From Acetivibrio saccincola (GTDB taxonomy: Bacteria > Bacillota > Clostridia > Acetivibrionales > Acetivibrionaceae): DNA of 64,000 nucleotides. This document shows, one piece after another, positions 1-64,000 of the stretch. The translations under genes were made by a program, and so were the position numbers. The DNA lies in assembly GCF_002844395.1 (NCBI RefSeq), contig NZ_CP025197.1:558001-622000 (forward strand), read 5' to 3'. Below the pieces are notes generated by a model. The model saw only the letters and a list, made by a program, of their open reading frames with translations. It ran no database searches and was not told where the DNA came from. The first letter of the stretch is position 1; every line of letters starts with the position of its first letter.

Positions 1-1
1 A

Positions 2-3000
2 ATAACAGTAGCAAAAGAAGGAGTATATGCAGACTATGATCTAAACAAAATACCAGTAACATATGTAACTGGAGGAGTAGATGTTGGAGCAGAACCACAA
101 CCAACGACATCACCAAAGCCAACAACATCACCGAAACCAACACAGCTTCCAGACGGATTTGGAGTAATAATAGATACAGTAGCAGCGAAAGCAGGCGACA
201 CAATAGAAATACCAATACGCTTCAATAATGTACCATCAAGTGGAATAAACAACTGTGACTTCATACTATGGTATGATCCAGATGTAGTAGATGTAACAGA
301 AATAGTGCCTGGACCGATAATAATAAACGGTGCACAAGACTTTAAGTCATATATAAATAAAGACAATGGCAGATTGTCCTTCATGTTCGTGGACGAGACA
401 GGATTAGGTAACCGCATGATTAAGACAGATGGAGTATTTGCAGTATTGAAGGCAAAAGTAAGCTCAACAGCACCAAACGGACTAAGTGAAATAACAGTAG
501 CAAAAGAAGGAGTATATGCAGACTATGATCTAAACAAAATACCAGTAACATATGTAACTGGAGGAGATGTTGGAGCAGAACCACAACCAACGACATCACC
601 AAAGCCAACAACATCACCGAAACCAACACAGCTTCCAGACGGATTTGGAGTAATAATAGATACAGTAGCAGCGAAAGCAGGCGACACAATAGAAATACCA
701 ATACGCTTCAATAATGTACCATCAAGTGGAATAAACAACTGTGACTTCATACTATGGTATGATCCAGATGTAGTAGATGTAACAGAAATAGTGCCTGGAC
801 CGATAATAATAAACGGTGCACAAGACTTTAAGTCATATATAAATAAAGACAATGGCAGATTGTCCTTCATGTTCGTGGACGAGACAGGATTAGGTAACCG
901 CATGATTAAGACAGATGGAGTATTTGCAGTATTGAAGGCAAAAGTAAGCTCAACAGCACCAAACGGACTAAGTGAAATAACAGTAGCAAAAGAAGGAGTA
1001 TATGCAGACTATGATCTAAACAAAATACCAGTAACATATGTAACCGGAGGAGTAAATGTAGGAGAAGAACCAGAGCCAACAACATCACCAGAACCTACAA
1101 CTTCACCGGAACCAACAACATCACCAGAACCAACACAGCTACCAGACGGATTTGGAGTAATAATAGGTACAGTAGCAGCGAAAGCAGGTGACACAATAGA
1201 AATACCAATAAGCTTTAACAATGTACCATCAAGTGGAATAAACAACTGTGACTTCATACTATGGTATGATCCAGATGTAGTAGATGTAACAGAAATAGTA
1301 CCTGGACCGATAATAATAAACGGTGCACAAGACTTTAAGTCATATATAAATAAAGACAATGGCAGATTGTCCTTCATGTTCGTGGACGAGACAGGATTAG
1401 GTAACCGCATGATTAAGACAGACGGAGTATTTGCAGTATTGAAGGCAAAAGTAAGCTCAACAGCACCAAACGGACTAAGTGAAATAACAGTAGCAAAAGA
1501 AGGAGTATATGCAGACTATGATCTAAACAAAATACCAGTAACATATGTAACCGGAGGAGTAAATGTAGGAGAAGAACCAGAGCCAACAACATCACCAGAA
1601 CCTACAACTTCACCGGAACCAACAACATCACCAGAACCAACACAGCTACCAGACGGATTTGGAGTAATAATAGGTACAGTAGCAGCGAAAGCAGGCGACA
1701 CAATAGAAATACCAATAAGCTTTAACAATGTACCATCAAGTGGAATAAACAACTGTGACTTCATACTATGGTATGATCCAGATGTAGTAGATGTAACAGA
1801 AATAGTACCTGGACCGATAATAATAAACGGTGCACAAGACTTTAAGTCATATATAAATAAAGACAATGGCAGATTGTCCTTCATGTTCGTGGACGAGACA
1901 GGATTAGGTAACCGCATGATTAAGACAGACGGAGTATTTGCAGTATTGAAGGCAAAAGTAAGCTCAACAGCACCAAACGGACTAAGTGAAATAACAGTAG
2001 CAAAAGAAGGAGTATATGCAGACTATGATCTAAACAAAATACCAGTAACATATGTAACCGGAGGAGTAAATGTAGGAGAAGAACCAGAGCCAACAACATC
2101 ACCAGAACCTACAACTTCACCGGAACCAACAACATCACCAGAACCAACAACATCACCAGAACCAACACAGCTACCAGACGGATTTGGAGTAATAATAGGT
2201 ACAGTAGCAGCGAAAGCAGGCGACACAATAGAAATACCAATAAGCTTTAACAATGTACCATCAAGCGGAATAAACAATTGTGACTTTAGAATAACTTACG
2301 ATGATAGCGTTCTTACAATAGAAAAAGTAGAAGCCGGACCAATAGTGATAAACGGTGCACAAGACTTTAAGTCAAACATAGTAAAAGGTGATGCAAGAGT
2401 AGCATTTATGTTTGTAGATGAAACAGGATTAGGTGACCGCATGATTAAGACAGACGGAGTATTTGCAATATTAACAGTAAAAGTAAGTGAAGATGCTCCA
2501 GAAGGCTTAACAGTAATAGATGTAGCTAGCCAATATGTATTTGCAGACTACGACTTAAATAAAATACCAGTAACATTTGTAACCGGAGGAGTAAATGTAG
2601 GAAAAGAAGTAGTTGAACCTTCAGAAGGATATACTATCTCAGGCTATGTTGCACCAGATTTCCAATATGACTCCTCAGTAAAAGCTGAACTATTATCAGG
2701 ATTCAATGTAGAAGTTGAAGGAACAGAACTTTATGCAGTAACTGATGCTAACGGATACTTCGAAATTAGCGAGGTACCAGGAAATGAAGATGGATATACA
2801 ATAACAATATCAAAACAATATTATATAACTAGAAGCTTAGTTGTAGCAGGTAACAAAGATACTCAAGTATCTACTTCATCATCACCATTACTAATCTGGG
2901 CTGGAGACATTACAGAAGACGGAATGCTTAACTTGTCAGACGTAGCATTAGTAGGTGGGGCATATAATACAGTAACTGGAAACGAGAAGTTTAGTGAAGA

Positions 3001-3094
3001 GTTAGATATAAATAAAGACGGCGCTGTAAACATGGAAGACATAGTAATAATTATAAAAAACTTTGATAAAAACTCATCACATTATGGTAAGTAA
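2..3094 (+). CDS. cipA: CipA-like primary cellulosome scaffoldin, C-terminal part (5' end outside window)
   Basis: The frame is open from base 2, so the gene starts upstream; 1030 residues are visible. They hold the tail of one type I cohesin, then five complete ones starting near residues 51, 213, 382, 551 and 726, joined by Pro/Thr linkers of the PEPTTS type. An X-module follows from about residue 877 (GYTISGYVAP), then a type II dockerin from about 968 with two calcium-loop repeats (DITEDGMLNLSD and DINKDGAVNMED). Known role of this architecture: type I cohesins bind dockerin-bearing cellulases outside the cell, and the type II dockerin docks the scaffold to a surface anchor such as the next gene. 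The inner cohesins are nearly identical. The last matches them only to about NNCDF and then diverges. No cellulose-binding module lies in the visible part. The first dockerin loop has Thr where Asn/Asp is usual. Confidence 0.95.
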   Translation: MTVAKEGVYADYDLNKIPVTYVTGGVDVGAEPQPTTSPKPTTSPKPTQLPDGFGVIIDTVAAKAGDTIEIPIRFNNVPSSGINNCDFILWYDPDVVDVTEIVPGPIIINGAQDFKSYINKDNGRLSFMFVDETGLGNRMIKTDGVFAVLKAKVSSTAPNGLSEITVAKEGVYADYDLNKIPVTYVTGGDVGAEPQPTTSPKPTTSPKPTQLPDGFGVIIDTVAAKAGDTIEIPIRFNNVPSSGINNCDFILWYDPDVVDVTEIVPGPIIINGAQDFKSYINKDNGRLSFMFVDETGLGNRMIKTDGVFAVLKAKVSSTAPNGLSEITVAKEGVYADYDLNKIPVTYVTGGVNVGEEPEPTTSPEPTTSPEPTTSPEPTQLPDGFGVIIGTVAAKAGDTIEIPISFNNVPSSGINNCDFILWYDPDVVDVTEIVPGPIIINGAQDFKSYINKDNGRLSFMFVDETGLGNRMIKTDGVFAVLKAKVSSTAPNGLSEITVAKEGVYADYDLNKIPVTYVTGGVNVGEEPEPTTSPEPTTSPEPTTSPEPTQLPDGFGVIIGTVAAKAGDTIEIPISFNNVPSSGINNCDFILWYDPDVVDVTEIVPGPIIINGAQDFKSYINKDNGRLSFMFVDETGLGNRMIKTDGVFAVLKAKVSSTAPNGLSEITVAKEGVYADYDLNKIPVTYVTGGVNVGEEPEPTTSPEPTTSPEPTTSPEPTTSPEPTQLPDGFGVIIGTVAAKAGDTIEIPISFNNVPSSGINNCDFRITYDDSVLTIEKVEAGPIVINGAQDFKSNIVKGDARVAFMFVDETGLGDRMIKTDGVFAILTVKVSEDAPEGLTVIDVASQYVFADYDLNKIPVTFVTGGVNVGKEVVEPSEGYTISGYVAPDFQYDSSVKAELLSGFNVEVEGTELYAVTDANGYFEISEVPGNEDGYTITISKQYYITRSLVVAGNKDTQVSTSSSPLLIWAGDITEDGMLNLSDVALVGGAYNTVTGNEKFSEELDINKDGAVNMEDIVIIIKNFDKNSSHYGK

Positions 3095-3105
3095 TAATAA
3101 AAATA

Positions 3106-3139
3106 CTTGAGGGAGGAGCTCTTAAGCTCCTTCCTCAAG
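3106..3139 (+). terminator. Strong hairpin after the scaffoldin gene
   Basis: A 15-bp stem (3106-3120 with 3125-3139, one G-T pair) closes a 4-base loop 12 bases after the stop codon. The sequence after the stem is A-rich with few T, so it may be a weak terminator or an mRNA-stabilising or processing hairpin between the scaffoldin and olpB-like genes. Confidence 0.6.
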
Positions 3140-3229
3140 ATAAATAAAATTGCAGGTATAAAAATGGGAAGGTATTTTAATACTACCCAATATTTTTATA
3201 TATGCTGTTGATAGGGGGATATTTATTTT

Positions 3230-5095
3230 ATGAAGCAAAGTAGAGTGATTTCATTATTTTTAACCATACTAGTATTATTATCATGCATTTCGACAAACCC
3301 AGTTTTTGCAGATACAACGCCGGTTATAAAAATGGAGATTGATAAGTCAACTGTGAAGACAGGGGACATTATATCGGTATCACTAAAAGTCGAAAATATA
3401 TCCAATTTTGCAGGATATCAAGTAAACATAAAGTATGATCCTGAGATGTTAGAAGTAATAGATCCAGTACCGCAAGAGGGAGAAATATTAAATAACAAAG
3501 AGTATGGAAGTGTGAATCAATCAGCAAATGACCCTGAGAAGGGATTACTGAACTTTGGTAAGGTTTATCAGTATTTAGATGACTATAGAAGCGATGGTAA
3601 TCCTGAAGAAACAGGGGTATTTGGTATAATAGAGTTCAAAGCTAAAAAAGCAGGCAAAACAGAAATCAGGTTTGAAGATACAGAGACAATGCCAAATGGT
3701 ACAACAGGTACATTATTATTTGATTGGGACGGAAACAGGATATCAGGCTATGAAGTGGTACAGCCAGAGGAGATAGTTATAACAGAAGAAGGCGGTACTT
3801 CAGGAAAGATAGAGATGGAACTTGATAAGACAACTGCAAAGGTAGGAGACATTATAACAGTATCATTAAAGGTAGAGGATATAACTCACTTTGCAGGATA
3901 TCAAGTAAACATAAAGTATGATCCTGAGATGTTAGAAGTAATAGATCCAGTACCGCAAGAGGGAGAAATATTAAATAACAAAGAGTATGGAAGTGTGAAT
4001 CAATCAGCAAATGACCCTGAGAAGGGATTACTGAACTTTGGTAAGGTTTATCAGTATTTAGATGACTATAGAAGCGATGGTAATCCTGAAGAAACAGGGG
4101 TATTTGGTATAATAGAGTTCAAAGCTAAAAAAGCAGGCAAAACAGAAATTAGGTTTGAAGATACAGAGACAATGCCAAATGGTACAACAGGTACATTATT
4201 ATTTGATTGGGACGGAAACAGGATATCAGGCTATGAAGTGGTACAGCCAGAGGAGATAGTTATAACAGAAGAAGGCGGTACTTCAGGAAAGATAGAGATG
4301 GAACTTGATAAGACAACTGCAAAGGTAGGAGACATTATAACAGTATCATTAAAGGTAGAGGATATAACTCACTTTGCAGGATATCAAGTAAATATAAAGT
4401 ATGATCCTGAGATGTTAGAAGTAATAGATCCAGTACCGCAAGCGGGAGAAATATTAAATAACAAAGAGTATGGCAGTGTGGATCAATCAGCAAATGATCC
4501 TGAGAAGGGATTACTAAACTTTGGTAAAGTTTATCAGTACTTAGATGACTACAGAAGCGATGGTAATCCTGAAGAAACAGGGGTATTTGGCATAATAGAG
4601 TTTAAAGCTAAAAAAGCAGGTAAAACAGAAATTAGGTTTGAAGATACAGAGACAATGCCAAATGGTACAACAGGTACATTATTATTTGATTGGGACGGAA
4701 ACAGGATATCAGGCTATGAAGTGGTACAGCCAGAGGAGATAGTTATAACAGAAGAAGGCGGTACTTCAGGAAAGATAGAGATGGAACTTGATAAGACAAC
4801 TGCAAAGGTAGGAGACATTATAACAGTATCATTAAAGGTAGAGGATATAACTCACTTTGCAGGATATCAAGTAAATATAAAGTATGATCCTGAGATGTTA
4901 GAAGTAATAGATCCAGTACCGCAAGCGGGAGAAATATTAAATAACAAAGAGTATGGCAGTGTGGATCAATCAGCAAATGATCCTGAGAAGGGATTACTAA
5001 ACTTTGGTAAAGTTTATCAGTACTTAGATGACTACAGAAGCGATGGTAATCCTGAAGAAACAGGGGTATTTGGCATAATAGAGTTTAAAAGCTAA
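3230..5095 (+). CDS. olpB: OlpB-like anchoring scaffoldin, N-terminal part, ended by a premature in-frame stop
   Basis: Start ATG 3230 follows AGGGGG at about 3212. Residues 1-27 are a signal peptide ending VFA. Four type II cohesin modules follow, with a repeat period of exactly 483 bases (161 residues); the fourth is cut by TAA at 5093-5095. The same frame carries on directly downstream with the rest of the fourth cohesin, so this and the next two entries are parts of one gene (3230-8643). Type II cohesins of OlpB-type proteins bind the type II dockerin of CipA and tie the cellulosome to the cell envelope. The stop arises because GCT sits one base later inside its A-run than in the sister repeats; total length is unchanged. 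As read, the product would be secreted but lack the SLH anchor. Mutation and sequencing error are both possible. Confidence 0.85.
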   Translation: MKQSRVISLFLTILVLLSCISTNPVFADTTPVIKMEIDKSTVKTGDIISVSLKVENISNFAGYQVNIKYDPEMLEVIDPVPQEGEILNNKEYGSVNQSANDPEKGLLNFGKVYQYLDDYRSDGNPEETGVFGIIEFKAKKAGKTEIRFEDTETMPNGTTGTLLFDWDGNRISGYEVVQPEEIVITEEGGTSGKIEMELDKTTAKVGDIITVSLKVEDITHFAGYQVNIKYDPEMLEVIDPVPQEGEILNNKEYGSVNQSANDPEKGLLNFGKVYQYLDDYRSDGNPEETGVFGIIEFKAKKAGKTEIRFEDTETMPNGTTGTLLFDWDGNRISGYEVVQPEEIVITEEGGTSGKIEMELDKTTAKVGDIITVSLKVEDITHFAGYQVNIKYDPEMLEVIDPVPQAGEILNNKEYGSVDQSANDPEKGLLNFGKVYQYLDDYRSDGNPEETGVFGIIEFKAKKAGKTEIRFEDTETMPNGTTGTLLFDWDGNRISGYEVVQPEEIVITEEGGTSGKIEMELDKTTAKVGDIITVSLKVEDITHFAGYQVNIKYDPEMLEVIDPVPQAGEILNNKEYGSVDQSANDPEKGLLNFGKVYQYLDDYRSDGNPEETGVFGIIEFKS

Positions 5096-5720
5096 AAAGC
5101 AGGTAAAACAGAAATTAGGTTTGAAGATACAGAGACAATGCCAAATGGTACAACAGGTACATTATTATTTGATTGGGACGGAAACAGGATATCAGGCTAT
5201 GAAGTGGTACAGCCAGAGGAGATAGTTATAACAGAAGAAGGCGGTACTTCAGGAAAGATAGAGATGGAACTTGATAAGACAACTGCAAAGGTAGGAGACA
5301 TTATAACAGTATCATTAAAGGTAGAGGATATAACTCACTTTGCAGGATATCAAGTAAATATAAAGTATGATCCTGAGATGTTAGAAGTAATAGATCCAGT
5401 ACCGCAAGCGGGAGAAATATTAAATAACAAAGAGTATGGCAGTGTGGATCAATCAGCAAATGATCCTGAGAAGGGATTACTAAACTTTGGTAAAGTTTAT
5501 CAGTACTTAGATGACTACAGAAGCGATGGTAATCCTGAAGAAACAGGGGTATTTGGCATAATAGAGTTTAAAGCTAAAAAAGCAGGTAAAACAGAAATTA
5601 GGTTTGAAGATACAGAGACAATGCCAAATGGTACAACAGGTACATTATTATTTGATTGGGACGGAAACAGGATATCAGGCTATAAAGTAGTACAGCCAGG
5701 GGAGATAGTTATAACTGACG
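3310..5720 (+). repeat. Tandem 483-bp repeats encoding type II cohesins
   Basis: The marker GGCGGTACTTCAGG recurs at 3791, 4274, 4757 and 5240, exactly 483 bases apart. Copies differ at very few bases, some shared by neighbouring copies (for example GCGGGAG against GAGGGAG), as expected after recent unequal crossing-over or gene conversion. Confidence 0.95.
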
Positions 5721-7969
5721 AGGAAGAAGAGACACCAGAACCGACAACATCACCAGAACCGACAACATCACCAGAGCCAACAACGTCACCAGAACCAACA
5801 ACATCGCCAGAGCCGACAACGTCACCAGAGCCAACAACGTCACCAGAACCGACAACATCACCAGAACCGACAACATCACCAGAGCCAACAACGTCACCAG
5901 AACCAACAACATCGCCAGAGCCGACAACGTCACCAGAGCCAACAACGTCACCAGAACCGACAACATCACCAGAGCCAACAACGTCACCAGAACCAACAAC
6001 ATCGCCAGAGCCGACAACGTCACCAGAGCCAACAACGTCACCAGAACCGACAACATCACCAGAACCGACAACATCACCAGAGCCAACAACGTCACCAGAA
6101 CCAACAACATCGCCAGAGCCGACAACGTCACCAGAGCCAACAACAATGCCTGAATCATATATAACTTTGGACTTAAGTCAGAAGTATATAAAAGAAGGAG
6201 ATATAGTAGTAGGTACGTTTAGAGTTGAGAATATACCTTATTTTGCAGGATATCACATAAACATAGTATACGATCCAGAAGTACTGGAAATAGTTAATCT
6301 AGAAGGTGAAAGATTAGGCAGTAGGGATATGCTCTTAAATAGGGAAATCATTGTAGAGGGAAAATACGATTTAATTACATATGTAAGTACTAATTATTCA
6401 GAAGGTATAGCAGGTTATGTAGCAATGTATGTGGATCTTCCAAGCTATGAGGCTTCAGGAGTAGCTGAAGAATCTGGAGTATTAGGACAACTAGGGTTTA
6501 AAGTTCTGCAAGAAAAAGATACAGTAATTAGATTTGAAAACACCGAGTCAATGTCAACTGGAATAGAAGGAACAATGTTGTTTAATTGGTATGGTCGCCA
6601 GGTGTATGATTACGTTGTTATACAGCCAGAGCCACTGATAGCAGGAGAACCAGAACCAACAACATCACCAGAACCAACAACATCACCAGAACCAACAACA
6701 TCACCAGAACCAACAACATCACCAGAACCAACAACATCACCAGAACCAACAACAACGCCAGAACCAACAACATCACCAGAACCAACAACATCACCAGAAC
6801 CAACAACATCACCAGAACCAACAACATCACCAGAACCAACAACAACGCCAGAACCAACAACATCACCAGAACCAACAACATCACCAGAACCAACAACATC
6901 ACCAGAACCAACAACATCACCAGAACCAACAACATCACCAGAACCAACAACATCACCAGAACCAACAACATCACCAGAACCAACAACATCACCGACACCA
7001 ACAACATCACCAGAACCAACAACAACGCCAGAACCAACAACATCACCAGAACCAACAACATCACCAGAACCAACAACATCACCGGAACCAACAACATCAC
7101 CAGAACCAACAACATCACCAGAACCAACAACATCACCAGAGCCAACGACGTCACCGACACCAACAACATCACCAGAGCCAACAACATCACCGGAACCAAC
7201 AACATCACCAGAACCAACAACATCGCCGGAGCCAACAACAACGCCAGAACCAACAACATCACCAGAGCCAACAACATCACCAGAGCCAACAACATCACCG
7301 ACACCAACAACAACACCGGAACCAACAACATCACCAGAGCCAACAACAACGCCAGAACCAACAACATCACCAGAACCAACAACATCACCCAGACCAACAA
7401 CAACGCCAGAACCAACAACATCACCAGAACCAGCACATCTGAACCAACAACATCACCTGGAACCAACAACATCACCAGGAACCAACAACATCACCGACAC
7501 CAACAACATCACCAGGAACCAGCAACAACGCCAGAACCAACACATCACCAGAACCAACAACATCACCAGGAACCAACAACAACGCCAGAACCAGCAACAA
7601 CGCCGGAACCAACATCACCAGGAACCAACAACATCACCGGACCAACAACATCACCAGAGCCAACAACATCACCGGAACCAACAACATCACCAGAACCAAC
7701 AACATCACCAGAGCCAACAACATCGCCAGAACCAACAACATCACCAGAGCCAACAACGTCACCGAAACCAACAACATCACCGACACCAACAACGTCACCG
7801 AAACCAACAACATCACCATCACCAACAACGTCACCAAAACCAACGACATCACCGAAACCAACAACATCACCGAAACCAACACCGACAACAACACCAACAC
7901 CGACATCAACAACGTCACCGAAGCCAACACCAACAACATCACCAACACCAACGCCAACATCTGATATAG
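5138..7969 (+). CDS. olpB: OlpB-like anchoring scaffoldin, middle part: type II cohesins and PEPTTS linkers
   Basis: This continues the frame of the preceding part after the TAA at 5093; 5138 is merely the next ATG, without a convincing ribosome site. It holds the end of cohesin four, a complete fifth cohesin near-identical to the others, a PEPTTS linker (about 5730-6147), a divergent sixth type II cohesin (about 6160-6640), and a second much longer PEPTTS linker. From about 7433 the translation dissolves into His/Gln/Asn-rich sequence because of a series of single-base indels, and the frame ends at 7969 without reaching the SLH domains. The true protein end is in another frame. The His/Gln-rich tail is an artefact of the frame change, not a domain. 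Confidence applies to the identity of the domains, not to this being a separate gene. Confidence 0.7.
5732..6148 (+). repeat. 18-bp PEPTTS-coding minisatellite, first block
   Basis: Roughly 23 copies of an 18-base unit coding Pro-Glu-Pro-Thr-Thr-Ser with silent variation in third positions (CCAGAA/CCAGAG, ACATCA/ACGTCA). The variants themselves recur in a higher-order pattern of several units. It encodes a flexible, probably glycosylated linker between cohesins five and six. Confidence 0.95.
6648..7965 (+). repeat. 18-bp PEPTTS-coding minisatellite, long second block with an indel-rich centre
   Basis: About 43 in-frame copies run from 6648 to about 7430. A stretch of about 210 bases follows in which the unit is repeatedly disturbed by one base (CCAGGAACC for CCAGAACC, AACACATCA for AACAACATCA). 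About 17 more in-phase units lead into the SLH domains. The net shift is +2 bases, moving the repeat from the cohesin frame to the SLH frame. Confidence 0.95.
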
Positions 7970-8643
7970 AAGAGCCAACTCCAACAATCCCGGGTGGTCC
8001 TTCTATTGGTGAGCATAAGGCGTACTTAAGTGGATATCCGGACGGTTTATTCAGACCTAACCAGAATATAACAAGGGCAGAAGCTGCTGCGATATTTGCC
8101 AGAATATTAGGATACAACGCAGATTCTAACTTGTTGATAGGAAACAAATATACAGACGTAGATGACAGTCACTGGGCAGCATGGGCAATTAAGCTTACAT
8201 CAGATAAAGGCTTATTTGTAGGTTATCCGGATGGATCATTTAAGCCTGACCAAAACATAACAAGAGCTGAGTTTTCAACTGCAGTGTTTAAGTTCTTAAA
8301 ATTAGTTAGAGGCATCAGTGAAGTTCAATTTAGTGAATTCACGTTTGAAGATGCAAAGGGACACTGGGCTGAAAACTATATAGAACAGCTTACAAGGCTT
8401 GGTTACATTAGTGGTTATCCAGACGGAACATTTAAGCCTGAGAATAAGATATTAAGATCTGAAACTGTTGCCCTAATGAACAGAGCACTAGAAAGAGGAC
8501 CGCTATACGGAGCACCACAAATATTTGAAGACGTTACAGAAAAACACTGGGCATTCTACGATATCGCAGAAGGTGCGCTTGATCATAGATATAGAATAGA
8601 TGAAGATAAACGGGAAGTACTTGTAGAGATATTAGAAAAATAG
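7642..8643 (+). CDS. olpB: OlpB-like anchoring scaffoldin, C-terminal part: PEPTTS linker and SLH domains
   Basis: The reading frame is in phase with the PEPTTS repeat again from about 7642. A Pro/Thr linker of about 110 residues leads to three S-layer homology domains, recognisable by their GYPDG (L/S/T) F (R/K) P and ITRAE cores (near 8030, 8225 and 8410), then a C-terminal half-repeat with [12 protein letters not shown] domains bind pyruvylated secondary cell-wall polymer, so this is the surface anchor of the olpB-like gene. No start codon with a ribosome site belongs to this piece. It should be joined to 3230-5095 and 5096-7432. The C-terminal arrangement closely matches that of the olpA-like gene downstream. 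Confidence 0.85.
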
Positions 8644-8659
8644 AAATTAGAAAACATTT

Positions 8660-8694
8660 AGGTTGCTGTGTCATAAAAATTGACACAGCAACCT
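8660..8694 (+). terminator. Intrinsic terminator after the olpB-like gene
   Basis: A perfect 14-bp stem (8660-8673 with 8681-8694) closes a 7-base A-rich loop and is followed by TTATATTATTG, 17 bases after the stop codon. Confidence 0.85.
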
Positions 8695-9315
8695 TTATAT
8701 TATTGTCTTAAAACTTAGATACGGGATATCAAAATATTATCAAAGGCATCTTGATGTTTTACTAAAAATGCCTTATAATTTTTATATAATCATTTTCAAG
8801 GCTACATAATTAATTATATAAAAATTAAATTATTTTAGGGGAAGTTGATGTCAGATGACGGTGATATTCTTTTAAAACTGTAATATGTATTTTTCCCGTG
8901 ATTTCTCAGATGTTTAAATTTTAAAGGTACTTGGCAAGTCTGCTTTAATAGTCAGTCTTCATAAAAAGTTCCGGCAAACTCTTAAAATGTCATATTTAGA
9001 GTTCAATGGAGCAATAAACTTACCAAACATGTTTTATTCCGGAGGTGAATTGATATATTTAAGAGGTAGTCAGAATCAATAATAAGACAAGGTCTAGAAT
9101 TTTATAAACGGGGGTGTTTTAAAGTTAGGAAAGGAATTGCAACATATTATTATAGAATTACGGCACTATAAAAGAAGAATGCTAGAATTAAACATTATCT
9201 GCATAAAAACAACACCATATAGAACTGCAAAAAATAAGTAACAATTAACTAAAAGAAATATATGAAGAAAAATAGTATGAGTATGTTGGTTTATTTATTT
9301 TAGGGAGGTCTGGCA
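8695..9315. other. Gene-free spacer between the olpB- and olpA-like genes
   Basis: About 620 bases without a convincing gene. Short purine-rich ribosome-site-like strings (GGAGGTGAATTG near 9041, GGGGGTG near 9111) precede only very short frames, so this may be the remains of a gene. In A. thermocellus an additional anchoring gene (orf2p) lies between olpB and olpA; no cohesin or SLH motif is visible here. The olpA promoter should also lie here, but I cannot place it with confidence. Confidence 0.5.
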
Positions 9316-10590
9316 ATGAAAGTAAAAAAAATATCAATTGCTTATATTTCTGTTTTTATAATAGTGAGTATTTTAATTAGTATATCATTATTTAGTATAC
9401 CAGCTATGGCAAATAGTAACATAAGTGTAAAAGTGGCAACTGTAGAAGCTAAAGTCGGGGAGAGAATAGAAGTTCCAGTATCATTTTCAAACTTACCTGA
9501 TTCAGGAATTAACAATTGCGATTTTAGACTGAAATATGATAAAGATGTATTAGAAATTGTGGAATTAAAACCAGGAAAAATAGTTACAAATCCTAACATA
9601 AATTTTAGGTATAATATAAATGATCCGGGAAAAGTGGCAGTAATGTTTGTGGATGAAACAGGGGTAGGCAAAGAATTAATAAAAGAAGACGGGGATTTTA
9701 TAATATTGGTATTTAAAGTTAATGATTCTGCCAAAAATGGAATGAGCTATATTGAGCTGACATCTAGGCTAACTATTTCTGGATATGATTTGGTATTGTT
9801 GCCAACTGATTTTGTAAAAGGTGGAGTGAAAGTTAGTGGTGGAAAGGATATAGCTCCGACGGACAATGATGAGGATGATGCTCAAGATGAGATTTCAGAT
9901 AATGAAGATTCAGATGTTAATGACCAGAATGAGCCGGATAGTTTGATACCAGGCAGCAGGAAGGAAGGTATACATAAGGCGTATTTAAAGGGCTATCCAG
10001 ACGGAAATTTCAAACCTGAAAACAGCATAACCAGGGCAGAGGCAGCAGTTATTTTTGCTAATTTATTAGAGGTAGACCAAAATGCCCAGCCTAAGAGCAG
10101 TATTAGTTATACTGATTTACCAAATGACCATTGGGCGGCGTGGGCTGTCAGGTATGTTTCAGAATTAGGTTTGTTTAGCGGTTATCCGGATGGAACATTT
10201 AAGCCCAACAACAGAATCACCAGAGCTGAGTTTTCAACAGTTGTACTTAAATACCTGGAAATGGAGGAACCTCAACAAGTAAAGAATAAATTTGATGACT
10301 GTATAGGACATTGGGCTCAAAAATACATTGAAAAATTATCAGATTCCGGTTACATTAATGGTTATCCGGATGGGACTTTTAAACCTCAGAACAGCATTAA
10401 ACGTGCTGAAAGTGTTGCTTTAATTAACAGGGCGTTAAACAGAGGTCCATTGTACGGAGTTAAGGAAAACTTTCCAGATGTACCTAGCACATATTGGGCT
10501 TATGGTGATATAGCGAAAGGAGCTATTACTCACAGGTATTACATTGACGAAGAAGGACGGGAAGTTTTTTTAGAAAAAATTGAGAATTAA
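9316..10590 (+). CDS. olpA: OlpA-like cell-surface protein: type I cohesin plus SLH domains
   Basis: ATG 9316 follows GGGAGG at 9303. The 424-residue product has a signal peptide (residues 1-32, ending SIPAMA), one type I cohesin (about 34-173) clearly related to the scaffoldin cohesins (shared [13 protein letters not shown] and FVDETGVG), a short Asp/Glu-rich linker (about 177-212), and three SLH domains with GYPDG cores. In this family the cohesin binds dockerin-bearing enzymes directly, holding single cellulases at the cell wall. Unlike the olpB-like gene it is intact and its linker is acidic, not Pro/Thr-rich. Its SLH part resembles that of the preceding gene, suggesting duplication of the anchoring module. 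Confidence 0.95.
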
Positions 10591-10822
10591 TAGTGTCCTT
10601 ATATCATATAATAATATTGTGTTATATAAATAAAAATATATATAAAATAAAATTAAAAAAAACATATAAAAAATATTAATTAAAAATGAAGCATATGAAA
10701 TATTATATAACAGCATATAAGATATTAATTATAATAAAATATTATATAAGTATTATATAGACATTTTCAAAACATTATTCGAAATATTACATAAGATATA
10801 TTATATGAAGATATAGCATATC

Positions 10823-10862
10823 AAAGCCCCTTGATGAGAAAAGGGGCTTTTGATTATCTTTT
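10823..10862 (+). terminator. Terminator between olpA and the convergent transglutaminase gene
   Basis: AAAGCCCCTT (10823-10832) pairs with AAGGGGCTTT (10841-10850) across an 8-base loop; T-rich sequence follows on the plus strand. It lies 230 bases after olpA and may also serve the minus-strand gene. The sequence from 10591 to 10822 is very AT-rich with irregular ATATTA repeats and no gene. Confidence 0.75.
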
Positions 10863-10863
10863 T

Positions 10864-11724
10864 TTAATAAACATCAAGTTTTTCATGATATATAAAATCA
10901 GCACTGTTGTCAAAATAGTCTCTTGTTACAGATGATGCAGCAAATGTGGAATCTAATGTGATCCACCTGTCTTCTTCTGAAATGTATATTTCATTCCATG
11001 CATGAAGCTCATTGCGGCCAGGGGCGGTATAATTACCTTTTATAACTTTCACCTGTAGACCGGCGGCTCTTCCTAAAGCAGCAACTAAATTAGAGTAATC
11101 ATAACATACCCCTGTGCGGGTTCTGTAGGCATGCAGAGCTCCATACTCATTATCAAAGTTTTTCTCTAATTGCCTGTAATATTTTTCATAATCATATGTA
11201 ATATTTGATGATACCCAATTGTGAATCCGTCGTGCCTTTTCCAAGTCAGATTTAACATTTTTAGTTAGTTCATTTGCCAGTTGAATAATTTCTTCATGAT
11301 TGCTTTCAACATGTAATGTAGGAACTGTAAACCTGTTAACTTCAGTTAGATTTTCAACTTTTACAGTGGGACCGTAACGGTATTTCCTGTCCACCACATG
11401 AACTAATACTGAAACTGTATAATTTCCTGTTCCATCAATCAGCCATATTTCTTCTTGAAAAGCACCATTTTCAAGTTTAACATCATACCAGCGCTGGATT
11501 TCATCCTTAACCACAAGAATTTTTATTTTTGCATTTTCTGTCGTTCCTGTGAGAGTAACTTTACCTTCAACTTTTGGAGGGATATTTTGGAGAGTTACTT
11601 TGTTAATCCGCATAAAACCTGGGGTGTACGTAGTATTTGTAGATGTAGATGTAGCGAATGAGACATTTACAAACATTGTTACTACTATGCAAAGCATAGT
11701 AATAAGTTTAAGACTTTTTCTCAT
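10864..11724 (-). CDS. Secreted transglutaminase-like protein under c-di-GMP riboswitch control
   Basis: ATG at 11724 follows GGGAGGAATTGTT; the frame extends upstream to 11748 but that part is 5' leader. The 286-residue product has a signal peptide (MRKSLKLITMLCIVVTMFVN, then a cut near SFA), a beta-rich N-terminal part (about 40-150), and a transglutaminase-like domain. The expected Cys-His-Asp triad is visible as TRTGVCYDYS, NELHAWNE and WITLDSTF. Such domains act as amide cross-linkers or as cysteine peptidases; which applies here is unknown. Secretion and c-di-GMP control suggest a cell-wall or extracellular-matrix role. It stands alone, convergent with olpA. Confidence 0.85.
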   Translation of the reverse strand: MRKSLKLITMLCIVVTMFVNVSFATSTSTNTTYTPGFMRINKVTLQNIPPKVEGKVTLTGTTENAKIKILVVKDEIQRWYDVKLENGAFQEEIWLIDGTGNYTVSVLVHVVDRKYRYGPTVKVENLTEVNRFTVPTLHVESNHEEIIQLANELTKNVKSDLEKARRIHNWVSSNITYDYEKYYRQLEKNFDNEYGALHAYRTRTGVCYDYSNLVAALGRAAGLQVKVIKGNYTAPGRNELHAWNEIYISEEDRWITLDSTFAASSVTRDYFDNSADFIYHEKLDVY

Positions 11725-11739
11725 AACAATTCCTCCCTT

Positions 11740-11826
11740 TTTCGGCAACCCAGCCGTCTTGGTTGTAAATCAACCGAAGACCTGTGGCTTTGCGTCCTCA
11801 ATTTTCATTGAGTTTGCTATTATCGA
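11740..11826 (-). promoter_or_regulatory. Cyclic di-GMP-I riboswitch (GEMM), gene-proximal copy
   Basis: Read on the minus strand it has GCAAACTCAATGAAAATTGA with a GAAA tetraloop, then the conserved block GACGCAAAGCCACAGGTC, a second hairpin (GGTTGATTTACAACC) and the closing GGCTGGGTTGCC. The ribosome site of the transglutaminase gene begins only a few bases after it, so translational control is plausible. Confidence 0.93.
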
Positions 11827-11875
11827 AAGGGTACATTATTATCGAAAGGATGTATGATGTGTTTTTTTGTTTTTT

Positions 11876-11916
11876 AGAAAACCAAAAAGCCCTGACCGGA
11901 CTACCAGACAGAGCTT
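11876..11916 (-). terminator. Intrinsic terminator between the two c-di-GMP riboswitches
   Basis: On the minus strand a 13-bp stem with one mismatch and a 4-base loop (11887-11916) is followed by TTTTTGGTTTT. It sits directly downstream of the distal aptamer, where a riboswitch-controlled terminator is expected. Confidence 0.8.
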
Positions 11917-11937
11917 GTAAACGTACATCATACTCTT

Positions 11938-12024
11938 ATTTTGGCAACCCGGCTGTCATAGTGATGGTATCACCTTAGACCCGTAGCTTTGCGCCTCTAC
12001 CTTTCGATAGATTTGCCCTTTTCA
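11938..12024 (-). promoter_or_regulatory. Cyclic di-GMP-I riboswitch (GEMM), promoter-proximal copy
   Basis: Minus-strand reading gives GGGCAAATCTATCGAAAGGT (GAAA tetraloop), GGCGCAAAGCTACGGGTC, a second stem GGTGATACCATCAC, and GACAGCCGGGTTGCC. This matches GEMM-I. Together with the proximal copy it makes a tandem arrangement. Confidence 0.93.
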
Positions 12025-12052
12025 AAATATAATTATTAACTTGTATACATAT

Positions 12053-12081
12053 ATTATATAACAAAACAAAGGATTTTTCAA
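12053..12081 (-). promoter_or_regulatory. Promoter of the riboswitch-transglutaminase transcript
   Basis: On the minus strand TTGAAA (12081-12076) and TATAAT (12058-12053) are 17 bases apart, placing the transcript start near 12046, just ahead of the distal aptamer. Confidence 0.8.
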
Positions 12082-12200
12082 TATATTTCTTATTTTTTAA
12101 TTCTTACTTGTTGACTTTCTATTTGACTTGTTGATTTCCTATTTGCTCATATCAAATTTAGTGTTAAACTTAAATATATAATTGCTATCAAAACCATTTG

Positions 12201-12206
12201 ATAACT
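12201..12206. repeat. Target-site duplication, left copy
   Basis: ATAACT directly before the TGT terminus; the identical hexamer follows the ACA terminus at 14909-14914. Confidence 0.85.
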
Positions 12207-12359
12207 TGTAGATTTTCATTTTAATTTAGGTAAATCTACCCTTATTTTATCACATTAAAATAGGTGAAAAAAATTTTTAACCCTACCGCAATTTGAAAAA
12301 ATATTTTCACTTTACAGTAGGATTATTTTTTATAATATATTGCGGAGGGTGATGTAAAA

Positions 12360-12953
12360 ATGCAATATATCTTCAATGTTCATGAAGGAATTCATGAATA
12401 TATTAAACTTGGGAGAAATTATCCTTTTCCACCGCCACCAACTAAAAGATGTCACAATCCAAAATGCAATAAATTAGTTAGTTTCCGCAAACATGGCTTC
12501 TATGAAAGATATTATTACTCAAAAGAATATAAAGGGAAAATAGTAATCAGACGCTATATATGTCCTCTATGTGGATGCACCATATCATATATTTCTAACT
12601 TTTGTTTACCCGGATTTATTAATGCAATAAATCATATTTTTGAATACATATATAATTTATTTTATCGTAAAGGTAGTATTAATTCAGTTATAAAACAACT
12701 AAATCTAAAAAACAACGTACAGTTTTCAAGGCAAATTCTATACTATTACAGAAAAAAATTCATTAAAAATCTCAATACAATACAAAATGGATTAAGACAA
12801 ATAATACACAAAGTGAAATTACCGGATGAAACTCTTGGAAACACAGAAAAAGCAAGAAACGTTTTAGCAATAGTAGTAAGAGAATTCCCCAACATTCAAC
12901 TATTCTCTCAAAAATACTATCAAGCTACCGCTAAAACATTTCTTGCAGCATGA
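12360..12953 (+). CDS. Transposon-borne zinc-finger protein (DUF6431-like)
   Basis: ATG 12360 follows GGAGGGTGATGT. The 197-residue product has an N-terminal zinc-binding pattern (CHNPKC, then CPLCGC), a basic middle region (YYYRKKFIKNL) and no membrane segment. I recognise it as the small protein that often precedes this type of rve transposase and ATPase in Firmicutes; its function is not established, and a DNA-binding accessory role is an inference. The C-terminus may be shortened: in-frame stops follow, and the adjacent sequence (13003-13060, IFNEINRNTIF in a shifted frame) could be the lost tail. Confidence 0.6.
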   Translation: MQYIFNVHEGIHEYIKLGRNYPFPPPPTKRCHNPKCNKLVSFRKHGFYERYYYSKEYKGKIVIRRYICPLCGCTISYISNFCLPGFINAINHIFEYIYNLFYRKGSINSVIKQLNLKNNVQFSRQILYYYRKKFIKNLNTIQNGLRQIIHKVKLPDETLGNTEKARNVLAIVVREFPNIQLFSQKYYQATAKTFLAA

Positions 12954-13122
12954 TTATAACATTAAAATAGGATTTTAAAAAGCGTCTTATGAAAAATTTT
13001 TAATGAAATCAACCGCAACACCATATTTTCCTTTACTTGAGCAAATAACTATGGTAACATCCGTGGTAAAGAACAGCCTGACCGGTCATGGCTTCCTAAA
13101 AATGCAACAGGAGGTCAGGAAT

Positions 13123-14060
13123 ATGTTAAGTGAAGAGGTAAGAAATGCCATTGCGTTAAAAAGATTTTCACTGATAAGTCCGATCCTAAATGGACAAGTG
13201 AATAATCGTAAGGACTATTATGCTCAAATTTCATCAAAACCCGTAGAAATGCCACACTATGGCATAAGAAAATATTCACCTAAAACAATAGAGTCCTGGT
13301 ACTGTGATTACATGCGTGGAGGATTGGATGCATTAAAACCCGGATACCGGAAAGACAGGGGTAATTGTAGAAAAATAGATACAGAACTTGCTGAAAAAAT
13401 CCTTGAGACGAAAAGAAAATATCCTAAAGCGCCTACTACAATCATCTATGATAAACTAATAAAAAAAGGCATATTAAAAGAAGGGCAAATATCACTTACC
13501 ACACTATACAGGTTTTTAAAATTTTCAAATCATGAAAGCATTTATGAAACTGAAGAGAAAAAAGAAATTAAAAGATTTGCACATCAATATATAAATGAGT
13601 TGTGGTATGGGGATTTAATGTATGGACCTTACATACAGGAAGAGGCATACCTTCCCTGCTCTATACGGACAATGGGAAGATTTACCGTTCACAGCAGTTT
13701 GAATTTATGTGCGCGGACGTAGGATGCGCTCTTATACATTCGAAACCCTTTGTTGCACATAGCCGGGGAAAAATAGAAAGGTTCTTTTTAACAGTTAGAA
13801 AAAGATTTTTATCCCAACTTAATATGAATAAAATTAAGAGTTTAGAAGAGCCGGTATTCATATACTATGAAGGCAAGAAAATCGGTGAAGCCTTGCAGGT
13901 TAAATTTCATGACAATGCCCATATGAAACGAAGGGGCAGACCTAAAAATTCTGAGTTAATAGTGGATTTACAAAATAACGAAGTATCTGTAACACATGCT
14001 GACATGCCTAAATCAAAACAAACAATTTCATTTAAAACAATTATGGAAGGAGAGAAATAA
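13123..14060 (+). pseudogene. rve-domain transposase with internal deletion and frameshift
   Basis: The start is probably ATG 13123 after AGGAGG; the frame is open from 13003. The N-terminal part (to about 13660) has helix-turn-helix-type DNA-binding sequence and the start of the integrase core (NELWYGDLMYGP, with the first catalytic Asp). The remainder is in another frame and resumes at GIPSLLYTDNGKIYRSQQ with the second catalytic Asp, then KIERFF with the catalytic Glu region, to the stop at 14058. The intervening piece of the catalytic core (roughly 40-50 residues in intact relatives) is missing at about 13650. The deletion changes the frame, so no active DDE enzyme can be made. Confidence 0.85.
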
Positions 14061-14062
14061 TT

Positions 14063-14577
14063 ATGTTCAGACAGTTTTTTGGACTAAAATACAATCCTTT
14101 TGGAAAAGAAATTGATATTTCTGATGTTTATGAAAGTGAAGATATTAAGGAATTAAATTCAAGATTTAAATATATTCAAAACATCCGGGGAATGTTTCTT
14201 TTAGTCGGTGAACCGGGAATGGGAAAATCCACCGCCTTAAGAAAATTTTCAGCCGGGTTAAATCCGGGACTTTACAAACCCTGCTATTTTTCTCTCTCAA
14301 CAGTTACCGTTATGGATTTTTACCGGGGTCTTTTAATATCTTTAGGAGAAGTGCCTTCACATAAGAAGGTTACAATGTTTCATCAGATACAACAAGCAAT
14401 AATGTCTTTGTACTATATACCCAGGCTGCAATTGAAGCTATTTATTCTGCATCAAAAGGCGTACCCCGCCTTGTTAACAGTCTTGCAACCTCAAGCCTTA
14501 TGTATGCTTGTTCAATAAAGCAAAAGCATGTAGATGAAGAAATCGTATACCAAGGACAAAAAGACTTTGAAATCTAA
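14063..14577 (+). pseudogene. ExeA/TniB-like transposition ATPase with internal deletion
   Basis: ATG 14063 lies three bases after the transposase stop, with AAGGAGAG upstream. The first 113 residues match AAA ATPases of this type: FGLKYNPFGKEI at the start and a Walker A motif GEPGMGKST at about 50. At about 14415 the sequence jumps to the C-terminal end of the family (TQAAIEAIYSASKGVPRLVN to the stop at 14577) in a different frame; Walker B and sensor regions are absent. The N-terminal frame therefore ends with unrelated residues at 14518. Both transposition genes have been damaged by internal deletions. Confidence 0.85.
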
Positions 14578-14908
14578 AATACTTTTATCTTTAACCGGCA
14601 GCCTTAGTACAACGGTTATAAACCGTTTAAGTAATAAATGTTGTAAACTTATTGAATTTATACTTAAAAGTTTTCTATTATCAATATTTTGATTAAAATT
14701 TTAAGAGCAGTTAATCTGCTCATTTTTATTGTACAAATTTGAAAGTGTTATGCAATACTTATTTTTCCAAATTTTATTTTGAATCCTACTGGAATTTGAA
14801 AATTTGATTATCGCGTTCCTATTTTAATTTGAAAATATTCACTAATTTGTGGTAAAATTGACCTAAAATAATTTGAAAATATTATCTAATTTAATTTAAA
14901 AATTTACA

Positions 14909-14914
14909 ATAACT
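14909..14914. repeat. Target-site duplication, right copy
   Basis: ATAACT directly after the ACA terminus, matching 12201-12206. Confidence 0.85.
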
Positions 14915-14946
14915 GTAATTAATGCATTTTAACTGTAACTGGATTC

Positions 14947-14975
14947 TTGCACCACTTGTTGCGGTGTGCTATACT
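14947..14975 (+). promoter_or_regulatory. Promoter of the Clp ATPase gene
   Basis: TTGCAC (14947-14952) and TATACT (14970-14975) with 17 bases between them; start expected near 14982, giving a 160-base leader. No clear CtsR-type operator is visible. Confidence 0.6.
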
Positions 14976-15140
14976 TTAGTTAAGAAAAAAAATGCGAGGG
15001 ACTGGGAATTTATTGGTGTTATGTAAATCTATGCATACAGCGCATGCACCTTTATAGTGATTAAATAGATTGGTTTTTAATGCATCTAAAACGGTTTTAT
15101 ACTTTAAAACGGAGTATGCTACAGATGGGAGTGTTTTAAC

Positions 15141-17459
15141 ATGATGATGTGTTCTATTTGCAAAGAGAATATAGCGGTTGTTTTTATAACAAAAATAATA
15201 GATGGAAAACAAACTCAGGAAGGAATGTGTATTTCTTGTGCAAAAAAGAATGGGATCCAGCCAATAAACCAGATACTTGAACAAACAGGTATATCTGATG
15301 AAGAAATAGATGATTTAAGCAAGCAGATGAAGGATTTTATACAAGATATGAATATTAGCGACCTTGTTGATAATATGCCGGAGGAATTTACAAACTCTGC
15401 AAACCCGTTTTTAGGCATATTCAATAAGAATTTATTTAGAAGGGAAGGAAATAAAAATTCAAAAAATAGTGAAATAAATGAAGAGAAAGACGGAGGAAGG
15501 GATTTTAAAAATAACAAAAAAATAAAAACACAAGAAAAAAAGGCAACTAAAAGAAAAAAATATTTAGATACCTATGGGGACAATCTTACTGAAAAAGCCC
15601 GTAACAATGAAATAGACAGGATCATAGGCAGGGATAAAGAAATAGATAGAATTATCCAAATACTTAACAGGAGAAATAAAAACAATCCTGTATTAATAGG
15701 AGAACCAGGTGTGGGAAAAACTGCAATTGCTGAAGGGCTTGCAGTTAAAATTGTCCAAAGGGAAGTGCCGGTAAAACTCTTTAATATGGAAGTGTATTTA
15801 CTTGATTTAACAAGTGTAGTAGCAGGAACACAGTTTAGGGGACAATTTGAAAGTAGGATGAAAGGAATTATAGAAGAAGCCAAGACATTAGGAAATATAA
15901 TATTGGTTATAGATGAACTTCACAATATTATCGGGGCCGGGGAAGCAGAAGGTGCAATGAATGCAGCTAATATATTAAAACCTGCTCTTGCTAAAGGTGA
16001 AATACAAGTTATAGGTGCTACAACTCTTAATGAGTACAGGAAATATGTTGAAAAAGATGCTGCGCTGGAAAGAAGGTTTCAGCCGGTAATTATTGAAGAA
16101 CCGTCCATTGAAGAGACAATTGAAATATTAAGGGGAATCAAGGATTATTATGAGGATTTTCATAGGGTGAAAATAACCGATGAAATAATAAAATTAACTG
16201 TAAATCTTTCAGAAAGGTATATCCATGACAGGTTTTTGCCGGATAAGGCAATAGATATATTGGATGAAGCAGGTTCAAGGGCTAATATAAAAAATGTAGA
16301 ATTAGCAAAACTTGATATGCTAAAAGAAGAGCTGAAAAGTGTACAGGAAGAGAAAGAAAATGCAGTGTCGGCAGATTCTATCGAAGACTATCAGAAAGCT
16401 GCAGATTTAAAGGTAAGGGAGTGCAAGCTTTTAAGTCAAATAGAAGAAATGGAAGAAAAGATTAAAGATGTGTATATTACTCCGGATGATGTTGCACATG
16501 TGATAGAAACCTGGACCGGTATACCTGTTACAAAACTTACTGAAATGGAAGCAGAGAAACTTTTGAAATTAGAAGAACGCCTTCACAAAAGAATAATAGG
16601 GCAGCATAATGCGGTTAAAAGTGTTTCTAAAGCTATAAGAAGAAGCAGGGCAGATTTTAAGAAGAAAAAAAGACCTGCATCCTTTATATTTGTAGGTCCG
16701 ACAGGTGTAGGTAAAACTGAACTGGTAAGAGCAATTGCAGAGGAGATCTTTGGCAGCGAAGATTCCCTAATAAGATTTGACATGTCAGAATACATGGAAA
16801 AACATGCAGTTGCCAAATTAATTGGTGCACCTCCGGGATATATAGGCTATGATGATGCCGGACAGCTTACCGAAAAGGTGAGGCGGAATCCATATTCTAT
16901 TATATTGCTGGATGAAATAGAAAAAGCCCATCCGGATGTATTTAATATGTTTTTACAAGTACTTGAAGATGGCAGGATAACTGACAGCCAAGGTAGGTTG
17001 GTAAATTTTGAAAACACCATAATTATAATGACTTCTAATGCGGGAACAAGTAACAAGGCAAGTGGGATAGGTTTTGGAAGTGACGGCTATGCTGTCATGG
17101 AAAACAAAATAAAAGATGTTTTGAAAGAAATATTCAGACCTGAGTTTTTAAACAGGATAGATGAAATAATTGTATTTGACCGGTTGAAAAAAGACGAGCT
17201 TAAGGAAATAGTCAAACTTATGCTTAAAGAAATAGAAGATGAAGTTAGAGAAAAGAATATGACAATAGAAATAGAAGAGCCGGTTATAGATTTTATACTT
17301 CAAAAAGGTTATGACCCTAAATATGGGGCACGCCCTTTAAGGAGAACCATTCAAAAATATATTGAAGATGAACTTGCAGATATGTATATCAGGGGGGAGT
17401 ACAAAGAAGGAAGCAGTATTGTGGTTTACATGGAAGGAGAAGAAATAAAATTCAAATAA
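15141..17459 (+). CDS. Clp ATPase with N-terminal zinc finger (ClpE/ClpC type)
   Basis: The start is one of three consecutive ATGs at 15141-15149, with GGGAG at about 15127. Product of 772 residues. Residues 1-40 are a four-cysteine zinc finger (CSIC and CISC) as in ClpE or McsA. Residues 60-140 are a charged linker, without the usual double ClpN repeat. First AAA module: Walker A GEPGVGKT and Walker [10 protein letters not shown] coiled middle segment has a UVR-like stretch ([17 protein letters not shown]). Second AAA module: GPTGVGKTE and [13 protein letters not shown], then the D2-small domain with [11 protein letters not shown]. Such hexamers unfold damaged proteins, usually for ClpP. It stands alone between the transposon and a strong terminator, without mcsA/mcsB/ctsR neighbours. 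Confidence 0.92.
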
Positions 17460-17479
17460 TATTGGCATTTTTTAACGAC

Positions 17480-17525
17480 AAAAAGCGTTTATTTTGAGAT
17501 AAATTTAAAATAAACGCTTTTTATC
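17480..17525 (+). terminator. Terminator of the Clp ATPase gene
   Basis: A perfect 16-bp stem (17480-17495 with 17507-17522) ends in a T-run. The following 330 bases to apbE are extremely A-rich on the plus strand and hold no gene that I can support. Confidence 0.9.
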
Positions 17526-17855
17526 TTGAAAATCTATAAAATATAGAGGTTGTGTATGAAAAATTGTTAACAAAGGTTTAGATATATTATATCATTTAAA
17601 TAAAGAAATATTATTAAAATTATATTAAATATAAAAAAATTATATTTAAAAAAAAAGAAATTATATTTTAATATATGAAGAAAATGTGTTAAATACAAAA
17701 CTAAAATAACTAATAAGAGAAAATGAGTAAAAAGATAAAATATAAGGATATAAAAAAGGGATATAAAAATAAATAAATAAAAAGGATATAAAAGACAATG
17801 TGAAAATATAAGAATATGAAAGACAAAATGAAAAACATAAGGAAGATGAAAAATA

Positions 17856-18908
17856 ATGATATTAAAAATAAAAAATGATAAAAAGTATATCTTTTTTATA
17901 AGAATCATTTGTATAATTTTGCTATTAATGCTATCAGGCTGCAGCCCTAAGGTTAAGAAAATACAAAAAGAGATATTTGCATTAAATACAGTAATAAATA
18001 TAACTGTATATGGGGATGAAGAAGCCGAAAAGGTTTTACAAAAGGCCATAAACAGAATATACGATATAGAAAACAAAATGAGTGTTACAATTTCAGAAAG
18101 TGATGTTTCATTAATAAACCAAAATGCAGGGAAGAGACCTGTGAAAGTTCATGAGGATACTTTTTTTGTCGTTCAAAAGGCGTTAGAATATGGGGAACTG
18201 ACCAACGGGGCATTTGATATTTCAATATATCCGCTGGTTAAACTGTGGAATATAAACAATGGGAATAAAAATATACCAACAGAAGAGGAAATAAATGAAA
18301 CCCTTAATTTGGTGGATTATAAAAAAATAAAGCTTAATCTTGATGACATGACGGTTTTTTTAGAAATGGAAGGAATGGCAATTGATTTAGGTGGAATTGC
18401 AAAAGGATATGCGGTGGATGAGGTTAGAAAAATTTTAGAAGAAGGTGGAATAAAACATGCCCTTATATATATGGGAGGGGATATTGCAGTAATTGGAAAC
18501 AAGCCGGAAGGTGGTCTGTGGAGAATTGGAATTGAAGATCCAAGGTACCAAAATGAAGGTTCCAGATATTTTGCTGTAATTGAAGGTTCGGATTTAAGCG
18601 TTGTTACATCCGGGGATTACCAGCGTTATGTAGAAATAGACGGCAAGCGCTATCATCATATATTTAACCCCTATACAGGTTGTCCTGCTGAAGCAAATGT
18701 AATAAGCACGACGGTTATTGGAGAAAGCTCCATTGATGCAGATGCTTTGGCAACGTCAATTTTTGTATTAGGTGTAGATGAAGGACTTGAAATAATGGAA
18801 AAAGCTTATGGATTTGAAGGAATAATTGTTACTAAGGATAAATATGTATATACCACTGAAGGGCTTAAGGATAAGGTGGATATAGTAAAAAAAGAGTATA
18901 ACCAATGA
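17856..18908 (+). CDS. apbE: FAD:protein FMN transferase ApbE, lipoprotein
   Basis: The 350-residue product has an N-terminal hydrophobic segment ending in a lipobox (LLMLSGC). The ApbE fold follows, with KMSVTISESDVSLIN, the flavin-binding IDLGGIAKGYAVDEV, IYMGGDIAVIG, and the C-terminal HHIFNPYTG and STTVIGESSIDADALATS metal/FAD region. It attaches FMN by phosphoester bond to Thr/Ser of exported flavoproteins such as Rnf or Nqr subunits; no such substrate gene lies in the window. It is a single gene in an A-rich setting with AAGGAAG as ribosome site. Confidence 0.92.
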   Translation: MILKIKNDKKYIFFIRIICIILLLMLSGCSPKVKKIQKEIFALNTVINITVYGDEEAEKVLQKAINRIYDIENKMSVTISESDVSLINQNAGKRPVKVHEDTFFVVQKALEYGELTNGAFDISIYPLVKLWNINNGNKNIPTEEEINETLNLVDYKKIKLNLDDMTVFLEMEGMAIDLGGIAKGYAVDEVRKILEEGGIKHALIYMGGDIAVIGNKPEGGLWRIGIEDPRYQNEGSRYFAVIEGSDLSVVTSGDYQRYVEIDGKRYHHIFNPYTGCPAEANVISTTVIGESSIDADALATSIFVLGVDEGLEIMEKAYGFEGIIVTKDKYVYTTEGLKDKVDIVKKEYNQ

Positions 18909-19157
18909 ATTTTATAAAAAGTATATCTCATTTTAAAAAAATATGATATTATATATTTAGATTCAACCGACCACACAATGTAAACTTGCCTTGTTAAAAT
19001 CTTCATAGCAAAATAATAAAAGACTATATTTTCATCATGTTTTCATCTTTAGTTTTATCCGGTTTGAAATGAATTTATAGTTTTTGCATAAGTTGCATAG
19101 GAGTCAGTTCAAAAAAAGTTTTTTTGTTGTCTAATTTTAATAATAGGAGTGGTATAC

Positions 19158-20630
19158 ATGAGTCTTTTTACCGACATGATAGTAAATTTAGATCCAATAG
19201 GTGTGGCTATAATATTTATCATTCTTTCTGTTTTTATATTTTCATGTACCATTAACTTAATAGTTAGAAGAAGATACATTTCCATCCAAAATGATTTAGA
19301 GAAAAATAAAGATAATGAAAAAGGGGAATTTAAAAGCCCTTTACTAAATAAAATAGCACAATCCTACAAAGACACTGCTATAGTTAATTATAATGAGGTA
19401 AATACCCAGGCTATAATAGAAAATTGTTTTAATACAAATCTCCGTACTTGTATTGTATTTGAAAGGTTTATTAAACACACCGTTTCAATATTAATAACCC
19501 TTGGTCTTTTAGGAACATTTATTGGCTTGACTTTGGCTGTTACTGATTTAGTAACTGTGTTTAGAAAAATAATGGAGTCAGATGCAGTTACAGATCCTAC
19601 ATTTTCCACAGGTTTTTTAAATGAGCTTATTCCTTCTGTGTACAGCATGGGGGTAGCATTTACCACAAGCCTTTTTGGAATAGCCACTTCAATATTGTTT
19701 ACCATTTTTAATGTTTTATTCAGTGTGGAAGAAGCCAGGGAGACTTTAATGGTTCGCATTGAAGAGTATCTGGACAATACAGTATCCCTTGTTATTGCAA
19801 AGGACAAAGAGACAGAGTACAATTTGATGAACAGGATATTGAGGGAGACATTTGTAGAATTTGGAGAAAAAATAGAAAACACTTTAAAACAAACTGTCCG
19901 GTCTTTTGGGGAAAGTCTTACCAGTGTGGTAATGGACGTAAATGTTACTTCTAAAGCATTGGATAATACTGTAGAAAAGTTTGATTTATCCCTCAAAAAC
20001 TTTGCATCAAATATAAAGGATTTTACTGAATTTAACAACAATCTCAGGAATAATATAGAGAAAATGGATGTAAGCTTTATAAAAGTTACCGAAGCTCTGA
20101 CAGATACATCTGAAATTATTTCTGAAAACTACAGTTCAATTGAAAATTTCTCTAAAGATATAAAGGATGCTGCGGAGGAAATGACTGAATATAACCGTCA
20201 GGTGATTTATGATATATCAAATATAGTTGTAGAAGTGAAGAATACAGTATCTACAATTAATGAATTAAGTGAAACAATTAAAGCTGATTTAAGTGTCAGG
20301 ACTGAGGAAATAAAAGAATATCATGATAAAATAAACGGTTTAATGACAAAGTTAGGAGAAGAAATTGACCTGTTAGGAGAAAAAACAGCAGAGGCCTTTT
20401 CAAAGAGCTTAGATGAAAGCGGCAAAGTTGTATCCCAAAAAGTAGTTGAAAGTATGGATGGTATTTTAAAAGAAATATTTACCATTATGGATGAATTTAA
20501 GGAAAATGAAAAATTATTAGCTAAAACAATTACAATGCTTCCTGACCAGATGATAACATACCATGAAAATGCATCAGCCCAGATAAATAAACAGTTAGAC
20601 GATGTAAAAAGGCTTTTAAGAAATAATTGA
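19158..20630 (+). CDS. MotA/TolQ/ExbB-type (ZorA-like) proton channel with long cytoplasmic tail
   Basis: ATG 19158 is preferred because AGGAG at 19144 is 8 bases away; a GTG at 19149 is too close to it. The 490-residue product has TM1 at about residues 11-32 and two further segments around TLGLLGTFIGLTL and GVAFTTSLFGIATSILF, the signature of MotA/TolQ channels. The last 290 residues are a long helical coiled-coil tail (repeated KDAAEEM, TVSTINEL, EIKEYHDKI patterns). That tail, plus the adjacent MotB/OmpA partner, is the architecture of ZorA of Zorya defence rather than of flagellar MotA. Family knowledge: five channel subunits surround two partner subunits and use ion flow to rotate. The gene starts a three-gene unit, 11 bases before the next. 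Confidence 0.8.
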   Translation: MSLFTDMIVNLDPIGVAIIFIILSVFIFSCTINLIVRRRYISIQNDLEKNKDNEKGEFKSPLLNKIAQSYKDTAIVNYNEVNTQAIIENCFNTNLRTCIVFERFIKHTVSILITLGLLGTFIGLTLAVTDLVTVFRKIMESDAVTDPTFSTGFLNELIPSVYSMGVAFTTSLFGIATSILFTIFNVLFSVEEARETLMVRIEEYLDNTVSLVIAKDKETEYNLMNRILRETFVEFGEKIENTLKQTVRSFGESLTSVVMDVNVTSKALDNTVEKFDLSLKNFASNIKDFTEFNNNLRNNIEKMDVSFIKVTEALTDTSEIISENYSSIENFSKDIKDAAEEMTEYNRQVIYDISNIVVEVKNTVSTINELSETIKADLSVRTEEIKEYHDKINGLMTKLGEEIDLLGEKTAEAFSKSLDESGKVVSQKVVESMDGILKEIFTIMDEFKENEKLLAKTITMLPDQMITYHENASAQINKQLDDVKRLLRNN

Positions 20631-20641
20631 GGTGAAACTTA

Positions 20642-21586
20642 ATGAAAACCAGAAGAAGAAATTTTAAACGGGATTACGAAACACCAAATTTTTGGCCTTC
20701 TTTTACAGATGTTATGTCAACAATTGCCCTAATACTGTTTTTTCTAATGTTATTAGCATATATACAAAATATGGTTACCGGAAACAGATTACTGCATAAT
20801 GTGGCGAAGTTAGAAGTAAAAGAATTAGAACTTAAAAATGTTGAAAATGAGTTAGCCATTCAAAAAGCAGAGCTGGAAAAAGTTAAAGCTGAAGCAGAAA
20901 GGATAGAAGATGATTTAGCAAATTCACAAAAGGAAATTTATGAGCAGCGTAAAATAATTTTAAACAGCAACCGTGAATTAAATGAATTGCGTTCAAAACT
21001 TGAGTCAATAGCAGTTCTTCGTTTGGATATTCTGGAAAAAGTAAAACACTCTATAGAAAGCGAGTTAGGAAGAACAACAGCAAGAGGGGAAGAACTGGTC
21101 ACCATAGGGGATAATGCAAATATTATTATAAATGAAAGTCTTGTATTTGAAACGGATTCCTATGAAATTAAGCCGGAAGGGAGAGAACTTTTAGACCAGT
21201 TTGCAATAGCATTTGAAAAAATTTTAGATGACAGGGATATAAGAAACTATATTGACTCAATAAATATAGAAGGGCACACTGATGATGTGGGCACCTCAAG
21301 TTATAACAGGGAATTGTCTGCAAAGCGTTCAGCTGAAGTTGTAAATTACCTTATGAGTTCAAATCCCCAACTAGAGAAAAAATATGCCGGTTTCTTTGCA
21401 ACGGTGGGATTTTCAAAATTCAGGCCAATAGCTTTGGGAATCAGTGAAACCGCAAGGCAGAGGAACAGGAGAATAGAGATAAAAATAGCTATTAAAGACT
21501 CAAGTATTCAAGATATAATAGAGGATTATCTTAAAGAAACCAGTGAAAAACTTAGCTTGATACATGGTGATATATATGAAGAATAA
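20642..21586 (+). CDS. MotB/ZorB-like protein with OmpA peptidoglycan-binding domain
   Basis: ATG 20642 follows GAGGTG. The 314-residue product has a short basic N-terminus, one membrane helix (about residues 22-42) preceded by FWPSFTDVMS whose Asp is the likely ion-carrying residue, a coiled coil (about 50-125), and an OmpA-like domain (about 150-300) with NIEGHTDDVGTSSYNRELSAKRS. This is the stator partner of the preceding channel; the OmpA domain should hold peptidoglycan. The pair resembles ZorAB, but gut-type MotAB-OmpA pairs of unknown function exist in other clostridia. The C-terminus overlaps the TPR gene. Confidence 0.8.
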   Translation: MKTRRRNFKRDYETPNFWPSFTDVMSTIALILFFLMLLAYIQNMVTGNRLLHNVAKLEVKELELKNVENELAIQKAELEKVKAEAERIEDDLANSQKEIYEQRKIILNSNRELNELRSKLESIAVLRLDILEKVKHSIESELGRTTARGEELVTIGDNANIIINESLVFETDSYEIKPEGRELLDQFAIAFEKILDDRDIRNYIDSINIEGHTDDVGTSSYNRELSAKRSAEVVNYLMSSNPQLEKKYAGFFATVGFSKFRPIALGISETARQRNRRIEIKIAIKDSSIQDIIEDYLKETSEKLSLIHGDIYEE

Positions 21587-22541
21587 AACTGAAAAAATAG
21601 ATATAAGAATAGTAAAATATGAGCAGTATGTAAAGGAAAATCCCAATAAAGCTTATGGCTTCTATTGTTTAGGAAGGCTTTATTTCAGCCTTGGAAAATA
21701 TAATACTGCGGAAAACTATTTTAAAAAGGCCCTTTCTGTTGATGAAAATTATACCCGTGCCATAATAGCCCTTATAGAATTATATGTATACAGAAAAAAG
21801 TTTATAAAAGCAGTGTATCTCTTTTCTAAACACCGGCAGGATATTAATAAAAACTATATATTTAGGGTTAAGCTTGTCCGGGGTGTAAGCTCTTTTTATA
21901 GTAAAAGTGATTTCTTCAGAACAGGCTCCATAGGTTTTCTTAAAAGTATGTTTTTAAAGCACACTATGAGATATGCAAGAGACTTGGTACCAAAGGAGTC
22001 CAGCAATATAGTTTTAAAGATTATTTTGTGCATGTATTATTTAAAAACCGGTGAAAATAACATTTTTGTTACACAGATGTACAAAACCTGTGTGTACTGG
22101 GACGGGCTGGATGATCAATTAAGATGGGATATTTTAAACAACCTATCAAATTCAGGTAATAAACTTGTTTATGATATGAATATTGCCAAAAAGTTTACAT
22201 CAATTCCCCCTTCCAATTGTTCAGATGAATATGCAGGGATAATATTATTGGCATCCATGCTTAAGGGGGATGTTAAAAAAACATCAGAGATATACAATTT
22301 GGCAAATAAATACAATAAAAAATTAGAACCTGAAATAATGTGGAGGTATATATATTGGTGTAAGGAAAATTCCTTTTACGACAATTCTGTTTATGATTGC
22401 TGCAAAAAGCTTATAAAATCAGGATGGATAGATAAAGTTGTTGCCCAGACTCTTTTAATTTTTAGAGATAAAAATAATGTTAAACTTTCAAAACGGGACA
22501 AACAAATACTGGAGTTATATGGATATGCAGAGTCAGTTTAG
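21576..22541 (+). CDS. TPR-repeat protein coupled to the MotAB/ZorAB-like pair
   Basis: ATG 21576 overlaps the preceding gene by 11 bases, suggesting coupled translation; an upstream GTG at 21564 lacks a ribosome site. The 321-residue product has at least two clear tetratricopeptide repeats near the N-terminus (AYGFYCLGRLYFSLGKYNTA, then AIIALIELYVYRKKF), no signal peptide or membrane segment, and a helical remainder without recognised domain. TPRs mediate protein contacts. In position it replaces the effector genes of Zorya systems, but nothing in it resembles ZorC, ZorD or ZorE. Its function is unknown. Confidence 0.7.
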   Translation: MKNKTEKIDIRIVKYEQYVKENPNKAYGFYCLGRLYFSLGKYNTAENYFKKALSVDENYTRAIIALIELYVYRKKFIKAVYLFSKHRQDINKNYIFRVKLVRGVSSFYSKSDFFRTGSIGFLKSMFLKHTMRYARDLVPKESSNIVLKIILCMYYLKTGENNIFVTQMYKTCVYWDGLDDQLRWDILNNLSNSGNKLVYDMNIAKKFTSIPPSNCSDEYAGIILLASMLKGDVKKTSEIYNLANKYNKKLEPEIMWRYIYWCKENSFYDNSVYDCCKKLIKSGWIDKVVAQTLLIFRDKNNVKLSKRDKQILELYGYAESV

Positions 22542-23885
22542 CATACCTTCTAATATGCCTCTTTTGTATTTAACTTTAAGTATCCTGTAAAGAGATTTAT
22601 CTATTCTTTCTTCTGCAATGTCCCCGTTTAAAACAGCCTCAAGGATGGTATTATACGCTTTTTCTAGTGATTCGGGCATAAGGAGAATGTCTGCACCTGC
22701 TTTAAATGCCATAACTGATGCTTCACCAGAAGACCAGTGTTTTTTTATGGCTTTCATTTCTAAAGCATCGGTTATTATAAGTCCGCCAAAATTTAGTTCT
22801 TCTCTTAAAAGACCTGTTAATATTTTATTTGAAAGAGTTGCAGGCAAATTATCCGGTTCTATTTCAGGGAGTATTATATGGGCTGTCATAATGGCATCAA
22901 CACCTGAAGATATTCCTTTTTTAAAAGGGACAAATTCTATCTCCCTAAGTCTTTCAATACTGTGTTCTATTACAACCGCCCCTTTATGGGAATCTTCAGA
23001 AGCATCTCCGTGTCCGGGAAAGTGTTTTAAAACGGAACTTATATTTTGTTCTTGCATCCCCTTTACAAACTGTTCAACCATTATTCCTGCTATTTGGGGG
23101 TCAGAGCTAAATGCCCTGTCACCTATAACAGGATTTTGGGGGTTGGTATTTACATCGGCAACGGGGGCAAAGTTCATGTTAAATCCAAGGCTATAAAGCT
23201 CACTTCCCAACTTTCTTCCAAGGCGGTATGCAAGGTCCGGGTCATTTGTCTCACCTATTTCTTTTGCAGGAGGAAGTTTTGTAATTCCCATTTCAGGATT
23301 GCTTCCAAGTCTGCTTATTCGTCCCCCTTCCTCATCCACAGAGATAAATAGGGGTATTTTGCTTACAGACTGCATACTTTTAATTAAATTTGATGTTTGC
23401 TCCCTGGTGCTTATATTTTCACTAAATAATACAACACCCCCTATTTTAAACTTTTCTATTTGATTCTTAACATGCTCATCCATTTCATAAAGGTTTTTGT
23501 CTTCACCGTTTTTTCTAAATGCGACAACAAAAAGCTGTCCTATCTTTTCTTCTAATGTCATTGAGGAAACTAAATTGTCTATAATATCTGGATCTATATC
23601 TGATTCTATATCTGAATTTACATCTGAATCCGCATCAAGGTCCACATCTTTATCCGAATCTGAATGTACATCTTTATCTAAATCTATATCTGAATTTGCA
23701 TCCGCATCCATATCCGTATCTGTATTTATATCTCTTTTAGTATCCATGTCCATATCCGCACCTTCAGGATGTTTTTCTGTATTTTGGGGAAGATCCGGGC
23801 TTTGGTTTACGCTGCATCCAGTAAATAAAAAGACAAATAATAAAATAAGAAGCATGAATATTTTTAAAGAATTTATTTTTTTCAA
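22533..23885 (-). CDS. nagZ: Beta-N-acetylhexosaminidase (GH3, NagZ-type) lipoprotein with Asp-rich linker
   Basis: A TTG start at 23885 after AAAGG seems likely. The 450-residue product has a lipobox (LFVFLFTGC, residues 16-24), then an unusual linker (about 40-100) made of Asp-x dipeptides (DMDMDTK, DTDMDADANSDIDLDKD), then a GH3 domain with KIGQLFVVAF, EEGGRISRLG, KHFPGHGD (the GH3 His-Asp acid/base motif of NagZ enzymes) and the Asp nucleophile region LIITDALEMKAI. It removes terminal GlcNAc from muropeptides or glycans, here outside the membrane. Its last bases overlap the convergent TPR gene by 9. Confidence 0.9.
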   Translation of the reverse strand: MKKINSLKIFMLLILLFVFLFTGCSVNQSPDLPQNTEKHPEGADMDMDTKRDINTDTDMDADANSDIDLDKDVHSDSDKDVDLDADSDVNSDIESDIDPDIIDNLVSSMTLEEKIGQLFVVAFRKNGEDKNLYEMDEHVKNQIEKFKIGGVVLFSENISTREQTSNLIKSMQSVSKIPLFISVDEEGGRISRLGSNPEMGITKLPPAKEIGETNDPDLAYRLGRKLGSELYSLGFNMNFAPVADVNTNPQNPVIGDRAFSSDPQIAGIMVEQFVKGMQEQNISSVLKHFPGHGDASEDSHKGAVVIEHSIERLREIEFVPFKKGISSGVDAIMTAHIILPEIEPDNLPATLSNKILTGLLREELNFGGLIITDALEMKAIKKHWSSGEASVMAFKAGADILLMPESLEKAYNTILEAVLNGDIAEERIDKSLYRILKVKYKRGILEGMLN

Positions 23886-23962
23886 ATTAACACAACCTTT
23901 AATTTCTTTACTTTCACATTATCTATTTTATCAATGGGGATAAATTTTATCAATAACATTAA

Positions 23963-24030
23963 GGATGTCATCTTTTTTCAATTTTATATGATATTTTATG
24001 TATTATTCCTTACAATAACTTTACTCTAAC
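23963..24030 (+). mobile_element. Solo right end of an ISLre2-type insertion sequence
   Basis: These 68 bases (GGATGTCATCTTTTTTCAAT through CTTTACTCTAAC) align with the right end of the complete element at 60272-60340, differing at about ten positions and one gap. No transposase sequence accompanies it, so it is a scar. Confidence 0.8.
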
Positions 24031-24157
24031 CCGCATATCAGTTATATTTTGGAATACTACTATGTATGAAGATTATATAATATGTGCCGATATACATATT
24101 AAAGATTATTTATATATAAAAAATACTATATAAAAATACAGAGAAGGAGATGTTTGA

Positions 24158-26656
24158 ATGAGTTTTTTAAGAAATCAAAAAATAGGGGTAAAATTGATGT
24201 TGGGGGTTTCAGTTGCATTTGTTTTGACAATAGCAATAATAGTAACTTTAGCCACAAGCCAATTTAGCTATTTTATTCACAATTTTAGCGAGCAGCAGGT
24301 AATTAAAGGAATGGAAGGACTGGAAGCTGAGCTTGGCAAATTGCAAAAAGATGCATTGGAATTTGCAAATGTTTTGGCTGCTCACCCGGATATAATAAGA
24401 GGCTTAGCAGAAGGAAATGCAAATCTTTTATCTGATACTATCGGCACATTCAAGGAAAAGATGGCAGTGGATTTTATAAAAGTAGCAGACACATAAGGAA
24501 CAGTTATAGCCAGTACCTTTACTTCTGATGGCACTTTGGACAGTATAATTAATCAGGACAATGTGCAGTCTGCCCTTAAAGGTGAAGCCTTTACAACAAT
24601 AGAAAAAGGCAGTCTGGTAGAATTTGCTGCACGGGCAGGGGTGCCGGTATATGGGGAACAGGGAAGGTTGATTGGTGTTATTTCCCTTGGGTACAGTCTT
24701 GACAACCTGGCGCTTTTAGACGAGTTAAAATCAATTTATAAAACTGAGCTTACGCTGTTTTTAGGAGATGTAAGGCATAATACCACCATTGAGATGGATG
24801 GAAAAAGGATATTAGGTACAAAACTAGATAGTAAAATAGCAGACAGGGTATTGGTAAAAAATGAGCAGTATTCTGGAAATGCAGAAATTCTTGGGGCAGA
24901 ATATGTGGTAGCATATAAGCCTTTAATAGATAAAAAAAATCAGACAATAGGTGTTATTTTTGCAGGACAGAAATATGACGAGGTTGCAGTGGTAAAAAAC
25001 AGAACCATACTACATATCTCCATAGCTACAATTATATTGGAAATTTTATTATTGATTTTTGTATGGTTTTTTGTAAAGAAGGTTATAACAAAGCCGTTAA
25101 AGCAGCTTGTACAGGTTTCAAATACATTGGCAGAAGGGGATGTGGATATTTCAATTGAATCATCCTCAAAGGATGAAATAGGGGAACTTATTGATTCTTT
25201 TGGAAGAATGATAGATAATGTAATGCATCAGGCGGAAGTAGCAGAAAAAATAGCAAATGGAGATTTAAATGTAAATATAGAGCCGAAATCAGAAAAGGAC
25301 ATCCTTTCAAACAGTATGCTCCTTGTGGCCGATACGCTTTCTGATTTGGTTAAAGAAACAGAAATGCTGACAAATTCGGCTATAGAAGGAGAACTTAGTA
25401 CAAGAGGGGATACAGAAAAATTCAGCGGTGTTTACAAAGAGGTAATTGAAGGTGTAAACAATACTTTAGATGCTGTATTAGAACCGGTAGAAGAGGCATC
25501 AGAGGTGCTTCAAAAGCTTTCAGAAGGTTCATTAAAAGAATATGTAAAAGGAATTTATAAAGGGGAACATGCCATCATTAAGAACGCCCTGAACAAGACA
25601 GTAATAACATTATCAAACTATATTGGCGAAATTACCCATGTGTTGACACAATTGTCACAGGGGAACTTAAATATAGCCATCAAGGGAGATTATAAAGGTG
25701 ACTTTGTGGAAATAAAGGATTCTTTAAATCTGATTATAGAATCTTTTAATAAAATTTTATACGAAATTAATGTTGCGGCAGAACAAGTTGCATTAGGAGC
25801 AAATCAGGTGTCCGAGACCAGTATGTCTTTATCAGAAGGAACAGCAGAACAGGCAAGTTCTATAGAAGAGATTAGTTCATTTATGGAAGAGGTTTCAGAG
25901 CAAACCAAGCGGAATGCTGCCAGCGCAAATCAGGCTAATGAATTGGCTTTGACAGCTAAAAATACCGCTGTTGAAGGGAATGAAAAAATGAAGGAAATGC
26001 TTCAGGCAATGAATGAGATAAATGAGGCCTCAAGTAATATATCAAAAATAATAAAAGTTATAGATGAAATTGCATTCCAGACCAATATTTTAGCTTTAAA
26101 TGCGGCGGTGGAGGCAGCCAGGGCAGGTCAGTACGGTAAAGGTTTTGCAGTGGTTGCAGAAGAAGTAAGGAATCTTGCAGGCAAAAGCTCTGATGCTGCG
26201 AAGGAAACATCTGCTCTTATTGCAGGCTCTATTGAAAAAGTGGATTCCGGTACTGAAATTGCAAATAAAACTGCAGAAGCTTTAAACAGGATTGTTGAAG
26301 ATATAGATGAGGTATTTAACTATGTAAGAAACATTGCTGAATCTTCTAACCAGCAAGCTACAGCCATATCTCAGGTTAATGAGAGCATAAATCAGATTTC
26401 CCAAGTAATTCAGACAAATTCTGCAATTTCACAAGAAGCGGCGGCGGCCAGCGAAGAACTTTCTAGCCATGCGCAGGTAATGAAAGAATTGGTGGAAAGA
26501 TTTGAAGCAAAGTCTGAAGATGTAGAAAAAACAGACAAAAAGGGCTTAAATCCGGAAATAATGAAAATGTTAGAGCAGTTAACTGACCAAAATAATAGTT
26601 CAAATACAGATATGGAAAAGAATGATGGATTTAAAAATGATTTTGAAAAATATTGA
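24158..26656 (+). pseudogene. Methyl-accepting chemotaxis protein interrupted by one in-frame stop
   Basis: ATG 24158 follows AAGGAGATG. The frame runs to 26656 except for TAA at 24494-24496 (codon 113); 832 residues otherwise. Order: TM1 (about 12-34), a single-Cache-like extracellular sensor (to about 280, with [12 protein letters not shown] and [12 protein letters not shown]), TM2, HAMP, an extended repeated HAMP-like region, and a signalling domain with the conserved hairpin [21 protein letters not shown]. It would sense an extracellular ligand and control CheA. No CheA/CheW gene is nearby. A CAA-to-TAA change would explain the stop. Everything downstream is intact, which favours a recent mutation or a base-call error. 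Confidence 0.85.
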
Positions 26657-26742
26657 ATAAAATTGTTTTAAAGACCAAAGGTTAAAATTTTTAATTCTAT
26701 TATAAAAGATTTAAAAAATTTATTATTTTTTTTTTAAAAATA

Positions 26743-26796
26743 TTTACAATTTCTAAAAATTTATGATATAATACATTGTGTTAAAGTATTAACACA
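26743..26796 (+). promoter_or_regulatory. Promoter with Rex-like operator ahead of the stalk-domain lipoprotein gene
   Basis: TTTACA (26743-26748) and TATAAT (26767-26772) are 18 bases apart. A perfect palindrome, TGTGTTAA-AGTA-TTAACACA (26777-26796), covers the expected transcript start. Its core TGTTAA-N4-TTAACA is that of the clostridial Rex box, with only the outermost base on each side different. Confidence 0.65.
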
Positions 26797-26860
26797 TTAA
26801 TTTGTGAAAATGCTTTAATATAAAGAATAAAATTATATTTAATACAAGGAGGGTAACTAT

Positions 26861-28591
26861 ATGAAAAAATTAAGAAAAGTATTAGCAGTAGTAATGGTTT
26901 TAGTACTTGCATCAATGGCATTGGCTGGCTGTACAACAAGCGAAATTGAACTAATTGACTCACTTATTACCACAACAAACCAATTAAAATCCTATGAAGG
27001 TACTTCAACATTGGAAATAAGCTTTAGCGGCGAAAGTAGTAATGAAGAGGTTCAGGAAGTTTTAAAGGAATTGGCTGTGTATTTAGATGGAATAAAATTG
27101 GTTGCAAATCAAAAAGCATGGTCAGATGAGGAAGGGCAAAAGGCAAAAGCAGCAGTTGATTATGAACTGGAAATAGCAGATACAAAGGCTAACTTCAGCT
27201 TTTGGGCAGATGTAGATGCTTCAGGTGATAAGCCTTCAATGAAGATTATATTCACAGTTCCGGAATTGTTACTTGCTTCATTAGCTAATGGTGAATACGC
27301 AGGAAAATACATAGTAATCAATTATGACAATTTATTTGAAGAAGTAGATGCATTTGTAGACTATAGCAATGTAGAAAATATAGGGAAAGAAATTTTTGAT
27401 ATGATATTTGATTATATAAAATCCAGTGCTGCTGATTTAGATCTGGGAATGGAAGTTGCAGTTAAGAAAGGCACTGGAACTACAAGTAAAGGGGAAAGTG
27501 CTACAAAATATGAAGTAAAATTAGATGATGCATCCTTCAAAAAATTTATGGAAGCTATAATTAACGATGTTATACTACAAGATAAAACATTGGAATTATT
27601 CAGAGACTACATGGAAACTTCCTTAAGCCTTGTTAATTACGAGTTGCTTTATCAAGATCTTGGAGGAGGCATTGGTGAGGAATTTGACCAGGAAGCAGCT
27701 ATAAAAGAAGCTATGGCGGAAATAGATGAAGGTCTGGCTGAAGTTTCTAAAGAATTCCCAGAGTACAGAAAAGCTGTATCAAAAGTATTTGAAGCTTTGA
27801 AAGATGCGAAGATACTTGGGGAAGAAGGAATTACATCCACTTACTTTATTAATAAAGATGGCTGTGTGGTAGAACAAAAACATGCTATAGATATAGAAAT
27901 AGATTTTGCACAATGGCAAAAAGCTGTATTAAACTTGGAGAATATAGATTTAGGAGCAGGAAAACTTGAAAATAAAGTTAGTCTACTTCCGGAAAATGAT
28001 CTATATCTTGAAGACGATGAAGTTGCAGAAAATGAAGAAGACATTGTAGACGGCAAAATTAAATTAGGTATAAATTATGAAAGTTCAATTTACAATATAA
28101 ACAAAGAAATTGATGTAGAAATACCTGAAATAACAGAAGAAAACTCTATAGATTTATTTGCAGAACTGGCTGGTATTTTGGGTTCAGTAATTGGTGGGGA
28201 AATTCCTTCAGATACAATTGTAGAGCCACCGGTAAAAGACGGAATCAATGTTATTTTAAATGGAAGCTATATTGAATTTCCTGATGTAGTTCCTCAAATT
28301 ATTGATGGAAGAACACTGGTTCCAATAAGGGCTATATCAGAGGAAATGGGAGCAGATGTAGGATACGAACATGAAACAAGGACAGTTACAATTGTAGACG
28401 GGGATAATGAAATAGTATTGAAAATAGGAGAAACAACAGCTTATGTCAATGGAGAAGTATATGAACTTGATGTACCTGCAAATGTTATTGAAGGCCGTAC
28501 AATGGTTCCAATAAGATTTGTATCAGAAGCAATGGGTGCAGTTGTTGACTGGGATGGAGAAACAAAGACAGTAATTATCTTTAAATTCTAA
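26861..28591 (+). CDS. Lipoprotein with C-terminal copper-amine-oxidase-N (stalk) domain
   Basis: ATG 26861 follows AAGGAGGG. The 576-residue product has a lipoprotein signal (VLVLASMALAGC, Cys at about 24), a long region without recognised domain (about 30-455) rich in Glu and Asp, and a C-terminal double repeat of the stalk domain (GRTLVPIRAISEEMGADV and GRTMVPIRFVSEAMGAVVDW). That domain is common in wall-associated proteins of this group and probably binds wall polymers; despite the name, no copper enzyme is implied. The substrate or partner is unknown. It has its own promoter and terminator. Confidence 0.85.
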   Translation: MKKLRKVLAVVMVLVLASMALAGCTTSEIELIDSLITTTNQLKSYEGTSTLEISFSGESSNEEVQEVLKELAVYLDGIKLVANQKAWSDEEGQKAKAAVDYELEIADTKANFSFWADVDASGDKPSMKIIFTVPELLLASLANGEYAGKYIVINYDNLFEEVDAFVDYSNVENIGKEIFDMIFDYIKSSAADLDLGMEVAVKKGTGTTSKGESATKYEVKLDDASFKKFMEAIINDVILQDKTLELFRDYMETSLSLVNYELLYQDLGGGIGEEFDQEAAIKEAMAEIDEGLAEVSKEFPEYRKAVSKVFEALKDAKILGEEGITSTYFINKDGCVVEQKHAIDIEIDFAQWQKAVLNLENIDLGAGKLENKVSLLPENDLYLEDDEVAENEEDIVDGKIKLGINYESSIYNINKEIDVEIPEITEENSIDLFAELAGILGSVIGGEIPSDTIVEPPVKDGINVILNGSYIEFPDVVPQIIDGRTLVPIRAISEEMGADVGYEHETRTVTIVDGDNEIVLKIGETTAYVNGEVYELDVPANVIEGRTMVPIRFVSEAMGAVVDWDGETKTVIIFKF

Positions 28592-28607
28592 TAAATCCTT
28601 AAAAAAG

Positions 28608-28652
28608 AAGTTGTGCAGAGGGGTTAAAAACTTTCTACACAACTTTTTTTGT
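28608..28652 (+). terminator. Terminator of the stalk-domain lipoprotein gene
   Basis: A 12-bp stem with one mismatch (28608-28619 with 28634-28645) is followed by a T-run and TTTGTTTTATA. Confidence 0.85.
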
Positions 28653-28735
28653 TTTATATAAATTACAAGAAGGTTCTTTTATTGCCTTGACAGATAATAA
28701 AAATTCATTTATTATTTTTATTAATAATGTAAATA

Positions 28736-29006
28736 ATGAAAAGGCGATGATTAAGAGGAGTAGACAGTGCTGGCTTAAAAAGAGATAGAAAACCTTAGGC
28801 TGAAAGTTTTCTATAAGCAACAGCTGTCGAAGGTAGCTTAGAAGCTCTGCAGTTGAAATAGCAGTAGACTGTGGCGGTAAAGAGCCGTTATTCCGATAGA
28901 GGGTCCAATTATATACATAACTCAGGTGTATTTATAATTGGGAAATATGGTGGTACCGCGGAAACATTCTTTCGTCCATTTTTTAGGATGAGAGGATTTT
29001 TTTATT
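28736..29006 (+). promoter_or_regulatory. T-box riboswitch, valine-type
   Basis: The leader shows the T-box layout: Stem I from 28736 with AGTAGACAG (AG-bulge region), a candidate specifier GTA (valine) at 28833-28835 within GAAGGTAGC, the conserved T-box TGGTGGTACCGCGG at about 28949-28962, and a terminator (TCTTTCGTCC pairing with GGATGAGAGGA, then a T-run near 29000). Uncharged tRNA-Val would favour read-through into the small membrane gene and valS. Confidence 0.93.
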
Positions 29007-29022
29007 TAAGAGGAGGGAGGAT

Positions 29023-29262
29023 TTGTTTTTAAAAATTTTATCAATAATTTTATTAATACCTGGATTTTCTTGTGCTATTTTTTCTAAATTTATAGTTAAA
29101 AAATTCAATCTCCATGAAAAGGTTGAGTGTGATTTTGAACACCAAATGAAGGAAGAAGAGATTTTGGAATATAAATTTAACAGGGCAGAAGTAAATACAA
29201 AAATAACAGGGCTGCTTTTAGCATTACCCGGTGTAATTTTGGTTTTAATAGCATTTAAATAA
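29023..29262 (+). CDS. Small two-helix membrane protein between T-box and valS
   Basis: A TTG start at 29023 follows GGAGGGAGG. The 79-residue product has two hydrophobic segments (about 3-22 and 60-78) with a charged middle (KKFNLHEKVECDFEHQMKEE). I do not recognise a family. It ends 14 bases before valS and shares its T-box control, so its level should follow valine-tRNA charging; whether it has anything to do with translation is unknown. Confidence 0.75.
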   Translation: MFLKILSIILLIPGFSCAIFSKFIVKKFNLHEKVECDFEHQMKEEEILEYKFNRAEVNTKITGLLLALPGVILVLIAFK

Positions 29263-29276
29263 ATGGAGGTTTTTAG

Positions 29277-31919
29277 ATGAGTAATATAGCAAAGACATAT
29301 GATCCTAAACAGGTTGAAGACCGGATTTATAGTGAATGGATGGAAAAAGGCTATTTTCATGCAAAAATTGATAAGGAAAAGACACCCTTTACAATAGTTA
29401 TCCCGCCGCCAAATATAACGGGGCAGCTACACATGGGTCATGCTCTTGACAACACTTTGCAGGACATTTTAATAAGGTGGAAGAGAATGCAGGGTTATTG
29501 TGCCCTATGGCTTCCAGGAACTGACCATGCAAGTATTGCTACAGAAGCAAGAATTGTTGAGACTATGGCTAAAGAAGGAATTACCAAAGAACAAATAGGC
29601 AGGGAAGAGTTTTTAAAGAGGGCATGGAAGTGGAAAGAACTGTACGGGGGAAGGATTGTAGAACAATTAAAGAAACTAGGAAGCTCCTGTGATTGGGAAC
29701 GTGAAAGATTTACCATGGATGAAGGACTTTCCAACGCTGTAAAAGAGGTATTTATAAAGCTTTATAGAAAAGGTCTTATTTACAGGGGAGAGAGAATTAT
29801 AAACTGGTGTCCTAAATGCAATACTTCCATATCAGATGCGGAAGTTGAGCATAATGAAAAACAGGGGCATTTCTGGCATTTTAAATACCCTGTAAAGGAC
29901 AGCAACGAGTATTTGGTAATTGCCACAACAAGACCTGAAACAATGCTTGGGGATACGGCGGTGGCTGTACATCCTGATGATGAAAGGTACAAGCATCTTG
30001 TAGGAAAGACTGTAATTCTTCCTTTAGTGAACAGGGAAATTCCTATAATTGCGGATGAATATGTTGATATGGAGTTTGGTACCGGAGTTGTTAAAATTAC
30101 TCCTGCCCATGACCCTAATGACTTTGAAGTGGGACTTAGGCACAATTTACCGCAACTAAAGGTTATGAATGATGATGCAACAATGAATGAGCTTGCAGGC
30201 CAGTACAGCGGAATGGACAGGTATGAAGCCAGAAAGCAGATTGTGAAGGATCTTGAAAACCTTGATTTGCTGGTTAAAGTAGAAGATCATACCCACAATG
30301 TGGGAGAATGCTACAGGTGTAATACTGTAGTAGAGCCTATAATTTCGAAACAGTGGTTTGTTAAAATGGAGCCTTTGGCAAAGCCTGCGATAGAGGCAGT
30401 TAAAAACGGTTCTATAAAATTTGTGCCTGAAAGATTTTCAAAGATATATTTTAACTGGATGGAAAACATACAGGATTGGTGTATTTCCAGGCAGCTCTGG
30501 TGGGGTCACAGAATTCCTGCATATTACTGTTTGGAATGTGGGCATATGATGGTGGAACACCAAATGCCGGATGTTTGTCCTGAGTGTAACAGCACAAGGA
30601 TAAAACAGGATGAGGATACTCTTGACACATGGTTTAGCTCTGCCCTTTGGCCTTTCTCAACTTTAGGATGGCCTGAAGAGACAGAGGATTTAAAATACTT
30701 TTATCCTACAGATGTACTTGTTACAGGTTATGATATAATATTTTTCTGGGTAGCGAGAATGATTTTCTCAGCTTTAGAGCATACAGGGAAGATACCCTTT
30801 AAGTACGTCTTTATACATGGTATCGTGAGGGATGCCCAGGGAAGAAAAATGAGTAAATCCTTGGGTAATGGTATAGATCCTTTGGAAATAATTGATAAAT
30901 ATGGGACGGATGCATTAAGATTTGCCCTTACAATAGGTACTTCACCAGGAAATGACATGAGATTTTCAGATGATAAAGTTGAATTTAGCAGAAATTTTGC
31001 AAATAAAATTTGGAATGCATCCAGATTTGTTCTTATGAATTTTGATGATAATATTGATTTTTCAAAAGTAAACCCGGAGAAATTTACAATAGCTGACAAA
31101 TGGATATTAAGCAGGGTGAATTCCCTTTCTAAAGAAGTTACAGAAAATATGGAAAAATTTGAACTTGGTATAGCACTGCAAAAAGTGTATGAATTTATAT
31201 GGGATGAGTTTTGTGACTGGTATATTGAACTTGTAAAGCCAAGACTTTATGACAGAGAGTCTGATTCAAGGCTTGAAGCTCAGTATACATTAAACTATGT
31301 ATTAGGTACATCCATGAAGCTTTTACACCCATATATGCCGTTTATCACTGAAGAGATTTATTCGCACCTTATAAATGAAGACGAAAGTATAATGATTTCA
31401 AAATGGCCTTTGTATGAGGAGAAATATAATTTTGAAGAAGAAGAAAATAAAATGCAGCTTATAATGAACATCATTAAAAGCATTAGAAATATAAGGGCAG
31501 AAATGAATGTACCACCGTCAAGGAAGGCGACGGCCATATTTGTTGCCCCGGCCATAAGGGAGCAGGAAATATTAAAAGAGGGAGAAGGATTTTTCAAAAC
31601 ATTAGGCTATAGTTCAGAGATTATTATACAGCCAGATAAATCGGGTATACCTTCTGATGCAGTGACATCTGTCCTTGCAGGGGTGGAAGTATTTATTCCC
31701 CTTGAGGATTTAATAGATATTGAAAAGGAAATTGAAAGGCTTGAAAAGGAAAAGGAAAACCTTGAAAAAGAGCTTGACAGAGTAAATAAAAAGCTTTCTA
31801 ACGAAGGATTTATTTCAAAGGCACCTGAAAAAGTGGTTAATGCTGAGCGTGAAAAGAAAGAAAAATATCAGGAGATGTATGAAAAGGTGTTAGAAAGATT
31901 AAACAGCCTTAAAAAGTAA
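29277..31919 (+). CDS. valS: Valyl-tRNA synthetase
   Basis: ATG 29277 follows AATGGAGG. The 880-residue class I synthetase is of normal length. HIGH-type motif: [15 protein letters not shown] (about 44). The editing domain (about 190-340) has [12 protein letters not shown]. Zinc-knuckle cysteines sit near [18 protein letters not shown]. The KMSKS motif is at about 523 ([11 protein letters not shown]). Anticodon-binding domain and C-terminal coiled coil ([20 protein letters not shown]) are present. It charges tRNA-Val and edits threonine. Expression is T-box controlled. Confidence 0.97.
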
Positions 31920-31920
31920 T

Positions 31921-31950
31921 AAAAAATGGCCAGCTGCTGGCCATTTTTTA
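31921..31950 (+). terminator. Terminator of valS
   Basis: AAAAAATGGCCAGC pairs with GCTGGCCATTTTTT across almost no loop (31921-31950), one base after the stop codon. Confidence 0.9.
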
Positions 31951-32071
31951 AAATTTATATTCTGTATATTATTTTATGCCACCGTTAGAATAATTAAAAA
32001 ATGGGTAATACTGAAGGTAGATTATAAATTTTAAATTAAAAATTTTCCACAAGAAAGCGGGGAACTTTATT

Positions 32072-33256
32072 TTGGGTATAATAATGGCAGGAATTGATTA
32101 CCGTACTGCAGAGATTGGGTACAGGGAAAAATTCAGTTTTACAAAAAGTAAAGTCAGGGAGATAATAAAAGACATAAATAGAAACTTCCACATAGATGTT
32201 GTATTGCTGTGCACTTGTAATAGAACAGAAATTTACATATACAGTAATAAAAAAGAAAATACCATTGACCCTGTTGGTATTTTGTGCAAATATGCAGGAG
32301 TTGATGCTAGGGAATATAAAAAGTTTTTTTTTATGAAAGAAGGGAAAGAAGCAGTAAAGCACCTGATGGAAGTAGCTTGTGGCCTTCATTCAATGATATT
32401 TGGGGAAGACCAGATTATTTCCCAGGTAAGAAATTCCATTGAAATTTCCAGGGAAGAAAATGTAAGCGGGTCGGTGCTAAACACTCTGTTCCGTTATGCA
32501 ATAACTTCTGCAAAAGAAGTTAAATCCAGTGTTTATCTAAGAAGTGTCTGCCCTTCCGTTGCCAAAAAAGCTGTGGAACTTTTACAAGATGATATTAAAA
32601 AAAGTCCCAGCTTTAAAGTCCTTGTAATAGGCACAGGTGAAGTGGGAAGAAGTGTATGCAGCCTTTTAAATCAATCAGGATGTGAGGTATATGTCACCCT
32701 TAGAACCCGGAAACCCGGGAATGCTACTGTGCCAGATGGCTGTATTCCTGTAAACTACAATTTGCGGCAGGAGTATTTTAATAAGGTTAATGGGATAATT
32801 AGTGCCACATCAAGTCCTCACTACACAATAACTTATCAAATGCTAAAGGAGTGTAAGGCACTTCCTGATTATATAATTGATTTGGCGGTTCCAAGGGATG
32901 TGGAGCCGGCTGTAAGTACAATTGAAGGAATAAAACACTATAACATTGATACCATTGGAAGCTGTGGGTTAAAAGATAACAGTACGGAAATTGAAATTGT
33001 AGATGCCATTGTTGAAAAGCAAATGAAAAAATTTTATGAATGGTTTGCCATGCATAGATATTCCCGGGACATAGCCAGTGTTAAAAATTTAACAATTAAA
33101 AAAGTAAAAGAGAATTTACAAAAGCATTTAACGGAAGAGCAGAAGATAGAAAAAGCCATATCAAAAACCATTGATTATATTATGTATTCTATAAAGGATG
33201 ATATAAAAGAGGAAATGTTTTTAAAAATAAAAGAGGGAATAATGTCAAAAAGATAA
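32072..33256 (+). CDS. hemA: Glutamyl-tRNA reductase
   Basis: Start TTG 32072 after GCGGGGA, or ATG 32084; 394 or 390 residues. The catalytic cysteine lies in LLCTCNRTEIYIYS, followed by the GEDQIISQVRN segment, the Rossmann core VIGTGEVGRSVC and DLAVPRDVEP. It reduces glutamyl-tRNA to glutamate-1-semialdehyde with NADPH, the first step of C5-pathway tetrapyrrole synthesis. It is the first of six genes all in this pathway. The C-terminal dimerisation region is a little shorter than usual but complete. Confidence 0.95.
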   Translation: MGIIMAGIDYRTAEIGYREKFSFTKSKVREIIKDINRNFHIDVVLLCTCNRTEIYIYSNKKENTIDPVGILCKYAGVDAREYKKFFFMKEGKEAVKHLMEVACGLHSMIFGEDQIISQVRNSIEISREENVSGSVLNTLFRYAITSAKEVKSSVYLRSVCPSVAKKAVELLQDDIKKSPSFKVLVIGTGEVGRSVCSLLNQSGCEVYVTLRTRKPGNATVPDGCIPVNYNLRQEYFNKVNGIISATSSPHYTITYQMLKECKALPDYIIDLAVPRDVEPAVSTIEGIKHYNIDTIGSCGLKDNSTEIEIVDAIVEKQMKKFYEWFAMHRYSRDIASVKNLTIKKVKENLQKHLTEEQKIEKAISKTIDYIMYSIKDDIKEEMFLKIKEGIMSKR

Positions 33257-33396
33257 ATTTAAATTTATCAATAAGCTTTATCAGTAAGATTTATAAATAA
33301 AATTTTATAAATAGAATAGTTACATCATTAATGCAGCTATAAAAAAAGTTGTTTTATCAAAATGATATAATACCGGGTTAAACAGGATGTGATAAT

Positions 33397-33882
33397 TTGA
33401 AAAATAAAAGGGAGTATTCTCATTTCCCCCTTTTTGTAAATTTAAAAGACAAAAAAATCATAGTGGTAGGCGGGGGAAAGGTTGCCTTAAGGCGTATTAA
33501 AGTAATTATAAAATTTGGCGCAAAAGTAACGGTGATAGCTCCGGAAGTAAAAAAAGAATTAGAATTAATATATCATGAGGGTAAAATAAATATAATTAAA
33601 AGAGAATACAAAAAAGGGGATATCAAAGGGGCATATATGGTTATTGCCGCAACAGACAAAAAGAGCGTAAATGAAGCTGTAGCAAAGGAAGCAAGAGAAT
33701 TAAAAATTCTTGTAAATACAGCGGATAACAAAGAAAACAGTGACTTTTTCTTTCCGGCTATATTTTCTGATGAAGATATAATAGGAGGAATGATCTCAAA
33801 TAATGGAAATAATCACAGCATGGTAAAAGAAAAGGCTGCAAAAATAAGGGACTTTTTTAAAAAGGGGCGTATTACGGAATGA
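33397..33882 (+). CDS. Precorrin-2 dehydrogenase / sirohaem synthase N-terminal type
   Basis: A TTG start at 33397 after AGGATG is likely. The 161-residue product has FPLFVNLKDKKIIVVGGGKV with the NAD-binding GGGKVA loop, and SDFFFPAIF, typical of the CysG-B/Met8 dehydrogenase family. It oxidises precorrin-2 to sirohydrochlorin with NAD. It is shorter than Met8-type bifunctional enzymes, so the chelatase step may lie elsewhere. It overlaps hemC by four bases (ATGA). Its product feeds the sirohaem of the sulfite reductase 10 kb downstream. Confidence 0.9.
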   Translation: MKNKREYSHFPLFVNLKDKKIIVVGGGKVALRRIKVIIKFGAKVTVIAPEVKKELELIYHEGKINIIKREYKKGDIKGAYMVIAATDKKSVNEAVAKEARELKILVNTADNKENSDFFFPAIFSDEDIIGGMISNNGNNHSMVKEKAAKIRDFFKKGRITE

Positions 33883-34748
33883 GAATAATAAGAGTGGGAA
33901 GCAGGGACAGCAAACTTGCAATTATCCAGGCAAAGATTGTTATGGATGCGATAGAAAGTTTTGATAAAAACATAAAAACCCGTCTTGTAACTATGAAAAC
34001 CACAGGGGATAAAATATTGGACAAAACCCTTGATAAAGTGGGAGGCAAAGGACTTTTTGTAAAGGAATTGGATGAAGCCCTTTTAAATAACCTGGTGGAT
34101 ATAACGGTGCACAGTTATAAGGACGTGCCCATGGAGGTAAACCCGGATTTGCCGATAGTGGCGGTGTCTAAAAGGGAAGACGAGCGGGATGTTCTTATAC
34201 TTCCAAAAGCCAAAAGGGATGAGGCAAAGCCTGTAGGATGTTCAAGTAAAAGAAGAACCATTCAATTATCCCAATTAGGATATACAAATATAGCCCCAAT
34301 CCGGGGAAATGTCATTACAAGGCTGAAAAAACTTGATGACGGGGAATTCAGCGCCCTTGTTTTGGCTGCAGCAGGTATAAAAAGACTTGGTCTTACACAT
34401 AGAATCAATAAGTATTTTTCACCGGAAGAGATTATGCCGGCGGCGTGTCAGGGGGTTATTGCAGTTCAGGCCAGGAAAGGTGAAAATGTTGACTTTTTAA
34501 AAGGATTTCACTGTGAAGAGGCGGAAAAGACATCTCTGGGGGAGAGAGCTTTTGTAGCTGCATTAGATGGGGGCTGTTCTTCTCCTGTAGCCGCATATGC
34601 ACGCATTGAAAAGGGAAAATTTGTTTTAAGCGGTTTATATGTCAATGAGGAAAAAGGAATTGTGAGAAAGGGCAGTATGTCAGGGGAAATAAAAGATGCA
34701 GAAAAAATAGGAATAGCATTGGCACAAAAGCTTAAAGGAGAGAAGTAA
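33879..34748 (+). CDS. hemC: Porphobilinogen deaminase (hydroxymethylbilane synthase)
   Basis: The 289-residue product starts MRIIRVGSRDSKLAIIQA, the family N-terminus. It keeps HSYKDVPMEVNPDLPI, and the cofactor-anchoring cysteine in ALDGGCSSPVAAYA. It joins four porphobilinogen molecules into hydroxymethylbilane. It is translationally coupled on both sides: four-base overlap with the preceding gene, one base before cobA-hemD. Confidence 0.96.
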   Translation: MRIIRVGSRDSKLAIIQAKIVMDAIESFDKNIKTRLVTMKTTGDKILDKTLDKVGGKGLFVKELDEALLNNLVDITVHSYKDVPMEVNPDLPIVAVSKREDERDVLILPKAKRDEAKPVGCSSKRRTIQLSQLGYTNIAPIRGNVITRLKKLDDGEFSALVLAAAGIKRLGLTHRINKYFSPEEIMPAACQGVIAVQARKGENVDFLKGFHCEEAEKTSLGERAFVAALDGGCSSPVAAYARIEKGKFVLSGLYVNEEKGIVRKGSMSGEIKDAEKIGIALAQKLKGEK

Positions 34749-34749
34749 A

Positions 34750-36303
34750 GTGGCAAAAGGATTTGTGGCATTGGTGGGGGCAGGTCCCGGGGAAGTCGGG
34801 CTATTGACTCTTAGGGGAAAAGAATATATTGAAAAAGCAGATGTGGTTGTGTATGACAGGCTTGTATCGCCGGAGATACTGGATTTAATACCAAAAGGAA
34901 CAAAAAAAATTGATGTGGGAAAACATTCCGGTAATCATAAAGTGCCTCAGGAAGAGATAAATAATATATTGCTAAAGGAAGCAAAGGAAGGCAACATGGT
35001 GGTAAGGCTAAAGGGGGGAGACCCTTTTTTGTTTGGAAGGGGTGGAGAAGAGCTGGAACTTCTCTTTGAAAACAATATACCTTTTGAGGTGGTGCCGGGG
35101 ATAACCTCTGCCATATCCGTTCCTTCTTATGCGGGAATTCCTGTTACCCACAGGGATTTTTGCAGCAGCGTTCATATAATTACCGGACATCAAAAGAAAA
35201 ATGAAGAACTAAAGATAAATTACAAAGCCCTTTGTGAAGCGGGAGGCACTTTGGTGTTTTTAATGGGGGTGGCTTCTTTAAAAGAAATTATGGATGGGCT
35301 CATTAAAGCTGGTATGGACAAGGATACACCGGCAGCCATTATAGAAAACGGAACCTGCCCAAATCAGCGTATGGTTGCAGGAACCATTGAAAACCTTTAT
35401 GAAAGGGCAACGGTGGAAGAGATAAAATCCCCTTCGGTAATTGTGGTGGGAGAGGTGTGTAAGCTTGCTGATAAATATAATTGGTTTAATAAAAGACCTC
35501 TCTTTGGGAAAAAAATCATTGTGACAAGACCTAAAGAATCGGGAAATGAGCTTAGTACAAAGCTTAAAGAACTTGGATGCAAAGTTTATGATTATCCTTG
35601 TATAGAAATACAGGAAATGACGGATAATCAAATTTTAAAAAATGAAATTAACTGCATATCCAGCTATAGCTGGATGGTATTTACAAGTAAAAACGGTGTT
35701 GATGCATTTTTTAAATATCTTCTTAAGGAAAATATGGATTTTAGGGTGCTAAAAGATATTAAAATTGCCGCAGTGGGTCTTAAGACGGCACAGTCTTTAA
35801 AAGAACGCGGTATAACAGCGGATTTTGTACCGGATGTTTTTGATGGTGAAAATTTGGCTAAAGGGCTTTTAGAAAGGACAAAGAAATGGGAAAAAGTTTT
35901 ACTTGTAAGGGCTTTAAGGGGTACGGAAGAAATCCCTAATATACTTAGTGAGGGGGGTATTGTGTTTAAAGATATCCCAATTTACAATACATTATTTAAA
36001 AATGAAAATGCACAGCATATGCAGGAATTAATTGAACAGAATGAAATTGATTTAGTGACTTTTACCAGTGGCTCCACAGTTGAAGCATTTGTAAAGTCCA
36101 TGCCAAAGGTGGATTTGTCCAGGGTAACAGGCATTTGTATAGGTGAAAAAACCGCCTTAAAGGCTAAAGAATATGGTATCAGGCATTTTGTTTCTGATGA
36201 AGCAACAGTTGCAAGTATGATTAGTAAGATTTTGGAGGTATGCAATGAAAAAAGCAGGAATATGTGGAAGAGAGATAAGGCCAAGAAGGCTGAGGGAAAA
36301 TAA
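34750..36303 (+). CDS. cobA-hemD: Fused uroporphyrinogen-III C-methyltransferase / uroporphyrinogen-III synthase
   Basis: Start GTG 34750 after AAGGAGAG. Of 517 residues, about 1-245 are the SAM-dependent methyltransferase (VGAGPGEVGLLTLRG, VVRLKGGDPFLFGRGGEE, VPGITSAISVPSYAGIPVTHR). About 250-500 are the HemD domain (KKIIVTRPKESGNELSTKL, FTSKNGV, FTSGSTVEAFV). The fusion closes hydroxymethylbilane to uroporphyrinogen III and methylates it to precorrin-2, directing flux to sirohaem and corrinoids. The end overlaps hemB by 59 bases, unusually long for this operon. Confidence 0.96.
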   Translation: MAKGFVALVGAGPGEVGLLTLRGKEYIEKADVVVYDRLVSPEILDLIPKGTKKIDVGKHSGNHKVPQEEINNILLKEAKEGNMVVRLKGGDPFLFGRGGEELELLFENNIPFEVVPGITSAISVPSYAGIPVTHRDFCSSVHIITGHQKKNEELKINYKALCEAGGTLVFLMGVASLKEIMDGLIKAGMDKDTPAAIIENGTCPNQRMVAGTIENLYERATVEEIKSPSVIVVGEVCKLADKYNWFNKRPLFGKKIIVTRPKESGNELSTKLKELGCKVYDYPCIEIQEMTDNQILKNEINCISSYSWMVFTSKNGVDAFFKYLLKENMDFRVLKDIKIAAVGLKTAQSLKERGITADFVPDVFDGENLAKGLLERTKKWEKVLLVRALRGTEEIPNILSEGGIVFKDIPIYNTLFKNENAQHMQELIEQNEIDLVTFTSGSTVEAFVKSMPKVDLSRVTGICIGEKTALKAKEYGIRHFVSDEATVASMISKILEVCNEKSRNMWKRDKAKKAEGK

Positions 36304-37246
36304 AAACATAAGAGACCTTACAAGGGAAACAAGAATTTCCCCAAAATCTTTGGTACTGCCAATATTCATAAAAGAAGGCAGCAATATCAAAGAAGAGATT
36401 AAATCTTTAGAAGGACATTTCTATTACAGCCCGGACACTGTAGCCTATGCAATTGAAGAGGCATTAAGCTTTGGGGTAAGCGCTGTTCTTATATTTGGAA
36501 TTCCAAAAACAAAGGATGAGAAAGGCAGCGGTGCATATGCAGAAGACGGGGTTGTACAGAAGGCGGTTAAAGAAATAAAATCACGTTTTCCTGAAATGAT
36601 GGTCATTACAGATGTATGCCTGTGTGAATATACCGATAACGGGCACTGTGGTCTGGTAAGGGGAGACAGAATTTTAAACGACGAGACACTGCCATATTTG
36701 GCGAAAACTGCACTATCCCATGTTATAGCCGGTGCAGATATGGTGGCTCCCTCCGATATGATGGATTTAAGGGTAGGTGAAATCCGGAGGGCTTTGGACG
36801 AAAACGGATTCAGCCACATACCCATAATGTCCTATGCAGTTAAATATGCTTCATCTTACTACGGTCCTTTCAGGGATGTTGTGGATTCAGCCCCCGTCTT
36901 TGGGGACAGGCAAAGTTATCAGATGGATTATCATAATGTAAGGGAGGCGGTAAAGGAGGCACTTCTTGATGTAAAAGAGGGAGCGGATATACTTATGGTA
37001 AAGCCTGCAATGTCCTACCTTGATATTATTAAAGAGGTTAAAAATAATACAAACCTTCCTGTAGCAGCCTATAGTGTAAGCGGTGAGTATGCAATGATAA
37101 AGGCAGCGGCAAAAGCCGGGTTTATAAATGAGTACCCTGTAATGTGTGAAAGTGCCGTGGGAGTTTACCGTGCAGGTGCAGATATATTGATAACATATTA
37201 TGCAAAGGAACTTTCTGAGGCAATAAGGAAGGGGGATATTGGGTAG
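36245..37246 (+). CDS. hemB: Porphobilinogen synthase (delta-aminolevulinate dehydratase)
   Basis: ATG 36245 has TTGGAGG at a good distance, so the 59-base overlap with cobA-hemD seems real. The 333-residue product has RPRRLRENKNIRDL at the start, the metal-site cysteines in DVCLCEYTDNGHCG, and the Schiff-base lysines in YAVKYASSYYGPFRD and LMVKPAMSYLD. It condenses two 5-aminolevulinate molecules. The start codon of hemL directly follows its stop. Confidence 0.96.
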   Translation: MKKAGICGREIRPRRLRENKNIRDLTRETRISPKSLVLPIFIKEGSNIKEEIKSLEGHFYYSPDTVAYAIEEALSFGVSAVLIFGIPKTKDEKGSGAYAEDGVVQKAVKEIKSRFPEMMVITDVCLCEYTDNGHCGLVRGDRILNDETLPYLAKTALSHVIAGADMVAPSDMMDLRVGEIRRALDENGFSHIPIMSYAVKYASSYYGPFRDVVDSAPVFGDRQSYQMDYHNVREAVKEALLDVKEGADILMVKPAMSYLDIIKEVKNNTNLPVAAYSVSGEYAMIKAAAKAGFINEYPVMCESAVGVYRAGADILITYYAKELSEAIRKGDIG

Positions 37247-38539
37247 ATGAATTCAAATTCTTTATATGAAAGAGCCAAAAAGGTAATGCCCGGTGGAGTC
37301 AACAGCCCTGTAAGGGCTTTTGGGGCAGTTGGGGGAAATCCTTTATTTATAAGCAAGGGGGAAGGTTCAAAAATATCCGATGTTGACGGTAATGAATATA
37401 TAGACTATGTATGTTCCTGGGGACCGGTTATTTTAGGTCACAACCATCCTGAAATTGCAAAAAGCATCGAAAGTGCAATTTATAACGGCCTAAGCTTTGG
37501 AGCGCCTACAGAAATTGAAGTTTTAGCGGCAGAGTTAATTACAAGTTCAGTACCTAATGTAGACATGGTGAGGATGGTAAACAGCGGGACGGAAGCTGTA
37601 ATGAGTGCTGTAAGGCTGGCAAGGGGATATACCGGGAAAGACAAAATAATAAAGTTTGAAGGCTGCTACCACGGCCACGGGGACAGTATGCTGGTAAAGG
37701 CGGGCTCCGGTGCTTTAACCCTGTCAGCTCCCGACAGCCGGGGTGTCACTCATGGGACAGCCAAAGATACTTTAGTTGCCGTGTATAATGATATAGAAAG
37801 TGTGGAGAGGTTATTTTGTGAAAATAAAGATGAAATAGCAGGGGTAATTATAGAACCTGTTGCAGCTAATATGGGAGTTATACCCCCTGAAGAAAATTTT
37901 TTGACCGGGCTTAGGAAGCTTTGCGACAAAAACAACGCCCTATTAATATTTGATGAAGTAATTACAGGATTCAGGCTTTGCTTTGGAGGAGCCCAGGAAT
38001 TTTACGGTGTAGATGCGGATATAGTTACTTTCGGGAAAGTAATAGGGGCAGGTATGCCGGTTGGTGCCTATGGAGGCAGGAGGGAAATAATGGAGTGTGT
38101 ATCCCCTTTAGGAGGTGTTTATCAGGCAGGTACCCTTTCAGGAAACCCCATAGCCATGACAGCAGGCTATACACAGCTTAAAATTCTAAGTGAAAACAAA
38201 GAAATATACAATAAAATTAATAATTTGGCATTAAAATTAGAAGAGGGTTTTAAAAGAGCAGCCGGGGAACTTGAGCTTCCAATGTGGGTTAACAGGGTAG
38301 GTTCCTTGGTAAGTGTATTTTTTACAAAGGAATGTGTGGAGAACTATAAAAAGGCTAAAACCAGCGATACCGGGCTTTATTCAAAGTACTTCAACTATAT
38401 GCTGAAAGAGGGGATTTATCTGGCACCTTCCCAGTTTGAAGCCATGTTTATAAGCTATTCCCATACAGAAGAGGATATTTGCAAAACATTAGATGCCGCA
38501 AGGAAGGTATTGGGCAATTTAAAAGAGTTGGGTTATTAA
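37247..38539 (+). CDS. hemL: Glutamate-1-semialdehyde 2,1-aminomutase
   Basis: The 430-residue class III aminotransferase fold starts with YERAKKVMPGGVNSPVRAF. The PLP lysine is in VTFGKVIGAGMPVGAYGG, and FEGCYHGHGDSML and PVAANMGVIPP are typical. It converts glutamate-1-semialdehyde to 5-aminolevulinate, completing the HemA-HemL pair. It is the last gene of the tetrapyrrole unit. The downstream sequence repeats its last codons twice (36-bp period). Confidence 0.96.
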   Translation: MNSNSLYERAKKVMPGGVNSPVRAFGAVGGNPLFISKGEGSKISDVDGNEYIDYVCSWGPVILGHNHPEIAKSIESAIYNGLSFGAPTEIEVLAAELITSSVPNVDMVRMVNSGTEAVMSAVRLARGYTGKDKIIKFEGCYHGHGDSMLVKAGSGALTLSAPDSRGVTHGTAKDTLVAVYNDIESVERLFCENKDEIAGVIIEPVAANMGVIPPEENFLTGLRKLCDKNNALLIFDEVITGFRLCFGGAQEFYGVDADIVTFGKVIGAGMPVGAYGGRREIMECVSPLGGVYQAGTLSGNPIAMTAGYTQLKILSENKEIYNKINNLALKLEEGFKRAAGELELPMWVNRVGSLVSVFFTKECVENYKKAKTSDTGLYSKYFNYMLKEGIYLAPSQFEAMFISYSHTEEDICKTLDAARKVLGNLKELGY

Positions 38540-38613
38540 AAAAAGCGGGGATGTTTAAAAGAGTTGAGTTATTAAAAAGAGTTGGACTGTTTAAAAGAAA
38601 CCGGGTTACTTAA
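38518..38613 (+). repeat. 36-bp direct repeats of the hemL 3' end
   Basis: The block TTTAAAAGAGTTGGGTTATT starting at 38518 (end of hemL) recurs with few changes at 38554 and, more diverged, at 38590, always 36 bases apart. The rest of the 265-base spacer to nadE is A-rich with nothing else that I recognise. Confidence 0.8.
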
Positions 38614-38805
38614 CAGAAGAAAAAGGGCAAGAAAAAGACCACTACAAGAAAAAGACCACTAAATAAAGAAGATAAAAGTCTTAGAATGGATATTTAAAAA
38701 TAAATATGGTAAACTAAATTAAGGAAATAAACTGATTATAAAATCGACGATAAAAGCTTACAATAAATAATTTAAGGTTATTTTTAAAAATAAGGGTGAT
38801 TTTAT

Positions 38806-40737
38806 ATGAAATACGGATTTGTAAGAGTGGGGGCGGCAGTTCCGAAGCTTAAAGTTGCAGACTGCCGCTATAATTCCCGTGAAATTATAAAAATGATAAA
38901 AAAGGGAGAAGAAGAAAAAATTAAGATTTTGTTATTCCCGGAGCTTTCCATAACATCATATACCTGCGGGGATTTATTTTATCAAAATGCACTTATAAAG
39001 GATGCTTTTTTGTGTTTAAATAAAATACTGGATGAAACCAAGGAACTGGACATAATATCCATACTTGGGATTCCTGTATTAAAGGATAACCAGTTATTTA
39101 ACTGTGCAGTTGTTATACAAAAGGGAAAGATACTGGGGGTTGTGCCAAAAACCTATATACCAAATTACAGTGAATTTTATGAATGGCGCTATTTTTCTTC
39201 CTCTAAAAACTCCATATGGGATACCGTTGATATTTTAGGACAGGAAGTTCCTTTTGGTGCTGATTTGTTATTTGAAGAAGAAAAAAATAAAGAGCTTTGT
39301 TTTGGAATTGAAATATGTGAAGATTTGTGGTCGGTAGTCCCACCAAGCTGTTTTCAGGCTATGCACGGGGCAACCGTATTGTTTAATCTTTCTGCCAGCA
39401 ATGAAATAATAGGAAAGTATGAGTACAGAAGGGAACTGGTAAAACAGCAGTCAGCAAGGTGCATAGCAGCCTATGTTTACAGTTCTTCCGGAGTGGGTGA
39501 ATCAACAACGGATTTGGTTTTTGGAGGGCACTGTATTATATCCGAGTACGGAACAATCCTTTCCCAGTCAGAAAGATTTGTTGAAGACCAGATGATATAC
39601 TCTGAAATAGACCTTTTAAAGCTTGTTAACTACAGGACCAGAAATACCAGCTATATGGAGTATGGCTATTTAAAAGATATGAAATTCAGAAAAATACAAT
39701 TTAAATTAAACAATATTGAAGCAGATGATATTACAAGAGACATAGAGCCTCATCCTTTTGTTCCCTGTGATTTAGGTGCAAGGGCTAAAAGATGCAGTGA
39801 TGTTTTTAAAATTCAAATAGCTGCCTTAGCAAAGAGAATGAAGCATACAAAAAGGGACAAGGCGGTTATCGGCATATCCGGAGGTCTCGACTCAACTCTG
39901 GCTTTTTTGGTAACGGCAAAAACTTTTGACCATCTTAAAATACCCAGAAAAAATATTATTGCAGTTACAATGCCGGGGTTTGGGACCACTGAAGAAACGT
40001 ACCAAAACTCTTTAGAGCTTATTAAATCCCTTGATGCAACTTTAAAGGACATAGATATAAAACCTGCCTGCCTGCAGCATTTTAAAGATATCGGGCATGA
40101 TGTAAATACCCATGATATAACGTATGAAAATGTCCAGTCCCGTGAACGCACACAAATTCTCATGGATATTGCAAACAAAGAGGGCGGCCTTGTTATTGGA
40201 ACGGGAGATATGTCAGAGCTGGCTTTAGGGTGGTGTACCTATAACGGGGATCATATGTCCATGTACTCTGTAAACTGCGGTGTGCCAAAGACCCTTGTTG
40301 CATTTTTATTAAGATGGGCGGCGGATAATGTTTTGGATGAAAGGGTAAAGGATGTATTATTGAGGATACTTAATACCCCTATATCCCCTGAACTCCTCCC
40401 CCCTGACGACAAGGGAAAAATAAAGCAAAAGACGGAGGAAGTTATAGGACCTTATGAACTCCACGACTTTTTCCTCTACCACATGATAAGGTACGGTGCC
40501 GCGCCGTCAAAAATATTGTTTCTGGCAAAGAAGGCATTTTCCGATAAGTACAGGGAAGATGAAATAAAAAAATGGCTCCTGTTTTTCTTAAAGAGATTCT
40601 TTACTCATCAGTTTAAAAGATCCAGCATGCCTGACGGGCCAAAGGTGGGTACAGTAAGCTTATCACCTAGAGGGGACTGGCGGATGCCAAGTGATGCACA
40701 AGTTAATTCCTGGATTGATGAACTAAATAATGAGTAA
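38806..40737 (+). CDS. nadE: Glutamine-dependent NAD+ synthetase
   Basis: ATG 38806 follows AAGGGTG. The 643-residue product has an N-terminal nitrilase-type glutaminase domain (about 1-290; catalytic Glu in FPELSITSYTCGD, Lys in PKTYIPNYSEFYE, Cys in GIEICEDLW) and a C-terminal synthetase domain (about 320-643; ATP-binding SGGLDSTLAF, GTGDMSELALGWCTYNGD). It amidates deamido-NAD with glutamine nitrogen. It is a single gene of the long bacterial type; no other NAD gene is adjacent. Confidence 0.96.
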   Translation: MKYGFVRVGAAVPKLKVADCRYNSREIIKMIKKGEEEKIKILLFPELSITSYTCGDLFYQNALIKDAFLCLNKILDETKELDIISILGIPVLKDNQLFNCAVVIQKGKILGVVPKTYIPNYSEFYEWRYFSSSKNSIWDTVDILGQEVPFGADLLFEEEKNKELCFGIEICEDLWSVVPPSCFQAMHGATVLFNLSASNEIIGKYEYRRELVKQQSARCIAAYVYSSSGVGESTTDLVFGGHCIISEYGTILSQSERFVEDQMIYSEIDLLKLVNYRTRNTSYMEYGYLKDMKFRKIQFKLNNIEADDITRDIEPHPFVPCDLGARAKRCSDVFKIQIAALAKRMKHTKRDKAVIGISGGLDSTLAFLVTAKTFDHLKIPRKNIIAVTMPGFGTTEETYQNSLELIKSLDATLKDIDIKPACLQHFKDIGHDVNTHDITYENVQSRERTQILMDIANKEGGLVIGTGDMSELALGWCTYNGDHMSMYSVNCGVPKTLVAFLLRWAADNVLDERVKDVLLRILNTPISPELLPPDDKGKIKQKTEEVIGPYELHDFFLYHMIRYGAAPSKILFLAKKAFSDKYREDEIKKWLLFFLKRFFTHQFKRSSMPDGPKVGTVSLSPRGDWRMPSDAQVNSWIDELNNE

Positions 40738-40799
40738 AACCATACTTTTTTCTTCCCAGAGCCGGAATATATGCTTTTGATCTGAGTAATTATACAAGT

Positions 40800-41054
40800 T
40801 TGTGCAGGCTGGGGGGATTTTTAGGCTATATTGATGAAAATAAAGTTCATAAGTATTTGGAGAAATCTGCCTTGCTGGCTCAAAAATATTATTCCGGTTT
40901 TTGTGAATTTGCTATTTCCAGCACAGTAGGTATATTATTTTACGTAGATGTTATTGAAAAAAACTATTATGATATGTTGTTAATGCGGCTTAAAAAATTA
41001 CTTACATATCCGGAAAGTTATTTTAAAAACCTTGATTGGAATCAGAAATTCTAA
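40800..41054 (+). CDS. Short unrecognised frame, possibly a gene remnant
   Basis: 84 residues from a TTG at 40800 with no ribosome site. The frame is open further upstream (to about 40743), reading through RAGIYAFDLSNY, which suggests a decayed longer gene. The start CRLGGFLGY faintly recalls class II glutaminase N-termini, but I would not assign it. No partner gene is evident. Confidence 0.3.
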   Translation: MCRLGGFLGYIDENKVHKYLEKSALLAQKYYSGFCEFAISSTVGILFYVDVIEKNYYDMLLMRLKKLLTYPESYFKNLDWNQKF

Positions 41055-41100
41055 TGTATATTTTTTTATAACATAATACAATTAAAAAATAAAAAAACTA

Positions 41101-41129
41101 TTGACAATTATTTCTGTGCGTATTAAAAT
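41101..41129 (+). promoter_or_regulatory. Promoter of the sulfur operon
   Basis: TTGACA (41101-41106) and TAAAAT (41124-41129) with 17 bases between them; expected start near 41136. It gives a 130-base structured leader. Confidence 0.8.
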
Positions 41130-41153
41130 AATAATATCCAATAAAACATATAA

Positions 41154-41236
41154 GTTTACTAGGAATTAAAAACAAACCCTGTTATAGTGCTTAAGAACTA
41201 TGACAGGGCTAAAAAACAAATCAAAACCTAGTAAAC
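41154..41236 (+). promoter_or_regulatory. Structured leader of the sulfur operon: nested stems, possible RNA regulator
   Basis: GTTTACTAGG (41154-41163) is perfectly complementary to CCTAGTAAAC (41227-41236). Inside lies a second hairpin, CCCTGTTATAG (41177-41187) with CTATGACAGGG (41198-41208), one mismatch. It does not look like the SAM-I box or a T-box. TAGGAATTAA at about 41160 also recalls sulfur-regulator (CymR-type) sites, but only loosely. Confidence 0.55.
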
Positions 41237-41264
41237 CGATATGAATAATAAATGAGGTGAAGGC

Positions 41265-42104
41265 ATGGAGCTGGTGGTAAAGGATATAAGCAAAATTTAT
41301 AGTTCAAAAAACAAAACAAATACTTCTCTTAACAAAATAAATCTTTGTATCAAAAAAGGTGAGTTTATTTGCATTGTAGGTCCTTCTGGCTGTGGCAAGT
41401 CCACTCTTTTAAACATAATTGCAGGTCTTGAAAAGGCAACAACGGGGCAGGTAATTATAAACGGCACTAAAGTTACAAATCCAGGTTCTGACAGGGCAAT
41501 GGTTTTTCAAGACGGGGCGCTTTTTCCCTGGCTCAGGGTTATTGATAATGTGGAATTCGGTATGAAAATGGCGGGAGTACCAAAAAAAGCAAGAAGAGAA
41601 AGGGCTTTAGAGTATCTTAAACTGGTGCATCTTACAGAATTTCAAAATTCATATGTACATGAACTGTCAGGGGGCATGAGGCAGAGGGTTGCAATAGCGA
41701 GAGCTCTTTCACTGGATTCAGAAATACTTTTGATGGATGAACCTTTTTCAGCTTTAGACAGCCAGACAAGAAGCATCCTGCAGCTTGAACTGCAGCAAAT
41801 ATGGTGGAAAACCAAAAAAACAATCATATTTGTAACCCATATGGTGGAGGAAGCTGTATTGTTAGGGGACAGGGTAATTGTTTTGACTTCATCTCCCGGA
41901 AAAATAAAAAAAGAATATGCTATACAGCTTTCAAGACCAAGGCTCCCTGAAAACCCGGATATCAACTACTATGCCAGGAAAATAAAAAATCAGCTTAAAA
42001 ATGAGGTGGGAAAAGTTGCAAAGAGCGAATTTGACAGTGATTGGTACATTGAAAAAGGTACTGTTTTATCTGGTGCTGGTGATACTTTGGGAATTGGCTT
42101 ATAG
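41265..42104 (+). CDS. ABC transporter ATPase, nitrate/sulfonate/taurine (SsuB/TauB) type
   Basis: ATG 41265 follows GAGGTG. The 279-residue ATPase has Walker A GPSGCGKSTLL, Q-loop MVFQDGALFPW, signature ELSGGMRQRVAIARAL and Walker B ILLMDEPFSALD, with the TauB-like EEAVLLGDRVIVLTSSPGKI. It energises import of a small anion. Given the sulfur genes downstream, sulfate or an organosulfonate is the likely cargo (inference). The C-terminus overlaps the permease frame by 56-104 bases and ends oddly (GAGDTLGIGL), so a small indel near 42050 is possible. Confidence 0.9.
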   Translation: MELVVKDISKIYSSKNKTNTSLNKINLCIKKGEFICIVGPSGCGKSTLLNIIAGLEKATTGQVIINGTKVTNPGSDRAMVFQDGALFPWLRVIDNVEFGMKMAGVPKKARRERALEYLKLVHLTEFQNSYVHELSGGMRQRVAIARALSLDSEILLMDEPFSALDSQTRSILQLELQQIWWKTKKTIIFVTHMVEEAVLLGDRVIVLTSSPGKIKKEYAIQLSRPRLPENPDINYYARKIKNQLKNEVGKVAKSEFDSDWYIEKGTVLSGAGDTLGIGL

Positions 42105-42711
42105 AGGAGGAACTGTTTATTTTAGCTTTTGGAATGTTAATTATTTTCCATCTCCTTTAGAAGTTATAAAAAGGCTGGTTGTTTTATTTACATCAACTAA
42201 GCTTTGGAGTTATATAGCAGACAGTCTCAACACAGTGTTTATAGGATATGCTATATCAATTGTTTTGGGGATTTTAACCGGATTTATAATAACTCATTTT
42301 AAATTCCTCAATGAAAATTTAATCGGGCTTTTGTTGGGGCTTCAAACTCTTCCTAATGTATGCTGGCTTCCTTTTGCAATACTGTGGTTTGGAGAAAACC
42401 AAAAGGCTGTTATATTTGTAATTGCCATTGGCTCTATTTTTGCAATATCATTAGGAACCATATCAGGCATCAATAATATAAACCCTGTTTATATAAAATC
42501 TGCAAAAAGCCTGGGAGCTAAAGGGGTAAAGGCTTATATCAATGTAATTATCCCGGCAAGTCTTCCGGGTATCATATCAGGGCTGAAGCAGGGGTGGCTT
42601 TTTGCCTGGAGAGCGCTAATGTCAGGAGAAATGCTCCTAGCCACAAGAGGAAGCGGTGTATGGGTTTTACAAATGAGCAGCTTGAAAGGTATTCAAGGCA
42701 TATTATCCTGA
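42049..42711 (+). CDS. ABC transporter permease, SsuC/TauC type, C-terminally truncated
   Basis: The frame opens at ATG 42001, deep in the ATPase gene; homologues usually begin near LKKVLFYLVLVILWEL, which points to TTG 42049. About 220 residues with several membrane segments and the EAA-loop region (YIKSAKSLGAKGVKAYINVIIPASLPGIISGLK). After GEMLLATRGSG, where family members continue for some 40 further residues with a last helix, the frame becomes unrelated and stops at 42711, inside the ThiF-like gene. The gene has probably lost its 3' end by deletion. No substrate-binding protein gene is visible in the operon. Confidence 0.75.
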   Translation: MKKVLFYLVLVILWELAYRGGTVYFSFWNVNYFPSPLEVIKRLVVLFTSTKLWSYIADSLNTVFIGYAISIVLGILTGFIITHFKFLNENLIGLLLGLQTLPNVCWLPFAILWFGENQKAVIFVIAIGSIFAISLGTISGINNINPVYIKSAKSLGAKGVKAYINVIIPASLPGIISGLKQGWLFAWRALMSGEMLLATRGSGVWVLQMSSLKGIQGILS

Positions 42712-43469
42712 AAGAAGTTGGAATAAGGGGTCAGAAAAAACTTCTCCAATCAAAAGTACTTATAATCGGAACAGGAGGTTTGGGAGCACCTGCGGCTATG
42801 TTTCTTGCAGCAGCAGGGGTGGGAACTATAGGCTTGGTGGATTTTGATGTAGTTGAGCTGTCAAACCTTCAAAGGCAGATAATACATTTAACAAAAGATG
42901 TGGGAAAACACAAGGTGGAATCAGCAAAAGAGACAATAGCTGAAATGAACCCGGATGTAAATACAGTTGTCTATAGGGAATGGGTAAATTCATCCAATAT
43001 AACTGACATTATAAAAGATAAAGATTATGATTTTATAATAGACGGGACAGATAACTTTCCTGCAAAGTTTTTAATAAATGATGCTTGTGTATTATTAAAC
43101 AAACCCTTTTCACACGCAGGGATAATAAGATTTCAAGGGCAGACAATGACATATGTCCCAGGGAAAGGTCCATGCTACAGATGTATTTTTAGAAACCCCC
43201 CTCCTCCGGATGCAGTTCCTACATGTAAGCAGGCAGGAGTCATTGGGGTTATGGGAGGAGTAATAGGAACGATACAGGCAACAGAGGCAATAAAGTACAT
43301 TTTAGGTACCGGTGACTTACTAAATGGATACTTACTGACTTATGACGCCCTTAATATGGAGTTTAGAAAAATAAAGCTTTCACACAACGGTAACTGTGAA
43401 ATATGCGGCGAAAATCCTGTAATTACTGAACTGATTGACTATCAACAGGTACAGTGCCGGACAAATTAA
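42660..43469 (+). CDS. ThiF/MoeB/HesA-type sulfur-carrier adenylyltransferase
   Basis: ATG 42660 follows AGAGGAAG; MGFTNEQLERYSRHIILKEV is the normal family start. The 269-residue product has the nucleotide loop GTGGLGAPAAMFLAAAG, the DFDVVELSNLQRQ segment, and two zinc CxxC pairs (CYRC, CEIC). Such enzymes adenylate the C-terminal Gly-Gly of ThiS/MoaD-like carriers for thiocarboxylate formation. With the JAMM protease, sulfite reductase and MetY next door, it most resembles HcyF of the protein-thiocarboxylate homocysteine route known from Wolinella. It begins inside the truncated permease. Confidence 0.88.
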   Translation: MGFTNEQLERYSRHIILKEVGIRGQKKLLQSKVLIIGTGGLGAPAAMFLAAAGVGTIGLVDFDVVELSNLQRQIIHLTKDVGKHKVESAKETIAEMNPDVNTVVYREWVNSSNITDIIKDKDYDFIIDGTDNFPAKFLINDACVLLNKPFSHAGIIRFQGQTMTYVPGKGPCYRCIFRNPPPPDAVPTCKQAGVIGVMGGVIGTIQATEAIKYILGTGDLLNGYLLTYDALNMEFRKIKLSHNGNCEICGENPVITELIDYQQVQCRTN

Positions 43470-43519
43470 AAAAGCAAAAAAGCAAATTTGTTGTCCTGGA
43501 CAAAGTAAGGGGGGATAAA

Positions 43520-43933
43520 GTGATTGTATTGAGCAAAAAGCATTTTAAAACAATTTTAGACCATTCACTATCAGAACTTCCAAATGAAGCCTGTGGACTT
43601 GTGGCGGGCACCATAGAAGGGGATAAAAAAATTATACAAAAGGTGTATCTTTTAACCAACATTGATAAAAGTCCTGAGCATTTTTCAATGGATCCAAAGG
43701 AACAGTTTGATGCAGTGAGGGATATGAGAAAAAATAATTTTGTGCTGATTGGAAATTTTCACAGTCATCCTCAAACACCTCCAAGACCATCTGAAGAAGA
43801 TAAAAGACTTGCATACGACAAAAGCATGAGTTATATGATTTTATCTTTAACGGACAGAAGAAGACCTCTTTTAAAAAGTTTTCAAATTATAGACGGGAAG
43901 GTAATTGAGGAAGAAATAGAGGAGGTGGAATGA
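43520..43933 (+). CDS. JAMM/Mov34 metalloprotease (Mec/HcyD type)
   Basis: GTG 43520 is preferred: AAGGGGGG lies 5 bases before it and the protein then starts VIVLSKKHFKTILDHSL, as homologues do; the frame is open from 43454. 137 residues. The zinc site is complete: the Glu in ELPNEACGLVAG and HSHPQTPPRPSEED (HxH, Ser, Asp). In known systems this protease trims a carrier protein to expose its Gly-Gly end or releases the amino acid formed on it. It sits between the ThiF-like gene and the sulfite reductase. Confidence 0.88.
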   Translation: MIVLSKKHFKTILDHSLSELPNEACGLVAGTIEGDKKIIQKVYLLTNIDKSPEHFSMDPKEQFDAVRDMRKNNFVLIGNFHSHPQTPPRPSEEDKRLAYDKSMSYMILSLTDRRRPLLKSFQIIDGKVIEEEIEEVE

Positions 43934-44799
43934 TGACCGGAACTGATTACAAAGAGCTTAAAAAAGGCGGCTTTATGAAGACGGTTCAAAAGGATAGGTT
44001 TTCACTTAGGATTAGGGTTGCAGGTGGGTATCTTGAGGCAGAAAAACTAAAAAAAGTATATGAAATAGCCCAAAAGTACGGAAAAGGATATGTGCACATG
44101 ACAGCAAGACAGAGTATTGAAATACCCTTTATAAAACTTGAAGATGTGGAAGAAGTGAAAAAAGAACTCTCCCTGGTAGGGCTGCAGCCAGGTGCCTGTG
44201 GACCGAGGGTAAGGACGGTAACCGCATGTCAGGGATGTAAAATTTGCCCAAGTGGTCTTATAGATTCAGAGGGTATAGCAAAAGAGCTTGACATCAGGTA
44301 CTATGCAAGGGAACTTCCACACAAATTTAAATTTGGAATTACCGGATGCAGAAACAACTGCCTTAAAGCAGAGGAAAATGACATGGGTATTAAAGGGGGA
44401 TTAAAACCCCGCTGGGTGTGGGAAAAGTGCATATACTGCGGGCTGTGTCAGGCAGTATGTCCTGTGGGGGCAATTGAAGTTGATAAAGAAAAAAGAGCCC
44501 TTAAGTTTGACGAAAAAAGCTGTGTGTACTGCGGAAGATGCGTCAAGGGGTGCCCCACCGATGCATGGGAAGGAGAAGCAGGATTTATACTGTACTTCGG
44601 AGGTTTATTTGGAAACAGCATTCAAATAGGAAGACAGCTTTTGCCTATGATTTTTTCCATGGAAGATTTGCACAAAGTAATTAAAGCAACTTTTGAATTT
44701 TATGAAGAGCATGGCAGAAAAAACGAAAGATTTGGCCACACATTAAACAGAGTGGGATGGGAGGTTTTAGAGGAAAAACTGAAGGGGGTTTTAAAATGA
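43930..44799 (+). CDS. Siroheme sulfite reductase with two 4Fe-4S ferredoxin clusters
   Basis: ATG 43930 follows GGAGGTGG. The 289-residue product has the ferredoxin-like half domain (RVAGGYLEAEKLKKV, HMTARQSIEIPF), the sirohaem-4Fe4S ligands CQGCKIC (Cx5C) and CRNNC (Cx3C), then two 4Fe-4S motifs inserted in the ferredoxin manner (CIYCGLCQAVCP and CVYCGRCVKGCP). It is the short, ferredoxin-bearing type found in anaerobes (AsrC-like) rather than CysI. It should reduce sulfite to sulfide with six electrons. It overlaps its neighbours by four bases on each side. Confidence 0.9.
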   Translation: MMTGTDYKELKKGGFMKTVQKDRFSLRIRVAGGYLEAEKLKKVYEIAQKYGKGYVHMTARQSIEIPFIKLEDVEEVKKELSLVGLQPGACGPRVRTVTACQGCKICPSGLIDSEGIAKELDIRYYARELPHKFKFGITGCRNNCLKAEENDMGIKGGLKPRWVWEKCIYCGLCQAVCPVGAIEVDKEKRALKFDEKSCVYCGRCVKGCPTDAWEGEAGFILYFGGLFGNSIQIGRQLLPMIFSMEDLHKVIKATFEFYEEHGRKNERFGHTLNRVGWEVLEEKLKGVLK

Positions 44800-45161
44800 G
44801 TGAGGTTAAAAGTGAGATAAAAAACGGGGTAAAAGAAGAAGTTAAAAACAGGATTATAGATGGAGTTAAAAACGAGGTTAAAGATGAGGTTAGAAGCGGA
44901 ATTAAAGGTGAAGTAAAGAGGGAGGCTGAATGGGATGCCTTTGTAGATATAACTGATGTAGTGTGCCCTATGACTTTTGTAAAGACAAAGGCGGCTATGG
45001 AAGAAATTGAAGCGGGGCGTATACTGAAAATTAAAATGAATGAAGGGGAGCCGGTTGAAAATATACCAAGGAGCTTAAAGGAAGAAGGTCACATGGTTAT
45101 TGGAGTTGAGAGAAATAATGACGGTACGTTTACAATACTGGTAAAGAAAGGTGACTTATAA
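44796..45161 (+). CDS. TusA/SirA-like sulfur carrier with tetrapeptide-repeat N-terminal extension
   Basis: ATG 44796 follows GGGGG and overlaps the sulfite reductase stop (ATGA). Of 121 residues, about 47-121 form the TusA fold with VVCPMTFVKTKAAMEE, whose Cys is the sulfur-carrying residue (the usual CPxP has Met-Thr here). Residues 3-45 are an added segment of about ten tetrapeptides of the form Val/Ile-Lys-x-x (VKSE, IKNG, VKEE, VKNR and so on), predicted helical and amphipathic. TusA proteins relay persulfide sulfur; here it may pass sulfur from the reductase to the carrier or MetY. Confidence 0.85.
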   Translation: MSEVKSEIKNGVKEEVKNRIIDGVKNEVKDEVRSGIKGEVKREAEWDAFVDITDVVCPMTFVKTKAAMEEIEAGRILKIKMNEGEPVENIPRSLKEEGHMVIGVERNNDGTFTILVKKGDL

Positions 45162-46390
45162 TGAGGTTTAACACGGCACTTTTACACGGCAATTTCAAAT
45201 GTGATGAAAAAACCGGAGCAACCCAGGTCCCAATATACCAATCTACTTCATTTGAGCAAAAGAGCCCGGAGAAGCTAGAAAATATTTTCAAAGGAAGTGA
45301 AATAGGGTTTATATATTCAAGAATAAACAACCCTACAGTGGAATCCTTTGAAAAAAGAATTGCTTTTTTAGAGGGAGGGGTTGGGGCGGTTGCCTGTTCG
45401 TCGGGAATGGCGGCTATTACTTTGGCGGTTTTAAATATATTAAAAAGCGGTGATGAAATAGTATCAGGCAGCGGCATATTTGGCGGCACCCACTCTCTGT
45501 TTAAAAACCTATCTGACTATGGGATAGTGACAAGGTATGCAGAGGACAGTGAGGTAGAAAGTTTTGAAAAGGCCGTTAACCAAAATACCAGGCTGATTTT
45601 TGTTGAGACCATAGGAAATCCCAGGCTTGATGTACCCAATATAAAGGAATTGGCAAAACTTGCCCACAGTAAGGGAATACCCCTTATAGTTGACAACACC
45701 GCAGCCACTCCCTACTTAATAAGACCTTTAAAACTTGGTGCAGATATTGTTGTGCACTCCACATCAAAATACATAAGCGGAAGCGGCAACACCATCGGAG
45801 GTGTAATTGTTGACGGAGGAAATTTTAAATGGGATTTTAAAAAGTATGACACTTTAAAGGAATATGAGAAGTTTGGGGTTTTCACATACCTTGCAAAACT
45901 TAGGAAAGGATTGTTTAAAGACATTGGCGCATGCCTCTCCCCCTTTAATGCTTACCTAAGCAGCATAGGTCTTGAAACCCTTGGTATCAGGATGGAGAGA
46001 ATTTGTGAAAATGCAAAGGAGCTTTCCCTGTACCTTGAAAAAAACCCAAAAGTGCTAAAAGTTAATTATCCCGGTTTAAAAAGCAGCAAGTACTTTAAAA
46101 GGGCAAATGAACAGTTTGACGGGAAATTTGGAGGAATACTTACAATAAGGGTTGGGACTAAGGATGCCGCATTTAAAATTATAAATTCTTTGAAATTCCC
46201 TTCAAACCTTGCAAATATAGGCGATGTAAGAACCCTTGTAATTCACCCTGCATCAACAATTTATGCGACAAATACCTGTGAAGAGAGGCAAATGATGGGT
46301 GTATATGATGATTTATTGAGAATCAGTGTAGGTATTGAGGATATAGAAGATATAAAAGAAGATTTTGACCAGGCTTTAAAAAGCCTTTAA
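45161..46390 (+). CDS. metY: O-acetylhomoserine sulfhydrylase (MetY-type, PLP)
   Basis: The 409-residue Cys/Met-metabolism PLP enzyme starts at ATG 45161, sharing one base with the TusA-like stop. Landmarks: SRINNPTVESFEKRIAFLEG, SSGMAAITLAVL (cofactor phosphate), ETIGNPRLDVPNI, DNTAATPYLIRP, and the Schiff-base lysine in HSTSKYISGSGNTIGG. It adds sulfide or carrier-bound sulfur to O-acetylhomoserine to give homocysteine. Length and motifs favour MetY over cystathionine gamma-synthase, but the two families are close. Confidence 0.88.
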   Translation: MRFNTALLHGNFKCDEKTGATQVPIYQSTSFEQKSPEKLENIFKGSEIGFIYSRINNPTVESFEKRIAFLEGGVGAVACSSGMAAITLAVLNILKSGDEIVSGSGIFGGTHSLFKNLSDYGIVTRYAEDSEVESFEKAVNQNTRLIFVETIGNPRLDVPNIKELAKLAHSKGIPLIVDNTAATPYLIRPLKLGADIVVHSTSKYISGSGNTIGGVIVDGGNFKWDFKKYDTLKEYEKFGVFTYLAKLRKGLFKDIGACLSPFNAYLSSIGLETLGIRMERICENAKELSLYLEKNPKVLKVNYPGLKSSKYFKRANEQFDGKFGGILTIRVGTKDAAFKIINSLKFPSNLANIGDVRTLVIHPASTIYATNTCEERQMMGVYDDLLRISVGIEDIEDIKEDFDQALKSL

Positions 46391-46407
46391 AAAAGGTGGT
46401 GAGATGT

Positions 46408-48096
46408 TTGAAATTACAAACCAAGAAGCTAAAGACGGATATATTGATTATCGGCGGGGGAACAGCCGGATGCTTTGCGGCAATTACCATCGGGGAAAAC
46501 TCTGACTTAAAAGTGATAATTGCAGAAAAGGCAAATATAAAAAGAAGCGGGTGTTTAGCGGCAGGGGTAAATGCCTTAAATGCCTATATAGTAAAGGGGC
46601 AGACTCCTGAAAGCTATTTAGAATATGTAAAAAAAGATTCGGAAGATTTGATACGGGAAGACCTTGTTTATTCAATTTCCAAAAGGCTTAACAGTGTAAC
46701 ACAAAAGATAGAGAATTTAGGTCTTGTTATACAAAAGGATGAAAAAGGGGAGTACGTTTCAAGGGGCAATAGAAACATAAAAATAAACGGGGAAAATATA
46801 AAACCCATTTTAGCTGAGGCTGTAGAAAAGAACAAAAATATAAAAGTTTTAAACTATGTAAACATAATAGATTATATAAAAAAGGACGAGAAAATTATAG
46901 GAGCGTACGGATTTTCAAACAGAGAAAAAGTATTTTATGTAATTTTAGCAAAGGCGGTTATATGTGCCACAGGCGGGGCAGCAGGTCTTTACAGGCCAAA
47001 CAATCCGGGATTTTCAAGGCATAAAATGTGGTACTGTCCATTTAACACTGGGGCAGGATATGCAATGGGAATAAGGGCAGGGGCGGAAATGACAACCTTT
47101 GAAATGAGATTTATTGCCCTGAGGTGTAAGGATACCATAGCCCCCACGGGTACAATTGCCCAGGGGGTAGGGGCGCCTCAGGTAAACGGTTACGGGGAGG
47201 AATACCAGGAAAAATACGGTTCAAATAAAACTTCAATGAGACTTTTTTCAACAGTTGAGGAAAACAAAGAGGGGAGGGGACCATGTTTTTTAAAGACCTC
47301 GGGGATTTCTAAAAAAGAAGAGGAGGAACTTTTGAAGGCGTATCTTAACATGGCTCCTGCCCAGACTTTAAAATGGATTGAAACAAACAGTCTCCCTTCT
47401 TTTAGTGATGTTGAAATTGAAGGCACCGAGCCCTATATAACGGGAGGACATACAGGAAGCGGGTACTGGGTGGATACAAAGAGAGCCACCAACCTTAAAG
47501 GACTGTATGCAGCAGGGGATGTGGCAGGGGGAGCACCTCAGAAGTACGTGACAGGATGTTTTGCGGAAGCTGAAATAGCTGCCCTTTCCGCATTGGAATA
47601 CATAAAGGATAAAAAAGAAGAAGAAATAGACGACGGCGAAGTGGAAAAGAAGCAAAAACAGGTGGAAAGTTTTTTAGGAGATAAGTCAGGTATTTATGGC
47701 ATAGAAGAAATTGAAGAGGCTATGCAAAAGGTGATGGATCAGTATGCCGGCGGCATCTGTGACGGGTATTCCTATAACCTTAAAAAACTTCAAATTGCAA
47801 AACTAAAAATAGATGAACTTTTAGAACTTTCAAAGGGTTTAAAGGCAAAAGACATGCACGAACTTATGCTTATTTTTGAAGTGATAGACAGATTGTTTGT
47901 TTGTAAAGTACTTATAAGGCATTTAGAAGAGAGAAAAGAAACAAGATGGCGTGCTTTTCAGGAGAATAAAGACTACCCTGAAAAAGATGATGAAAATTTC
48001 TTAAAATTTATAAATTCCAGGTATGAAAACGGGGAGATAAAGGTGGTATTCAGGAATTTGGTAAAAAGGGATGATATTTATGAGCATTATGATTGA
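46408..48096 (+). CDS. aprA: Adenylylsulfate (APS) reductase, alpha subunit, AprA-like flavoprotein
   Basis: TTG 46408 with AAAGGTGGTGAG fits best; the frame is open from 46396. About 562 residues: the FAD loop DILIIGGGTAGCFAAI, KRSGCLAAGVNALNAY, an active-site region TFEMRFIALRCKDTIAPTG, GGHTGSGYWVDT and GLYAAGDVAGG. The last three resemble AprA more than fumarate reductase or aspartate oxidase. It would reduce APS to sulfite with FAD. AprA is best known from dissimilatory sulfate reducers; here every neighbour is assimilatory. It overlaps the ferredoxin subunit by 17 bases. Confidence 0.85.
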   Translation: MKLQTKKLKTDILIIGGGTAGCFAAITIGENSDLKVIIAEKANIKRSGCLAAGVNALNAYIVKGQTPESYLEYVKKDSEDLIREDLVYSISKRLNSVTQKIENLGLVIQKDEKGEYVSRGNRNIKINGENIKPILAEAVEKNKNIKVLNYVNIIDYIKKDEKIIGAYGFSNREKVFYVILAKAVICATGGAAGLYRPNNPGFSRHKMWYCPFNTGAGYAMGIRAGAEMTTFEMRFIALRCKDTIAPTGTIAQGVGAPQVNGYGEEYQEKYGSNKTSMRLFSTVEENKEGRGPCFLKTSGISKKEEEELLKAYLNMAPAQTLKWIETNSLPSFSDVEIEGTEPYITGGHTGSGYWVDTKRATNLKGLYAAGDVAGGAPQKYVTGCFAEAEIAALSALEYIKDKKEEEIDDGEVEKKQKQVESFLGDKSGIYGIEEIEEAMQKVMDQYAGGICDGYSYNLKKLQIAKLKIDELLELSKGLKAKDMHELMLIFEVIDRLFVCKVLIRHLEERKETRWRAFQENKDYPEKDDENFLKFINSRYENGEIKVVFRNLVKRDDIYEHYD

Positions 48097-48394
48097 AAGT
48101 GAAAAGTGTACTGCATGCGGTCGGTGCCGGGAGGTATGCCCGGGAAACCTTCTTTACCCTGACAGCCTGGGGAAAACCGTAATAAGGTACCCTAAAGACT
48201 GCTGGGGCTGCACCTCATGTTTAAAGGAATGTTCCTTTAATGCAATTAGGTATTTTTTGGGGGCTGATATTGGAGGAAGAGGCAGCACCCTTCATGTGAA
48301 AAAAGAAGGCAACTTAATGCACTGGATTATTAAAAATCCAAGAGGGGAAGAAAAAATCATAATCATTGATAAAAGCAAAGCAAATGCATATTAG
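48080..48394 (+). CDS. aprB: APS reductase beta subunit, AprB-like ferredoxin
   Basis: ATG 48080 follows AAAAAGGGA; an earlier ATG at 48071 is possible. The 104-residue product has two 4Fe-4S motifs (CTACGRCREVCP and CWGCTSCLKEC), GADIGGRGSTLHVKKE, and a C-terminal tail like AprB, which passes electrons to the AprA flavin. It is somewhat shorter than dissimilatory AprB. Confidence 0.87.
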   Translation: MSIMIESEKCTACGRCREVCPGNLLYPDSLGKTVIRYPKDCWGCTSCLKECSFNAIRYFLGADIGGRGSTLHVKKEGNLMHWIIKNPRGEEKIIIIDKSKANAY

Positions 48395-48421
48395 AATGCA
48401 TATAAAAAGGAGGTTGTATTT

Positions 48422-49222
48422 ATGGATCATCTGGATCGTTTGGAAGCCCAAAGTATTTATATATTGAGGGAAGCATATAAAAAGTTTGGAAAGCTGGCTA
48501 TGCTGTGGTCTATCGGAAAAGATTCCACTGTGATGTTCTGGCTTGTGAAAAAGGCGTTTTTCGGCCACTGTCCCTTTCCCTTCATACACATAGACACTTC
48601 TTATAAAATACCCGAGATGATTGAATACAGGGACAGGATAGCAAAGGATTATAATATAGAGCTTATAGTACACAAAAATGAAAAGGCATTAAGTGAAGGA
48701 ATGGGACCGGACAAAGGGAGGCTTGTATGCTGTAAAGCACTTAAAACAGATCCTCTTTTAGAGGTGGTATCAAAATATAAATTTGAAGGTTTGATTTTAG
48801 GGATAAGAAGGGATGAAGAAGGATCCCGCTCAAAAGAGAGGATTTTTAGTGAGAGAAACAAGGACTCTGAGTGGGATTATACAAACCAGCCCCCTGAATT
48901 GTGGGATCAGTTTAAAACAGACTTTCCAAAGGGAAACCACATAAGAATACACCCTATTCTTCACTGGAATGAAATTGATATTTGGAGCTATATTGAAAGG
49001 GAGAAAATTCCCTTAGTTGACTTGTACTTTTCCAGAAACGGAAAAAGGTACAGAAGCCTTGGATGTGCCCCATGTACAGGACAGATAGATTCAAATGCTT
49101 CAACAGTTGAGGAAATTATACAGGAATTAAAAAACACAAAAATAAGCGAAAGAGCCGGAAGGGCACAGGATCAGGAAGATGCCTATGCTATGCAGAAGCT
49201 GAGAAAAGCCGGATATATGTAG
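48422..49222 (+). CDS. cysD: Sulfate adenylyltransferase subunit 2
   Basis: ATG 48422 follows AAGGAGG. The 266-residue PAPS-reductase-like ATP pyrophosphatase has the PP-loop [48 protein letters not shown] and SLGCAPCTG. With CysN it forms APS from sulfate and ATP, supplying AprAB. A block of 39-bp repeats separates it from cysN. Confidence 0.95.
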
Positions 49223-49236
49223 AAAGGATATGAAAT

Positions 49237-49392
49237 GATGATATGTAATGAAGGTATGTAATGAGGATAAGCACTGATGGCATGTAGTGAAGGTATGTAA
49301 TGAGAATATGCCATGATGGCATGTAATGAAGGTGTGCAGTGGGAATATAGAATGATGATTTATAAAGAGGATGCATATTGAGGATATATGGT
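49237..49392 (+). repeat. Four 39-bp tandem repeats between cysD and cysN
   Basis: Units beginning GATGATATGTAATGAAGG, GATGGCATGTAGTGAAGG, GATGGCATGTAATGAAGG and GATGATTTATAAAGAGG start at 49237, 49276, 49315 and 49354, exactly 39 bases apart. The last is the most diverged. Unit borders contain the inverted repeat ATGCCAT-G-ATGGCAT. No frame is maintained and there are no spacers, so it is neither gene nor CRISPR. Confidence 0.85.
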
Positions 49393-49412
49393 AAAAAGGG
49401 AGAGGATGCAAA

Positions 49413-50773
49413 ATGGATGCAAAAAAAGAGATATTAAAGATAGTTGTTGTAGGTCATGTTGACCATGGAAAATCCACAGTGATTGGAAGGCTTTTGTACG
49501 ATACAAAAGCTCTTCCTGAAGGTACTGTAGAAAAGGTAAAAAGAATTTCAAAAGAAACAGGAAAGCCATTTGAGTATGCATACCTTTTAGATGCATTTGA
49601 AGAAGAACAGAGGCAGGGTATAACTATAGACATTACGCAAATTCAGTTTCACACCCAAAAAAGAAATTATGTTATAATTGATGCCCCGGGTCACAGGGAG
49701 TTTTTAAAAAACATGATTTCAGGGGCTGCAAATGCAGAAGCCGCACTGCTTATTATATGTGCCAATGAAGGAATACAGGAACAGTCAAAAAGACATGGAT
49801 ATATTCTTTCCCTTCTTGGGATACAAAAGATATATGTAATAGTGAATAAAATGGATCTTATTGACTATTCAGAAATTAAGTTTAATCAGATAAAAAAGGA
49901 TATGGATAAATTTTTAAATAATCTAAATGTATTCCCACTAAAATATATACCTGTATCAGCATTTAACGGGGAAAACATTACAAAGCCTTCTGATAAAATG
50001 AAGTGGTATAAGGGAAAACCCCTTTTAGATGCATTAGACCTTTTTGAAAAAGATAATGCCCTTGAAGATAAACCTTTAAGATTTCCCATACAGGATGTGT
50101 ACAAATTTGACAGCAGAAGGATAGTTGCAGGAAGAATTGAATCCGGAAAACTCAAAGTGGGGGATGAAATACTTATATCCCCGGAGGGCAAGTGCACCAA
50201 AATAAAGTCCATAGAAGGCTGGAATGTAAAAAAACCTTTAAAAGAGGCGGTGGCAGGTGAGTCTGTAGGCATTACTTTAGAAGATGAGTTTTTTAATAAA
50301 AGAGGGGAGATTATATCACACAGAGAAAATGCCCCTTCAGCTTCTGATTTCCTTAAAGTTAATGTATTCTGGCTGGGTAAAAACCCCCTTGTAAAAAACA
50401 AAAAGTACAAAATAAAACTGGTAACACAAGAGGTTGAAGGTGAAATACACTCAATTGATAAAGTAATTGACGCCACCACTTTAAAGGCAATAGAAAATGT
50501 AGGAGAGGTTAAAACAAATGATGTGGCAGAGGTTACATTAAAATTAAAGGAAAAGGTTGTATTTGATAGTTTTAGTTCAAATCCAAATACAGGGAGATTT
50601 GTAATAGTTGACGGGTATGATGTTTGCGGGGGTGGAATAATATCGAGGGCTAAAACAGAGGAAAAATATAATACAAGTACATTTAAATGGTTTGAATCCA
50701 AAAATTTATACATGCTAAAGAGCCTCATATTTAAACTTTTTACCGGAAAAATAAAAAATATTAAAAATAGTAC

Positions 50774-50777
<4 letters not shown>
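49413..50777 (+). CDS. cysN: Sulfate adenylyltransferase subunit 1 (GTPase)
   Basis: ATG 49413 follows GGGAGAGG. The 454-residue EF-Tu-like GTPase has GHVDHGKST (P-loop), [22 protein letters not shown] and NKMD motifs, then two beta-barrel domains ([17 protein letters not shown]). GTP hydrolysis drives APS formation by CysD. There is no fused APS kinase domain, consistent with direct APS reduction by AprAB. Its stop codon lies within the -35 box of the tRNA promoter. Confidence 0.94.
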
Positions 50778-50911
<134 letters not shown>

Positions 50912-50917
50912 TTTTGT

Positions 50918-50992
50918 TGGGATGTAGCCAAGCGGTAAGGCACCAGACTTTGACTCTGGCATTCCAAGGTTCGAATCCTTGCATCCCAGCCA
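50918..50992 (+). tRNA. tRNA-Gln (anticodon TTG)
   Basis: Acceptor TGGGATG/CATCCCA, anticodon stem CCAGA/TCTGG with TTG at 50950-50952, T-arm AAGGTTCGAATCCTT, encoded CCA. Confidence 0.97.
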
Positions 50993-50995
50993 TTT

Positions 50996-51071
50996 GAGCC
51001 ATTAGCTCAGTCGGTAGAGCACTTGACTTTTAATCAAGGTGTCGAAGGTTCGATTCCTTCATGGCTCACCA
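50996..51071 (+). tRNA. tRNA-Lys (anticodon TTT)
   Basis: Acceptor GAGCCAT/ATGGCTC, D-arm AGCTCAGTCGGTAGAGC, anticodon stem CTTGA/TCAAG with TTT at 51029-51031, T-arm with GGTTCGATTCC, encoded CCA at 51069-51071. Confidence 0.97.
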
Positions 51072-51106
51072 AAATAATTAAAGTAATGTTCTGTACGGAC
51101 AAAACT

Positions 51107-51168
51107 AAAAGCAGAAGCCTCTTGATTGACGGGAATAAAGTTTCAATCAAGAGGCTTTTGCTTTTTCC
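51107..51168 (+). terminator. Terminator of the tRNA operon, shared with prfC
   Basis: A long stem (AGCAGAAGCCTCTTGATTGA near 51110-51129 with its complement at 51143-51162, one mismatch) is followed by TTTTTCC. The mirror T-run at its left could also end the minus-strand prfC transcript. Confidence 0.85.
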
Positions 51169-51226
51169 TCTTATAATGCCTGTAAAAGCATATTTGATAC
51201 TTTTATGTTAATTTGGTTTTCTTTGT

Positions 51227-52828
51227 TCAACTCTTTTTTGCAATATCATGTAGTTCCAGGGAATTGTTTTTTTCTTTAGCCCAACTGATAGACCATTCAT
51301 TTTCAAATAAAAGAACATATCTTTCCTCTTCGTCCTGAACAATCATAGTTGAACTTGTAAGAGTAAGTTTTCTGGGATCTATTGTGCTATCCGCTATCCA
51401 GCGGGCAAATCTGTGAGGAAGTTTTTGAATTTTTAAATCCACACCATACTCATTTTTAAGCCTGTATTCCAAAACTTCAAATTGCAGTACACCTACAGCG
51501 CCGATAATAAATGCTTCAATACCTATATCAATTTGTTTAAATACCTGTATAGCCCCTTCTTCAGCCAGTTGGTTGATGCCTTTTAAAAACTGCTTTCTCT
51601 TCATGGTATCTGCAGGAATAACCCTTGCAAAGTGCTCAGCAGGGAAAACAGGTATTCCTTCAAATTCCAGTTTGGCATTTCCTTCACTTAAAGTATCACC
51701 TATTTGGAATATTCCAGGATCAAATACTCCTATTATGTCTCCCGGGTAAGCTTCTTCCACAATGGTGCGATCCTGGGCCATAAATTGCTGGGGTTGGGAA
51801 AGCTTCACTTCTTTTCCTTCTCTCACATGGTAAACTGACATACCTTTAGAAAAACGCCCTGAACAAATTCTTATAAAAGCAATTCTATCCCTGTGGGCAG
51901 GGTTCATATTTGCCTGAATTTTAAACACAAAGCCTGTAAACTTATCTGATTCCGGGATAACCGGACCTTCTGAAGAATCTTTAATACCCGGTTTGGGGGC
52001 CAGCTGTAAGAATTTTTCTAAAAAAGGCTGTACCCCGAAATTGGTCATGGCACTACCAAAGAATATAGGAGTGAGATTGCCGGAATCAAACTTTTTTTTG
52101 TCAAACTCATCCCCGGCTATATCAAGAAGCTCAATATCTTCACATAGTTTATTATAGTAGTGTTCCCCTAAAAGATCTAAAAATACTTTATCTTCAACAC
52201 TTCCTTTAGTGGATGAAACAATATTTTGACCGTGTTTGCCCCCTTCAAACAACTCTATTTGAGCCAGTTCCCTGTTATAAACCCCTTTAAAATCTCCATC
52301 AGTTCCTATTGGCCAATTTATGGGATAGGAGCGTATTTTGAGAACTTGTTCAATTTCTTCCATTAGCTCAAAGGGGTCTTTACTTGCTCTGTCCATTTTA
52401 TTTACAAAAGTAAATATAGGAATACCTCTCATTTTGCAGACATGAAATAGCTTTATCGTCTGTTCTTCCACACCTTTTGCACCGTCAATAAGCATAACTG
52501 CACTGTCTGCTGCCATAAGGGTTCTGTAAGTGTCTTCACTGAAATCCTGGTGGCCGGGGGTGTCAAGTATATTTATACAATACCCTCCGTATTCAAATTG
52601 CAGTACACTTGATGTAACAGAAATACCCCTTTGTTTTTCAATTTCCATCCAATCAGAAACTGCATATTTATTTGTCTTTCTGGACTTAACGGAGCCGGCA
52701 AGCCTTATAGCGCCCCCGTAAAGCAAAAGCTTTTCTGTCAATGTTGTTTTACCGGCGTCAGGGTGCGATATGATTGCAAATGTCTTCCGCCTGTCTACTT
52801 CTTTAGAAATTATATCTTTCAGGTTCAT
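51227..52828 (-). CDS. prfC: Peptide chain release factor 3
   Basis: ATG at 52828 (MNLKDIISKEVDRRKTFAII) follows GAGG; the frame is open to 52861. The 533-residue translational GTPase has SHPDAGKTTLTEKLL, DTPGHQDFSEDTYRTL and FVNKMDR motifs, the domain II barrel, and the RF3-specific C-terminal part (GVLQFEVLEYRLKNEYG, HRFARWI). It recycles RF1/RF2 from the ribosome. It is a single gene. Confidence 0.95.
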   Translation of the reverse strand: MNLKDIISKEVDRRKTFAIISHPDAGKTTLTEKLLLYGGAIRLAGSVKSRKTNKYAVSDWMEIEKQRGISVTSSVLQFEYGGYCINILDTPGHQDFSEDTYRTLMAADSAVMLIDGAKGVEEQTIKLFHVCKMRGIPIFTFVNKMDRASKDPFELMEEIEQVLKIRSYPINWPIGTDGDFKGVYNRELAQIELFEGGKHGQNIVSSTKGSVEDKVFLDLLGEHYYNKLCEDIELLDIAGDEFDKKKFDSGNLTPIFFGSAMTNFGVQPFLEKFLQLAPKPGIKDSSEGPVIPESDKFTGFVFKIQANMNPAHRDRIAFIRICSGRFSKGMSVYHVREGKEVKLSQPQQFMAQDRTIVEEAYPGDIIGVFDPGIFQIGDTLSEGNAKLEFEGIPVFPAEHFARVIPADTMKRKQFLKGINQLAEEGAIQVFKQIDIGIEAFIIGAVGVLQFEVLEYRLKNEYGVDLKIQKLPHRFARWIADSTIDPRKLTLTSSTMIVQDEEERYVLLFENEWSISWAKEKNNSLELHDIAKKS

Positions 52829-53113
52829 ACTTTTACCTCGTATTACATGTTTTATTTTCAAACAGGTTTATTTTATATTATTGTTTAATATTCTGTCAAA
52901 TGGTTTATTTAAATATTAATTGGAGAATTTATTTTTGTCATTAAGACAAAAAAAGAGGATTTTTGTTTATAGACATAGAATAGTATATAAGGGTAGATAT
53001 CGGAAATTTGTCTGAAAAACTAAAGTCCTTTTTAAAAAGCAAAAGATTTAAAATAAGAAAAGTTAACGTTATAGGTTGGTAACACTAATATTATGTGGTA
53101 AGGGGATAATGCC

Positions 53114-54787
53114 ATGAAAGAGAACAATTTAAATGTTATTAAAGTTATGTTTCCTGACAACAGCGAAAAGGAAGTTTTTGAAGGAATATCCCTTCTTGAA
53201 CTTAGCAAGGACTATCAAGATAAATACAAATCGGTAATTGTTGCTGCAAAAGTAAATAATGACATCAAAGAGTTAAGCTATCATCTATACGAAAGCTGTA
53301 GGGTGGAATTTATTGATTTAACCCATGAAGATGGAATGAGGATATACAGGAGAAGCTTAAATTTTATATTAATAAAAGCTGTAAATGACCTTTTTCCTGA
53401 AAGAAAAGTTATCATATGCCACTCCATAAGTAAGGGGCTCTACTGTGAAATAGAAGGGGAAGCAGAACTTACCCCTGAAGAAGTGGAAATGATAGAAAAG
53501 AGAATGAGGGAAATTGTAGATCAAAAATTTCCTTTTGTAAAGAAAATAATGTCAATATCTGATGCCAAGGAATTATTTAAAAAGATAGGAAGAATGGACA
53601 GATATAATGCAGTGGAGCACAGAAACAAGCCGTATGTGACTGTATATGAATGTGACGGCTTTGAGGATTATTTTTACGGATACATGGTTCCTGATACCGG
53701 CTATTTAAAATATTTCAAGTTAAAGCACTACCACTCAGGACTTATTATGCTGTATCCTCAAAATACAGAACCAGAGGAAATACCCCCTTTTAAAGAACAA
53801 AAGAAACTCTTTAATATTTTCAAAGAGTATAAAAACTGGGTGAGAATACTTGGTGCTGCAAATGTGGGGTCATTAAATGACATTGTAAAAAAAGGTTCTA
53901 TAAATGAAATAATACGTATTTCAGAGGCCCTGCATGAGAAAAAAATAGCACAAATTGCAGATATGATAGCTTTTAATGAAGATAAGAAAAAAGTGATACT
54001 CATTGCAGGACCCTCATCTTCAGGCAAGACCACTTTTGCTCAAAGACTATCTATACAGCTTAGGGTAAATGGGCTAAGACCTGTTACAATTTCCTTGGAT
54101 GATTATTTTGTGGACAGGGAAAAAACCCCTAAAGATGAAAATGGTGAATATGATTTTGAGGCTTTAGAGGCCATTGATTTAAAACTATTCAATGAGCATC
54201 TGGCCATGTTGATAGAAGGAAAAGAAGTTGATGCCCCTATATTTAACTTTCCGAAGGGGTGTAGGGAAAGTTTTACAAGGAAGCTGAAAATTGACGATGA
54301 CCAGCTCCTTATAATTGAAGGAATACACGGGTTAAATGACAGGCTTACAGCTTCTATACCAAGAAGCAAGAAATTTAAAATATATATAAGTGCTCTAACT
54401 TCAATGAATATTGATGACCACAACAGAATTCCCACTACAGACACCAGGTTTATAAGAAGAATAGTGAGAGACCACCAATTCAGAAGCTGTAGCGCTGTAA
54501 ATACCATAAACAGATGGCCTTCTGTAAGAAGGGGAGAGGAGAAGAACATTTTCCCCTTCCAGGAAGAAAGTGATGTTATGTTTAATTCATCACTGATATT
54601 TGAGCTGGGTGTTTTAAAAGTGCTGGCAGAGCCATTGTTGATGGAGATTGATCAATCACAGCCGGAATATTCAGAAGCAAAAAGGCTTATTGAATTTTTA
54701 GGAAACTTTTTGCCGATAGATTCAAAAGAGATACCAACCAATTCAATAATAAGAGAGTTTATAGGTGGCAGTTGTTTTTACACATAA
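53114..54787 (+). CDS. TGS-domain / uridine kinase-like fusion protein
   Basis: ATG 53114 follows AAGGGG. Of 557 residues, about 8-70 are a TGS-type domain and about 70-230 match the editing/second-additional-domain part of threonyl-tRNA synthetase (FPERKVIICHSISKG). About 285-500 are a uridine/phosphoribulokinase-type P-loop kinase (LIAGPSSSGKTTFAQRLSIQL, SLDDYFVDREKTP, LLIIEGIHGLN). The fusion is widespread in Firmicutes and is usually called a nucleoside kinase; the substrate is not firmly known. It is a single gene with a 220-base upstream region holding no other feature that I can support. Confidence 0.9.
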   Translation: MKENNLNVIKVMFPDNSEKEVFEGISLLELSKDYQDKYKSVIVAAKVNNDIKELSYHLYESCRVEFIDLTHEDGMRIYRRSLNFILIKAVNDLFPERKVIICHSISKGLYCEIEGEAELTPEEVEMIEKRMREIVDQKFPFVKKIMSISDAKELFKKIGRMDRYNAVEHRNKPYVTVYECDGFEDYFYGYMVPDTGYLKYFKLKHYHSGLIMLYPQNTEPEEIPPFKEQKKLFNIFKEYKNWVRILGAANVGSLNDIVKKGSINEIIRISEALHEKKIAQIADMIAFNEDKKKVILIAGPSSSGKTTFAQRLSIQLRVNGLRPVTISLDDYFVDREKTPKDENGEYDFEALEAIDLKLFNEHLAMLIEGKEVDAPIFNFPKGCRESFTRKLKIDDDQLLIIEGIHGLNDRLTASIPRSKKFKIYISALTSMNIDDHNRIPTTDTRFIRRIVRDHQFRSCSAVNTINRWPSVRRGEEKNIFPFQEESDVMFNSSLIFELGVLKVLAEPLLMEIDQSQPEYSEAKRLIEFLGNFLPIDSKEIPTNSIIREFIGGSCFYT

Positions 54788-54846
54788 AAAATAAGTTTGT
54801 TTGTGAGAGTTGTTTGTGAAAATTTATTTGTACATCTCCTGCTTTT

Positions 54847-54882
54847 TATAACACATTGTTACATCCATAACAATGTGTTATA
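54847..54882 (+). promoter_or_regulatory. Rex-like operator ahead of the DRTGG / iron-sulfur operon
   Basis: A perfect 15-bp inverted repeat, TATAACACATTGTTA (54847-54861) and TAACAATGTGTTATA (54868-54882), with 6 bases between. Its core, TTGTTA-N6-TAACAA, equals the clostridial Rex box TTGTTAA-N4-TTAACAA except for the innermost pair. It ends in TTATAATTATATAA, a likely -10 region. The same inverted repeat could also act as a weak terminator for the preceding kinase gene. Confidence 0.65.
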
Positions 54883-54964
54883 ATTATATAACCCCATAAA
54901 AAATATAGCAGGACGAGACTAAATAAAATATTATAACTGCATAAATAAAAAAGGTGGTTAATAC

Positions 54965-55318
54965 ATGAAAGTAAGAGAAATAATAGATATTTTGGATGCT
55001 GAGATTTTAACCGGAGAAGAAAATCTGGATATGGAAATAAAATCAGCCTGTGGAGCAGATTTAATGAGTGATGTTATGGCTTATGTAAAGGAAAATGTTG
55101 TTTTGCTTACAGGTCTTGTAAATCCACAAGTTATCAGGACTGCAGAAATGATGGATATTAGTGTTGTTGTTTTCGTTAGGGGAAAAAGGCCTGAGAAAAA
55201 TATAATCAGCCTGGCAGAAGAAGCGGGCATGACTATACTCACAACAAAACACCCTATGTTTATAGCATGTGGCAAGCTCTATAGTAAGGGATTGCAAGGA
55301 AGAGGTGTTTGGGATTGA
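54965..55318 (+). CDS. DRTGG-domain protein, first copy
   Basis: ATG 54965 follows AAGGTGG. The 117-residue product is a single DRTGG-type domain (MKVREIIDILDAEILTGEEN, GADLMSDVMAYVKENVVLLTG), otherwise seen in phosphotransacetylase and HPr-kinase N-termini. The molecular role is unproven; a regulatory ligand-binding function is inferred. It begins a five-gene unit with signalling and iron-sulfur proteins, and a second DRTGG protein follows the iron-sulfur gene. Confidence 0.85.
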   Translation: MKVREIIDILDAEILTGEENLDMEIKSACGADLMSDVMAYVKENVVLLTGLVNPQVIRTAEMMDISVVVFVRGKRPEKNIISLAEEAGMTILTTKHPMFIACGKLYSKGLQGRGVWD

Positions 55319-55329
55319 GTGGGAGTGTA

Positions 55330-55749
55330 ATGACTAGGGAATTTGTTATACCTGCTAATGATTTTGCAGCTGCCGGGGAAGCTTCCAGCAGTGTGAAAAG
55401 AATGCTGGTACAGCTGGGAGTTGATCCACTGATAGTTAAAAAAACAGCTATTTCCATGTATGAAGCAGAGATGAATGCAGTAATTCATGCAGATGGGGGA
55501 AAGGCTTTGCTTGAAATAGACAGTGAAAAAATCCTTATAAAGATACAGGATCAGGGACCGGGAATACCTGATTTGGATAAGGCAATGGAAGAAGGTTATT
55601 CAACAGCCCCTGATGAAATAAGAGAGCAGGGCTTTGGAGCAGGAATGGGACTACCTAATATGAAAAGGTATTCTGATAAACTTGATATAAAGACGGAAGT
55701 GGGCAAAGGCACAACAGTTGAGATTACAATATTCCTTAAACAGGCATAG
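55330..55749 (+). CDS. RsbW/SpoIIAB-like serine kinase or anti-sigma ATPase
   Basis: ATG 55330 follows GTGGGAG; the frame opens earlier at 55309 inside the DRTGG gene. The 139-residue GHKL ATPase has the N-box YEAEMNAVIHA, the G1 box DQGPGIPD and the G2 region GFGAGMGLPNMKRYSD. Such kinases bind or phosphorylate partner proteins in switch systems. No anti-anti-sigma gene is adjacent, so its target may be the DRTGG or iron-sulfur protein (inference). Confidence 0.88.
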   Translation: MTREFVIPANDFAAAGEASSSVKRMLVQLGVDPLIVKKTAISMYEAEMNAVIHADGGKALLEIDSEKILIKIQDQGPGIPDLDKAMEEGYSTAPDEIREQGFGAGMGLPNMKRYSDKLDIKTEVGKGTTVEITIFLKQA

Positions 55750-55779
55750 GGGTTTTCCTGCTGTATGGAGGATGATATA

Positions 55780-57060
55780 ATGATTAAATATTTTCACTCA
55801 GTTACTTTAGATGAAAATAAGTGCATGGGTTGTACAAATTGCATAAAAAGGTGCCCCACTGAGGCAATAAGAGTAAGGGAAGGCAAGGCCAGGATAATAA
55901 ATGAAAGGTGCATTGACTGTGGGGAGTGTATAAGGGTTTGTCCATACCATGCCAAGAAGGCAATTACTGATTCCTTTGACGATTTAAACAAATTTAAATA
56001 CAAAGTGGCAATACCTGCACCAACTTTATATGGACAGTTTAAATCCATCAAGTCCAGAAATCATCTTTTGACAGCGCTAAAAAAGTGTGGCTTTGATCAT
56101 GTGTTTGAAGTTGCAAGAGCTGCTGAAATAATAACATTAGAAACTAAAAGACTTATTAAAGAATCAAACCATAAAAAACCTATGATTTCTTCTGCCTGTC
56201 CTGCTGTAGTAAGGCTTATACAAGTGAGATTCCCAAGTCTTATTGACAATATTTTAAAATTAGAATCACCTATGGAGCTTGCGGCAAAGATGGTAAAAGA
56301 TGAAGTGTCAAAAAGTGAAGGCATTCCAATAGAAGACATAGGGGTTTTTTTTATAACTCCTTGTGCGGCTAAAGTGACAAGCATTAAAGCACCTTATGAA
56401 AAAGAAAAATCTTCTGTTGACGGGGCTTTGTCCATAGAAGATATGTATAAAAAAATATTAACCAATCTCAATGAGCTTGAAGAAGCTGAAGACCTAGAAA
56501 AGGCAGGTTTTGTAGGAATCAGGTGGGCAAATTCAGGCGGAGAAAGCATTGCTCTGGGCACAGATAATTTTCTTGCAGTTGATGGAATTCACAATGTAAT
56601 TACCATTTTAGAGCAGTTAGAAGATGATAAATTAGAAGATGTGGACTTTGTTGAAACTTTGGCATGCCAAGGGGGATGCATTGGAGGACCTTTAACTGTC
56701 GAAAATCTTTATGTAGCAAAGACCAGATTAAAAAAAGTTATTGATGAAGCAAAAAGTAAAGGCTTTAATGCCAACTATGAAGAAAAATATGATTATGATT
56801 TGGTCTGGAAAGGGGATGTTGAGTACAGACCTGTTATGAAGCTGGATACAGACTTTGCTGTAGCTATGAGAAAGCTTGAAAAGCTTGAAAAAATTGAAAA
56901 AGGGCTTCCGGGTCTTGACTGTGGGGCATGCGGTGCACCTACTTGCAGGGCACTTGCTGAAGATATAGTAAGAGGCTATGCAAATGAGACTGACTGTATA
57001 TTTAAACTAAGGGAAAAGATAAGGGATTTAAAAAACCGGATGATGGATTTGGGAGGTTAA
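55780..57060 (+). CDS. Hydrogenase-like iron-sulfur protein (Fe-hydrogenase large-subunit C domain), probably sensory
   Basis: ATG 55780 with GGAGG 8 bases upstream; an ATG at 55765 overlaps that ribosome site. 426 residues. The N-terminus has two 4Fe-4S motifs (CMGCTNCIKRCP, CIDCGECIRVCP). The middle domain is like the H-cluster domain of FeFe-hydrogenases but altered: SSACPAVV in place of TSCCP, TPCAAKVTS, and TLACQGGCIGGP. The C-terminus has a further cluster motif (LDCGACGAPTCRALAED). Loss of one of the paired cysteines in the first motif argues against normal hydrogen catalysis. With neighbouring kinase and DRTGG genes and a Rex-like operator, a redox-sensing role is likely. Confidence 0.85.
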   Translation: MIKYFHSVTLDENKCMGCTNCIKRCPTEAIRVREGKARIINERCIDCGECIRVCPYHAKKAITDSFDDLNKFKYKVAIPAPTLYGQFKSIKSRNHLLTALKKCGFDHVFEVARAAEIITLETKRLIKESNHKKPMISSACPAVVRLIQVRFPSLIDNILKLESPMELAAKMVKDEVSKSEGIPIEDIGVFFITPCAAKVTSIKAPYEKEKSSVDGALSIEDMYKKILTNLNELEEAEDLEKAGFVGIRWANSGGESIALGTDNFLAVDGIHNVITILEQLEDDKLEDVDFVETLACQGGCIGGPLTVENLYVAKTRLKKVIDEAKSKGFNANYEEKYDYDLVWKGDVEYRPVMKLDTDFAVAMRKLEKLEKIEKGLPGLDCGACGAPTCRALAEDIVRGYANETDCIFKLREKIRDLKNRMMDLGG

Positions 57061-57101
57061 AAAATTCAGTTTATGCCAGATGAAAGGAATGGTGCTTTAA
57101 A

Positions 57102-57431
57102 ATGAAAGTTGAAGAATTTGCAAAACGCATGGGGATGAAATTGCTTACAGGTGAAGATACTCTTGACAAAGAAGTAGAAGGCATGTATATATGTGATTTA
57201 CTAAGCTGGGTTATGTCTAAAGCAAAAAAAGGGAACGCATGGATTACAGTTCATACACATGTAAATGTAGTAGCGGTTGCGCTGCTGGCTGAAGTTTCAT
57301 GTATTATTATCCCTGAAAATATTGAAGTTGAGCAAGCTACAATAGAAAGGGCTTCAAAAGAGGGTATTGCGATTTTAAGCAGTGAAAAAACATCATTTGA
57401 AATAGCATGTGAAGCAGGTAAGATTTTATGA
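57102..57431 (+). CDS. DRTGG-domain protein, second copy
   Basis: ATG 57102 with GGAATGG upstream. The 109-residue product parallels the first DRTGG gene of the unit (LLTGEDTLDKEVEGMYICDLLSWVMSKA) with a C-terminal IASKEGIAILSSEKTSFEIA-type end. It overlaps the PHP gene by four bases. Two DRTGG proteins flanking a sensor-like iron-sulfur protein suggest a small signalling module. Confidence 0.85.
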   Translation: MKVEEFAKRMGMKLLTGEDTLDKEVEGMYICDLLSWVMSKAKKGNAWITVHTHVNVVAVALLAEVSCIIIPENIEVEQATIERASKEGIAILSSEKTSFEIACEAGKIL

Positions 57432-58135
57432 GGGCGTATTATGATTTGCATATTCATTCGGCACTTTCACCCTGCGGGGAAAATGAAATGACCCCAAACA
57501 ATATTGTAAACATGGCATGGCTAAAAGGCTTAAATATTATAGCCGTTACCGACCATAATTCTGCTGAAAACTGCCTTGCTGTAATGAATTGTGCAAAGGA
57601 AAAAGGAATTGTTGCAGTACCCGGCATGGAATTAGAAACCCGTGAAGAGGTTCATTTAATATGTCTTTTTAAACACATAGAGGACGTTTTAAAATTACAG
57701 GAAATAGTGTACAATTACCTTCCGGATATAAAAAACAGGGAAGATATTTTTGGCGAGCAAATTGTAATGGATGAAAATGATAATGTTGTAAAACATGTTG
57801 ACAGGCTTTTACTGACCGCTGCAAACCTTAGTATAGAAGAAGCAATAAGCTGTGTTTCAAATCTTAAAGGTGTTGTAATACCCGCCCATATCGACAGGGA
57901 TTCATACAGTATAGTATCTAATCTTGGTATGATACCGGATAATTTAGACTTTAAATTCCTGGAAATTTCAAAAAAGTGTAATAAGAATCAATATATTAAT
58001 GGTGAAAAATATAAGGGTTATAAGTTTATCCAGTCATCTGACGCCCATAGCTTAGGGGATATTTTAGAACCTGTAAGTTTTATTGACCTAGAAGAAATAA
58101 GTACAGAGTGTCTGATTGAAACTTTGGGTGGATAG
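57428..58135 (+). CDS. PHP-domain phosphoesterase
   Basis: The 235-residue product begins MRAYYDLHIHSALSPCGENE and keeps the other PHP metal ligands (AVTDHNSAEN, GMELETREEVHLICLF, PAHIDRDSYS, SSDAHSLGD). Family members hydrolyse phosphoesters using two or three metal ions; the substrate here is unknown. It is translated by overlap with the preceding gene and is the last of the redox unit. Confidence 0.9.
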   Translation: MRAYYDLHIHSALSPCGENEMTPNNIVNMAWLKGLNIIAVTDHNSAENCLAVMNCAKEKGIVAVPGMELETREEVHLICLFKHIEDVLKLQEIVYNYLPDIKNREDIFGEQIVMDENDNVVKHVDRLLLTAANLSIEEAISCVSNLKGVVIPAHIDRDSYSIVSNLGMIPDNLDFKFLEISKKCNKNQYINGEKYKGYKFIQSSDAHSLGDILEPVSFIDLEEISTECLIETLGG

Positions 58136-58189
58136 GAAAGTATATTAAACGTTGTGCAATTATACAAAAAAGCATTCAAAAAAGTAAGC

Positions 58190-58271
58190 TGTAGATTTTC
58201 ATTTTAATTTAGGTAAATCTACCCTTATTTTATCACATTAAAATAGGTGAAAAAAATTTTTAACCCTACCG
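58190..58271 (+). mobile_element. Orphan left end of the TGT/ACA transposon
   Basis: 82 bases identical to 12207-12288, beginning TGTAGATTTTCATTTT. Identity ends at CCCTACCG, where the ISLre2-type element starts. No transposon genes follow. Confidence 0.93.
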
Positions 58272-58272
58272 G

Positions 58273-60341
58273 ATAGCGTCAATTTATTGTAGGAAAAAGA
58301 AAAGTAGATGGCATCCCATTTTTTATTTGTGCAACTATTTCAAATAACGGTCTCTTAGTAACGAAAGTGTTTTACATCATTTTGAGCCTTATTTTCTTTT
58401 ATAATTCCTCTAACTTATTGTCTATTATACCATATAACTCTTTCTTTCTATAAAGAATTCATTTTACTCAATACTTGTGACAAATTAGTACGTTTTGTTA
58501 TCTATGTTCCTTCACATTTTAACGCTACTTTTAAAAGAAAAAAGTATTTCTATTGTACCATTTTCCATTTTGTCAAGGCTAAAACAAGCGGGCAAAGCCC
58601 GGCCTTGACAAGTAGTAGGGCTCCGCGGGTCATGGTACTAAAGTTTTGCTTTTTTCTTTTCTTTTTCTTTTTTTATGTTTTTTCTTTTTCTTTGTCTTTT
58701 TTCCAGATATGTATAATTCCTATTGGATAGGCTTACTTGTAAACTTTCCCGTAATTTTTGCTTTATTATTACCTCATCCCTATCCGCATATACCTATAAT
58801 ACGCCTTAATTCTTTATATAAACCAGTTTTACACCCCTTATGAATAACAGTTAAATTACTATTCCATACACTCTCATACCTGTTTGATGACTTCTTTAAT
58901 TCCTTAATTAATTTTTCCTGAATTTCTTGCCTACTAGATGCTAACTTTTTTTGTTTTTGTGCCATAACTATGTCATATACCTTACCGCCATTCTTCTTGT
59001 ATATTATTAGCTTTGACATCTTTTCTACACCTTTTCTCGACCAGCCTTTAGGTCTTGAACTTAAACGGGATGAAAATACATGACTCACATGACCTTCAGC
59101 ACTACAACCCACTATTCCTCTGTTTGACCTTATTTCTATACCATCCCAATTATTTAAAATATATCGCTTTGCATTTTTTATAGCCTTTATTTTATTTTCA
59201 TTATCGCCTGTCTTTTCAATTATCTTTTTAAAAACCTTTGTTAGCATTTTTTTATCAGATAAATTCAAAGCCTCCTGTAAATCTTGGCTTATTGCTTCAT
59301 CATTTAAATGTGTGGTCGCAACTCTTACGTATTTTTGAAGATGGTATCTATCAAGTACAAATTTACTTTTTGAAAGACAGTTAACTCCTTGCCTTATCCA
59401 TGACGCCCCATCTCCTGATATATACACCGTCTCTAAAAAATCAACGTCATATTGTTTATATATGTATTCCGATACTTCAAGCCACAAATCTTCTGAATTC
59501 TTATACACTCCCCCAAAATATCGAACATTCTTTAATACTTTTCTCTTCTTATTACTTTTTTCAAAGTCAATTCCCTCATGCACATATACAAGTTTTGGCA
59601 TAATTGTATTTCTCTTGCCCTTCTCATTCTGTCTCAATATACTTTTTTGTTGTAATGCTACATGGTCCTCATCGGCCTCAACATACAATATTTTTACTTC
59701 TCTCTTTTTATCTACTTTTATTTCAGGCTCAACTATTTCAATATTATGTATTTTATTCATCACTGCTTGTTTGCTGATTTCATCAATATATGTCGCCTTT
59801 TCTCCTGCCTTTCTGTAGCTGCTGTCAGCTGCTTCATCTATTGCATTAATTACAACATCGGCACTTACTCTGTCATGTGGTTCTACACCTACAATCCTGT
59901 CGACTAGGTGTTGTCTATTACCATTTTCCTTATGCTTAAAATATGTCCTGTTATAACTTAGTGTTCCAAATGTCGTTAAAATAGCTGTTTTATCTTTTCT
60001 TATAATTTCCCAATACTGTTTCCTTATTTCACAGTTACGGAAATATTCATCCATATCTTCAAGCACTTCTTTAAGTATATCGCGTCCAAGTTTAAATAAA
60101 TCTTCTTTTAGACCAAGAACAAGATCAGCTAAGTCTTTTCCTTCTTCAATAAAATTTTTTATCTTTTTTTCAATTCTTTTTACCCCAAATTCATTAAAAT
60201 GTTGTATACTATTATACATAGAAGATGTCATCCTTTCTATTTATTATTTTTGGTTAATTAATATCTTAACAGGATGTCATCTTCTTTTCAATTATATATG
60301 GTATTTTATGTCTCATTCCCTACAATAACTTTACGCTAACT
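58273..60341 (-). mobile_element. ISLre2-type insertion sequence
   Basis: About 2.07 kb with imperfect inverted ends: TAGCGTCAATTTATTGTAGG at the left matches the complement of CCCTACAATAACTTTACGCTA at the right. It holds one transposase gene on the minus strand. The 500 bases left of the gene (58272-58779) are non-coding apart from a GC-rich patch with the hairpin GGGCAAAGCCC near 58592. I found no convincing target duplication. Confidence 0.8.
58780..60219 (-). CDS. ISLre2-family transposase
   Basis: ATG at 60219 has AAAGGATGAC at a suitable distance; an ATG at 60231 is also possible. About 479 residues of the ISLre2/UPF0236 type: an N-terminal helical part, RTYFKHKENGNRQHLVDRIVG, YVEADEDHVALQQ (acidic catalytic region), VYISGDGASWIRQG, and GCSAEGHVSHVFSSRLSSRPKGWS near the C-terminus. 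The frame is intact, so this copy may be active. Confidence 0.93.
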   Translation of the reverse strand: MYNSIQHFNEFGVKRIEKKIKNFIEEGKDLADLVLGLKEDLFKLGRDILKEVLEDMDEYFRNCEIRKQYWEIIRKDKTAILTTFGTLSYNRTYFKHKENGNRQHLVDRIVGVEPHDRVSADVVINAIDEAADSSYRKAGEKATYIDEISKQAVMNKIHNIEIVEPEIKVDKKREVKILYVEADEDHVALQQKSILRQNEKGKRNTIMPKLVYVHEGIDFEKSNKKRKVLKNVRYFGGVYKNSEDLWLEVSEYIYKQYDVDFLETVYISGDGASWIRQGVNCLSKSKFVLDRYHLQKYVRVATTHLNDEAISQDLQEALNLSDKKMLTKVFKKIIEKTGDNENKIKAIKNAKRYILNNWDGIEIRSNRGIVGCSAEGHVSHVFSSRLSSRPKGWSRKGVEKMSKLIIYKKNGGKVYDIVMAQKQKKLASSRQEIQEKLIKELKKSSNRYESVWNSNLTVIHKGCKTGLYKELRRIIGICG

Positions 60342-60472
60342 AAAATTTTTTAAAATTTTTAAATAAAAAATGGTTTATTCATACCTTGTTCATATTTAGC
60401 ATTTAAAATAATAATAGAAGTGTTTTTAATAATATGTTAATAATTTATACAAATAATGGGAGATGGGTTTAA

Positions 60473-61237
60473 TTGGATTTAAAAGAGTGCAAAGACTTTA
60501 AAGATTTTGAGGAAATTAAGACAGAGTTAGTAAGATTTATGATGAGGTACAAACTCGCATTAGATGAATTTAACAAAAGAATTGAAATTTTAAAACATGA
60601 ATTTTGCCAGATTCACGATTATAACCCTATTGAACATGTTAAATCACGGCTGAAAACCCCGGAGAGCATTTTCAAAAAACTTAAAAGAAAAGGTTTCGAC
60701 ATTTCACTTTCTTCAATAAGGGAGAATATTCAAGACATAGCAGGAGTGCGTATTACCTGTTCTTTCATTTCAGACATATATGAATTAAGTGAGATGCTGC
60801 AAGCCCAAAAGGATATAAAATTAGTTGCATGCAAAGATTACATAAAAAATCCAAAAACCAATGGATACAAAAGCCTTCATTTAATATTAAAAGTTCCTGT
60901 TTTCGTATCTGGCAAAAGAGAAGAAACTTATGTAGAAGTACAAATAAGAACAATTGCAATGGATTTTTGGGCAAGTCTTGAGCACAAAATTTATTACAAA
61001 TACGACAAAGACATTCCGGAAAGGTTGATGAGAGAGCTAAAAGCAGCAGCGGATTCAGTGGCAGAATTGGACAGAAAAATGGAAAACATCCATAAAGAAA
61101 TTAAGCACTTAAAAGAAGCGGAAGGGATAGATGAAAAAGTGGACTTTGATGATGGTACCCAGGAAATTTTTATCAACAATCAACGGTTTGTTATTCCATA
61201 CGAATTTTTAATTGAGAATTTTAAAGCAGAAAAGTGA
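60473..61237 (+). CDS. Small alarmone synthetase (GTP pyrophosphokinase, RelQ/YjbM-like)
   Basis: TTG 60473 follows GGGAGATGGG. The 254-residue product is a lone RelA/SpoT synthetase domain: FKKLKRKGFDISLSSIRENI, DIAGVRITCSFISDIY, NPKTNGYKSLHLIL, YVEVQIRTIAMDFWASLEHKI, then a helical tail. There is no hydrolase, TGS or ACT domain. It makes (p)ppGpp from ATP and GTP/GDP in stress. It is a single gene with its own upstream region (240 bases after the IS) and a 225-base downstream spacer without recognised features. Confidence 0.93.
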   Translation: MDLKECKDFKDFEEIKTELVRFMMRYKLALDEFNKRIEILKHEFCQIHDYNPIEHVKSRLKTPESIFKKLKRKGFDISLSSIRENIQDIAGVRITCSFISDIYELSEMLQAQKDIKLVACKDYIKNPKTNGYKSLHLILKVPVFVSGKREETYVEVQIRTIAMDFWASLEHKIYYKYDKDIPERLMRELKAAADSVAELDRKMENIHKEIKHLKEAEGIDEKVDFDDGTQEIFINNQRFVIPYEFLIENFKAEK

Positions 61238-61462
61238 GATTGTTTTTAAAAGTTTCTGTAGAAGTTGTAAAAAAAGTTATCTCAATATTACCATTTTAAA
61301 AAACAGCTTATTTTCAATAAAAAAAGCAAGTGGAAATTCTTTTTGAGAGTAACGGGCATAAAGATTATGGATTCTTGACTTACTAACTTATTCTATTTAT
61401 AATTGTATTTACAATGCGTATATCTTTGTGTATGCAATAAATATTTCTGGTAAGGGGAACAT

Positions 61463-62296
61463 ATGGAAGATTTAATTAAACTTGAAAATGTGTCTAAAGA
61501 TTATGGTGGCAATATTGTTTTAAAAGAAGTTAATTTAGCCATTAGAAGGGGACAATCCATAGGCATTATTGGAGCAAATGGTTCTGGTAAGAGTACCCTT
61601 TTAAGGGTTATTGCAGGTCTTACCAAAGTAACAAGTGGTAAGAGACTGCAAAAAAACAATATAAAAATAAATTATGTGCCGGAACATTTTCCAAAAATGA
61701 ATTTTACCCCTGCTGAGTACCTTTACCATATAGGGACATTTCAGGGACTTTCAAAGTCTGAAATAGAAGAGCATATTGAAAAATTATTTGACAGGTTTAA
61801 TATGCAGCTTATGAAAAATACAATGATAAAATATCTTTCAAAGGGTTCCATGCAAAAGGTGGCTGTTATCCAGTCATTAATGACAAAGCCGGATGTATTG
61901 CTTTTGGACGAGCCTCTTTCAGGACAGGACTTAGAATCTCAGGAAAGGTTTGTAGAAGCAGTGCAGGAGTTTAGGGAAGAAGGTGTTTCTATTGCAATAG
62001 CCTGCCATGAAAACCACCTGATAGAGAAGCTGGCAGACAGGGCTATTGTTATATCTAACAAAACCATACACAGCAGCAGGGAATATACAACCAAAGTTAT
62101 TCAGTTTAAATGTGAAGATGATCCTATATTATTGAATACATTAGACAGGATGGACGGGGTTATTAAAAGTGATGTACTAAAAGACCAGGTTCATGTTTAT
62201 GTAAAAGCACAGTATAGCAACGAGTTATTGAAAAAATTGCTGGACAGGGACTGCTATATTATATCTGTAAACAGTGTTATGGAATATACCGATTGA
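61463..62296 (+). CDS. ABC transporter ATPase (ABC-2 exporter type)
   Basis: ATG 61463 follows AAGGGG. The 277-residue ATPase has Walker A GANGSGKSTLL, a variant signature YLSKGSMQKVAVIQSL, Walker B VLLLDEPLSGQD and the H-loop ACHENH. The C-terminal 60 residues are an extra alpha/beta segment typical of exporter ATPases. It pairs with the membrane protein that follows; the cargo is unknown. Confidence 0.9.
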   Translation: MEDLIKLENVSKDYGGNIVLKEVNLAIRRGQSIGIIGANGSGKSTLLRVIAGLTKVTSGKRLQKNNIKINYVPEHFPKMNFTPAEYLYHIGTFQGLSKSEIEEHIEKLFDRFNMQLMKNTMIKYLSKGSMQKVAVIQSLMTKPDVLLLDEPLSGQDLESQERFVEAVQEFREEGVSIAIACHENHLIEKLADRAIVISNKTIHSSREYTTKVIQFKCEDDPILLNTLDRMDGVIKSDVLKDQVHVYVKAQYSNELLKKLLDRDCYIISVNSVMEYTD

Positions 62297-62324
62297 TGTT
62301 TGTGAAGGAAAGGGATTTTTGAAT

Positions 62325-63032
62325 ATGATTAAGCAGCTTTTGTTTTATAATTTCCGGTATTTTAGCAGATCACATAAATTTATTGTGCCATTGGTGATTT
62401 ACCTGGCAGCATTTGCAGTTTTGTATGCCACAAAGCCTCTTGAGGTAATGAATACATATGGAATGACAGCAATGCTCACTTTTATAATTGCTGTATTGGT
62501 AGCTTATAGCTTTATGGAAATTGAAGATCCGGTACAGCAGCAAATTGTTTTATTAAGTCTTAGAAATGATAATCTTTATTATTTTTCAAAAGTATTTTTT
62601 GTCTGGATTATTGTTTCTATAATGAGTTTTATACTTGTGCTTTATCCGGCTATATTTGGCTTCTTTAATAGTAGTATAAATTTTGGGTACATAATAGTTG
62701 CTTTAATAGGTCATCTTCTATTAGGATTTTTGGGAATTTGTGTTTCTGTTTTATTTAACTCAAGATTATTTAAAAACAGGCAGTTTGCGGTTTTGATGCT
62801 GATAATTATTGTGCTGGTTTCTGTTGTGCAAAAGGCGATAATATTAAAAAGCCCTGCTACTAAATGGGTGCTTTATATTTTGCCGCCCGTTTCCCTTGTT
62901 GTTGACAGGATAACTAATTTTGCGGGGTCAAAAGATATGGTGCCTTTATTTCTTGCCTTTGGAATTTCCATAGTATATTCTTTTGGACTTTTGGTTGCAT
63001 TTATAAAGTTAATGAAAACAAAGGTTTTTTAG
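62325..63032 (+). CDS. ABC-2-type membrane subunit
   Basis: ATG 62325 follows AAGGAAAGGG; the frame is open from 62274 inside the ATPase gene. 235 residues with about six membrane helices (LVIYLAAFAVLYA, AMLTFIIAVLVAYSFM, FVWIIVSIMSFILVLYPAIF, IVALIGHLLLGFLGICVSVL, and two more). It is the likely partner of the preceding ATPase. No sequence signature tells the substrate. Confidence 0.82.
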   Translation: MIKQLLFYNFRYFSRSHKFIVPLVIYLAAFAVLYATKPLEVMNTYGMTAMLTFIIAVLVAYSFMEIEDPVQQQIVLLSLRNDNLYYFSKVFFVWIIVSIMSFILVLYPAIFGFFNSSINFGYIIVALIGHLLLGFLGICVSVLFNSRLFKNRQFAVLMLIIIVLVSVVQKAIILKSPATKWVLYILPPVSLVVDRITNFAGSKDMVPLFLAFGISIVYSFGLLVAFIKLMKTKVF

Positions 63033-63080
63033 CTATTGGTCATTTAGTTATTATTTTGTATTTTAACTGTAATTTAGCTA

Positions 63081-63124
63081 TAGTCCGATCATAGTCCAGC
63101 CATAGTCCAGTCATAACCTGATTA
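63081..63124 (+). repeat. 11-bp tandem repeats
   Basis: TAGTCCGATCA, TAGTCCAGCCA, TAGTCCAGTCA and TAACCTGATTA follow one another in the spacer after the ABC genes. The rest of 63033-63377 shows no gene that I can support. Confidence 0.75.
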
Positions 63125-63377
63125 TAATCAAGCATATGTCTTTTAAATAAAACATATTAAAAGACAATTAATAATGCATAGTTTTTTATTAAGACATAAT
63201 TTAAATTACCGTTTATATCCCCTTAAAGTGCATTCACGTCTTACATTGCCGTGTCAATAAGTTTCAAATCTGATAATTTAAAAAATGAAATGAAGACGGA
63301 TTATACAAGAGTATGAGGAATTAATACGTCAAAAAATAAAGAAATGTAATGATAAATTAAATTATTTAAAAAATTAC

Positions 63378-63406
63378 TTGACACACTCCAAGCCCTGTAT
63401 TAAAAT
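63378..63406 (+). promoter_or_regulatory. rplM-rpsI promoter
   Basis: TTGACA (63378-63383) and TAAAAT (63401-63406) separated by 17 bases; leader of about 80 bases to rplM, without an obvious terminator or known protein-binding fold. Confidence 0.8.
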
Positions 63407-63495
63407 ATTTAGGTATGATTAATTGGTTCTATTTGATTTGAACTGATATAAAATTTTCTATAAATATGGTTTCGGTTAAGGAGGTAAGAGGTTTC

Positions 63496-63930
63496 ATGAA
63501 AACTTTTATGGCTAAGCCCAACGAAGTTAAGAGGAAGTGGTACGTTGTTGATGCTGAAGGTAAAGTACTAGGAAGGCTGGCTAGTGAAGTGGCAAAAATT
63601 CTAAGAGGAAAGCATAAGCCAGAATACACTCCACATGTTGATACAGGAGACCATGTGATAATATTAAATGCAGAAAAAGTTATTCTCACTGGTAAGAAGC
63701 TGGATCAGAAACTTTACAGAAGGCACTCCATGTATCCGGGTGGATTAAAAGAGGTTAAGTACAGACACTTTATGGCTAAAAATCCTGAAAAAGCTATTGA
63801 AATAGCTGTAAAGAGAATGCTTCCTAAAAACAGCCTCGGCAGGGCAATGTTCAGGAAGCTCAAGGTTTACAGAGGCTCAGAACATCCACACCAAGCACAA
63901 AAACCTGAAGTATTAGAAATAAATATTTAA
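63496..63930 (+). CDS. rplM: Ribosomal protein L13
   Basis: ATG 63496 with AAGGAGG at 63478-63484; the frame is open from 63466 but that part contains the ribosome site. 144 residues, the family length: [35 protein letters not shown], and [17 protein letters not shown]. It is a large-subunit protein, co-transcribed with rpsI as in most bacteria. Confidence 0.97.
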
Positions 63931-63957
63931 TTTTGGAAGGGAGGTATAGTTTTTTCT

Positions 63958-64000
63958 ATGTCAAAAGTACAGTATTATGGTACCGGAAGAAGAAAAAAAT
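63958..64000 (+). CDS. rpsI: Ribosomal protein S9, N-terminal fragment (continues outside window)
   Basis: ATG 63958 follows GGAAGGGAGG, 27 bases after rplM. The 14 visible residues, MSKVQYYGTGRRKK, are the S9 N-terminus. Confidence 0.93.
   Translation, partial: MSKVQYYGTGRRKK

Follow-up and report, generated by a model that had tools for sequence, protein, structure and literature searches.

Tandem c-di-GMP-I aptamers upstream of a transglutaminase-fold gene in Acetivibrio saccincola: a predicted two-stage OFF switch near surface-anchoring genes

The leader and its conservation

The window analyzed here is the whole stretch of 64,000 nucleotides which corresponds to bases 558001-622000 of the Acetivibrio saccincola genome, itself a single contig of 3.60 Mb. 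On the minus strand, a promoter, a first c-di-GMP-I aptamer (aptamer 1), an intrinsic terminator, a second aptamer of the same class (aptamer 2) and a ribosome site follow one another in this order and lead into a gene encoding a protein of the transglutaminase fold. The features of the locus, in window positions, are the following:

12053..12081, minus: sigma-70-type promoter, TTGAAA-17-TATAAT (promoter scan, 11/12 matches)
11940..12027, minus: c-di-GMP-I aptamer 1 (RF01051 covariance model, 90.2 bits, E 1.3e-16)
12028-12023 and 11943-11938, minus: P1 strands of aptamer 1 (sequence reading and computed fold)
11942..11952, minus: antiterminator strand, the 3' part of aptamer 1, CCGGGUUGCCA (computed duplex)
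11896..11906, minus: antiterminator partner, the terminator 5' half and loop, UGGUAGUCCGG (computed duplex)
11936-11932 with 11914-11910, minus: second, short antiterminator helix, AGAGU with GCUCU (computed duplex)
11884..11916, minus: intrinsic terminator, hairpin 11916-11887 and UUUUU 11888-11884
11741..11828, minus: c-di-GMP-I aptamer 2 (RF01051 covariance model, 82.4 bits, E 1e-14)
11824..11831, minus: 5' strand of the aptamer-2 P1 and predicted ribosome-site mask, CCCUUUCG (CCTT conservation and computed pairing)
11732..11744, minus: 3' strand of the aptamer-2 P1, overlapping the ribosome site (computed pairing and relatives)
11737-11732, minus: ribosome site GGGAGG (read from the sequence)
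10864..11724, minus: transglutaminase-fold gene, 286 aa, ATG 11724-11722 (Pfam, invariant columns, model and fold)
9316..10590, plus: olpA-like anchoring gene, convergent to the enzyme gene and coding for a cohesin and three SLH stretches

Tandem c-di-GMP-I aptamers had been proposed between positions 11740 and 12081, along with a covariance-model check of both copies. This check has been run and matched the two aptamers over the full length of the model (positions 1-87), their 90.2 and 82.4 bits standing against a gathering score of 35 for RF01051. They represent two of the four RF01051 matches in the 3.60 Mb genome. The coordinates of the original prediction are correct, the enzyme gene extending further to the left of them, and the terminator which it placed between the aptamers is borne out by the hairpin and U run at 11916-11884. 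Folded by itself, this hairpin reaches -17.7 kcal/mol, and a simple terminator scan returned 4 sites versus 0.4 in shuffles, one of them being the inner part of the 11916-11887 hairpin. The promoter scan of the locus returned 5 promoter-like sites versus a mean of 4.5 in shuffles. A box with 10-11/12 matches and a 17-nt spacer is located 5' of aptamer 1 in 14/14 leaders of the host's family, and in 12 of these 14 a promoter-like box stands 27-30 nt from the end of the compared stretch.

c-di-GMP-I matches are present in all 14 genomes searched for the host's family, the source genome included, and in each of them an aptamer pair, with a hairpin and U run in between, lies 5' of the orthologous gene. 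Because the order from promoter to ribosome site, as originally read, is repeated in these 14 genomes, the layout is not a product of chance. An equal layout was found in four of the five genomes of a second family (G028-G031 among G028-G032), one of which has a second copy scoring under the cut-off of the covariance-model family reported; at locus L036, the second copy, with 43.9 bits, falls short of the gathering score (59) of the family reported. The named relatives include A. alkalicellulosi, A. mesophilus, A. straminisolvens and Pseudobacteroides cellulosolvens. In a tree of 30 aptamers from 15 leaders (the 14 family leaders and that of G031), all first copies form one clade and all second copies the other, with a support of 100/100. 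The duplication is therefore older than the host's family, and a recent, strain-specific copying of the pair is rejected by the same separation.

Outside the family, 14 of 15 loci have an aptamer, a count not usable as a frequency since these loci were picked for a nearby aptamer or a like-sized protein. A larger set of 78 named loci, which is not a random sample, was collected via two conserved peptide patterns: 63 of them have an aptamer at most 900 nt upstream of the match and 15 do not. Aptamer copies among the 63 amount to 49 doublets, 1 triplet and 13 singles, and a terminator was detected in at least 13 of 50 named loci by a detector that misses the interrupted U runs of the family leaders. 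The single-aptamer relatives (13/78 loci), several of which have their aptamer at the ribosome site, could suggest that only one aptamer regulates and that the other is a relic of duplication. Against this stand the retention of both aptamers, each with its distinct coupling helix (see below), in all 14 family genomes and the fact that each copy forms its own fully supported clade, and we judge such a relic to be quite improbable.

Several other elements were observed in and around these leaders. An inverted repeat, GUAUGAUGU/ACAUCAUAC (window 11933-11925 and 11860-11852), flanks the terminator in the source genome and was also recognized, by eye and in part, in G005-G007. Immediately 5' of aptamer 2, a direct repeat contains CCTTTCGATAAT twice (window 11850-11818); absent from the other 13 family leaders, it offers a further possible mask of the ribosome site. 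Broken-looking transposition genes, with HTH_32 and AAA_22 fragments and overlapping frames, lie immediately upstream of the promoter (window 12360-14518). Finally, two relatives (L038, L039) have tandem c-di-GMP-I-GGC aptamers 5' of the same kind of gene, which by eye resemble a leader duplication, with what looks like the vestige of a ribosome site after the first copy; one of the L038 copies scores under the cut-off.

Predicted coupling of the aptamers to the terminator and the ribosome site

Computed duplexes show that 11952-11942, in the 3' part of aptamer 1, can make 11 consecutive pairs with 11906-11896. This antiterminator is possible in 14/14 family leaders, with energies from -15.3 to -28.7 kcal/mol, and at most 11 of 300 shuffles were equally good in any single leader. 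Across 18 aligned leaders, 92.8% of the cells of its 10-pair core are paired versus 22-57% when the strands are slid, and exchanges occur within the core, one pair being GU, AU or GC and another GC, AU or GU. In a modest control, 13 of 500 shuffles reached the observed number of paired cells and 13 of 500 the observed score, the corresponding figures being 22/500 for both-side changes and 77/500 for further pair types. The terminator helix covaries, with 0/500 shuffles reaching its score. Two bases which follow the terminator GG and are unpaired in the hairpin are U/C in 18/18 and A in 17/18 leaders, a conservation explained by their pairing in the antiterminator.

In the computed structures, folded aptamer 1 is compatible with the terminator and incompatible with the antiterminator. 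The bound aptamer needs a strand which the antiterminator uses and the terminator leaves free; the ligand should therefore favor termination, which corresponds to an OFF response. The notion that aptamer 1 can act on the terminator is thus supported by an antiterminator predicted in 14/14 leaders. In the source genome, the computed energies favor the terminator fold over the antiterminator fold by 7.3 kcal/mol at 37 °C and 4.6 kcal/mol at 60 °C, in calculations which exclude the ligand-bound tertiary structure. On the same basis, the difference across the 14 leaders ranges from -3.8 to +8.1 kcal/mol at 37 °C, and the antiterminator is favored in only 4/14 leaders at 37 °C and 5/14 at 60 °C. 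Given the greater stability of the terminator fold, antitermination would have to work kinetically, by completion of the antiterminator before the 3' half of the terminator is transcribed.

Aptamer 2 had been predicted to sit directly at the ribosome site, and this is confirmed by the 3' strand of its P1 (11744-11732), which overlaps GGGAGG. In the computed pairing, CCCUUUCG (11831-11824) pairs with the ribosome-site strand CGAAAAAGGG (11744-11735). Because of this overlap, a P1 stabilized by the ligand would mask the ribosome site and turn expression OFF. CCTT is found 5' of aptamer 2 in 18/18 leaders (CCCTT in 17) and in 0/18 at the matching place before aptamer 1. Taken leader by leader, the P1 duplex is unexceptional, 7 to 97 of 1000 shuffled flanks being equally good. 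Removal of the flank raises the predicted accessibility of the ribosome site in 10/14 leaders at 37 °C and 13/14 at 60 °C; in 4/14 at 37 °C, the flank does not reduce it.

Among the 63 named relatives with an aptamer, the last aptamer is fused to the ribosome site and start codon in 56. It was not scored at the start codon in the other 7, two of which (L068 and L069) have a long insertion inside the aptamer, whose 3' strand is at the start codon. A strand permutation test was performed on 55 of the 56 adjacent loci, L071 being dropped as its match is not a plausible ribosome site. Own flank and ribosome-site strands reached -8.54 kcal/mol versus -6.70 kcal/mol for mismatched ones (0/20,000 permutations), with automatically set flanks, which at some loci are misaligned by a few bases. 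For 40 non-redundant loci, the values were -8.27 and -6.61 kcal/mol (0/20,000 permutations), the test allowing only partly for the shared ancestry of the loci. The own ribosome-site partner is in the best quarter for 32/55 loci, and pairings across relatives include CUCUC with GAGAG, CUUUC with GAAAG and GAUAAAGCU with AGUUUUAUC. Since own strands fit better than mismatched ones, the pairing between P1 and the ribosome site has been kept through sequence change. The aptamer-2 P1 also forms in the ligand-free computed fold, and the dynamic range could therefore be small.

Two couplings were taken as criteria for a bi-mechanism tandem, that of aptamer 1 to the terminator via a competing antiterminator and that of aptamer 2 to the ribosome site, and both are found at the level of computed structures. 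Our preferred interpretation, which we consider probable, is a two-stage OFF switch operated by c-di-GMP, the enzyme being made when c-di-GMP is low. At the first stage, c-di-GMP would keep the 3' strand in aptamer 1, so that the terminator would form and RNA polymerase would stop; without c-di-GMP, this strand would pair with the 5' half and loop of the terminator, leading to read-through. At the second stage, in the read-through mRNA, c-di-GMP bound to aptamer 2 would stabilize P1 and block translation. Control at two levels, as anticipated by the original prediction, is thus supported by the modeled coupling of aptamer 1 to a terminator and of aptamer 2 to a ribosome site; the steep or gated response suggested along with it would be a possible consequence. 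Both aptamers would bind c-di-GMP in this mechanism, and the OFF direction would be expected to hold in cells.

The opposite direction has to be weighed, that is, an ON switch in which c-di-GMP lifts termination, exposes the ribosome site or does both, so that sessile cells make the enzyme, as the original prediction implies. For B. thuringiensis, the triple tandem is said to be ON. The ligand-free terminator fold is more stable in 10/14 leaders at 37 °C, as such a switch would have it, and aptamers of this kind serve ON and OFF, with pilM (c-GAMP) as an ON and Cd1 as an OFF example (PMC9262584). However, no element was seen where a ligand-stabilized P1 would compete with the terminator, and OFF is predicted twice, by the strand common to aptamer 1 and the antiterminator and by the overlap of the aptamer-2 P1 with the ribosome site. 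We thus regard an ON switch as unlikely.

The two aptamers differ at what we take to be Vc2 position 20, which is G in aptamer 1 (12017) and A in aptamer 2 (11818). Within the family, G20 is found in 14/14 first aptamers and 10/14 second ones, A20 being present in the second aptamer of the source genome and of G003, G005 and G006. Among the named loci with at least two copies (n = 50), A occurs in 4/50 last aptamers and 0/51 upstream ones; the latter have G in 50/51, the remaining T (L062) being a misreading of the pattern, as leader G011 reads G. The nine GGDEF domains of the genome (including L049) all have Asp, not Ser, at the presumed Hypr selectivity site, which we placed on the GHxxGD motif. 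No SMODS cyclase was found in the source genome, and on these two grounds a cGAMP pathway was set aside there.

The nucleotide at position 20 recognizes one guanine of c-di-GMP, and a natural A variant has been described to bind c-AMP-GMP markedly better and c-di-GMP perhaps slightly more weakly (PMC9481103). A G20A GEMM-I aptamer is tabulated as a c-AMP-GMP sensor (PMC11352751). Read together with A20 in the second aptamer of four family genomes and G in every first one, these data would suit a two-ligand gate, in which aptamer 1 senses c-di-GMP and aptamer 2 senses 3',3'-cGAMP (c-AMP-GMP). This gate is opposed by the Asp residues of the GGDEF domains, given the Ser rule for Hypr selectivity (PMC6456294), by the lack of a SMODS match and by G20 in the second aptamer of 10/14 family genomes, which makes it very unlikely in our view. 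The A20 pocket may weaken c-di-GMP binding by aptamer 2, and the likeliest reading of this aptamer is a second stage that responds to c-di-GMP at a different threshold.

The enzyme and its neighbors

The product of the gene belongs to the Transglut_core family (PF01841, 84 bits versus a cut-off of 23), and its only Pfam matches at E <= 0.001 are PF01841 and PF04473. It is putatively secreted, as judged from its hydrophobic N-terminus. All 39 aligned sequences have Cys207, His241 and Asp258, which would form the catalytic triad. A structure model built from these 39 sequences has a pLDDT of 90.1 (43 from the single sequence). By fold comparison of the model, residues 128-286, the C-terminal half, resemble TglA of S. 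pyogenes (Z 16.0), a Cytophaga hutchinsonii protein described as a putative cysteine protease (Z 14.5), transglutaminases of animals (Z about 10 to 12.5) and Legionella LapG (Z 11.9), a likeness which alone does not establish function; residues 41-127, the N-terminal part, resemble a domain of 1ug9 (Z 10.1). Membership in the LapG/BTLCP family, presumably PF06035, was rejected, as Pfam gave no match to the LapG family. Given the common fold, the modeled enzyme may work like LapG, although it is not classed as LapG. No role for the gene in cellulolytic Acetivibrio was found in open-licence PMC papers.

The original prediction linked the gene to the anchoring of cellulosomes. Within the family this link holds: a convergent olpA-like cohesin/SLH gene is located within about 1.7 kb downstream in 9/10 named loci (L058-L066), while no such gene was found in the 1.8 kb examined for L057. 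In L067, outside the family, a cohesin/SLH gene lies upstream. In G013, the order is a cipA-like end, olpB, a second anchoring gene, olpA and then the enzyme gene. With a neighborhood conserved in this manner, a one-genome accident is rejected within the family. In the source window, an olpB-like gene encoding type II cohesins is broken up into three ORFs that lie in repeats (window 3230-8643), which reflects either a pseudogene or an assembly error.

The unit of riboswitch and enzyme gene is not special to cellulosomes and is also found at loci with no cohesin genes nearby. It occurs in Paenibacillus, Cohnella, Alkaliphilus and others, near sortase or adhesin-like genes. Among the scanned loci, a sortase gene lies near the enzyme gene in L072, L080 and L091, and in L100 its place is taken by a large adhesin gene, whose product has domains of the Collagen_bind and SpaA types; other scanned neighbors, e.g., in L069 and L088, are of neither type. 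A search by sequence of up to 4 kb on each side of the 78 loci, in which absences are weak as several contigs are short, gave 40 loci with a sortase, 10 with a cohesin and 10 with a SpaA-like protein. A sortase or cohesin gene is found within 4 kb in 48/63 loci with an aptamer versus 2/15 without (p 1.1e-5 by Fisher's test, an indicative value since related loci are treated as independent). After removal of the 13 closest loci, the counts are 38/50 and 2/15 (p 2.0e-5, read with the same caution).

In Paenibacillus and Saccharibacillus loci, further c-di-GMP-I aptamers were observed just 5' of the sortase gene itself, at positions 2703 (L090), 2260 (L101), 1751 (L117), 1757/1938 (L119), 2001/2180 (L124) and 2000/2176 (L127). 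The anchoring side of the unit may thus be controlled by c-di-GMP as well.

From the nearby anchoring genes and the fold shared with transglutaminases and LapG, the enzyme most likely acts on surface proteins; it may cut, cross-link or deamidate them, and the 'surface protein modification' originally suggested may be its activity. To the original prediction, which left the direction of control open, it has to be added that the anatomy of the leader predicts the enzyme at low c-di-GMP. If c-di-GMP turns both stages OFF, production of the enzyme would be expected as cells give up the sessile state, and its action on surface proteins would fall in the same phase. The gene would then be a defined output of c-di-GMP, silent in attachment and expressed on leaving. 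Its placement beside scaffoldin anchors or sortase/adhesin genes makes it a candidate attachment-remodeling or releasing enzyme in many Bacillota.

A more speculative extension, which we hold as possible and would not yet favor, is a widespread Gram-positive release system. In such a system, c-di-GMP-I switches, often two of them, would be OFF at two levels on a secreted enzyme encoded near surface anchors, these being sortase and adhesin or, in cellulosome producers, cohesin/SLH proteins. As c-di-GMP falls, the enzyme would cut or remodel the anchor and free cells or cellulosomes. If true, this would represent a counterpart of LapG and PPEP-1 and would provide cells that carry cellulosomes with a mechanism of detachment from cellulose.

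Parallels in known systems and other RNA elements

Tandem c-di-GMP-I riboswitches are more numerous than tandems of any other class, with 347 doublets and 12 triplets (PMC9481103), and a line in a published table shows them to be enriched upstream of COG1305 transglutaminase-like genes of Bacillota (PMC12452182). The published tandems share aptamer class, tandem arrangement and gene class with the one described here. In the available text of these two papers, there is no treatment of the source locus, of the OFF/OFF logic, of the A20 difference or of the linkage to anchoring genes. The word 'Acetivibrio' is absent from both main texts, 'thermocellum' from that of PMC12452182 and 'Clostridium thermocellum' from that of PMC9481103. 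The OFF/OFF logic, the A20 asymmetry and the anchoring linkage of the enzyme gene were not found in open-licence PMC papers. The association of the tandem with this enzyme class is already published, and A20 in aptamer 2 and the linkage to surface-anchoring genes are new here.

The design is reminiscent of the bi-mechanism SAM-II/SAM-V tandem, in which a terminating switch is likewise followed by a ribosome-blocking switch for the same signal (PMC9481103), whereas both aptamers of the source locus are c-di-GMP-I. The bi-mechanism table of this study lists SAM combinations only, and its authors did not check every tandem. If our proposal is correct, the locus would be a c-di-GMP-I case of a two-level tandem design otherwise described in that study for SAM riboswitches. 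The c-di-GMP-I riboswitch Bc1 of B. thuringiensis also involves both transcription and translation (PMC11218506); unlike here, it has one aptamer and two terminators and is described as incoherent, with no c-di-GMP response in vitro or in cells. Closer to the first stage is the OFF riboswitch Cd1 of C. difficile, where the strand closing the aptamer forms the antiterminator and the ligand leads to the terminator, in contrast with a single aptamer and flagellar genes as targets (PMC9262584).

At the level of function, PPEP-1 (CD2830) of C. difficile is, like the enzyme proposed here, secreted, preceded by a c-di-GMP-I riboswitch and made at low c-di-GMP; it releases wall-anchored adhesins, and CD2830 adjoins CD2831 by gene number (PMC11477304). 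PPEP-1 is a metalloprotease, whereas the protein of the source locus has a transglutaminase fold. LapG resembles it in its transglutaminase-like nature, its C-H-D triad and adjacent adhesin genes, and is c-di-GMP-controlled (PMC3032545). In Pseudomonas, however, LapG belongs to another Pfam family and is controlled by LapD after synthesis, while control here would be at the RNA level. Given the similar logic of PPEP-1 and LapG, we propose that a drop in c-di-GMP sets the enzyme to work on anchors or adhesins whose genes lie close by.

The genome's two remaining c-di-GMP-I aptamers are located at 1501-1598 (minus) of L003 and 1501-1593 (minus) of L004. As candidates for the control of ordinary genes they were rejected, no convincing gene being present within 1.5 kb downstream: the ORFs which follow encode 64 aa after one of them, and 122 and 63 aa after L004. 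One of the two is divergent and upstream of a PilZ-domain gene. Complementary ends, GGUAUAAGGAGAUA ... UUUCCUUAUACC, are common to L003, L004 and the relatives' loci L020, L024 and L028, which raises the question of whether aptamers of this type are a conserved stand-alone c-di-GMP RNA. Elsewhere in the window (28738-28982), a T-box leader (119 bits) lies ahead of the ORF 29277-31919, which we take to encode a valyl-tRNA synthetase.
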